In this document: positions 1 through 64,000 of the stretch, piece by piece | How positions within the stretch are numbered: position 1 is the first letter of the stretch | Layout of the letters: each line of letters starts with the position of its first letter | DNA from: Ianthella basta | Taxonomy: Eukaryota > Porifera > Demospongiae > Verongiida > Ianthellidae | Direction of reading: 5' to 3' | NCBI GenBank assembly: GCA_964019415.1 | Contig: OZ025868.1 | Location: forward strand, 3,142,961 to 3,206,960 | Length of the DNA stretch: 64,000 nt | Program-made: the position numbers and the translations under genes | The notes under the pieces: model-generated | What the model was told of the DNA's origin: nothing | Database searches by the model: none | Seen by the model: the letters and a program-made list of their open reading frames with translations, nothing else

Positions 1-1357
1 GTGGTGGTGTTTTTCTAGAGCAATGGTGCCTATACTGAATGCATGCATTGTAACTTGCACTGTGTGGTGGTGGTGGTGGTGGTCATTTTCATCTAGGAAT
101 GCATGTGGTGGCCGTAATATTGTAACTTGCACTGTGTGGTGGTGGTAGTAGTATGTGGTAGCAGCGCCTGATGTGGTGGTCTGTTTTCTTGCAGCTCTAA
201 CACATATACTGGTGTGCTCATTGCAACTTCCACTGTCGTGACCAGTGGTGGTTATATTTATCTATTGGTGGTATAGTAGCTGGATTGTGGCTGGATAGTT
301 GTGAGCAAGTGTACATGTGGGAGCTGCTCAGCTCCAGCATAGCGGCAAATGCCTACAAATTGGTGTCAAAATGTGATTGTTCAAAACATCACCTCCATTT
401 TGTGACTAATTAAGCAATCCTGCTAATGACATGAGCAAATGGGCCATCTAACTATATGTCCACTTAGTATCATGACTTAGCGGGGCCGGGTTGGCAGGAT
501 ATGCAATGAACTTCACTATTCTCAGCCATTTTACGACTAATTAAGAAATCTAGCTAATGACATGAAGAGTTAGATTATCTGGCTAGGCCCACGAAGTGTC
601 ATGACTGAGCGGGCCTGGCTGGTTGAGTAATTCATACACCTCACATATGTCGACCATTTTGAGACTAATTAAGAAATCCCGCTAATAACATAAGAAGGTG
701 GAGCACTTAGACGTGTCCACCAAGTTTCACGTCTCAACAAGCCCAGTTGCATTAATATGCAAGATACCACTATACATTAATATAAATGCACCAGACATTA
801 AGTGTTCTCCTATGTGCATTTATATTAGCAGTTTGCGGGCTGCTTGTAGAAGAACGAAGACCTAATTAAAAATTCCGTCTCATTTAGAAGTGTTGAAATC
901 TCCCATACTTTAAAGCCATACCTATCTCATGTCCCCCGGAAATACTTGTTTACCTATTGTGAGTGACAGAGCAGCAACCGAAGGGAGCAAGTATTTCAAG
1001 TTGGGGCGGCAGCCCCACGAGTTTTTTAACTCGAAATACTTGTTTTTAGCACTGTCCAAGCTATGGATCATTTGCAGATGTACAGCTTGTGCCATTTTGT
1101 GCTCTGTTTCCTGTCACAAATATGTTCTTTTGTACAAAGAAAGCAGCAAGGGCCTCAAAGTTTGGATAACTACTAATTAAGATGTTATTATCATGTTACC
1201 GCAGATGGTACTAGATGCAAATGTTGGAGAATGCAATATTAGTACATTTCAATGGCAGACATCCTCATCAGTTACATAACGTTTTTGTACAATGTTTTGT
1301 GACTTTCTTTCACATTTGAACATGTTTTGTTTCACTTATAATTACTTCCGAATGTAG
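1..1357. other. Left-edge non-coding stretch (probable receptor intron)
   Basis: I see no convincing coding exon here. The first 300 bases are rich in TGGTGG runs, and the phrase TTGTAACTTGCACTGTGTGG occurs twice (about 120 and, in close form, 48). The stretch ends at the splice acceptor of the first visible receptor exon (AG at 1356-1357). Because that exon starts in phase 1 with no start codon, this stretch is most simply an intron of the receptor gene, whose 5' exons lie outside the window. Confidence 0.5.
394..735. repeat. Three-copy tandem repeat of about 130 bp
   Basis: Three diverged copies start near 397, 529 and 657. Each carries the core GACTAATTAAGNAATC followed by GCTAATGACATGA, then a shared block around AGTNTCATGACTNAGCGGGCC. 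Divergence between copies is clear, so the array is not recent. No reading frame is conserved. Confidence 0.75.
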
Positions 1358-4300
1358 TAACTGAACCCCCACTGTTGCCTGACAACTTAATCCTGAGAGT
1401 ACTAACTGCCCAATGCTTCAACAAAGCTGTACGCCTACAGTGCCAACACCCATTACCATCGGGAACTCTCCTTGCGACCAGGCCCAGTTGGACAGAAGAT
1501 GGTTCTGTGATATCTATTGATGGTGACATGTACCGCTCTGTGACACTGGTCAGTGACACACAGTTTGTCTTAGAACTGGTACCTGAACGGCGTCGTTTTG
1601 AGCCATCGGGTTCACACAACTACACCTGCTTCTTCCCTCTTGTTGGGGGAGAAAACCTTGAAAGCAACCCAATTGAAGTCAGACCCAAAGGTATGCAAGG
1701 AACTGCATATACATGCTTAGTTTGGTATAGCTACTGTACCTGTTTCCATAGATTTGTGTCATCACCAGTGATTGCATCAGTTTATGGCAACTATAAGTAG
1801 ATTCATAGCTTACTCCTCCTTGACCTTTAATAGAAACTTTATAATAATTATGCAGATAGGCCACAGCAACCTGGAACACCTAGCAGCCGCCCAGGAATAT
1901 GGGAAGCAAGGATCCACTGGAACAGAAGTGATGATCAATGCTTTGAGTCGCAAGCTTCCTGTGGACTGGAGTATAATATTTCCTGGACTGTATCCAGTGG
2001 CGGGTCTTTGTACAGTGCAACTGTTCCATATCCTGAAAATGAGTATATCATTACTGGCTTAAGGCCAAGTACTGAGTACACAGTGAATGTGAGAGCACAG
2101 TGCCAGGTAGACACAGCACTGGCCAGTCCTGGGTCTGAGGCTCTCTTCACAACTCAAGGTAGGCCAAACAGTCTTCCCGATACATACATGCATTGTATTC
2201 GTGTTATGCTATCTGCCACAATTTGCTGTGCGGCCTGTACCATGTTTCATCCTAGTTATCCCAAGTTTGGGTAACTCGTAGCTGTTTTCTTGTGAAGTTT
2301 AATGTGTGATGTGCAAATGTAAGGCACTATAGCTAATAGTTTTGTTACTGTTCTGGTTGCGCTCTAAGTGAGTAAGAGGGCACCATGCTATAGACAACAG
2401 TGAATGGCAGTGGCACAGGTTTGACCACCATCTTTAATCCACACTGGTCATGATTATATGGGTCAAACCCACCTTTGCAGGTGGTTTCAGCCCACATTGT
2501 AATCTGGATTACAGTAGTTCACTAGTGTGAGCGCAACTAATCCAGATTCAACCTGGATTTGACTCACTTTTGTTCCAAAATGTAGGTCATGTGAAAGGGG
2601 TTTAAATCTTTCTGTATATCTATCTTTTAATGCAGATAGCAGAGATGCCAGTCTGGTGTTGACCACTGACAACGACACAACCTGCTTCGACATGCCGGTT
2701 CACCTACAATGCAACCATCCAGATCCAACTTCAAACGTTGAAGGTAACCCAGTGTTTAATTCTAATCGAGTGAACTGGAAGAAGGATGGAGCTGTCATTG
2801 CAATGGATGGCTCCACATATCAAATAATTCAGCAAAGCGCTCTCTCAACCACTCTGGCTGTTACCTATCGCAGAGAAGACTACAGAGATACAAGCAGCAA
2901 ATTTACTTGCTTTATTCCACTTAGTAATGGCACACTCTTGGAGAGTAATGAAGTGAAGGTCCACCTCAATGTTTCATGTAAGTGCATGTCAAGCTTATAC
3001 ACAACTATAGGGAAAGCAATATAATCTGTATATATAGTAAAGATTTAGGGTTGGCACACATAAACGTAGTACAGAAACAAAGACACTTCTTACACATTGA
3101 AACAATAGCACATTGTCACTACAGTACATACAAAGATGTTGCACCATGCATACAGTGCACCCTCGCATGCCTGGACCTGGTCATCATAGCTAATGCTCCA
3201 CTGTGCATGATTCTGGTGTTACAGTAACTTCGAATTCATGAACTGAAATACAATAATTTCCCTTGTTAATTTAACATGCCCAATGTTGGTGCTTTATTAT
3301 AATGCTGTTTCCATTGTTTCCATAGATGCCCAACAGTACAATTTTATAGCAACTGGCAAATACCTAGATTGGTTGCCCATTGTTGCTTGTTCGCCTCTCG
3401 TTACGCCAGCAACAAACTACAATGTAACCGTTGCTATGCAATCAGATGCTGGTATGGAGAAGTTCACTTTTGTTACCAATCGGACAAGTATTGAAATGAA
3501 TGGCAGTATTCCAACAAGTGAAAAGATCAGTGTGTCTCTACAGATACTAGAAGGTAAGCCTGCATGGTACGTAATGCTATGCACTGAAGGATGCTTAATT
3601 CACATTTGATTCTGGTACTTCAACACAGCTCCTGTGTACTTTCATCTCAACTCTTCACAAAAATATGCTTGTTTGGGAGAGGCTTACAAAATGACTTGCA
3701 CAAGTACAGGGGCTTTCGATATGTGTGGACTATCATATCCCTCTTGGTACAAGGACGGTGAACTTGTACGTTGCCATAACTGCACCTTCACTAGAGGAAG
3801 CAAGACCGATGTGCTGTACGCACCAATAGAAGATGAGAATGCTCATGTCTACAAATGTTTAGCTCCTGATGCAAAACGTCCACCCCCCCAATGTCAGAGC
3901 AATAACCTCACAGTGCAATCTCTGAGTAAGCTAAAATGCACTCATTGTCTTGATCACATGGAAGTTCTTGCGGCTGCATGCAGTCAATGTACAGAGGGTG
4001 TTTGCATGCCTGTGTATGCTGTTCTATTGTATAATATGACTTTCAGGTCGACCACTTTGCCCTGTGATACAAAGTCATTTTGCAGATGATACTACTCTCT
4101 CACTTACATGGACCCATGACACAGCATGCTTTTCAGACTGCATTGAATATAATGTTACCTGGTGGCACCCTTTGGGATACAAAATTGTAAGTGGAACAAG
4201 TTATACCATCAATGGTTTGCAGCCAAGACACAGTTACAATGTCCAAGTTTGTGCAGTGTGTGAAGGATACCCCCCAAGTTGCACAGCGACCCAACAATAC

Positions 4301-4917
4301 ACAACAAGTAAGATGCATTATACAGCTGCATAGACACAGTTTCTTCAAGACAGGGGAATAGTGAGCAATTCACGTAGCATAACAGCCAAAGGAGGTCTTC
4401 TGGGCTGAAACATTCTGTTGATTACTTTATATGCTATGTGAATTTCTCACTATTTCCCCCTTCTTCAAGTAACACAACGTGGCAATGAGCCTCTACAAGA
4501 TTATTGCATAAACACAGGCTGCATCAGTAAATGCATTCTGTTATAGCAGTATACCACTATATTTATTAATTTGACCTAATATATGTAATGTGCATGTGTT
4601 TTATTAAATGCAATCTTGCATGTATTTCCCTCATGCAACTGCAGCTGTTAATGTAGCAGCATCAGTGCTATCAATACTGGTGATTGGCTTAGTAGTTGCG
4701 ATAATCTTGTGCGTATCGTGCTGTGTGAAACGGTATAAGAAGAAAAGTGGTGAAGGTATATACTTATGTGTTATGTTGTATAATGTTATATTCTGTTATA
4801 TACCTCAGTGTATACAGTAGCTGCTGTACGTGACTGCTACCTATGCATTATAATGTAGAGTCAATTCAATTCATTTGCTTTATTTCAGGAGCCGGCTACC
4901 AAAACACAGGAATATAG
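1358..4917 (+). CDS. Ig/FN3-repeat single-pass membrane receptor (3' part)
   Basis: A type I membrane protein, probably a cell-surface recognition or adhesion receptor; ligand unknown. Eight exons are visible: 1358-1690, 1856-2158, 2636-2977, 3326-3553, 3629-3925, 4047-4307, 4645-4755, 4889-4917 (stop TAG). Exons 1, 3 and 5 encode Ig-like folds (first Cys, then W around WTEDG, WKKDG or WYKDG, then Y-x-C). Exons 2, 4 and 6 look FN3-like (for example GLRPSTEYTVNVRAQC and GLQPRHSYNVQVCAVC). Exon 7 encodes a hydrophobic span (VLSILVIGLVVAIILCV) and a basic stop-transfer KRYKKK; the cytoplasmic tail is under 20 residues, so signalling must use a partner. All visible introns are phase 1, which permits module shuffling. 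There are many Asn-X-Ser/Thr sites. The N-terminus and signal peptide lie upstream of the window. No family name is assigned; exon 4 is the weakest domain call. Confidence 0.85.
4343..4469. mobile_element. Short foldback (MITE-like) element
   Basis: It lies in the receptor intron before the transmembrane exon. The left arm (GGGGAATAGTGAGCAATTCA onward, 4353-4380) is an imperfect inverted copy of the right arm (4430-4465, ending TCTCACTATTTCCCCC). The arms are about 35 nt around a short loop. No coding capacity. A small non-autonomous DNA element is likely, but I cannot define a target-site duplication. Confidence 0.55.
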
Positions 4918-5187
4918 GCAGTGAGCTAACATTGAAGCATGATACACTCGCATGTGATTGTTAGTAAGCTACAGTGCATAACAGCTGTGCCTATTAATTC
5001 TTTTCTAAAGGTGCATGTTAAGGAACTCAGGGATGACAAAGAACTTTAGCTAACAGTTATGTAGTGGTAGTCGGTTCTTTGAATTTGTCGGCACTAGCAG
5101 ACAGCATTTAAAGTGTATGTGCATGTTTGACTGATTATAATGTACTGTAATATTTTGCCGTGTGTATGTGTTTGTACCATGTATTAT

Positions 5188-5193
5188 AATAAA
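5188..5193 (+). terminator. Candidate poly(A) signal of the receptor gene
   Basis: AATAAA lies 271 bp after the receptor stop codon, in otherwise A/T-rich, non-coding sequence. Position and motif fit a polyadenylation signal; the cleavage site was not resolved. Confidence 0.5.
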
Positions 5194-5419
5194 ACGTAGC
5201 ATTGGCTCATTTAAATTTGACTGCATGTTGTTTAATGTACGTACAGTATAATTATGCATATGTAATGGTAACGTTATAATCACAGCCCTTTCCATAGTTC
5301 TTTATACAGTTCATAAATTAATACCAGGTATACAGGAGTGCAAGCCATACAGGGATACAGCACCTGTATAAGCGTATACACAGTTATCATACACATTCAA
5401 ATCTGCATGAGCAAGGCTG

Positions 5420-5794
5420 CTATGTACAGAATATTATTGTCACCTCAAATACATTCACTCCTTTGTAGCTCATGTATCGTCTCCCTTGGCAACCGACTGT
5501 CCATTCTGAGTGGAGGAGGTGAAGTAGTCCTTTAGGGGTGAAAATAGGTGACGTATCACAGGAACATGCACTCCATGCCCTCCCAAGGAGCTTGTGTCTC
5601 CCATGACGACCAAGATTGGCAACATCAGTGTAGTGATCAGGAAAGCCAAACAGCCTAACAAAGTGTAAAAGGAACAATATGTGTCATTAAGGGTACACTG
5701 CAAGTGGAGTTCTTATTTTCCAAGAAGTTACTGTGTCTGACACAGAGAATGAACTACGTAAATAAGATACTTTACTTTGCCAAAACCTATCACA

Positions 5795-5879
<85 letters not shown>

Positions 5880-6154
5880 GCATTCTTATATTCCATTTAT
5901 GATGACTAACATACAGTAATTACCAGTCAATCCTGACCTGGGCTGAGCCCACACCCTCACACACCATCACCCTCCCCCCTCACCCACAAACACTCATGCC
6001 CTCACCCATACACTCTCATCACTCACACTCACCTCTCCATTTCAGTGCACCAGAGCACATCCTCCCCCTCTCCCTCCACCCTGACTGGCATGATGGCCTT
6101 CTTCGTCTGCTTGATTGAATTCATCATTGTCGTGATAGTGCAGAGCTTATGGAA
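5420..6154 (-). pseudogene. Duplicated DNMT3 terminal exons, frameshifted
   Basis: This is a second copy of the last two DNMT3 coding exons. The penultimate exon copy (6154-6033) has the same length (122 bp) and both splice sites, but changes a conserved Arg of the RTITT motif to Cys. The last exon copy begins at 5654 and matches the functional exon ([18 protein letters not shown]) until about 5565. There it carries four extra bases relative to the copy at 7170, which shifts the frame just before the conserved [15 protein letters not shown] tail and gives an unrelated end at 5420. It could still be spliced as an alternative 3' end, but the product would lack the normal C-terminus, so pseudogene is the better call. 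Confidence 0.8.
5797..5878. repeat. (CA)n microsatellite
   Basis: About 40 CA units in the intron of the duplicated DNMT3 tail. The equivalent intron of the functional copy carries a shorter array at 7398-7454, so the array predates the duplication and has since changed length. Confidence 0.95.
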
Positions 6155-6238
6155 CTGATGGAAGGAGAGGGCAAGAAGAGAGATTATCTACCAAATCAAG
6201 CAACTACAGTATTACACTTTGATGTTAAGTACTCCTTT

Positions 6239-6345
6239 GGAAGTTAACGCTACGATGTCCAAATTTGTGCAGTGTGTGAAGGGTACCATCCAAGTTGTAC
6301 AGCAACCCAGCAATACGAAACAAGTAAGATGCATTGTGCTGCTGT
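6239..6345 (+). pseudogene. Remnant of the receptor FN3 exon
   Basis: About 100 bp match the end of the intact receptor exon at 4235-4330, including the splice donor after AACAA and bases beyond it. No start of the exon, no transmembrane exon and no tail exon follow, so this is a dead fragment left by the tandem duplication. Confidence 0.8.
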
Positions 6346-7064
6346 ATAAATTAACACAGGCCTCATCATGCAGTTGATGTAATGCAATCTTGTACTTCTG
6401 TCTGGCTGGCTGTAATAGGTGTGTGTGCATGTTGGACTGATTTATTATACAGACTAATACTGGAGGTATCTACTGGTAAATATACTTTCATTTGAATACA
6501 AAGTTGTATGTAGTTGTAGCATGTATTTCTTAATATAACACTGCATGGCATTATTTTGATTGCATAATTTTAGTGTACGTATGTATGCACACACGTGGTA
6601 GCGGTAGCATGCAGTTGTGTGTCAACTGATGATCATGCAGTATAGTCTATATAATCATAGCCCTTACAGTATTAGTGTGGCTTTGCACAAACAACTATAT
6701 CCACGTCCCCAAGACTGTGTTGGTAACTGAAGCTAGCTGTGATTCTACAAGCTTATTAAGCTAGGTCTCAATTTACGATCAAATGATCTACTCAACACAA
6801 GCATATATACCGACTCGGACCATAAATTTCACTGCATGCTTCCTTCAACAAAATTAGAAAATTACATACAGCTAGTCCATATGGTAAAAGATTGTACGGT
6901 CTGCACTACATGAATTAACTTATCACATGCAGAACAGCCCATTAATATAGGGCCATTCATATAATATTAGTATAATATGTACTTAAACACCAGTAGAATC
7001 CAATGGGAGCTGTTATTACATAGTCTCATTGTGTACCATCCCGTTGCTATATGTCACCAAAGAC
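6346..7064. other. Intergenic remnant of the duplicated unit
   Basis: A/T-rich sequence without a supported gene. Patches around 6380-6660 still resemble the receptor 3' flank at 4610-5290 (for example the CATAGCCCTT area), as expected for the second duplication unit. Confidence 0.5.
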
Positions 7065-7397
7065 TCATTCTGTCAAGGCCCTATCATCTCCCTTGGCAGC
7101 CGACTGTCCATTCTGAGTGGAGGAGGTGAAGTATTCCTTTAGGGGTGAAAATAGGTGACGTATCACGGGGACACTCCATGCCCTCCCAAGCAGCTTGTGT
7201 CTCCCATGACGACCGAGGTTGGCAACATCAGTGTAGTGGTCAGGAAAGCCAAAAAGCCTAACAAAGTGTAAAAGGAACAGTAAGTATCATTAGGTTACAC
7301 TGCATGTGGAGTTCCCATTTTTCCACAAAGTTAGTGCTTGTAACACTATGAATAAACTATGTATAGAAGAGACTGTACTTTGCCTAAACCAATCACA

Positions 7398-7456
<59 letters not shown>

Positions 7457-8619
7457 ACACTCTTACATCCCATTTATACAGTAATTACCGGTCAGTCCTG
7501 ACCTGGATTGAGCCCATACCCTCACACGCGCCCTCACCCTCACCCCTCACCCACAAACACTCATGCCCTCACACATACACCCTCATCACTCACTCACACT
7601 CACCTCTCCATTTCAGTGCACCAGAGCACATCTTCCCCCTCTCCCTCCACCCTGACTGGCATGATGGCCTTCTTCGTCTGCTTGATTGAATTCATCTTTG
7701 TTGTGATAGTGCGGAGCTTATGGAACTGATGGAAGGAGAGGGCAGAAGGAGAGACTACCCGACAATTCAAGGAACTACAATATTACCCCAGAAGTACAGT
7801 AAGACAGTGCTACTGACTGTGAAGTGTACATACTGTTCATTTCTATACGAGATACAGATAGCTGTATTCTCATTAAATGCACAATACTGTAGTAAGACTT
7901 CAACTCATGCTATTGGCTTAACTCAAAGGAACATTGCCCTCTGGTCACTGCATAACACAGCCACTTGTCTATATACAGCAGTCAGCATGCATCAGTCCAA
8001 ATACTACACACAACTTCACCCTCGATCACTATAAGGCCTATGATTCTGGTCTGGCCTCATTGAATTCAGATGGAGTTGCTACTAGAGGATTCCCTCACTT
8101 GTGCTATCCTGTTGACATTCTTCTCAAGGCACTCTTGCAGTGACAGCTTGTCACCTGGTAGGGCCGTGGTGGGACGGCTCATCCCAGGGAGATTGCCCCA
8201 GAAGTACCGTCCTCGATGAGCAGCTGAGATGTCCTTCGCATCCACCACCACTGGGTTGGTCTGTGGAGGAATTACTGGAGGTGAATCACATGTCATACAC
8301 AATCGCATCCAGGCTGGAGCCAACAGTCTCAAACGTCTACAATCGCAGCATTATTCACCTGACCCACTTCCTCACTTCTCCCTCCTTCCCTTAGCAACCA
8401 ACCTGAAGGAACCGAGAAATGATCTGTTTGTCGTGAGCCCTCATGGATACCACATTCTCAAACAGCCAGAAAAATGGCCGATCGTCTCCAGGTGGAGGTT
8501 TGCAGTAGTTGAGAATTCGGTAAAACTCAAAGAAAAGTCTCCCAGTTCCATCTGAGGGGCGTGTGCATAGGGTAGAGAGTAACAGATGTTGCTTGTATGT
8601 CATTACCATAATGATGCAT

Positions 8620-8668
<49 letters not shown>

Positions 8669-11600
8669 CACACACACACGCGCGCGCGCACGCACACACA
8701 CACACACACACAAGCATTCTGTTACATTGCACTTACGTAAATACTGCTATTGTTAACACCACACACAGTACACACAAACACATACACCTCCAGGTATCAA
8801 GCAGTTTGCAGTAGTGTGCTGTGCACCACTCACCATAGATCCCCTTGCGTGCCGGGTTCACAATGGACAGGTCGTTGCAGGGGCTTCCCCCAATGACAAG
8901 ATCAAAGGGACCCCACTCCCTGACCTGCTTCTCTGTGACATTCTCAATGTCACCAACATGACGGATGGTGGGGTGATGAATCTTAGAGACCTGTGGGGGG
9001 GGGGGGGGGTGGAGAGGGAGGGTGGAGGGGGAGGGCATGAGGATGCTACCTCTGATGACACCTAGTCTCATATGACCAGTCAAGCAATTCACTCAGACAC
9101 AACAAAGCTAGTGGTAAAAAGTCACTGAGCTCACAGAGGCCAAGTAAGATCAAAATGATGATCTGTCTACCTGAAGCTAGAAGATGCCTTATTTTCATGC
9201 ACAAAAAGTGCTATTATACAAAGAAGACATTTCTTTAGTAAGTACGTAGCAGTACAGTTCACAGTCACAGCTTAGTTGCGTATAATCACCTTTATTGCAT
9301 CAGGGTCAACTTCAGAGGAGATATAGAGCTCCACTTCGATTCCAAGATCCTTCATGACAAGCATACCTGGAATGGGAATATGAACATGAAGCACCTGATC
9401 ACACACCTCTCTCCTCTCCTCCATTCTCCTCTGAACAACCTACCAGTGGCAATGCCATCAAACAATCCAAGCACTCTAATAGGCTTTCTCTCTTCAGGAG
9501 GAACAGCAGGAGGAAACACTGGCAGCTCCTGAGAATAAAAGTCACATAACAGAAGAAATATTTACATAGCATTTTCAGCATTAAATTCATGTACAGTTAT
9601 ACCTTCCTACATGCATGAATGCATTAGACATGAAGTGGGATTATTGGTTGACTAATGGACATGATTGAGGTATGGATTTGTTCTGTTCCAACCACAAGGT
9701 CGTAATGAATCAGAACTGACGTTTCGGCCACATGCTGTGGCCATCATTAGAGTACACAAAACGTTTTTTTTGTTTTGTGTACGGTGATGAAGGTGGTAGT
9801 CATGGTGATGGTGGCCATTTTGTCTCACCCAGACTTACATATTCCTGCTCAAATGTGGTAAAGAGAGAGTGCAGTTTGCTGTGCCAGTCCTCCTGCACTT
9901 GCAGCAGACCACTGCCTGCTACACACATGTAGCAGAACCACTCTTCGGCTGCTTCAACCTGAGTAGAGGGGAGAAGGAGGCGGGAGGGGAGGGCTGAGGG
10001 TTGGAACGTGTGTGTCACTGTGCATTGTACATAAACAGTATCAAGCTGCAGCAACTAATAGAGACTCACCTTTTCCAGCTCTTCCTGTCCACAGAGTTTC
10101 CGAATGCAAGGACCACAGTACACCCTACATACAGTAACACACCTCATGTCACTCCTACCACACCTCACGTTAATCCTACCACACCCTCTGTTACTCTTAG
10201 CACTCCTACCATGCCCCGTCACTCCTACCACACCTTATGTCACTCCTACCACACCTCATGTCACTCCTACCACACCTCATGTCACTCCTACCACACCTCA
10301 TGTCACTCCTACCACACCTCATGTTACTCCTATCATACCTGTTGATGTTACACAAGATTCAGCATCACAAGATTAATTCCCTCCTACACCTACTCACTTG
10401 GCACAGTTAGGCTTGTCACACATAAACACCTTCTCTCCAGCAGAGCAGATTGTGCAATACATCTGGGTAACCATAGAAACAAGCAGGCCAATCATACATG
10501 GCAAAACTGCACAGACAGACACAAGCAATCTTGCTCAGATGATGAAGCGATAATCTCTGAAGGTGTTGTGGCTCTGAGAAAAGCCTTTACAGTAGACATG
10601 CAATTCAATGCATGTGAACAGCGAATACAACACAAACTCAGAAATTATAAAGCTGCCAAGGCTTGTACAGCTGCCACAGTTACCATGCTAATACTCAGGA
10701 ACTATTCAGGGGTCAAGACTCAGCTGTATGCCCGGGGTTGGGCAAGCACAGAAATAAATGCTTTAGCGTAAATTCAGGAAGGAGTGGCTGGCAAGAGCTC
10801 TTTACTACAGTTGTCATGACTACCATGGCTTCGCAACCAGATACGACTTCCAGCGTTTTACAATCATGGAGAAAATGGCCAACCATGCAAGTCGACTACT
10901 TCTTGTCTCTCACAATACTACACCCGTGAAGCAACCATTACTGTTGTGACAAAACAGTTACCATGACGACTCACCTGTGACCCATCATCATCAAACAGGT
11001 AGACACACTCCATAAAGCTTTCTCGGCAGACTTTGCACAAGCCACCATGGAAGAGGGGATGTGGGCATGTAATGTCCATGTGACCACATGCCAGACAGAT
11101 GTCTGCAGGTATGTGCACAGGCAGTTATGGTAAGAAAATTATGGGATGACCCCTCACACACACCTATTAATAGGGGGTAATGAGGCTATGAATATGCTTA
11201 TAGAAGCCACAATCATGCCAAACACTTTGTGTACCCCTAGGGTGTTTGCATAAGTCGCACTCTGTGCGGCCCAAAGTACAAAATTGGTAGACATCTTCGG
11301 TGTTTGTGGGTGGGTGGATGCGTGGGTGGGTGGATGGGTGTCTGGTTGGTGGGTCAATGTGTAGCCATGCAAGAGAAGGCCTACCATTGATCTCCATGTT
11401 CTTCTCCCGCACCATATCAAAGGTATCTGCAGGTGGCATACACGTGAACACAGTTACACTGACTGAGGCAATATAGACTTAATGCAGAGCCTGGTATCAA
11501 GTAGGCTCTGTTACATGGTGACGTCAGTAAATGCACAGATATTCGTTCACATAGATACAGAACAATTCACATACAGTAGTTTGTTGTACAATCCATCGTG

Positions 11601-11954
11601 CATACAATTATACAAGCACATGACATATATTTTTTCATATACATACGTATGTACATGGATATGCACACACATATACAAACAAACAAACAAACAAACAAAC
11701 AAACATGCCTATCCTTCCTCCTGGCACAGTAATCATCTCCCTCAGTGCAATGGCTCCATGGAATGGCGTTCTCTTGGGCGGTGGCTCTAGAATTTCTCCG
11801 CTGTCCTCGTTGAGCTTAGCGCGGCCCTGAACGGTGCGCTTTGTACTCCTGACACTCTCCCAAGGAGTGGAGAGGGACGTGGAAGGGGTTTGGTGCTGAG
11901 AGGAGGCTGGTGGAGAAACGCAAGAATATTCTTGCACAAGAGTGTACATACATG

Positions 11955-12031
<77 letters not shown>

Positions 12032-13747
12032 CGAGAACAGTATGTACATACTGACTGTGAGAGCTGAGCACTGGTAGTTCTAAAGAAGAGATTTGAGGTT
12101 TACCTGTATTTGAAGCACGCTCAGTTGCCATGGAAACTCTCAACCCCTCCTCCCCATGAGGAGGGAAACCCTCCATGGCCCAGTGTAACATCTCTTCTTC
12201 CACTGGCGACAGCCTCACACCATTCCGGCCACTTGGGAGAGAGTACTTCCTAGCAGGGGGTGTGGTCACTTCTTGCAGCTCCTCCCCTTTCCCAGCCCCT
12301 TTCTTCTTTCCTTCCTTCTCTATCTTTTGTTTACCAGGAGTAAGGCTGTCCTCATTGCTGCCCGAGGATGGCTTCTCTTCATCACTTGATGAAGAAGCTG
12401 ACGTCTCTTCCTTGGGAGTTGCAGCTGTAAATTCTTTCCCACAGCGTTTGGCAGCCTCCTGCAGCACACACATGTAGCAAGCAATGACATAAAGAGTGCA
12501 CAGAAAGAAGTTAAGCATTATGTTAAGCAACAGTACCAGACTAGTATGAGATACGAAATGAAGTTACAAACTTGCTTCCTGCACATCTTGCATGCATGTA
12601 CAGGTATAGTGAAGCGCAATTCAATTATCATTGTCTGTCTTGGACACTAAGACTCCACTAAGTGTCTATTTACCCAACACACTATCTATTGACAACAACA
12701 ACAACAACAGCTCCACTGCTATTACAAATTAATAGCAACAACACACCTTCATTATGGCAATAATCCCCTTTCTGTAGGGGCCCTTCAACTTGTTCAGGAC
12801 AACCCTCTCTGAAAAGTGGATGAGGGAATCCACATTCTCGTAGGGGATCTGAACACAGAAGACATACAAAACAGATGCACCCAATTATCCCAAAACCACA
12901 AGAAACCGACTATCATTCAAGCGGCACAGTTATCTGCATAACAACAGAATAAGTAGCTTCAGGCTATAGGACTGAGCCCTCACCAGAAGCAAACCTAGTG
13001 CAGGCACAATGTGGCCAAAACTAAGCTTACCGCCAGACAACACAGAAAACTAATCTCAACAATAAAGCTTCAAGCAGCGACAAACCAACAAAAGTCTTTA
13101 ATATGCATGTAAAGGCTACTGCCACCGGATCCACTCACGTCAGACACCTGGTTCTCCCCATACCACCGGATCCAGCTGTGGTTAGGCGGAGGTAAGGGCA
13201 TTCCAATTTCATGGTGGCTTGCTACACGCCCAGGCCACCAGTCATAGCCCTTCAACTTGCCAAACACAAGAGTGCCAATGCTGAAAGGAGGTGGTACTAT
13301 TTCCACATCCACCTCCTCCCCCTTGCTGCCTCCCTCCTCCTCGATAGAAGCCATGTCTCTGCTCACTGGCTCCTCAGTTGGGACTGGACTATCAATGAGG
13401 TCCAATTTCGCTTTGTTGCTGCTTTTCTGTGGAGTGACACCGCTGAATAGTGATCTACGCACTGCTTCATTGTCAACTACATTGCGGCTGGGCGTTGCAC
13501 TTTCTTCTGAAGACTTCTTCTTTCTCTGTTTCTTCATTTTCAGCTCCTCAAACTCCACCTCGTGTAGGATTTGAAACTGGAAGAAATCTGTAGCTGATCT
13601 CTTTCGTGAGCTGCGGCGCACAAACAGTTTCCTGTCACGCTCTCCCTCTGTGTCAGACGACTGTCTAGACTCTGAAACTTTACCAGCACCATCGGGTGTC
13701 TCAGGTGGAGTCAAGTATACTTCTCCATTGCCAGAATTTGAGTCCAT
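7065..13747 (-). CDS. DNMT3: DNA (cytosine-5)-methyltransferase 3 (de novo)
   Basis: Sets new 5-methylcytosine marks in the nucleus. Sixteen coding exons: 13747-13139, 12848-12747, 12458-12104, 11906-11709, 11426-11385, 11102-10975, 10462-10398, 10124-10070, 9958-9839, 9528-9444, 9366-9290, 8990-8834, 8551-8403, 8260-8099, 7725-7604, 7257-7065. They total 2619 nt, an exact frame for 872 aa (vertebrate DNMT3A is about 910). An acidic/basic N-terminus precedes a PWWP domain (DWWPG at residues 169-173; reads H3K36 methylation in the family). A Cys-rich ADD domain follows (about 430-540; senses unmethylated H3K4). The catalytic domain has motif I FDGIATG (581-587), the nucleophile in PCN (Cys650), [21 protein letters not shown] and a C-terminal [15 protein letters not shown]. 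The exon 4 donor appears to be GC (11708-11707). A 5' untranslated exon probably lies upstream, since an acceptor sits six bases before the ATG. All key residues are present. Confidence 0.96.
8622..8712. repeat. (CA)n array with a (CG)n/(CA) interruption
   Basis: A 90 bp CA run in a DNMT3 intron, interrupted near 8680 by a run of alternating CG dinucleotides. Alternating purine-pyrimidine DNA of this kind favours the left-handed Z form. Confidence 0.9.
10130..10340. repeat. 21 bp minisatellite in a DNMT3 intron
   Basis: About nine to ten copies of the unit TCACTCCTACCACACCTCATG fill most of the 270 bp intron between two ADD-domain exons. Because 21 is a multiple of three, the array is open in several frames, but it is intronic and not conserved coding sequence. 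Confidence 0.9.
11956..12029. repeat. (TG)n microsatellite
   Basis: An uninterrupted TG run of about 37 units in the DNMT3 intron between exons 3 and 4. Confidence 0.95.
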
Positions 13748-14847
13748 CTCAACCTGGCAGAAGATGAATAACAGTACCACCAACTCACAATCACACACTA
13801 TGTGTCTGTATGCACTGTACCCACTATGTAGTCTGCAGCTAGGTGAGAAGGCTCCATACTTACATGACCTGGTTTACTTCTTCTGCTACATCTCATTCAC
13901 AATACATGAGAGGAATGGGGACACAGTTTAACATACCATCTTGCATTGCATTACATGGGACTTAAGAAGCGTCATAAAGTGACCTGGTTGCATAGACCAG
14001 CTCTACTGCATGTTACAACGGACCACTGCAGAGGGTGTTATACCCAACAATGGAATAGGGTCAAAGTTCCCTACGAAGCAGCTGGTGGCTCAAAGTGTTA
14101 CCATTTTTGGAAGCAGACATTTCTGTGTAGCATCAACACACACACATTCTAGGACCAGCTGAGTTGCACATCAATTATATTCACAAGGTGCCCAGCCAAT
14201 CAGTTGCCACTTCAACATCCCATATTTTCGCCTGCAAATGGTTGATGGTCTGATCCACGTGGATCTCTGCCATCCAGCACATAACTACACTGTATAACAT
14301 ACAGGCAACTAGGCGAAAAACACACTACCACACACACACTATGCTGTTTCAAGACACGTACAGGATAAGGTCTATAGTCATGTCCACGTACCAACAGTCT
14401 TCGAAACGGAAATAATCAGCTCAGTGGTTTTTTGCTGACATAACAATTCGACTCCCACCTTTATATAGCAAGAGCTACATAACCCACAGACCACTTAATT
14501 TCCGCTCTGCAAACAGCCTGCACTCCTACAGGGTGCTTCAGTGCCGTACAGCTCTACTTAATTGCTAGCGGCGAAAAAGCCAAATCACTGCTACTGCTAC
14601 ACTACACTCCACAACAAACAGAAACAGTAAAGACTGTGGGAGTGGGTATTTAATGCAATATATTGAAATAATCTGGAAATAAATCAACTTACAGCAATAC
14701 ATACAAGACTGAAAAAGTGGCAAAACGAAGTAGCTCAGCGGCGAAAAGCTCACAATTCCACAGTCCTGCGTGCACACCCCTGTCTCCTTGCGGGTTTACC
14801 TAGTGTAACGATATTCATTGAGTGTGACGCGCCTTGCATCAGGAAAA
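13748..14847. promoter_or_regulatory. Divergent promoter interval, DNMT3 / NDUFS2
   Basis: The 1.1 kb between the start codons of two divergent genes. On the minus strand a strong donor (GTAAGT, about 14692-14687) and another (GTAAAC, about 14799) are candidates for the end of a DNMT3 5' untranslated exon, joining the acceptor just before the DNMT3 ATG. No clear TATA box is placed. I find no open frame with coding character. Confidence 0.45.
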
Positions 14848-16331
14848 ATGGCTGCGTTTAGTCGAGCGTTTGCTCAGTTTCGCCCAGCTTTGGTGTCTTT
14901 AGCGAGAACAACCAGAAATAATAGCTCTCGCCTAACCGCTTACAATGCGGCAAGGTTTGTTTAATATGTATTCTGTTGCGTCTAATTGCGTGAATTTGTC
15001 TTGGAGCCTTCTCCTTTGTGTTTTGTGTGTCTATTGGCAGTTGTTGTGTGTAAGGGGTTCTGTGCATCCTTCGTGTGTGTATTGTGCCGCTGCTAGATGT
15101 TACTCGAGTACCAAGTCTAAGCCAGAAGCGAAGGATACCTTGTACGCTCCTCTGAAGCTTCCAGGTGAACTGGGGACCATGACCGGCAGTGTGATGTATC
15201 CAGATGAGAAGTCTGCAGTGTGGGATGTCAACAGTGAGTGGTACACTCTTTCATACGTTTTTTGTGTTTTGTACAAGCACATACATCATTGGATGTGCAT
15301 AAACATGTGCATACTGACACAACCTGCCCCTCTCCTCCACTCCCCTCCCCTCTCCTCCCCTCCACTCCCCTCCCTCTCCCCTCCCCTCCCCTCCCTCCCT
15401 TCCCTCCCCTCTCCCTCCCCTCTCTCCCCTCTCCCTCCCCTCCTTCCCCTCCCTCCCCTCTCCTCCCCTCCCCTCCCCTCCCCTCTTTTCACTCCCCTCC
15501 TTCCCCTCCCTCCCCTCCCCTCCACTCCCCTCCTCTTCCTCTCCCCTCCTCCACTCCCAGCCCCTGCCCCTGATGAGCGGCCGGTGACAAACCTGACCGT
15601 GAACTTTGGCCCCCAGCACCCTGCAGCTCACGGCGTCCTGCGACTGGTGATGGAGATCAACGGGGAGACAGTGGTACGCTGTGACCCTCACATCGGTCTG
15701 CTGCACCGAGGGACAGAGAAGCTGATTGAGTATAAAACCTACATGCAGGTGTGTGGGTGTGTCAGGGTATGTGGGTGGGTGTGGGTGGGTGTGTCAGGGT
15801 ATGTGGGTGTGTGTAGGTGTGGGTGTCAGGGTATGTGGGTGTGTGTAGGTGGGTGTGTCAGGGTATGTGGGTGTGTGTAGGTGTGGGTGTCAGGGTATGT
15901 GGGTGTGTGTAGGTGGGTGTGTCAGGGTATGTGGGTGGGTGTAGGTGGGTGTGTCAGGGTATGTGGGTGTGTGTAGGTGTGGGTGTCAGGGTATGTGGGT
16001 GGGTGTGGGTGGGTGTGTCAGGGTATGTGGGTGTGTGTATGTGTGGGTGTCAGGGTATGTGGGTGTGTGTAGGTGGGTGTGTCAGGGTATGTGGGTGTGT
16101 GTAGGTGTGGGTGTCAGGGTATGTGGGTGTGTGTAGGTGGGTGTGTCAGGGTATGTGGGTGTGTTATGTTAGAGCGTGTAACCGCCATGTCCTCTACCTC
16201 GTCTTCCCCCAGGCCCTTCCCTACTTTGACCGACTGGACTATGTCTCCATGATGTGTAACGAACAGTGCTTTTCGCTGGCCATTGAGAACCTCCTTGGCA
16301 TTGCAGTGCCTCCCAGAGCAAAATTCATCAG

Positions 16332-16365
<34 letters not shown>

Positions 16366-16625
16366 GTGGGGAATTCCATAGCCATGATCTCAGGATGGTT
16401 ACTCTGATGCCGTCACTCAAAGCCGTACCTCACCTCTCTCATCTCATGGGTCTTGCAAGCCCATAGATGAGTACCCCTACTGCACCGAGGGGGCCATGTG
16501 ACTGGGGTGATAAGGCTGGTGTCTGCAGTCGACAAGGCTACTTTCTTGTTGCCACCTGCTGGCTCACCCCATTCATGGGGTCCACATAGCCAAGTCTTGG
16601 CTGTGGTATTACAAGTACTAGTTAT

Positions 16626-16665
<40 letters not shown>

Positions 16666-16856
16666 ATGGGTCTGCCTGTGTGTATTCTGTGTCATGTCCC
16701 TCAAACCCTTCTTTCCCTCCCTCCCTCCGCTGTCTGCAGTCATGTTTGCCGAGATCACTAGACTGCTCAACCACATCATGGCCATATGTAGCCACATCTT
16801 GGACATCGGAGCAAACACACCATTTGTGTGGCTGTTTGAGGAAAGGGAAAAGGTGC

Positions 16857-16949
<93 letters not shown>

Positions 16950-19900
16950 GCATGCATGCTTCTCCCCTGGATATCAGGCTGGCTCTACAAAACTTCATCT
17001 ACTTACGTACATAATTATGTCGGTACGTATTGTCTGTGCATGTTATATGCACATATACTATTTATAGGAGAGACACAATTTGAACAGTGAGCTCCATTGT
17101 GGTCAATGGGATGTTGTTTGCTTGTCTTATCCTATGGGATGCAGCCTGTTTGTGATCATTATCAGGCAATCCATCACATCATTGTTAAACGCCTCAGGGT
17201 AGCAATTGGTGTGCCTGAGGGTGAATGACTCTGCACCCCCCAGTTGCTTCTTTGGCACCTTGTGTTGTGTCATGTTTGGGAAGTTACAGCGGATTTATGC
17301 AACCTTGCAACAGCTCCCCACCATGGGCAGTTGTTACCTAGGATACGGATTGGTACTGTACACACCTATAACATGTCGCCCTGTTCGTATCCTAGGTAAC
17401 GACTACCCAGGTTTGGGAACTGTTGCAAGGTTGCATAATCAGCTGTACAATCTAGCTGTTGTCTCATCTGTGTGTGGGGGGGGAGGGAGATGTCTGTGTC
17501 AGAGAAAGGAGGTGGAAGACCAGGGAATAGCAAATGACTCAACTTGTCACAGAGTTGCTGTTTGTTCCCTTATTCTGATCTTCTTCCCTGTCATGTCCCC
17601 AGATGATGGAGTTCTACGAGCGTGTCTCAGGAGCCCGTATGCACGCAGCTTACATACGACCAGGAGGTGTAGCCCAGGTAAGGGGGGGAGACAAGGACCC
17701 TCTGCTGATCTGTTAGTCCACCTAGTTCCTTCACACCATATACATCCATGTCGTATGACTCTTTGATCTGAATTTGCAAATCTACTTTAGCGGCCATTGT
17801 TGCTCAGTCCTTGTAGACCGTACGCTAACCAGTGTGATGTCACTACCAAAATGGCCGCTTCCATTAAGATCAGTTTACGAACAGTACAACTTGCCTTTGC
17901 CCGGTAATTGGTTACCAGTTGTTTGGTATTGTGCCAATGTGTTGTACGTATAGGGTCTTCTAACTATATTTGCCTATTGAGTGTAGCAAACAACTCTTTA
18001 GCTGGCCATCACAGCCATTAATGCATCCTACAAGTAACATGGCATTAATGCTACTGTTGCCCCATGGCCATCCCTGGCACATCATCTGTGGGTTGACTGT
18101 GAGAGCCCATAGCAATGAAGGTCACCTACCTTGTAGTGATATAATAATCTACTTAAAAAGTGTACCGGTAGGTGGATTGGCGTCACACTTGTCCCTAGTC
18201 ACTGACCTATTTATGGTCATATGTAGAGCCGTTCAATCACTCAGCTGAAGGTGACCAGCAGAGGAGATTGGTGCCAGTCAGTAGTCCTCCTAGTCTTCGA
18301 ACAAGCTTGAGATAACCTTGAGATCTAATTAGGCCTTGTGGTGTGTTTCAGTTCAATGTGGTTGTTGACCTTCCCTGTTGCAGGATCTTCCACTTGGTCT
18401 AATGGACGACATCTATAGCTTCATTACAAAGTTTGCCACTCGTGTGGATGAAGTGGAAGAAGTGAGTGATTTGAACACAAGACGCTGTCAGTCATCCTCC
18501 CTCCACAGTTGCTAGTGTGTAGAGGTGGTTAGCCGTTTGGAGATGTGGTTTTGTTGGTTCCAGTTACAAACCCATAGTAGGCTTTCAGTGGGTTGAATCA
18601 ACACTACGTATGTGTGCGTGCGTGTGCGCATACACATGGATGCACACCCGCACACACACACGTGCATACACGCACACAGCCATGCCTTGAGCTGAGATAA
18701 AACAGAGCATGCTCTCGGGAGCGTGACTGCCCTCTCTCTTTGTTTCTTTGGTTGTCATTGAGGTTTGGTAAGACCCTCCCCTCCAGCCGCAATTCTTGTT
18801 GTTTTAGTGCATTTTGGGCTGTCTTACCTTGCAGTGGTGTGATCAGTGACTGAGTATTGTGCAGTACAGCATTCATTGTTGTTGGAGACCCTTTCATGGT
18901 CACCTCTCCCAAGACAATGTCTGTGACCTTTCTACATTCCCTGTGGTTTTGCCAGTATGTGCGTGTTTTGGGTGGGTGACCAGATATGCTCTGTGTCCCG
19001 CCCACTCTGCAGGTGGTGACTGGTAACCGTATATGGAAGCAGCGTGTGGTGGACATTGGTGTGGTCTCAGCACAACAGGCCATGGACTGGGGCTTCAGGT
19101 GGGGGGGGAGGGGGGTTAATGTGTGCGCTGCTTTGGGGTGGAGGGGTAGGGGTGGGGATGGCTAGGATGGTTCTGGTGTGGGTGTGTGGGATGTAGGCAC
19201 ACTTGTCTATTGTAGACATCGCAATTCATGGTTTGTCAGAAACTTTAAGAAGCTTGGACAGATTGCTCTTAGAGTCCTATTGAGTTGGAGCAGTGAATCT
19301 TAACAACAAGTGGCTGTATGCACACCTGTATGGGACGCCTATGTTGTCGCTGTCTTCACCAGACCCTCCTCACCTCCTTCCCTTCCGCTCCCAGTGGTGT
19401 GATGCTGAGGGGGTCTGGGGTGAAGTGGGACCTGAGGAAGGTGCAGCCGTACGATGCCTACGATCAAGTGGAGTTTGATGTGCCCATTGGTCGCCATGGT
19501 GACTGCTACGACAGGTGGGTGGGTCCTAGGGGAGTGTGGTGAAGTGGGAGTGTTGGGAGGGTTAAATAAGCATATGAAAGAATGGACCTGGTCTCTGTAG
19601 AGAGGTGGTCTTGTAGCAGAGGTGCTTCATGTGTGGTGGAATACACTATGGGGAGGTTGAGGGACTGGTCTCTGTAGAGAGGTGGTCTTGTAGCAGAGGT
19701 GCTTCATGTGTGGTGGAATACACTGAGGGGAAGTTGAGGGACTGGTCTCTGTAGAGAGGTGATCTTGTAACAAAGGTGCTTCGTGTGTGGTGGAATACAC
19801 CATGCAGAAGTTGAGGGACTGGTCTCTGTAGAGAGGTGGTCTTGTAGCAGAGGTGCTTCATGTGTGGTGGAATGCACCATGCAGAAGTTGAGGGACTGGT

Positions 19901-21601
19901 CTCTGTAGAGAGGTGGTCTTGTAGCAGAGGTGCTTCGTGTGTGGTGGAGTACACCATGCAGAAGTTGAGGGACTGGTCTCTGTAGAGAGGTGATCTTGTA
20001 ACAGAGGTGCTTCATGTGTGGTGACATACACCATGCAGAAGTTGAGGGACTGGTCTCTGTAGAGAGGTGGTCTTGTAGCAGAGGTGCTTCATGTGTGGTG
20101 GAATGCACCATGCAGAAGTTGAGGGACTGGTCTCTGTAGAGAGGTGATCTTGTAGCAGAGGTGCTTCATGTGTGGTGGAATGCACCATGCAGAAGTTGAG
20201 GGACTGGTCTCTGTAGAGAGGTGGTCTTGTAGCAGAGGTGCTTCGTGTGGGGTGGAGTACACCATGCAGAAGTTGAGGGACTGGTCTCTGTAGAGAGGTG
20301 ATCTTGTAACAGAGGTGCTTCATGTGTGGTGACATACACCATGCAGAAGTTGAGGGACTGGTCTCTGTAGAGAGGTGGTCTTGTAGCAGAGGTGCTTCGT
20401 GTGGGGTGGAATACACCATGCAGAAGTTGAGGGACTGGTCTCTGTAGAGAGGTGATCTTGTAGCAGAGGTGACCCATGTGTGGTGACATACACCATGCAG
20501 AAGTTGAGGGACTGGTCTCTGTAGAGAGGTGGTCTTGTAGCAGAGGTGCTTCGTGTGGGGTGGAATACACCATGCAGAAGTTGAGGGACTGGTCTCTGTA
20601 GAGAGGTGATCTTGTAACAGAGGTGACCCATGTGTCCCCGTCTACCTTCTTCCTCAGGTACCTGTGTCGAGTTGAGGAAATGAGGCAGAGCTTGAGGATC
20701 ATCCATCAGTGCCTGAACAAGATGCCAGAAGGAGAGATCAAGGTGGACGACACCAAGGTCTCCCCTCCCAGCCGGAAGGAGATGAAGGACTCGATGGAGG
20801 CACTCATTCATCACTTCAAGCTCTTTACTGAAGGGGTTCAGGTTCCTCCTGGGGCCACCTACACAGCCATTGAGGCACCAAAGGTGAGGCGGGGGGGAGT
20901 TGTGTGAAGTGAAGAGGTTGTGTAGACGTTGTTGACAGTAGAGGCTCACTGCTGGACGGTGTGTGTCCAGTGTTCTTGCCAGGCTGTTTTTGAAGGGTAC
21001 AGAACCCTTCTTGCTTCCTTTAGAACTTTCCTTGAGGCTGTAAACATGGCACTGTACCCTCCTTGAAAGGCACAGTGCCACTAGTCATGCGGTGTGGGCA
21101 ATAGCATTTGCATGCATACACACCGTGTCCCAAGGCTCTCCCTGTATTCTGCTGGTGCACTTTGCACAGGAAGATGGCACCCTCTCCCACACCCAACCAT
21201 CCACTAGCCACTCCTCACATGACTGTTGGTCATCTGTACCCTTCTTGTATTATTTTCTGAGGAGAACACTGGGTATGTCACGCCATTCTCAACACTCTTC
21301 TCTCCGTTGTAGGGCGAATTTGGTGTGTACCTGGTCGCTGATGGAACTAGCAAGCCCTACCGCTGCAAAATAAGAGCCCCGGGCTTCTTCCACCTTGCTT
21401 CACTGGACATGATGTCACAGGGACACATGTTGGCAGATGTTGTGGCGATCATCGGTGGGTGGGGCTGTGGGTGGGGCTGAGGGTGGGGCTGTGGGTGGGG
21501 CTGTGGGTGGGGTTGGGGGTGTGGTAGAGATGTGGAGCTGCATGTGTGGGCGTGTCCGCTTGCCTGTGTATATATCAGTAGATGTTGGTTTGTGTGTATA
21601 T

Positions 21602-21696
<95 letters not shown>

Positions 21697-21835
21697 CACT
21701 ATGTATTGGTGTGCACTTGCTATTGGACCAAGAAGTGATGTTGATGTTTGCTCTGAGCACCCACCTGACCCCCTTGTTGCTCTCTACTGCATTACAGGAA
21801 CTCAGGATATTGTATTTGGAGAAGTGGACCGATAG
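14848..21835 (+). CDS. NDUFS2: NADH:ubiquinone oxidoreductase 49 kDa core subunit
   Basis: Core complex I subunit in the mitochondrial matrix arm; with the PSST subunit it forms the ubiquinone-reduction pocket. Twelve exons: 14848-14954, 15097-15233, 15561-15748, 16213-16333, 16740-16852, 17603-17677, 18384-18461, 19013-19098, 19395-19514, 20658-20883, 21313-21454, 21798-21835. They total 1431 nt, an exact frame for 476 aa (human 463). The first 40 or so residues are Arg/Ala/Ser-rich without acids, as in a matrix-targeting peptide. Conserved blocks include [16 protein letters not shown] (quinone-site His), [25 protein letters not shown] and the terminal [12 protein letters not shown]. Introns hold a 32 bp minisatellite, a 77 bp minisatellite, a foldback element and a 262 bp dispersed repeat. 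The eIF3F start codon follows 116 bp after the stop with no AATAAA between. Confidence 0.97.
15749..16166. repeat. 32 bp minisatellite beginning at a splice donor
   Basis: About 13 copies of a 32 bp G/T-only unit built on TCAGGGTATGTGGGTG, in two alternating variants (GTAGGTGTGG and GTAGGTGGGTG). The array starts directly at the GT donor of NDUFS2 exon 3 and fills most of that intron. The sense strand is almost free of C. Confidence 0.92.
16862..16947. repeat. (GT)n microsatellite at the NDUFS2 exon 5 donor
   Basis: About 43 GT units begin eight bases after the splice donor at 16853. A similar run of 15 or so units starts exactly at the preceding exon's donor (16334). Confidence 0.95.
17287..17445. 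mobile_element. 159 bp foldback element in NDUFS2 intron 5
   Basis: The outer arms are inverted copies: ATGCAACCTTGCAACAG on the left matches CTGTTGCAAGGTTGCAT on the right exactly, extending to 26 nt with mismatches. An inner pair, GTTACCTAGGATACG and CGTATCCTAGGTAAC, is also exact. Two nested perfect stems separated by small bulges suggest a MITE-type element. A structured RNA is an alternative, since the element is transcribed in the intron. Confidence 0.65.
19585..20634. repeat. 77 bp minisatellite, about 13.6 copies
   Basis: A tandem array in the NDUFS2 intron between exons 9 and 10. The unit contains GACTGGTCTCTGTAGAGAGG and TTGTAGCAGAGGTGCTTCAT. Variants recur at multiples of the unit: GTGACATACACC at about 20020 and 20330 (four units), GGGGTGGAATACACC at about 20402 and 20556 (two units). 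That points to higher-order expansion. Long minus-strand open frames with a 77-residue period are a by-product of the array. Confidence 0.95.
20968..21229 (-). repeat. 262 bp dispersed repeat, copy 1
   Basis: This intron segment of NDUFS2 is the reverse complement of 52362-52623 in the dysbindin gene, at high identity over the same 262 bp length. Shared landmarks include CCTTGAAAGGCACAGTGCCA and CATTTGCATGCATACACACC. No coding frame and no obvious terminal inverted repeats, so the class is undetermined. Confidence 0.8.
21604..21694. repeat. (TG)n microsatellite
   Basis: About 45 TG units in the last NDUFS2 intron. Confidence 0.95.
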
Positions 21836-21951
21836 CTTGTTGTTTATACGCATCATACGTGTTGTAACTGTATTACATTGTTGTACACAACCGTGGTCAT
21901 TTGATGTTACGTCAGAATTTGTAATTAGCCAAGCACGTGGTCTCCTTCAAA

Positions 21952-22515
21952 ATGGAGGGCCTCACGGTTGTCGTTCATCCCGTGGCGTTATTCTCCATCA
22001 TTGAGAGCTACCAGAGGCGACCTGAGAACGCCAAGCGAGTCATCGGGACGTTGACGGGCAAGCGAGACAAACTAGCAGTGGAAGTGAAGACGGCTTTATG
22101 CGTTCCTCACAATGAGAAGGAAGACGAGGTGAGGCCCATGATAGCTCAGGCCTGCAAACCCTGTAGTGCCCAGACATTCTGCGTTGTTTGCATGAGGGGA
22201 CTAGCACTACCTCATTCCTACTGTGCACTCAGTACGGTAAACACTAACGGTCCTCATGCACATTGATGTTCCCCATATTAAACTGGACCTTGAAAGGTAT
22301 TGATACCTTTAGTAGCCTGTATATGACGTGTCCAGTCCTTTTCCTTGTGTGCAGGTTGCTGTTAACACTGAGTTTGCCAAGGATATGTTGGAACTTCACC
22401 AACGATCCACCAAGGAGGCACCAGTGGGCTGGTGAGTGGTGCACTGAACACACTGGGACATGCCTGGACACATGCTAGTGGATATCTACGAACTCACATA
22501 TATACACCAATGCTT

Positions 22516-22581
<66 letters not shown>

Positions 22582-23157
22582 ACACACACCAATATGTGTA
22601 CACACGCATACCGTATAGCGGGAAAATTTTGCAAAAAAGATTTTGCAATTTTGTTCAAAGCCAAACATTTTGTGGTTTTTAATTTAGCAATTTCCATTCT
22701 CCAAAAGATCTCCTTGGCAGGCAAACTACTTAGTTGAAGGGAATTTTCTGTAGCACTTAAATAAATAAATCACTTCTGCACTACATGGCAGCCATCTTAT
22801 TGTAACGTTTGCTTAAATTATAATGATGGGGGAGAAATTTCTTGAATTTGGTCAAATCGCGAACCTTAAACCTCGCAAAATTTTTCCACTATATGGTATG
22901 CCGTTTATTTAAGGTGATGGGGGTGGGGGATTTGCCATGGCCGGGATCAGTGGCTAGCATGGCTAAAACTCCACAATTGAGTGAAGTCCAAGTTTGCTTG
23001 CGGCTAATTTTCCTCCTGTCGCCTCCTGTCCTATGAGCTTTCCTATGAGCTGCACTAACACACTTATGCCATTTCCATGTATTAAATATGGTGGTATCAA
23101 GGCTCTGTGTATCAGTACATGTACTGTCCTGCAGCTGTTACTTGTAGTGTAATCCCT

Positions 23158-23212
<55 letters not shown>

Positions 23213-23793
23213 ACCACCACCACCACCACCACCACCACTCCTGGGCCTCTTTCCCCCTCTCCCCCCATGGTGTACAGGTTCGCAACAGGCTGGGAGATCA
23301 CCGGTCACTCTGTGCTCATTCACGACTATTACAGTCGTATTGACCCCTACGTGGTGCACCTCACCGTGGATACAACACTCAAGAACGGGAGGATGGACAT
23401 CAAGGCATACGTGAAGTACGTTACAGCTGTAACGCACACCATCCTCTGTTGTGTTCTTTATTTGTTTTCTCTGTTGTTGTTTATTAGTTTCCTCTGTTTT
23501 GTTGTTTATTTGTTGCGTGTGTTGTGCTATTTATTTGATACATCTATCTTGCTTTCCATTAGGTCGAAGCTTGGTGTCCCTGGTAAGTCTGAAGGGACCA
23601 TTTTCACTCCAGTTCAGTGCCAGATTGGGTACTACGAGCCAGAGAGAGTGGCAGGTGTGTGGAGGGAGGGGAGGGGAGGGGAGGGGGAGGAGCTTTTTAG
23701 GTGCTGTATGTGTCTGGGGTAGGTGTGTGGTTTGTGTGTGTGTACATGTGTGTAGTGCACGCACATTCACCATACACTCACATCATACGGTCA

Positions 23794-23828
<35 letters not shown>

Positions 23829-24442
23829 GTATACACATACGTATACACATACACACTGGTGTATGTATATCTCACAAGTACTGTTGTGCACTCAATATGA
23901 GTATGAGTCACTCCTGTGCCTACTCCCCCCCCCCCCCCCCCCTTACCATCCAGTCCAACAGATGCAGGCCCATAAGATGACCGAGAGCCGGGAGATGACT
24001 GTCCACTCAGAGACTGGTCACCTTGAGCTAGCAACCTCCAAGATGGCCGCCCTCCTGGAGAAGCTCCAGGCATATGTTGAAGATGTGCTGAGTGGGAAGG
24101 TGGAGGGTGACGTACAAGTGGGGCGGACACTGATGGAGGCTCTCTCCAAAGTCCCTGACATTCCTCCGGCACAGTTTGACACTCTTCTGAACAACAGCAT
24201 GCAGGTTAGCAGGAGGTGGAACTTTGTGTAGACTTAGAGGGAAGGCGCGTGCTTGTGTGGTGATTAGGTTGTCACTTGCTGTGGTGTAATTTCACCTCTT
24301 TCTTCTGTCTCTTATCACTCTCTTTTCCCTTCCATTTTTCTCCCTAATGCCTCCCCAGGACCTGTTGATGGTGCTGTACTTGTCAAACCTCACACAGATG
24401 CAGATGTCACTAGGAGAGAAACTATCCTTTCTCACAATATGA
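21952..24442 (+). CDS. EIF3F: Translation initiation factor eIF3 subunit F
   Basis: MPN-domain subunit of the eIF3 complex, which binds the 40S ribosome and organises initiation. Six exons: 21952-22128, 22355-22431, 23278-23415, 23563-23654, 23954-24204, 24359-24442. They total 819 nt, an exact frame for 272 aa. Family blocks are clear: [35 protein letters not shown], the stretch [30 protein letters not shown] and [13 protein letters not shown]. The C-terminal helices include [20 protein letters not shown]. The protein lacks the long Ala/Pro-rich N-terminus of mammalian eIF3f. The start is the first in-frame ATG and directly precedes the conserved domain. The gene lies 116 bp downstream of NDUFS2 on the same strand. 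Its last two exons are partly duplicated downstream (24657-25928) and a further scrap lies at 31793. Confidence 0.95.
22606..22901. mobile_element. 296 bp MITE with terminal inverted repeats
   Basis: It lies in eIF3F intron 2 after a CA array. The left end GCATACCGTATAGCGGGAAA continues into AATTTTGC. The right end reads GCAAAATTTTTCCACTATAT then GGTATGC, an inverted copy of about 28 nt with few mismatches. The interior is A/T-rich and non-coding. Length and termini fit a non-autonomous DNA transposon; the superfamily is not assigned. Confidence 0.75.
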
Positions 24443-24656
24443 CCCCTCCCACCCCACAGACAGCATTCTTGGCACGAATGGTTGTACTAGCGATTCTTAT
24501 GTCAAACTTACTTATCTATTTGGATTGTTGGACATATGCATGTCCCTAGCAACCCGTATCAACAGAGCTAGTATGCTAACCTATACGTATGCATATAGGC
24601 ACATTGAAGCTAGTGTTCAGCCAAAATCACTAGTCACATTATACACACATAGATAA

Positions 24657-25928
24657 GATGTGTTGAGTGGGAAGGTGGAGGGTGATCACGACGTACAAGT
24701 GGGGAGGACACTGATGGAGGCTCTCTCCAAAGTCCCTGACATTCCTCCAGCACAGTTTGACACTCTTCTGAACAACATCATGCAGGTAAACAAATGGGAA
24801 GGTTGTAAAAGGAAGAGGTGTGTGCATGGTACAAAAGGTAGTATTTATTGCTTCCAGTGACTTGCAAAAATGGTTAGATTGCACAGAAGATTCTACCAGT
24901 GTACCAGTATCAGTCAGCTGAAACAGTGACGAATGAGTGCTAGCCATTTCACTCTCTTTTCCAACCAAATGACAGTGATGCTAACGGCTAGCTAAGCTCA
25001 CTTTTCACCTACATGCTGAGCTTTCTGGAGTAAAACACACAGTCTTTGAACACAGGACAGGCAACCAGCCTACCAGCCTTCTACACCGAAGTGTCTCAGG
25101 AGACTGGGGGGGCAGAGCCTGACGGCAACCAGTGATTGCCTTCCCCAGCTAGTCATCCTACAAAGATGGAAGAGCCACAGACAGCTGTTTCGCCCTGATT
25201 GGGGCTCATCAGTATGGCGTACTGATGGATGGTAGGATGAGTAGCTACTCTTGTATCCACTACCAGTGAAACACTTGTGGTTTCAACAAGAGAGAATATT
25301 GAGACACTTCAGTGCCACTATGAGACACTTCAGTGTAGAAGGCTGGTAGGCGTAAAATCTAGTGATTAGCCTTTGTTCAACCTAGCCCGGCCTGGCCGTT
25401 GCAGTGTCTTACTGCAGTGAACCGACCTCTCATGTATTGGTTAACTATTTCTGTGGTGATCTGTAGGCCAGCACATTGAGATGCCACTAGCTGTTCCCTG
25501 GTTGCAGTGTTGCCTGGTGATATCCTGAGTAGGAGATAGCTGAAAGCAGTCCAGATTGAGTGCCTGTTCAGAGTGGTATTATCTGAATCTCTCCATTGCA
25601 ATGGTAAAGCTAATGTGTTTAAATGACTACTATCTTTCCTCTGCCTTTCCCACGATGATGCGCCTACATCCGGCGTTTGCTCCAGTATACTCCAAGATAT
25701 GATCTTCTTATTTTGCATGGTTAGATCATGTTATAGGTTCCCATTCAAATGTACAGTATTCCCAATAACTCCCTCCCTTTTGTTACAATCCTTTCTCTTC
25801 CACTCCCTCCCTATCCCCTATTACCACTCTGCTCCCTCCCTCAGGACCTGCTGATGGTGCTGTACTTGTCAAACCTCACCCAAATGCAGATGCCACTAGG
25901 AGAGAAACTTTCCTTTCTCACCATATGA
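24657..25928 (+). pseudogene. Partial duplicate of eIF3F exons 5 and 6
   Basis: Bases 24657-24786 repeat the second half of eIF3F exon 5 (from [10 protein letters not shown]), with two extra in-frame codons (HD) and an intact donor. Bases 25845-25928 repeat the whole last exon with its acceptor, an open frame of the same 84 bp and a stop. The 5' half of exon 5 is absent, so this is not a full gene. Because exon 6' keeps an acceptor and frame, eIF3F transcripts could in principle use it as an alternative last exon, changing only one residue (Ser to Pro in QMQMPLGEKL). Confidence 0.8.
25069..25350. mobile_element. 282 bp MITE with 30 nt terminal inverted repeats
   Basis: The left end starts CCTACCAGCCTTCTACACCG and continues AAGTGTCTCA. 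The right end TGAGACACTTCAGTGTAGAA followed by GGCTGGTAGG is its reverse complement with a single mismatch in 30. The element has inserted between the two duplicated eIF3F exon fragments. The interior has no gene. Confidence 0.8.
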
Positions 25929-26185
25929 CCTCACTCCCACTCGTGTGTTATCTGGTTGTACTGCATGCACTATACCTTGTGTTCAATCATTTTGTTGCCC
26001 TCAGCCTGTTTACTTTTTCTCCGGGACGAGAAGATTTTATTGTTGCTGTGGGCAGCTGACCTTTCTAGCTAGTCTAGCTCGCTAGACCGACCCTGTAAGC
26101 GCCCGGAAGGCGCTTATGGGACAATCTAGCGACCCAGAGTTGCTAGGATTTTGTTTCTGGAACATTCTACAGAAGAGGTTGCTGC

Positions 26186-28144
26186 ATGATGGCGCAGTTG
26201 GATGAATTGTTTCGCAAAGAATTTGAGAAGGCGCATCAGTGCTACATAAGAAAACAACGCAACCCATTCTGTATCCTCTGCCGTAGGAAGAACACAGGGA
26301 TCATTGTTGCCAGTCCCTTCTTCCCCCGCTCTGTACGTTCACTCACCGGTACACCTCTCGAGCACACAATAAGTGGATATATAGGGTACTGCAAGTCGTG
26401 CGAAGATATGCTAAGTGAGAAGGAACAGGGCTTATACTCACTGGTGCACGCACCTCTGGCGGAAGATTTCAACTGTGCTGTCCATGTCGAAGGTGAAGAC
26501 GCTGCGAGAGTTTGTTACTGCGCGTTATCCGTCTGGTGGCGTTTCGCCTCTCTGACTTGCTTGGCATATGACAAGTCTAATAGGGGGAAGGAATTTCGCA
26601 AGCTGCTTGACGTAGTGCGTTGGTGGCTCCATAAGCCAAGAGGGTACTTGCCATGTGGATTGCAGTTTTTCATCTATGCACTCCACCCAGGTGATGCTGC
26701 AAAGCTGCGGGAGCATGGGCCAGAACTGGCTGCCACGAAGTTTTATGGTCATTTGAACAATGAAGCTGGCCGTGTCTCTCTTATTTGCATGGGCCCCGTA
26801 CGTTGCATGTACCTGTACTTTCCCTGGTCCTGCTTTCAGACTTCCAGCCCCATAGACATTCCTGCAGGAAAAGAACGGCTTGAGCTAGAAATGTACATGG
26901 AAATAATGGCTTCTGAATGTAGAATAGGATCTTCCAGGCAGCTATTACCTGCAGTCATCAATAATGACAAGGATGAAGAACTACGTCTAGAATTCGAAAA
27001 GGCGCAGGTTTGTTATAGAGAGAAGACACCCAATCGCTTCTGTATATTGTGTCGCAAAAGAAATTGTGATAAAAGGGTCCAATTGAGCCACATCACCCCC
27101 CATTCAGTAATCAAGTCAGCAGGTTGTGATATTGTTTCTACTGACTCCACAGGCCAGCAGATAGGCCATAGCATGAGCGGGTACAGAGGTTATTGTAAAC
27201 AATGTGAGCGTATGCTGAGTGATAATGGTGAAACGAACTTTAACCGCCTCATTCACAAGCCTCTTGTTGAGGATCCCGACTGTGCTGTCCGCATCACGGG
27301 CAAGGATGTGCGTGATGTGTACCATTGTGCCTTGTCCATTTGGTGGCGTCATTCCAGCCTTCATGGCCTGGCCTCAGAAAAGTCGGATGACGGAAAAAAA
27401 GTGCGCCAGATCCTTGAGAATATACGCACCTGGCTCCACGACCCCAGTGATGACTATTTGCCTGTAGGATTGCAAGTGGACTTCAACACATTACACAAAG
27501 ATGACCGTTCCTTTTTGAAAGAACAAGGCATAGATACTGACCTAGACTATGACCCTTTTGTCCATGATGGAAGTCCTATAGTGCAAATTCACTTGGGACC
27601 CTTGATCTGCAAATACGTATGCACAACAGATGGATCATCACTTCCGATTTCTTTGTACCTGGACATACCGGAAGGAGATAAACGAAGGCGTATACCTCAG
27701 GATGTCCTGATAGGATACTGGCAGCGTCTCACAGAAATACGTATGAGCACACTATTGCGGTGCAGCAAGGAGAAGCTACCCTCCTCATCGTCCACATTGT
27801 ATGTGCATAAGCTGGACTTAATTCCACAGGGCATTGCTCACATCCTTGATGACTGTGTAACCTTTAGATTTCATCGGTGCATCAGGGATTTGACCTGGTC
27901 AAATGCAACTATGGATGTCTCTATTAAGCTAAAGATATATAAACTCAAAGATAAGCCAGGTGATGGTCCACCTTATAATGCATTGATGATATTTTCCGGA
28001 CACTATGATCACAAGAGAATTCGTCTTTGGCTTCAGTCTGAGACAGGCACTACTTTTTCAATTGATGAGAAAGTTCATGTTCATCTGCTAAGTGAAGACC
28101 ACAAAAGAGATTTGGAAGACTTAGTAGCCAGGTTGCGTTGCTGA
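26186..28144 (+). CDS. Two-module member of an unrecognised Cys2-SHxxP-Cys2 family (paralogue A)
   Basis: A single-exon frame of 652 aa; I do not recognise a named family. Module 2 (about 256-652) is full length and aligns along its whole length with the two neighbours at 30153 and 32117. It has FCILC (Cys286, Cys289), SHITPHSV (His302), GYRGYCKQCERMLS, CALSIWWR, YLPVGLQ and a C-terminal RIRLWLQS. Module 1 (about 1-245) repeats only the N-terminal two thirds; there the SH pair is SP (residues 43-44) and the loop before GYIGYCKSCEDML (Cys69, Cys72) is shortened. The pattern Cys-x2-Cys, His-x2-Pro, Cys-x2-Cys-Glu resembles treble-clef HNH nucleases; that is inference. No signal peptide or membrane span. 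Start: ATG at 26186, with another at 26189. Fragments of eIF3F lie just upstream. Confidence 0.75.
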   Translation: MMAQLDELFRKEFEKAHQCYIRKQRNPFCILCRRKNTGIIVASPFFPRSVRSLTGTPLEHTISGYIGYCKSCEDMLSEKEQGLYSLVHAPLAEDFNCAVHVEGEDAARVCYCALSVWWRFASLTCLAYDKSNRGKEFRKLLDVVRWWLHKPRGYLPCGLQFFIYALHPGDAAKLREHGPELAATKFYGHLNNEAGRVSLICMGPVRCMYLYFPWSCFQTSSPIDIPAGKERLELEMYMEIMASECRIGSSRQLLPAVINNDKDEELRLEFEKAQVCYREKTPNRFCILCRKRNCDKRVQLSHITPHSVIKSAGCDIVSTDSTGQQIGHSMSGYRGYCKQCERMLSDNGETNFNRLIHKPLVEDPDCAVRITGKDVRDVYHCALSIWWRHSSLHGLASEKSDDGKKVRQILENIRTWLHDPSDDYLPVGLQVDFNTLHKDDRSFLKEQGIDTDLDYDPFVHDGSPIVQIHLGPLICKYVCTTDGSSLPISLYLDIPEGDKRRRIPQDVLIGYWQRLTEIRMSTLLRCSKEKLPSSSSTLYVHKLDLIPQGIAHILDDCVTFRFHRCIRDLTWSNATMDVSIKLKIYKLKDKPGDGPPYNALMIFSGHYDHKRIRLWLQSETGTTFSIDEKVHVHLLSEDHKRDLEDLVARLRC

Positions 28145-30152
28145 CAGCATTAATTCTGGTTCATGTATGACATTGTGTAGTGTATGTGCATGACTGGTTT
28201 TGCATGACATTGTGTGTATTATTGATCACATGTTATATATTGCTCACTCACGTGTATGCCATCACCTACATTATGCATGGTTGGGTTTGTAAAGTTTCTG
28301 CACATGCGTGATTGATTACAGAGTTGAGTGCCTCACGTGCTTGTATCCAGTGAAGCAATTATCGTCTCCTATTTAAGTTGTTTAACATCCGCGGGTTTCC
28401 CGCAAAGTCAGCATGCCCACCCAAGGTGTGCTTGCAATTGTGTCCTGGGTCTGATGACATCACATGCAGAGTGCATGAAATGGAATTTTGAACCAAATGC
28501 AAGCATGAATATTTAAATGAATCAAAGTGCAAGCACATGCATGCTGTGAAAAGTTCAAATTGAAATAATTAAGATTTCAGTATAATATATATATATAAGT
28601 GCATGATATGAACTGTAAGCTACATATATAATTTACAGGAAGCAGTCTTGCCAATCTTAAATGGGTGATTATATTATAGAACTTTAATGTGGTGGAGGCT
28701 CATGCTACAATAATTATTGGTAAGAAGCTTAAGAGGAGTTACATACATAGTAAGCCTTACACATAGACACAGGAGGGAACCGGACTGGCAACACAAAACC
28801 TCGTGCGTCTATGATATGAGCGACCATGCATGATCTGTAAGCCAGTGTACAGAATTGCGCTTTTAATTTCATTCAACTGCAATAAGCGTGCATGAACCAC
28901 TTTTTGTGTAGATGGGCCATACAATTAAACTCCAAAAGTCCATGGTAAAAGAGACCAACAGTTAACATTTTTCTTATTGTAAGAGATCTTGAAAAGCATT
29001 GCGAGCAAGCTAGGAGAATACTTCAATATTAATATTGTTGCATATTGAAGACCCTATAACCCGAGAAACTGGACTATCGATGAGGAATCTGGTACCAGGA
29101 GACCACTCGATCATGAAAGTGCCACAGTTGAGCCAGCAGTGAGAGAAAGTAACACTGGATATAATGTACGTCCATGGAAAGAGAGGAAGCACAGCCTCTA
29201 CTAGCCAACAACAACAGAATGTCGTATGGGTCAGTTCAGGCCTAAGAAGGCAAAATGCATTATACACTGTATGCTATACATTGAGGAACTGTATTACACA
29301 TGATTATATACACTCTCCCTTATACGTAATGAAAATCATTTAATTAACACACATGCTTGTGTGTAATTTTATTTATTGTTGGTTGCCATGGCAATGCCAG
29401 AAACACCAGAGGAAGAGACTGGGTATATGTTGTATATATCCCAGCTAGCTGGGTTATATTTATGATATATAAGTTCCCCAGGAGCTTGATATCATGGGCT
29501 CTTATCGTTAGCCCATCGGCTTCATGTGCAAAGTTTAAATTTCACAGACGCATGTGTTCTCTGCACATTTGGCTGTACTAGTGATTTCTTTAATGTGGTA
29601 CAGGCTCATGCTACGTTGTCAAGCAGATTTATGGAGCGTTGATGAACATTCACGTAGCTGTAGGGCTGGTTCCAGTAAAATGTTTCCACCACGAGGGTCT
29701 TCATCAGTTACAGTTTGTAACAGTTTTGTAACTGATTTAGGTCTCTCTGAGACAGACAGCCTCCCTTGTCCCAAATGACACTAAATAAAGCATTGCAATC
29801 TACCTCTGTAGCTATACGGCACTGGCAGCAGCCTCGAAATCTGCATAAAGGTCAAAGAGCACGTGATTGCCGTTATCTCGTACCTATACTGTAATAATAT
29901 AATATCTACATAGTAGCTTCGTACCCAGGCCTTCGATAGAAAATGGATATTCGCCCGGCAGCCAGATCAGCAACCAAACCTAATACTAAATAATTTATAC
30001 AGGATATATAGCGCAACCTACGGTGTTGCTGTATACTATTTTGCTGAGCTGGCCTGCAGCTGGGTACGAGGAACCTATACGTAGTAGAGCCTGAGGGTAA
30101 GAACTTCTGCTGTCTCTCTCGAGCGGCAGGTCTCTGTAGGATTCTTCTTGTC
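28145..30152. other. Gene-poor interval between paralogues A and B
   Basis: A/T-rich, with no supported exon. Around 28904-28964 it matches the 3' flank of fibrillarin (34272-34345), sharing GATGGGCCATA / GGTAAAAGAGANCAACAGTT. The phrase AGGCTCATGCTAC occurs near 28697 and 29603. A minus-strand frame of 85 codons at 29267-29010 has no recognisable domain and is not called. Confidence 0.6.
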
Positions 30153-31334
30153 ATGGAATCACCATATGAACTTCTTCGCCAAGAATTTGAACAGGCTAGA
30201 AGCTGCTTTATACAAAATAGAAAGAACAAGTTCTGTATCTTGTGTCGCAGGTACAAGCCCAAAGATATCGTACTGAGCCATGTTATTCCACATTCCGTGC
30301 TGAAGTCAACAGACAAGAGTGTTCACAAGATTGGCCTCGCTGGTCAAGAGATGGGTCCCAGTCGGCTAGGATATCGAGGGTATTGTAAGTCGTGTGAAGG
30401 TATGCTGAGTAGGGGCGAACGGCACTTCAATCAACTCATGCACGCACCTCTGGTAGACAACCACAACAGCGCTATCCACGTCAGAAGCAAAGACGCTGCC
30501 GCCATTTATCACTGTGCCATTTCTATGTGGTGGCGTTTTTCCACCCTTTCTTCCTTGGCCTGTGAGAAGTCTTCTGAAGGAGAAGACTTTCGGAAACTTC
30601 TTGAACGTGTTCGCGTGTGGCTGCACAAACCCAATAATACTTTACCTTTTGGATTACAAGTATTCTTCGTTGCACTCCATTCAGAGGATCTCTCTTGTTT
30701 GCGAAAACTTGGTTTGGGATTGGCTGCAACAGGGTTCTATGGTACTGTCCAAAGTCCTGAAGACAAACTTGCCAATCTTACCTGCATGGGTCCATTGCAC
30801 ATCAAATTCGTGTATCTAAAATTGTCCTGCTTTCCAGTTTCCAGTCCCATAGACATTCCTGCAGGGGATGCCCGACAACAGTATTCCATCCAAAACCTGG
30901 CAGAGTTTATGACATCTCTTAGGGACATCATGCTAAACCTTGAGTTGCGTACAAGCAAGGAAGTGCCACCCCCCTCTGCACACATATACCAAATGAGGAA
31001 CATGGACATCATTCCGGAACAAATTGCGGCAATTGATTCGAAGACAGCTGTTTTTCATTATCATCGTCTGATCAGGGTTGAGACATGTAGAACAACCGCT
31101 GGCAATGTGAAGCTTGAGCTGTATAAATACAAGAAGGCGAAAGGTGATGAGCCCCCATATGATGCGCTGGCCACACTAACCCAAGTGAATGGAAGAATCC
31201 GCATCTGGCTTCAGTCTGACCCCACAGGCAAGAGCTTTGAATTCCATAAAGATATAACTTCCCGGCTGCCCTTTCTGGTTGACTTCTGTGTGGCACAATT
31301 GAAGAGTTTAATTTCTGAGATAAAATTACCATGA
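30153..31334 (+). CDS. Single-module Cys2-SHxxP-Cys2 protein (paralogue B)
   Basis: A single-exon frame of 393 aa, the clearest one-module form of the family. It has FCILC (Cys28, Cys31), LSHVIPHSVLKS (His43), GYRGYCKSCEGMLS (Cys78, Cys81), GERHFNQLMHAPL, CAISMWWR, VRVWLHKP, LPFGLQ, LAATGFYG, CMGP, SPIDIPAG, and the C-terminal block PPYDAL...RIRIWLQS. The first 90 residues look like a zinc-binding HNH-like head; the remaining 300 have no fold I can name. No introns, signal peptide or membrane span. The start ATG at 30153 aligns with the starts of A and C. The mismatch with the intron-rich surroundings suggests retroposition or acquisition; no poly(A) tract is seen after the stop. Confidence 0.78.
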   Translation: MESPYELLRQEFEQARSCFIQNRKNKFCILCRRYKPKDIVLSHVIPHSVLKSTDKSVHKIGLAGQEMGPSRLGYRGYCKSCEGMLSRGERHFNQLMHAPLVDNHNSAIHVRSKDAAAIYHCAISMWWRFSTLSSLACEKSSEGEDFRKLLERVRVWLHKPNNTLPFGLQVFFVALHSEDLSCLRKLGLGLAATGFYGTVQSPEDKLANLTCMGPLHIKFVYLKLSCFPVSSPIDIPAGDARQQYSIQNLAEFMTSLRDIMLNLELRTSKEVPPPSAHIYQMRNMDIIPEQIAAIDSKTAVFHYHRLIRVETCRTTAGNVKLELYKYKKAKGDEPPYDALATLTQVNGRIRIWLQSDPTGKSFEFHKDITSRLPFLVDFCVAQLKSLISEIKLP

Positions 31335-32116
31335 AACTTACGTAGTTACATAATTAATAGTAATTATTATTGTATAATTTGTATTGTAAAATTTTATTAT
31401 GCCTAGTGTATATTTATATGCACACGTGTACATTTGCTTAGTATTAATTGCTGGCCATGCTGAACGAGGAAGGAGAGGTGGAGGATGGAAGTAAGGTACT
31501 GTAGCTATAGATGTACATATACAGTATAAAGGCACCATGCATGGCTTGAAACAACAGACAAGGTGTACAACAGGACCCTGCCAACAGAATGCTCTGCACA
31601 CAAACCAAAGGGCACTAACACAGTACAATAGTCTTTGTCGGCTGCACACAAACAGTTAGTACAACTGAATGTAGCTACCCTGCAGTGTCAGTGTTCTAAA
31701 GCTACCTCCCCCTCCCTCCCCACACACACAATCGCACATCTCACAAGATGACACCCTTACATAATATAGCTACCAACTGTAGCTAGCTACTTGCCAAACT
31801 TCACACAGATGCAGATGTCACTAGGAGAGAAGCTCTCCTTTCTCACCATGCATATGACCCCTCCCACCTCACATTGATGTGTGTTGTATCGTTGTGCTGC
31901 ATGCAGTAGGGTGTGTTAACTCATTTTGTTGTTCCCAGTTCGTTCACGTCTTTATTTGCGAGAAGTAGTGATTTGTCTATAGAATTGTGGGTAACTTTTC
32001 CGTATACGTACAGCAAACGGCGAATCTGATTGGTCAGTACAGCTCTGGACTAGACCCCTCCCCTCCCCTCCCCTCCCCGACGCCCTTGTAATTGACCTTT
32101 GCTTTCTGTACGATCT
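31335..32116. repeat. Interval of duplicated scraps of fibrillarin intron and eIF3F tail
   Basis: Bases 31511-31765 match a fibrillarin intron segment at 35191-35507 in the same orientation (shared ATGGCTTGAAACAA, ACCAAAGGGCAC, CACAAACAGTTAGTACAA). Bases 31793-31865 match the end of the last eIF3F exon (ACAGATGCAGATGTCACTAG, then the GAGAAGCTCTCCTTTCTCAC region). Further bases to about 31990 resemble the sequence between the eIF3F exon copy and paralogue A (25930-26040). So paralogues A and C share an upstream module derived from eIF3F. Confidence 0.75.
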
Positions 32117-33328
32117 ATGGCGATGGACCCTGATGAATTGCTTCGCACTGAGTTTGAAAAGGCATATGAGTGTTTTGACAAGAATAAAGCCAACAAGTTT
32201 TGTATCCTTTGCCGTAAGAAGAACACTGACAAACGCGTTCAGTTCAGTCACATTATACCCCAGTCGGTGATGAAGTCAGCAAGCAAGGAAGAACCGTTGC
32301 TACACTCCGTCGGACAGTCAGGTCAAGAGGTTGGCCACGGTGTTAACTTTGGGTACAAAGGATACTGTGGGTCATGCGAAGACATGCTAAGTAAGAAGGG
32401 TGAAAAGCGCTTCAACCCTCTCGTGCACGTACCTTTGTTAAGCGACTTTAACAGTGCTGTCCATGTTGAAGGTGACGATGCTACGAGCGTTGGCCACTGC
32501 GCGTTATCCATGTGGTGGCGCGTCTCATCCCTGAGCAATTTGGCACGCGAAAAGTCTGATGAGGAGAGGGATTTCCGTAAGCTCCTCGAGTGGGTCCGCG
32601 TGTGGCTCCACAATCCAAGGGAGTACTTGCCATATGGAGTGCAGTTTTACTTTGCTGTTTACCACCCAGATGATGTCTCTGAGTTGCGAAGACATGGGTT
32701 GGACTTGGCTGCAACAAAGTACTACGGACCTTTAGTAGATCAAGACAGACATCTCCGATATATTTGCATGGGCCCTGTTCGCTGCTGTTACGCGTATTTC
32801 AAATTGTCTTGTTTTTCAAGTTCCAGCCGCATACACATTCATGCAGGAGAAGACCGACTTCGTTGGCCCGACATGGAAGAACTGAAAGGAGACATGTGGA
32901 ATCTTAAGGATGGGTTGATGCAACGTGAACTGCGTGTACGTAATCAAGTACCATCTTCCTCAGAGGGTGATCCTGAATTGGTTTCGTCAGCTGACATAAT
33001 TCCAACTAGATTATGTACCAACGTTGATGGTGAATTGCAATTCCATTATCATCATCTGTTCGGGGAGAAGGACTTTGGCCTCATGCAACTTAAACTGTAC
33101 AAACCTAACAATGGGAGACGTGATGATCCCTCATGTAATGCAGTGCTAGAAACACCCACCACATCTGGAGGGCTCGTTCGCTTGTGGCTACAGTCTCTTC
33201 CTCCGGAGCACAAGAGATTTAAAATTGCTGAAAATGCCCCGGTGCATAGGCTGGCTGACAATACTGTGCAGAGTTTGAAGAGAGCAGTTGATAACTTGAA
33301 TATGTTGGTCCTTTTGTTTCCGAGCTAG
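32117..33328 (+). CDS. Single-module Cys2-SHxxP-Cys2 protein (paralogue C)
   Basis: A single-exon frame of 403 aa from ATG at 32117 (a second in-frame ATG at 32123 is also possible). It carries all family marks: FCILC (Cys29, Cys32), FSHIIPQSVMKS (His45), GYKGYCGSCEDMLS, KRFNPLVHVPL, CALSMWWR, VRVWLHNP, YLPYGVQ, LAATKYYG, ICMGPVRC, HYHHLF, RLWLQS. A conserved acidic/aromatic start (DELLRTEFEKAYECF) matches A and B. Differences from B are spread evenly as in a diverging functional copy, with no frameshift or stop. Function is not known; a zinc-stabilised HNH-like domain is inferred from the Cys/His spacing only. Upstream are eIF3F-derived bases shared with paralogue A, downstream the fibrillarin gene. 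Confidence 0.78.
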   Translation: MAMDPDELLRTEFEKAYECFDKNKANKFCILCRKKNTDKRVQFSHIIPQSVMKSASKEEPLLHSVGQSGQEVGHGVNFGYKGYCGSCEDMLSKKGEKRFNPLVHVPLLSDFNSAVHVEGDDATSVGHCALSMWWRVSSLSNLAREKSDEERDFRKLLEWVRVWLHNPREYLPYGVQFYFAVYHPDDVSELRRHGLDLAATKYYGPLVDQDRHLRYICMGPVRCCYAYFKLSCFSSSSRIHIHAGEDRLRWPDMEELKGDMWNLKDGLMQRELRVRNQVPSSSEGDPELVSSADIIPTRLCTNVDGELQFHYHHLFGEKDFGLMQLKLYKPNNGRRDDPSCNAVLETPTTSGGLVRLWLQSLPPEHKRFKIAENAPVHRLADNTVQSLKRAVDNLNMLVLLFPS

Positions 33329-33499
33329 CATGCATGCATATGTGCACTGAACAGAATGCTGATCATGAACCACAGTCATGAATACATGACTCTTGTATTG
33401 TACTATAAAATATATAGGCTTGTATAGTATCCACTGAGAGTATTAGTATGCAAATACATTATTTCCATTGCATGATGGAAATGGTGAAAGGTTAATGTA

Positions 33500-33533
<34 letters not shown>

Positions 33534-34406
33534 GGTGGGTGTGCATGATTTGAACTCGGACTTCATTCAATAGGACCCTTATAGTGTGTAGATGGATTCG
33601 TATACAATTACAGAAAGAATATATGCATCTCAACAATATTATTGGTATGTGTTTGTTACACTATATCAATTTACCATTACATGAGCGAAATTCAATGCAG
33701 CTGAATATATATCTCAATCATTGCTTCCAGTCCATGCACTGGCCTGTCTGTCCGCACTTCCATGTAGCCCCTCTACCCTCTGTGAGAGGTTGAGGAGCAG
33801 GTATACCAGACTATCAGTCCAGCCTATTTATAAATATTATGCTTGTATTATGGTTGGCTGTGGTGCTGCAGATTGGCACTGCCTAGCTCAGATGCAGGCA
33901 TGCATCCATCTTACACCCCTAGCTATATGCCTCCTAATGCAGCTGTACATATAGGTCTTTTTGGCAGTTCTAAGTTTCTCATTGTGGAATTGGCACATGC
34001 ATTAATAACTTAATTATACGCATGGCACACATAGCTATAGAGAACACAATTAAAGCAGAAGCAGCAAACAAAAATAAAAGCATAAATTATATAGCTACGC
34101 ATACACATTATCTTGTTCATAGTCGTGTCATCTAAATATACAGCAGCTGCATGCTATAGTCAATAGTCAATGTAACGCGGCCCTGAGTCAATCACATATG
34201 TTGAGCAGAATGGTGCAATTTAGTAATTATACAAGCATTAATCATTAATTTTAGATTTAATTATCCAAATTTTGCATGAATGGGCCATAAAAGTAAACAG
34301 AAGACAAACTCCAGAAAGTCCACGGTAAAAGAGATCAACAGTTGCAAGTGATGATAATCACATTCTTGTTTCAAGACCGAAATGTGTGCATGTTGTGTGT
34401 TTGTGT
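33329..34406. other. Interval between paralogue C and fibrillarin
   Basis: Non-coding, A/T-rich. It contains a short TG array with GGGT repeats (33496-33541). At 34272-34345 is the segment that recurs downstream of paralogue A (28904-28964). It serves as the 3' flank of fibrillarin, which is read towards it. Confidence 0.6.
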
Positions 34407-38870
<4,464 letters not shown>

Positions 38871-40475
38871 CTTTCTGTATGCCCAGCCAACATTCACAAC
38901 ACGTGGGTGTGGGCGGGGCTAATTTTCTATATAAGGCGGTGTGAAGTTTATGTAATTCCTAAAATAGTAACTCATATCATTTCCGGCTAAATGACAGCTG
39001 TGGTTTTTGAACGTCGCACTTATGACCAGAAGATGGCGGAAGAGAAGAGCGTCTGAAAGAAGTGGCTTTTCTTCAAACCATAGTAAGCAGTGAAGGCTTT
39101 CGCTACGTGTAGCTTATAATTCTAGCCTTCGGAAGCAAGTAAAAGTGTTGAAGTTGGACCCTTGTCGCTTGTTTGGACCCAAAGAACCGAAGTAAAGCTA
39201 AGAAGCTTACGTTCATCTAACGGCCTTCTAGCCGTCTTGAACATCTACCGGTAAGCTTGGTATAGCGATTAGAATACTCTTTGCTGTCCTGCCCTTACAC
39301 TGTAGTATAAGTAAAGCGGTAGCCGCCTGTATTTAGCCTATACGAAGGTCCGCTAGGCGCGTCTGTCGCTCAAGCGCGGTAGCGCTATCGTATGCGAGAC
39401 CGCTTATATTCAACCGCCTATGTTACCGTCTCAGCGACCAAGTTTGGCCTTATTTTATAGTAGCGCTGTATTAAGGTGCCGTTTCAAGCGAGAACCAGTA
39501 CACCCACCTCTCCCGTTCAGATACAAAGTCACATTAAAGTAGATTCCTGTTAACAAAAGTTAAACCCAACCATAATATAGTACCCAAGACAGCGTAATGC
39601 CCCGAGGCGCTGGACAAGTTGGGCGTAGTACTGGAGGTGTGCGAGGAGAGCCAGGTCAACGAAGCAACCAGTATATAGGGACAGTTTTATATTCACAGTC
39701 TCCATAGTTCTAGTTATTGTGAGGTGTACTGGCAAACAGTATGGCCTGTTTTATGCCCGTACATTTCCTTTGAGTGCGCCCATTCATTCATTCATTCATT
39801 CATTAATAGCTGTTCCTAGCTACGCGTCCAGCTGAGACCCACTGTATGAGCTTGCGTAGGTAGACTGTCTCCTCTCAACCGTGGAGTTACGTAAGTAGAT
39901 TAACACAATTTAATTATACATTTTCCAAGTCCTTAAAGGCACATGGGTGAGTGGGGGTCCTGTGTGGGTGGGTTGGTGGTAGGCACACAGCTGGCCCAGT
40001 GTTGTGATAGGCCACCTACAATGGGAGACCCTGTGGACACTTTATGGAGGTCCTGCAGCAGTGGTATCATCGTGAAGCATATCAGAGTTTGGTGTCACAG
40101 TCTGGTCAAGATTGAATGGGCTTCATTGTGGTGTTAACCCAGCCCATAGGGCTGTAATTAAATAGGTGAATCACTATTATGAGGGGAGTTGAAACCTCCC
40201 ATGTGTCCCTGTGTGCTCTTTCAGTGTCCTTACTTCAGAGAAGGTTGACTGTCTCAATGTAACTCTATGTGTATGGTTGGTAGCCTTACTGTGGATTCAT
40301 GTTCATTTTCAGCACCATTGTACCATTCAGTGTGTATGTGTGTGTGTGTGTGTGTGCGTGTGTGTAGTAGTAGTAGTAGTAATAGTAGTAGTAGTAGTAG
40401 TATTTAACATACGTATACTAGGTGTATGTGTATGTATTAAATGATGATGTGTGTCTGTGCGTAGGCCTGTCTCAG
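38871..40475. promoter_or_regulatory. Divergent promoter interval, fibrillarin / DYRK1
   Basis: 1.6 kb between divergent start codons. A candidate untranslated first exon of the kinase runs from about 39000 to a good donor (CCG|GTAAGC) at 39251, and would join the acceptor at 40463-40464. The element AAGATGGCGG at about 39032, typical of YY1-type promoter motifs, lies in that putative exon. Other content: a (CATT)n run at 39784-39806, a TG array at 40330-40366 and a (TAG)n run at 40366-40402. Confidence 0.5.
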
Positions 40476-47568
<7,093 letters not shown>

Positions 47569-47885
47569 GAACTGAGTCACTGAGAACATCGAATCATCCT
47601 CGGTGCACTCGCCTGCAGCTGCCACTTCCAACTCCCACTATCCACGACAATTGTACTATTGACCTCTCCCTAACCCCCTAACTGGCACTAATTATTGCAT
47701 TTGTACATTCTTTCTCACAATTAATACCACGGCTAAAATTGTATTATTTTTGTGTTTCTGTTATGCACTGTGTTCTGATGAATGTCTTTGGGCGGGGCTG
47801 CATGGGGCGCGGTTTCCATTCCCGTTGCCGCGATTTGAAGTGCAAGTGGAAATAGGAATTGTGTACGGTGAACGGCGTTGTAAAG

Positions 47886-48990
47886 ATGTCAACAGGCAAC
47901 GGATTCGCGGACGAGCCTTTTACAATCGTTGGTGAAATAGAAGGAGAGATTGTATCAGGCATGGAAGGCAACGGGTCAGGCGGGTTCATGAACAGGCTAC
48001 AGCAGGGCAAGGAGTGGATCACCTCAAAGAACGCGTCTCTCAAACCATGGAGCGTATTTTGCAATGTTAAGAGGGTTTCCCGCCCAAAGAGCGTAGGAGA
48101 GGCGACACAAAGGCTGTTCAGCAACCTGGCTAAGTTTCAGAGTAACTACGTCTTCATCTGCCTCGGTCTGGCCGCCTATTGCATGTGAGTTTGATCATGA
48201 ATAGACAAACGACAGAGGTGTTAAGTACGTACGTACTTGGGGCGGCTGTGTTTGGTATTCACACAAACTTACTTATCTCCAGTGCGAACAATGAGAATGA
48301 TGTGCATGACATTGCATGTCCAATGTATACATAAGGACTGTTAGGCGATTTAGTGATGGAAGAGACTGAGGAGACATCATGGCATACTAACACTTGGCTA
48401 CTACTGACTGGCACGTGGTATCGTGGTACATGTTAATACTTGATTCTTGCTGGTGCGTTCCTTAAGGACTTTTGATGATACATATGTACCACACATAGCA
48501 GTCAGTAACTAGACTTGATTGGATGCATCTTCAAACTTTGTTGGTTGTTAGTGCAAGTTTTGTCTTGGCTGCACTTATCCATGTACACATCCCTCACAGT
48601 GCGATGCTGTCAAACTCCCTTCAGCCAATCTTTACACTTATTTGTGGTGTGTGTGTGTGTTCACTCATACACAGTCTTACTTCCAACATGGATATATTTG
48701 CATATAGCAACCTCTGTTGCCATGGTGCCACTTGACCTTTGCACCCCGACTGCCCACTCCTCCCTCCCACACAGCTTCACGAACCCGACATTACTCATTG
48801 CGCTGGCACTGTGTCTTGCCGTTTGGTGGTTCCTCTCTATTAAGAACAAAGGAGAAAGCATTACGGTGGCTGGGAGAGAGTTCAGTCCGAAGGAGATATA
48901 TGCCGTACTCTTGGTCATTGTGATTCCCATGCTGTACTTTGGAGGCGTTGGAGGCACTGTGTTTTGGTTAATCGGTACGTGTGTGTGTGT

Positions 48991-49033
<43 letters not shown>

Positions 49034-49420
49034 TGTGCATGTGAGTATGCATTTGTATGTTTTGTCTCTATGTGTTGATAAATCCCATTCAGTTAACATC
49101 CCTAGTGGATGGGTACATAGAACCATAGATGCTTGACAGTGGAGGAGGTTTATGTGCAGTGTGTGCCCTGTGTGTATTCCTTGTGTCCCTTGTTCACATT
49201 GCTTGTTCTTCGCAGCACGGCACTTTAACTAATTATCAAAACCATATGCATAATGTATTGTCAGATCCAGTTTTCCCCTACCTTATGTTTGTGTGTCTGT
49301 GTTTGTCTTTCTCCCCCTCCAGGAGCCTCCCTTGTCATTGTGGTGACACATGGTGTACTCCTAGCTGATAGCGATGCCACAGCGGACGACATCCAATTGG
49401 AAGAAGTCTCAGTCTCCTGA
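47886..49420 (+). CDS. RABAC1: Prenylated Rab acceptor, PRA1 family
   Basis: A small Golgi/endosomal membrane protein that binds prenylated Rab GTPases and helps their membrane delivery. Three exons: 47886-48184, 48775-48974, 49323-49420; an exact frame for 198 aa (human RABAC1 185). The soluble N-terminus contains LKPWSVFCNVKRVSRPKS. Two hydrophobic hairpin regions follow: SNYVFICLGLAAYC with FTNPTLLIALALCLAVWWFL, and EIYAVLLVIVIPMLYFGG with GTVFWLIGASLVIVVTHG. The acidic tail ends DSDATADDIQLEEVS. The domain order and the hinge between hairpins match PRA1. The start codon is 318 bp after the DYRK1 stop on the same strand. The exon 2 donor opens directly into a TG array. Confidence 0.9.
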
Positions 49421-49969
49421 TAAGTGCTGGATTCCAATTGCAAGTCAGAGAAATTGAATGTGACCAAATTCAGATGAATTTATATTACTATTTGCTTTGC
49501 ATTCAGCCAATTTCTGTGTTTAGCCTATATACAACCAAATCCATATTATATTAAAAAAATGCACCAATTTTTTATCTGTGTGTGTTCACTGTATTGGTCA
49601 CACAATGCCAGTGTACATGTATATACACACACATACAGTACAGTATATGAATAAATGAAGCATGTGACAATACTATATGTAAGTAAAATAAACTAATAGT
49701 CCAGTTTAGGAATGCCATTACATATAAAATAAGTCTATAAAGTCCAACAAGCCAGCAATATAAAGCATAGCGCTTCTAGATTTATACTGAACTATAGTAA
49801 ATGCAATAATAATAATACCAACAGAAATACACACATCTAACTGCCTATGTACAATTATATAATAAGCATTTTATATAATTGCTCAATAATTATACACTAT
49901 AAAGTGTTCTCTTGTGTCCTTGTAACTTACCATACAGTGCTGAAAGTTCCGATAATTGACTTGCCCATG
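49421..49969. other. Convergent 3' flanks of the PRA1 and RBM7-like genes
   Basis: 550 bp of A/T-rich sequence between two converging stop codons. It contains an AATAAA near 49686 on the + strand. No coding exon seen. Confidence 0.5.
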
Positions 49970-51483
49970 TTAATGCCTGCCTTGGTAACGATATGCCTGC
50001 TTGTCACGCGATCTGATTGGCTGATTCCCGTCATGTGACAATGTCCTCTGATACGAAGGACGGCCCCTGGCATTGGCATGGCTACGATTGTCATCATCGC
50101 CATGGTAAGAGTACGTCCTTCTTAGTTGTCCGCACTGCTGGGTCTGGTGTTGTTGCTGTTGATGGTGGTGGTCACTGCGTGTGACAGGAGTGGAATTGTT
50201 GCGGTGTGGTGAACGGCTCCTAGCTCGCCTGTGGTCGTCCTGAGGCAAAGTGCCTTGCAATCTGCTGGTGTGATAGTCTGACAAGTGGTGGTCACTGCGT
50301 GTGACAGGAGTGGAATTGTTGTGGTGTGGTGAACGGCTCCTAGCTCGCCTGTGGTCGTCCTGAGGCAAAGTGCCTTGCAATCTGCTGGTGTGATAGTCTG
50401 ACAAGTGTTGGTCACTGTGTGTGACAGGAGTGGAATCGTTGCGGTGTGGTGAACGGCTCCTAGCTTGCCTGTGGTCGTCCTGAGGCAGAGTGCCTTGCAA
50501 TCTGCTGGTGTGATAGTCGGACAAGTGCTGGCGAACGTCATTTCTCAGCCAGGGAGGATGGTCATGTGCGTACGCTCGAGATTCATGGATTTGAGTGTTC
50601 ATATGACCTTCATTCGGGTAGCCATCTTGTTGCCATGGAAATGCGCCATTATACACCCCATCTGCAACAGGGATATATCCCTGTGGGGAAAATTGAGATG
50701 TGTGCTGGGCATTGGGTGGCAGAAGGGGCGGTGAAACGAGAGGGGAAGGGAGGTGGGGGTGATGTGGATGGGACCATTCCTGGTAATGTTGAGCTGCACT
50801 AGTTCCTGATATCTGAGGAGATGAGGGATGGACAGAGGAGTACAACGGGCCAGAAGGGGGGTGCATGGGGGATGGTCGGCCCTGCACCGAGGCAGCTGAA
50901 CTCTGCTGCAAATTGACTGGCAGTTGAAGTATGGGAAGGCCATTTGGCGACCTAGCAGCCATGGGAGAGGGAGTGTGAGGTTCCTGTTGTTCTGCCGGGC
51001 ACACCCTCAGCTTCTTTCCATACAGCATGATTCCACTCATCAGTTGACATGCATACTCCACGGACTCCTCATGGAGGAACTGTACAAACGCATAGCCCTT
51101 GGGGTATCTTATACTTTCACGAGTTCCACCAACCTCAACCTTGATGCCTTTCAATGGACCAGCCTGCATACGGGTTGAGAGAGACAAGTTTGTGAAACAT
51201 ACTTGAACATGTTCAGGACTATGAAAACAGGAAGAAAGGCAATAACGGCGGGCAGAGCGATACCTTCCTATGCACCAGTAATTTCACACTCGGAACGAAG
51301 GAAGACAAAACATGTGAGGTTGATAATGAAAGAGACAGGTTTCCCTCTCTTGCAGCCAAAATAGTAGCTCACCTGAAGGAATAGCTCATAAATTATTTCC
51401 TCTACTTCTTCATGGGGTACTACAGTGGATATATTTCCTACAAATACCGACAGTGACTTATCAACGAATCTCATGGTAGCCAT
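49970..51483 (-). CDS. RBM7/RBM11-like RRM protein
   Basis: An RNA-binding protein of the RBM7 type; in vertebrates RBM7 targets the nuclear exosome as part of the NEXT complex. Two exons: 51483-51373 and 51163-49970, an exact frame for 434 aa (human RBM7 266). One RRM occupies about residues 8-85: RNP2 is LSVFVGNIS, then the RBM7-like LFLQAGPLKGIKVEV, RNP1 is KGYAFVQFL, then YACQLMSGIMLYGKKLRV. The long C-terminus is Pro/Ser/His/Gln-rich and contains three near-identical 40-residue repeats (HLSDYHTSRLQGTLPQDDHR, then RARSRSPHRNNSTPVTRSD), about 50166-50545, with RS dipeptides. The upstream frame is open beyond the chosen ATG but lacks another ATG. Start is 148 bp from the divergent dysbindin start. 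Confidence 0.85.
50166..50545 (-). repeat. 120 bp coding tandem repeat (three copies)
   Basis: Three copies of a 120 bp unit inside the second exon of the RBM7-like gene. Unit length is a multiple of three, so the frame is kept. Nucleotide identity is very high, so the expansion or homogenisation is recent. Confidence 0.92.
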
Positions 51484-51631
51484 TTTCAGATCAATGATCA
51501 GTTCCACTCCAACTTCAAATTTCAGCCGAGCCCCATTTTATAACCCGATGATATCGATGTAGGAAAGCTCTCCCCTCTCTCTCTCTCGCCTCTACGTCAC
51601 AGGGAAGGAAGCATACTTACTTTTTGGAGCC
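51484..51631. promoter_or_regulatory. 148 bp divergent promoter, RBM7-like / dysbindin
   Basis: Only 148 bp separate the two divergent start codons, so both untranslated leaders and the core promoter must fit here or overlap. It includes a CT-rich run (CTCTCCCCTCTCTCTCTCTC, about 51570-51590). No TATA box seen. Confidence 0.7.
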
Positions 51632-53120
51632 ATGGCAGCGAAGAAAGTGTTCAATCTTGTGAAATCCGAGCTACAAGAAGCTCTTGAAATGTCCAAGAAG
51701 GAGTTAGCAGAGGGAAGGGACGAACTTCTCAACCTTGCTAAACGCACAACCTCCAAAGTGAAAGGCGAACAGCAAATCCAAGAAGAGCAGTTCCCTTCAT
51801 ATGTCAACGTGGATGTGGGTGATGCGGTGCTTATGCACTTCCTAATGGCCCGGGGGGCTATTAGGGAACAGACTAGAGCCACGGCACAAAGGGCCTTGGA
51901 AGCTGACGTGATTTTGCAGAAAGTTGCAAAGAGATCTGCTTCCTGGAACTACTTCATGGAGAAGTGTGATGTTGAGTTCCGTTGCCTTCCGGATCTTCTC
52001 AAGTCTGTTCACACCGTGACCGAGAGGGTGGATGCAATTGCATTACAGTTGGAGGAGATCCAAGGGGCCATGGCCCAACTGGAACTAATTAATGCAAAGC
52101 TTGAGAATGAACGCAAGAAGCACAGTGCTGTTCTCCAGCTAGAGAGGTACAAGAAGGAGAAGGAGAATGAAAGGTCCACACTTGAAGCAACGGTAGGTTG
52201 TTAGTACCATGATTGTGCACTCTCATGCACTAGACACCATAATTTATCATGTACATATGCTGTGCACACTTTAGTATAGGGCATAGCTTCAAAGTGAGGG
52301 GCTCAAGCCCTCCTGTCCCCCAATCCATGTATCCTGTGACTCCACGTCTGTGCACACTTGGCCAACAGTCATTTGAGGAGTGGCTGGTGGATGGTTGGGT
52401 GTGGGAGAGGGTGTCACCTTCCTGTGCAAAGTGCATTAACTGAATACAAGGAAGGCCCCTGGACACAGTGTGTATGCATGCAAATGCTATTGCCCACACC
52501 ACATGACTGGTGGCAGTGTGCCTTTCAAGGAGGGTACAGTGCCATGTTTACAGCCTCAAGGAGGGTTCTTAAGGGAGCAAGAAGGGTTATGTACCTTTCA
52601 AAAACAGCCTAATGAGAACACTGCCCCTGCTTTGCTGCCACCCCTAGTTTGTGCCTAGCAGACACTATGCATATGTTGCAATGATTTGAAATGTGTTTCA
52701 ACTGCTCAGATTGCTGCAGAGAAGACAAGGCTTGAGGAGGTGAAGAAGGAAGCTGCACTGAAGCAGGCAGCAGACAGACAGCAAACACTGCAGGAGATGT
52801 TTGACGAGGATGTGAAGGAATTTGCCTCAAAGGGAGCATTACAGCGGACCAATTCAGTAGCGTCGTCAACAAAGTCCATTGAAGATGTTGAAATTGATGA
52901 CACAGAAGGACAGAAGAGCCTGACAGACTTTCTGGAAGATGTATCTCCACTGCCCTCTCCACCTCTGGTAGATGGATGCGGGGAAGATGAGTTGGGAGAA
53001 ACTGAGCAAGAAGATGCAACTGAAGGTACAGTAGAACCACGTGAGGACAAGGACTCCAAAGAACTGCAAAAAGATATTGAAGTAAAGGACGAAGAAGAAA
53101 AGGCACTCAAACAAGAATAG
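51632..53120 (+). CDS. DTNBP1: Dysbindin (dystrobrevin-binding protein 1) homologue
   Basis: Coiled-coil subunit of BLOC-1, which acts in endosome-to-lysosome-related-organelle trafficking. Two exons, 51632-52192 and 52710-53120; an exact frame for 323 aa (human 351). The core matches dysbindin in order: SWNYFMEKCDVEFRCLPDLL, the long heptad-rich helix VTERVDAIALQLEEIQGAMA...LELINAKLENERKKHSAVLQ, the segment LERYKKEKENE, then RQQTLQEMFDEDVKEFASKG, which corresponds to the family's FFEEAFQQDMEQY...G. The C-terminal 100 residues are acidic and disordered. Sequence identity to vertebrates is low, so a paralogous dysbindin-domain protein is the alternative. The single intron carries copy 2 of the 262 bp dispersed repeat. 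Confidence 0.8.
52362..52623 (+). repeat. 262 bp dispersed repeat, copy 2
   Basis: In the dysbindin intron. It is the reverse complement of 20968-21229 in NDUFS2 over its full length, from CCAACAGTCATTTGAGGAG to GAGAACACTG. Equal lengths and sharp loss of similarity outside suggest a discrete element rather than chance duplication. Confidence 0.8.
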
Positions 53121-53207
53121 AATTTTACAGTTTGGTACTGAATCTCATTAATGTTGTGCATAATGTGTGGACTTCTGCCAAAATTAATGTTGTGTAATTC
53201 ATGTATG

Positions 53208-53263
53208 TGACGTCACATTAGTGCTGCTTCCTGATATGATTGTTAAGGAAGTATGTGACGTCA
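53208..53263. promoter_or_regulatory. Pair of CRE (TGACGTCA) sites upstream of PP2A-A
   Basis: Two perfect palindromes TGACGTCA at 53208-53215 and 53256-53263, both within the longer shared phrase TATGTGACGTCA, 72-127 bp before the PP2A-A start codon. These are consensus CREB/ATF binding sites. They sit in the 214 bp gap after the dysbindin stop, so they probably mark the PP2A-A promoter. Confidence 0.7.
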
Positions 53264-53334
53264 GATTGCGTAATTTAGTGCGTGGTCTAGTGGGAGAAAG
53301 GTTGTTTGTCGTGTGAGTTGTGGAGGATTTCACG

Positions 53335-54829
53335 ATGTCCAAGGAGGGCGACAGCTCTTTGTACCCTATTGCTGTGCTTATTGACGAGCTAAGAAACGAT
53401 GACGTTCAGGTAGGGGTACGCGGGAAGTGGGAGATGACAGTTTTAAGGCGGAACACGAGACCGCCTTTTTGTAGTGAAGCGTTATCCTTAGCTCGTCTGT
53501 TAAAGCGAATGTACACGAAGTTTTTACGGTTCATTACCACTCCATGAAGATGTATCTAGCTCTATTCATTTATCGGGCTGGGAGATGATTATCTGTGCTC
53601 CTAAGCCACCCTGTCACCTCCCCCTTTCCCTCCCCTCTACAGTTGAGGTTAAACTCTATAAAGAAGCTCTCCACCATCGCTTTGGCCTTGGGAGACGAGC
53701 GTACCCGCTCGGAATTACTTCCATATCTGACGGGTAAGATCTCTATGACGCCATCTAAGTTTAGCTGATGCAAGCAGCAGCGAAATGACGGCCATGTTTG
53801 TGTGTGTTGCGTGCGTATGTGTGTGCGTGTGTGTGAATGTGTGTGTGTGCTCGCTGCATATTGGAGTGCATGTGTGTGCATGTGACCACTGTCCCAGCTC
53901 CTTGTACTAGGAGGGTTGAATTGACAGAAGTAGCCTGTACATGAATGCTATCTGCATCCATTGTCTGTCCAGATTCGCTTGATGACGAGGATGAGGTGCT
54001 ATGGGCGCTGGCGGAACAGCTCGGCCTCCCTGACTTCATTGCCGTTGTCGGTGGTGCCAAGCAGGCACACACACTGCTGGTGAGTGTCACTCAAATTAAA
54101 TGAAAATCTGTCACCTGCTGGACTGTCCCCAATTAGAGCAGTTCTAAACAGTTGCATGGTGGGTGGTGTTTCGCACGTTCTGTTCCCGGTCGTGATGCTG
54201 CACTATGCAGTAATTAGTTATGTACAAGTGTGCATTGCATTTAGAATATCTGCAAAGAGGAGGGAGACAACACTGAGGTTCTCAGCAAATATGGGACAAA
54301 TGTGAAAGCCGAGTGTTTTAGTCTGTGTATGGTGTGGGGGGGAGGGGGTTCGAAAAGGAGGGGAGGAGGAATTTGAGCACCCCTCTCTCTCCCGCAACAA
54401 TCCCTAGTGTAGCTCACAAACTCTGCTGTCTCCATACCTTACTTGTGCTGTGGGACCATGTGGGGAGTGGGCACTTTACAGGTCATGACAGTACTCCACG
54501 ATGCTGTTGAAACATGCCCATTTCTCCCTCTTCTGTTCCTCTGTCCATCCTCAGGCTCCACTAGAGGGACTGGCTCAGGTGGAAGAGACGGTTGTGAGGG
54601 ATAAGGCCGTGGAGTCCCTTCGTGCAATCGCACACGCCCTCCCGGCAGGCAACGTGGAGACCCACTTTGTCCCCCTCATTCAGCGTCTGTCTTCTGGCGA
54701 GTGGTTCACTTCGAGGACCTCAGCCTGTGGCCTGTTTGTGGCAGCATATCCTGCAGTTAGCCCTAACGTGAAGTCAGAGCTGAGACAGTAAGTGGGGAAC
54801 ACTGTAACATGTGGTTAGTTAGGTGTGTA

Positions 54830-54870
<41 letters not shown>

Positions 54871-57800
54871 GTGTGTGCGTGTGTGTATGATTGGGTAGTG
54901 TACATGTTTGTTGGGAAGGGTGTGTACGTACGTATGTGTGTTTAAATGTGTTTGTGTTTGAATAGATGTCATGTTTTGCAGTCTTCGCTCATTATCACTT
55001 AGTGTTTGTGGTGTATGTAGGGTGTCGGGTGGTTGTGTATTGTTACACGGTACAACATGGTGGGGGCAATAACCTCACATGGCTCCACCTCCTTAAGAAA
55101 TTGATCTGGGGGCTGAGGGACTATGAAAGGGTATCCATTAATTGTCCCCGGACCTGCTTCAGTGAGGTTGAATCAGCACAAAATGGCAATCTGAATATAT
55201 GTGCGATATCGGAATCTCACAGTTTGTTGGTGTTACTGCAAACAGTCATTTGTGCATGTTACTCTGCACTAGTCCTATGTACGTAGTTCCTGTGTCAGAC
55301 AAGGTGTGTGCACAAGTGGATTCAATAGAGTACTTGTGCGTGCATGCGTGCATCTTTGTTCTGCCTTGGCATTTAGTGCAGTCGCCATGTGAGCCCTTTC
55401 ATTGCAAACTGTAGACAATACAAGAAGCTGTGTGGAGATGAGACGCCAATGGTGAGACGGGCGGCTGCGTCAAAGTTGGGCGAATTTGCAAAAGTGGTTG
55501 AGCCCGAGTCCGTCAAGGAGGACCTCATCGGGATGTTCCACAGCCTCTCCCAAGACGAGCAGGATTCGGTCCGCCTGCTAGCCGTGGATGCCTGTGCATC
55601 CATTGCCACACTGCTCTCAGAGAAGGACAATGAAGCACTTGTTATACCAACTCTGAGAGCCAGTGCATCTGTGAGTGTGTGTGCGTGTGTAGGTGCACGC
55701 GTGTGTACATAGTGTATGTAGTTGTGCCAGTATGTGTATGCGTCTGAACACGTTTTATGGCACCTTGTGCTCTTCTCTTTCTCCTGCTGCCACTGCTGTG
55801 TGGGCCTTAGGACAAGTCCTGGAGAGTCCGTTACATGGTGGCAGACAAGTTCACCGACCTGCAGGTGGCAGTGGGACCAGAGCTCAGCAAGGTCCACCTC
55901 GTTGTCTCCTTCGCTGCTCTTCTGAAGGATCCAGAGGCGGAGGTGAGGGCGGCTGCCGCCAACCGCCTCAAGGACTTCTGTGAGAAGCTGCCACTTGACA
56001 TCCGGACCGATTCCATCTTACAACACATTATGCCATGTGTTCAGGTGAGGGAAGTGGTCTGCGTGTGTGGGGGAGGTAGATGAGTGTGTTCATATGTAGA
56101 CACACAAGGGAGCCCTTTGTGTCTGTGGTTCATATGGAGATAGGTGTTGGTATAGGTGTTTGTATTTAGGTGGATTTTGGTGAAAATCAATATTGAAGTG
56201 GTGAGAATGAGTGGAGTGCTAAAAATGGGTGTAGTAGAAAGTTCGTATAATGTACGTACTTATTCATCTGTGATCAGTGGAGGAATATTTATCATCTGAT
56301 TCCTAAAATTGGAATGTCATTATCAAATTAAGTAGGTTACTGGAGTCATGAGGTTGTATTGATTTGATTAAGCTCGTCATCATGCTCTGCCTTTCTTTGT
56401 GCTGTAGGCTTTGGTCTCTGATGCCAGCCCTCACGTGAAGAGTGCTCTTGCTGCTGTTATCATGGGAGTGTCGCCGATCCTTGGCAAGGAGAAGTGAGTC
56501 GCACACAAGCACACACATGAGAGAGAGAAGTGGAGGGGATGGGGCCAGGTTCATGTCATAAATGGTAAAATGGCAATTGGCTCCGTATGACTGACTGTCC
56601 TAACTTAATCTGTCCTATCTCCCTATCCTCCTTCGTTAAGGACCATTGAGCACCTCCTTCCATTGTTCCTCACACAACTCAAGGATGACGTGAGTCTCCC
56701 GTAGCAAGCACTCCTTGCATGCCTCATCTCTAAGGGACCTGTTCAAATACTTGTCAATTGCAAACAACTTGAGTATGTAATTGGTCTGTGCAGTTATCTG
56801 TGTGCCAGATGGTTACTGTATATCGTGTGTGTGTGTGTGTGTATACTGTAACGTATTATGTACATGTGTACAGATGTATTGGGTAGTTGGGTGGGTGAGT
56901 TAGCCCTAGATACGCAATGTGCAAAGTAGCTATGCGTGATAAGGCCGTCACAGCTGGAGACATGCACACAAGCACACTCGCACACACACTCACACGTACC
57001 AATGTGTATATAATAGCTCATTTCTCACTTCTGCAGCATGTGGGTGCTCAATCATACACTGTACATATTTGTATTACTCCCCCTCCCCTCCCTCTTCCCT
57101 CCCCTTCCCCCTTACCTTCCCCTCCCCCTTCTCCTCTTCCCTCCCCTTCCCCTCCCCCTTCTCCTCTTCCCTCCCCCTCCCCTCCCAGTGCTCTGAGGTG
57201 AGGCTCAACATCATCTCCACTCTGGACGTTGTCAACAAAGTTATTGGGATCAGCCAGCTGACAGAGACACTCCTCCCGGCCATCCTGGAGCTAGCAGAAG
57301 ACAAGAAGTGGAGAGTGCGACTTGCCATCATCCAATACATGCCACTACTTGCCGAGCAGCTGGTCAGTGTGGGTGGGGTGGGGTGGGGTCTAGCGTTGTC
57401 ATGGATGCGTACATATAGTCTTAGAGTGACTTAGAGCAACACAGCAAAGCTGTAGGGCTGTGGTTGGCATGGCAACGTAAAGTTAGGTGATGTGTGTTAC
57501 ACAGGCAATTTGTCATAGATTGCCGCTCAACTGTATGCATCACATTGCGTTCTCTGTAATATCATACTAATGTGTACAGTGTGTGTGATGGTGTACACTT
57601 TTGTGGCACTGTGCCATTTCAGCACGGTACGTTCCCTCAATTTATGTCTCCCCCATCCCCTCCCCAATACAGGGTGTTCAAGTGTTTGAAGAGAAGTTGA
57701 ATGACCTTTGCCTACAGTGGCTGATTGACAACGGTGAGCCAGTGTTGCATGTCGTCATCAAAGCGTGTTTGAATGAGTGATTCCACTGCACATTAAGCAT

Positions 57801-58353
57801 TCATAGATATGCTTTTGTGGTGTTGTTAATGTTAGTGCACGTTTCATTCCCATGTACCAGTGTATGCCATTCGCGAAGCTGCCACCGTGAATGTGAAGAA
57901 GTTGATTGAGAAGTTCGGTACAGAGTGGGCCGCCGTGGCCATCTTCCCCAAGGTGTTTGCCCTCGCACGCGACCCAAACTATCTCCGTCGATTGACAACA
58001 CTCTTCACTATCAACGTGAGTTCCCACCTGCCGCACACATGCACGAGACACTTTTCTCGTGGCATTCTGTATGTGTGCAGTAGAGTTGAAAGGAGTATGC
58101 ACGCTACTGTGCTGTTGTACAAAGAGGGAAGTTATTGTTGAGAAATTATGAACAAATTAATGGGATGTTTCGATCTTGACGGTCTTCATAGTTTGCAAAC
58201 TTTCCAGTTTTGTGAGTAACAGGGAGCCTCAGGGTCGCAACGTCTCGTTAATTTATTGTTCTTTCCTACCGATTGTTCCGCAACAACCCTCCCCTTTGTT
58301 TAACACACCATAGCCTGAACCCTCGCCATGTCTACACTCTTCTTTTCCATTCC

Positions 58354-58391
<38 letters not shown>

Positions 58392-58749
58392 GTGATTGCT
58401 GAAGCTATGGATGCTGAGACAGTAGGCAAATCCATTCTTCCTGCTGTGATAACAATGGCTAGTGACAAAGTGGCCAATGTGAGGTTCAACGTGGCAAAGA
58501 CTTTACAAGTGCTAAACGACAAACTGGACGCAGAGTAAGGGGAAGAGGAGAGAAGGAGAGGGTGCTTGTGTGTGTGTGTGTGTGTGTGTGTGTAAGTTGC
58601 TCTTATGCATGCCCTCTCCGCTCACCTTCCTCCTCAGAACAAGCGAGAGCAAGGTAATCCCTTGCCTGAACACCTTAGCGGCTGACAGCGATGTGGATGT
58701 GCAATACTTTGCCAAGGAAGCACTCCAGGAAATAAAACAACACTCTTAG
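53335..58749 (+). CDS. PPP2R1A: PP2A 65 kDa scaffold subunit A (HEAT repeats)
   Basis: Scaffold of protein phosphatase 2A, joining the catalytic C and regulatory B subunits. Thirteen exons: 53335-53409, 53643-53733, 53973-54079, 54555-54787, 55415-55670, 55811-56044, 56408-56493, 56641-56689, 57189-57362, 57673-57733, 57861-58015, 58392-58534, 58638-58749. They total 1776 nt, an exact frame for 591 aa (human 589). Fifteen HEAT repeats are expected at this length. Diagnostic blocks include [108 protein letters not shown] and [12 protein letters not shown]. Vertebrates have two paralogues (A and B), and this is one ancestral-type gene. Confidence 0.97.
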
Positions 58750-59022
58750 CTATTAATGTACATAATTATGCCTATATAGTTCACACATGTAGGTAGCGTT
58801 ATTAAACTTATTCCATGGAGCCCGAGTGTTTGATGTGACTTGCTTATTTCAGTTTACAATAAGGGAAGTTTCTATAAGTCTTAATATACACTTCTTGCTA
58901 CTTTACACTCTGTATTATGCATGGCATTCACTATATATGTTTACTCTAATAATGTTATTTTGCTTGTCATTTTCGACCGCCATTTTTCTGAGGAGGGCGT
59001 GGCTTGCGTAATTAATGTAAAG

Positions 59023-59448
59023 ATGGCGGCTACTGGAGCGCGAAATGTTTTTAAAGTAGCATTATCCTTCGTTGGAGGTGCTGTTGCGTACAGGCTGTGG
59101 GAAGGCGCACGCACAGACAGAGACAAAGTAATCACAGAGAAAAGTAAGCAATTTGATTTGAAATTGAATGAACTTTCGCCACTTAACTTAACTATTCTGT
59201 TTACCTGATTCAGTTTTAAGTCTTGCTTAATTAGGTGCGGATGCGTGTCATGTCATGCTTGAGTGCATCACATGTACTTACAGTCTTTGTTACTTTCAGA
59301 ACCAGCTGAAGATGCCGTGACGAGCTGTGCTGCTCACCTGCAGAAGCTAGGCTATCCCAGTGTGGAGAACTTGCACTTTAAGACAGATCATGTGCTGTCA
59401 TACAGTAATAGGATGAGAGGTGCAAACTGGGTGTTTGAGGTGTGTGTG

Positions 59449-59480
<32 letters not shown>

Positions 59481-60454
59481 TGCGTGTGTGTGTGTGTTAG
59501 TCTTTGGTATCTTCCCCACAGGTGGTGACACTTGAGCGATATCAGAACAAAAAGGCAGACAGAGCCGATTGCTCGTTCAAACCAGACCAACAAGTAGCAG
59601 AAATGTTTCGAGCAGATGATGATGACTTCAAGAAAAGTGGCTTTGACCGTGGCCATCTGGCAGCTGCAGCAAACCACTTCAATGACCAATCTGCCTTGGA
59701 CGACACCTTCCTCTTCAGCAATATCAGCCCACAGGTACTCACATGACCCTGTCACATGACCTGGTCACATGACTGTCACATGATCCTGTCACATGATTGT
59801 TCCAGGTTGGTGTAGGGTTCAACAGACATAGTTGGAACAACTTAGAGCATCACGTCAGAAGACTAACTAGAAAATATGCAAAAGTTTTTGTCTTCACTGG
59901 CCCTTTGTTTATGCCCAGGTAAGACTGACTGGGTAGCTGGGTCACTTGTGTGCATCACATGCAAGTCACATGCAGGTCACATGCAGGTCACATGCACATC
60001 ACCTGCATGTCTGATTGCCATTCTCACTTTCACTTTTCAGGCCTGACAACTTGGGTAGACTGTATGTCTCCTATCAAGTGATTGGTCGGAACATGGTTCC
60101 CGTACCAACACATTTCTTTAAGGTCATTGCCTACCAAGATGAAAGCAGCTCTAAGCTATCAGTGGAGGTTGGTCAATTGTGCTAGAGTTATGAAGTCCTG
60201 GTATGGACAGGATTCCCTGCACCCCCCCCCCCCCCCTCTGCTCCCTCTCTCCCCTTACCTCTGGTCCTCTCTCGTTCCTCCAGTCATATATTATGCCCAA
60301 CAAGAAGATAGATGACGAACAACCCCTCAGTCTCTACCACAGTGACCTCTCGGTAGTGGAGAGGCATGCAGGGCTGGAGTTCTTCACGGCATGGGACAAG
60401 AAGCTACTGGGACAGATAGATGTTCACACACGTTATAAAACTGCTAAAATCTAA
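59023..60454 (+). CDS. ENDOG: Mitochondrial endonuclease G
   Basis: A DNA/RNA non-specific beta-beta-alpha metal nuclease of the mitochondrial intermembrane space, which can act in DNA degradation after release. Six exons: 59023-59143, 59300-59439, 59522-59734, 59806-59918, 60041-60167, 60284-60454; an exact frame for 294 aa (human 297). The N-terminus has a basic/hydrophobic anchor-like segment (VFKVALSFVGGAVAYRLW). The catalytic motif is DRGHLAAAANH (Asp129 to His139; His132 is the general base), followed by NISPQVGVGFNRHSWNNLE with the metal-binding Asn, YVFTGPLF-type strand (KVFVFTGPLFMPR), SYQVIGRN and VPTHFFKVIA. ENDOG fits better than EXOG because of DRGHLAAAANH and the length. The start is 273 bp after the PP2A-A stop. 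Confidence 0.94.
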
Positions 60455-60683
60455 CCAACTAACACATCAACGTTTCATTCTCCGTCACATGTAACATAAG
60501 TAACTTGTAAGTTCTACTTGATTTGTCCTTTGAAATTTGCATTGTGCAACTTGGCGTAAATTGGCATAAACACCAACTGTTTGTCGAGCTACGCAGCTCA
60601 GCTGTCGCGCTGCGCGCGATCATGCTTTGGTTTCAAATTTACAAATTTAGACCCGAAACGGGTTCGGTGCTGTATAAATTTGC

Positions 60684-64000
<3,317 letters not shown>

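Follow-up and report, generated by a model that had tools for sequence, protein, structure and literature searches.

Three genes, each consisting of one uninterrupted open reading frame, lie on the forward strand of a sponge genomic window (the whole 64,000-nucleotide stretch analysed here), and the question they raise is where such genes came from and what their products might do. The frames of gene A (26186-28144, 652 aa), gene B (30153..31334, + strand, 393 aa, a complete copy) and gene C (32117..33328, + strand, 403 aa counted from its ATG, also complete; the frame in the program-made list opens at a TTG at 32099) contain no internal stop, confirming the initial annotation of three single-exon, same-strand paralogues with common motifs. 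The three genes stand, but the count of three copies does not, as gene A is two copies fused in one frame and the cluster holds four. Its first half, copy A1 (26186..26962, + strand, residues 1-259), retains four Cys residues but has lost the C-terminal domain of ~120 residues, and sequence comparison places Ser-Pro at 26312..26317 (+ strand) where the other copies read Ser-His. The second half, copy A2 (26963..28144, + strand, residues 260-652), is complete and in frame with A1. The other copies are 39-46% identical to gene B. The motifs FCILCR, GYxGYCxxCExMLS, CA(L/I)SxWWR and LPxGxQ each recur in four of four copies as described, but SHxxPxSV is found in three of four (A1 reads SPFFPRSV), and the C-terminal motif fits the sequences better as R(L/I)WLQS, present in all three copies retaining that end. 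The family has multiplied in this genome in the sense that there are four copies, but at this one locus as far as searches of the 209-Mb host assembly show: protein searches returned these copies alone among the best candidates scored, and the phage profile PHROG_26326 matched gene C at E 1.3e-4 and elsewhere at E 6.5 at best.

The N-terminal ~140 residues of the copies belong to a family of prokaryotic and phage-contig proteins with the signature SHIIPKF, a real and strong kinship over residues ~24-160. The family proteins are ~300 aa long and, where plasmid entries name a product at all, go by 'hypothetical protein', while PHROG_26326, annotated 'unknown function', matched gene C best (E 7.6e-6), then gene B (7.1e-4) and, weakly, gene A (0.016). 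A profile built from 33 members (29 sequences from prokaryotes or plasmids and 4 from viral contigs, left after near-copy removal from 38 that passed a motif expression) scored 40.2 bits for B, 33.8 for C, 30.7 for A2 and 14.8 for A1, against 5.8 bits for the best control among 2,000 shuffles and 4 reversed sequences. Alignment of the copies to the family with hhalign gave E 1.7e-10 over the whole length and 1.2e-11 for residues 1-160 (129 columns), and the match extends well beyond the Cys/His motif to the S-x2-W-R and R-x2-L helices. Both methods thus bear out, over residues ~24-160, the earlier suggestion of kinship with bacterial SHxxP zinc-type proteins.

Choosing the 33 members by motif expression fixed their Cys, Ser, His and Pro counts in advance; conservation was counted in a set selected on profile score alone, 64 distinct frames at 68 loci, of which 39 are outside the 33. 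These loci comprise 33 retrieved by DNA patterns resembling SHIIPKF or ENHIFF, among which L048, L070 and L072 gave no sequence at first extraction and 19 entered one alignment and 22 another, and 35 from whole-genome profile searches. All positions in gene B lie on the + strand. The family columns at Cys28-x2-Cys31 (30234..30245) are Cys in 56/56 and 53/56 sequences, and those at Ser42-His43-x2-Pro46 (30276..30290) are Ser in 51, His in 56 and Pro in 54 of 56. At Cys78-x2-Cys81-Glu82 (30384..30398) Cys occurs in 60 and 59 and Glu in 55 (Asp in 5) of 61, and at Ser124-x2-Trp127-Arg128 (30522..30536) the counts are Ser 53, Trp 53 and Arg 55 of 58. The four Cys, S-H-x2-P, the Glu after the last Cys and S-x2-W-R are all found in A2, B and C, and in A1 except for the His. 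The copies and their PHROG_26326 kin therefore share the Cys pairs, SHxxP, CxxCE, E-x2-F and S-x2-W-R, with the order kept across ~140 residues. They differ in that the host genes are multicopy and fused, carry an extra N-terminal helix and ~120 further residues at the C-terminus, replace the Lys following SHIIP and lack the Gln-Asp before the second CxxC. This pair is frequent but not universal in the family (Q 49/59, D 41/60), less general than the 33-member set had indicated, and the copies read R-L (B), N-F (C), M-S (A2) and I-S (A1) there, in a loop whose alignment is uncertain.

The initial annotation had proposed a new partner domain of 300 residues, which holds in part. Some 60 of those residues (the SxWWR helices, ~100-160) are common to the prokaryotic proteins, whereas the last ~120 (residues 275-393 of gene B, 30975..31331, + strand), absent from A1, matched nothing in the 33-member set. 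No sequence match to that set was found anywhere in residues 160-393, and hhalign beyond residue ~160 scored 14.9, with five column-shuffled controls at 11.3-18.2. Over residues ~160-270 the predicted order of strands and helices is like that of the family without any sequence signal, in a gene B model that itself used prokaryotic rows. That model has a pLDDT of about 80-93 up to residue 160, except for a weak loop near 51-70, and places a strand at 39-43, a strand at 73-78 and a helix at 79-102; the model of a viral-contig member (pLDDT 93) has a similar order of elements. The predicted order would fit a strand-strand-helix zinc fold. Structure searches gave no significant match among those listed, including among solved structures for the viral-contig model, and the fold matches listed included no HNH structure.

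The proteins had been called derived HNH-like, and here the kinship with SHxxP zinc-type proteins is firmer than the link to HNH itself, for which all profiles fell below their cut-offs. Pfam HNH_5 (PF14279) matched gene C at 18.2 bits against a curated cut-off of 27.5 (E 0.0024), weakly aligning the first CxxC and SHIIP but covering just 22 of 56 profile positions. None of the family members tested reached a Pfam or NCBIfam cut-off. Among 26 prokaryotic or viral-contig members searched with Pfam at E <= 0.1, HNH_5 matched five (best E 0.014) and HNH_2 two, alongside one FmdE treble-clef match (E 0.0066) and seven single matches to unrelated families; six members searched with NCBIfam gave a weak match to HlpB, an HNH nuclease-like protein (L075, E 0.067). 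The host carries HNH_5 domains above cut-off elsewhere (contig C20) that do not align with the copies: against its classical HNH domains (4 sequences) the hhalign score was 18.9, while shuffled controls reached up to 21.3 in 30 trials.

The core nevertheless looks like the four-Cys HNH/endonuclease VII type, with an invariant His and both metal-ligand positions changed, usually to Ser and Glu. According to PMC3765158 and PMC6083498, the canonical His-Me finger has an Asp or His metal ligand before the His and an Asn or His after the last Cys, and Endo VII and Gmet_0936 read CxxC, DH and then CxxCN. The copies resemble T4 endonuclease VII, Hpy99I and Gmet_0936 in the order CxxC - xH - CxxC-x, with an active-site residue right after the last Cys, but differ in having Ser for Asp before the His and Glu for Asn after the last Cys, and the spacing from His to the second CxxC is longer than in Endo VII. 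All four copies carry Ser and Glu at these positions in place of the canonical ligands; in the family the residue before the His is Ser in 51/56, and that after the last Cys is Glu in 55/61 and Asn in one. The second Cys is lost in 3/56 sequences, the third in 1/61 and the fourth in 2/61, indicating that the zinc site is not absolute.

We propose that these genes form a eukaryotic offshoot of a zinc-protein family carried by prokaryotes and phages, anciently transferred and probably cutting nucleic acid, an explanation that as a whole we regard as evenly poised between right and wrong. The chemistry of His-Me fingers is established and is the basis for the roles assigned here. By analogy, the four Cys would bind a single structural zinc, the surrounding strand-strand-helix would form an endonuclease-VII-like core, His43 would serve as general base, and Glu82, perhaps with Ser42, would occupy the usual Asn/Asp metal-holding positions. 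A2, B and C would then bind and probably cut nucleic acid, and A1 might act as a non-cutting partner within the same chain as A2. Nuclease activity is plausible.

The best-surviving alternative, to which we give a substantial though minority chance, accepts the same family but has the zinc core only bind nucleic acid or protein, with a structural His. At both metal-ligand positions most of the family departs from the canonical residue, the frequent Gln-Asp is missing from all four copies, and the frame of A1 has been maintained despite loss of the His, all of which fit binding without cutting. The Endo VII substitutions D40N, D40A and N62D are reported as inactive in PMC6083498, and together with the Ser and Glu found here they count against the nuclease reading. 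Against mere binding, the candidate general-base His is present in all 56 family sequences covering the position and in three of four copies, and it is lost in A1 alone, which evolves faster than C (33 vs 15, chi2 6.75, with A2 as outgroup; 35 vs 20, chi2 4.09, with B as outgroup) although not clearly faster than B (31 vs 24, chi2 0.89), in tests that depend on duplication order. Were the family active, it would represent a His-Me-finger-like enzyme whose metal ligands have been altered; were it inactive, it would be a case of a nuclease-like zinc core turned over to binding. In the fused A1-A2 gene a copy lacking the key His and one that has it stand side by side for comparison.

As judged by sequence searches, the zinc-type domain is found otherwise, in the prokaryotic, plasmid and viral collections searched, just sporadically, in bacteria, archaea and phage-like sequences. 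The family turns up on plasmids, on viral contigs and in a scatter of genomes, including one Asgard (Lokiarchaeota) member, and a family-wide profile matched 11/398, 4/400 and 19/395 genomes of three phyla, the last being Bacteroidota. Searches with close-relative patterns or tblastn, whose reach stops short of distant kin, found no close relatives of the host proteins in IMG/VR, in genome contigs of 84,980 species or in plasmids, and phage records gave a single match (41.7% over 48 residues, E 4). A host-only profile matched none of 395 Bacteroidota genomes, a silence that means little because the family-wide profile matched 19 of 395 drawn likewise while the host-only profile found one of seven member-holding genomes, weakly (E 0.008) and over query residues 192-240 alone. 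No donor was found, the best host-profile score being 31.8 bits (a viral contig) and the next 27.0, with none standing out. The string SHIIPKF was not found in the literature searched, and a search on HNH, sponge and horizontal gene transfer gave nothing evidently on the family among the papers listed. The cluster links a multicopy eukaryotic locus with prokaryotic proteins of scattered occurrence, none of which, among those tested, reaches a Pfam or NCBIfam cut-off, and so offers a first handle on both.

Given the patchy prokaryotic spread and the absence of introns, the most likely origin is ancient acquisition from a phage or a prokaryote. Vertical descent of an old eukaryotic family lost in most lineages, with intron absence secondary, e.g. 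through an ancient retrocopy, is less likely but keeps a fair chance. The existence of the Asgard member is in its favour, as is the tree, in which the four copies form one clade (support 96/89) on a long, deep branch (length 1.23) amid unresolved deep lineages with no donor nearby, although bootstrap values had yet to stabilise and the software flagged long branches meeting, one of them beside the four copies. Mobility better fits the spread over plasmids, viral contigs and genomes, and three of three genes are intronless. A fuller version of the transfer reading, in which a phage or plasmid nuclease-like zinc protein was domesticated at a dedicated locus, with a His-less and a complete domain fused in one chain, a new C-terminal domain and an unusual Ser-His/Glu metal site, for innate defence or DNA processing, is speculative and on balance unlikely.

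The copies are old duplicates maintained as coding sequence. Between them dS is 1.1-2.3 and dN/dS 0.25-0.40 (NG86, 5/6 copy pairs; the A1-A2 pair yielded no dS), which answers the initial annotation's call for dN/dS among the paralogues, and selection has preserved the frames. That the frames are unexpressed relics being lost is a very improbable reading, as it accounts for the truncated and altered A1 but not for dN/dS of this order at dS > 1, nor for the zero stops observed where about 10 would be expected under neutrality (simulation of the matching stretch of gene C at 0.5 change per site, mean 10 stops, stop-free runs 0/1,000). Independent origin of the four-Cys and SHxxP pattern is scarcely credible, since treble-clef zinc motifs are common but the match includes helices far from that pattern, gene B lies 34 bits over the best control and hhalign reaches 1.2e-11 across 129 columns.

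The old duplication took place at the locus. The adjoining gene, EIF3F, seems intron-bearing, since parts of its exons lie around 23947-24228 and at about 25845-25928. An exon further upstream resembles eIF3F chains (E 8e-9), and the putative last exon (25845..25928, + strand), a status inferred from an open frame after AG that ends in TGA, precedes gene A. A partial copy of this exon (31788..31849, + strand, 89% over 62 nt) lies ~270 bp upstream of gene C, so one duplication took along part of it and was a DNA-level event. A copy without the His and C-terminus (A1) became fused in frame to a complete copy (A2). Inside the clade the tree places C outermost, then A2, with A1 and B together, whereas A1 is nearest to C by identity; the tree order conflicts with this identity and with the exon fragment upstream of both A and C. 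Beyond the 62-nt exon copy, weaker similarity continues as far as 31952. That copy, at 89%, is far closer than A1 and C are at synonymous sites (dS 1.1 by NG86, 1.6 by YN00).

Three further matches were taken as chance: an NCBIfam racemase (E 0.15; 6 members searched), PADLOC type IV Cas7 (L071, E 0.019, weak, the other five of six members being matchless) and PADLOC Cas8b to gene A (E 0.9). At 7 of 10 plasmid records with a family match, no recurring partner gene was seen. One plasmid record has a DNA cytosine methyltransferase and an AlwI-type restriction enzyme as neighbours, a VapC gene adjoins in one record, and IS elements lie near in another.

On the + strand, three frames without interruption coding for 652, 393 and 403 residues (genes A, B and C) were found, as the initial annotation had described. 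Gene A is a single frame holding two copies, A1 (26186-26962, +) as its first part and A2 (26963-28144, +) as its second, and a four-row alignment of A1, A2, B and C has a mean column identity of 56%. Copy A1 retains all four Cys, the S-x2-W-R motif and the Glu that follows the final Cys, with Pro replacing the His of SHxxP (the Ser-His-x2-Pro motif between the two Cys pairs) and a shortened loop. It lacks the C-terminal ~120 residues, and the point where it stops may mark a boundary between domains at about residue 265-285. The copies are old and have been maintained under selection, as dS is above 1 and dN/dS is 0.25-0.40 between copy pairs (NG86; undefined for A1-A2). No further copies were found among the best candidates elsewhere in the 209-Mb assembly.

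Searches of genes A-C gave sub-cut-off matches only in Pfam and no match in NCBIfam, and PHROG_26326, a prokaryotic/phage-contig family of 'unknown function' with the signature SHIIPKF, matched all three over ~110 residues (C, 7.6e-6; B, 7.1e-4; A, weakly, 0.016). A scan with a bacterial motif led to viral-contig relatives, with which 33 loci were fetched, including Bacillota, Pseudomonadota, Chloroflexota, Bacteroidota, a Desulfobacterales bacterium and two archaea. In the reverse test, a profile of 33 family sequences (29 prokaryotic or plasmid, four viral-contig) scored B at 40.2, C at 33.8, A2 at 30.7 and A1 at 14.8 bits, against 5.8 bits for the best of 2,004 controls (2,000 shuffled and four reversed sequences), in support of the earlier lead on bacterial SHxxP proteins. 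Profile-profile comparison with the family was significant for residues 1-160 (1.2e-11), at the level of controls for residues 160-270 (0.17) and without a match for residues 275-393 (0.42), so that both the Cys/His core and the helices following it fall within the common region. AlphaFold2 with 26 sequences, a viral-contig member first, gave a confident model (mean pLDDT 93.1, pTM 0.92), for which PDB searches brought up nothing significant. The model of gene B (mean pLDDT 63, good only to about residue 160) has a similar order of elements, an agreement that is not independent because prokaryotic rows were in its input. By sequence, the cluster is an elaborated eukaryotic offshoot of a family of zinc-type proteins from prokaryotes, of which no description was found in Pfam, NCBIfam or the literature searched.

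Conservation was counted in 64 distinct family frames selected by profile score. The His is retained in all 56 frames covering its position, preceded by Ser in 51, Ala in four and Glu in one, and the last Cys is followed by Glu in 55 of 61 (Asp in five, Asn in one). The four Cys, which would bind zinc, are seldom absent (second, 3/56; third, 1/61; fourth, 2/61). Three Bacteroidota members (L070, L072, L108) keep SH with one or more Cys lost, and are possible zinc-free variants as judged from their residues. Two haloarchaeal plasmid members (L094 and L097; 414 and 408 aa) have an additional C-terminal stretch with a CPVC..TNHR motif, unlike the C-terminus of the host copies. In Exiguobacterium plasmid p1 (L100), a DNA cytosine methyltransferase gene directly precedes the family member, with an AlwI-type restriction enzyme near.

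Classing the cluster as an HNH nuclease was rejected because two of the three canonical active-site residues differ in the host proteins. Gmet_0936 has D53-H54 and N77 (after Cys76) in the places of the endonuclease VII active-site residues, as does Hpy99I (PMC3765158), whereas gene B has Ser42, His43 and Glu82. N62D abolishes endonuclease VII activity (PMC6083498). Gln-Asp, common to the majority of family members (Q 49/59, D 41/60) though not to every one, is absent from the host copies. In the favoured reading the host proteins act on nucleic acids, possibly by cutting, in a putative endonuclease-VII-like fold where His43 would serve as the base and Glu82 would hold the metal, roles favoured because their places match active-site residues of Gmet_0936 and Hpy99I; A1 would be a non-cutting partner. 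A separate HNH_5 domain cluster lies on contig C20 of the host assembly (3.59-3.66 Mb, L005-L010), with four domains that exceed the Pfam cut-off and two that fall short of it; the four read have classical DH..P...CN residues, and the L005 ORF has two CxxC-type units.

The family is patchy, being present in 11/398, 19/395 and 4/400 genomes of three phyla (seed genome of each counted). One query matched 10 of 72,556 plasmid records, annotated as 'hypothetical protein' in seven and without a feature in three, and another matched one of 50,697 phage records. The four copies form a single clade (96/89) on a long branch, in a tree with bootstrap not fully settled and long-branch warnings, and no close prokaryotic lineage was present among those sampled. 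The absence of introns and the mobile, patchy spread fit a prokaryotic or phage origin by transfer, with duplication afterwards; vertical descent with losses is a less likely alternative, the comparison having covered prokaryotic, plasmid and viral sequences.

The cluster lies on a 16.6-Mb contig immediately downstream of EIF3F. One exon piece of that gene (23947-24228) has a match to solved eIF3F chains at E 8e-9, and the frame containing it also matches Pfam MitMem_reg. Upstream of gene C, 31788-31849 repeats part of the presumed last EIF3F exon (89% identity across 62 nt; the local alignment scores 130 vs ≤31 in 200 shuffles), and gene C therefore most likely arose by copying of DNA including the EIF3F end rather than by retrotransposition of one mRNA. 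This exon copy is still 89% identical though A1/C synonymous sites are near saturation; it may have arisen later, been converted or remained in use. A match to the Type I hammerhead ribozyme (35.9 bits vs gathering 34) lies at 25174-25218 (-), between two presumed EIF3F exons; at least 18 such matches, at least 13 of them over the cut-off, were listed assembly-wide besides this copy. Two overlapping frames at 20166-21081 (-) are packed with an internal repeat and look like a tandem-repeat product rather than an evident gene.
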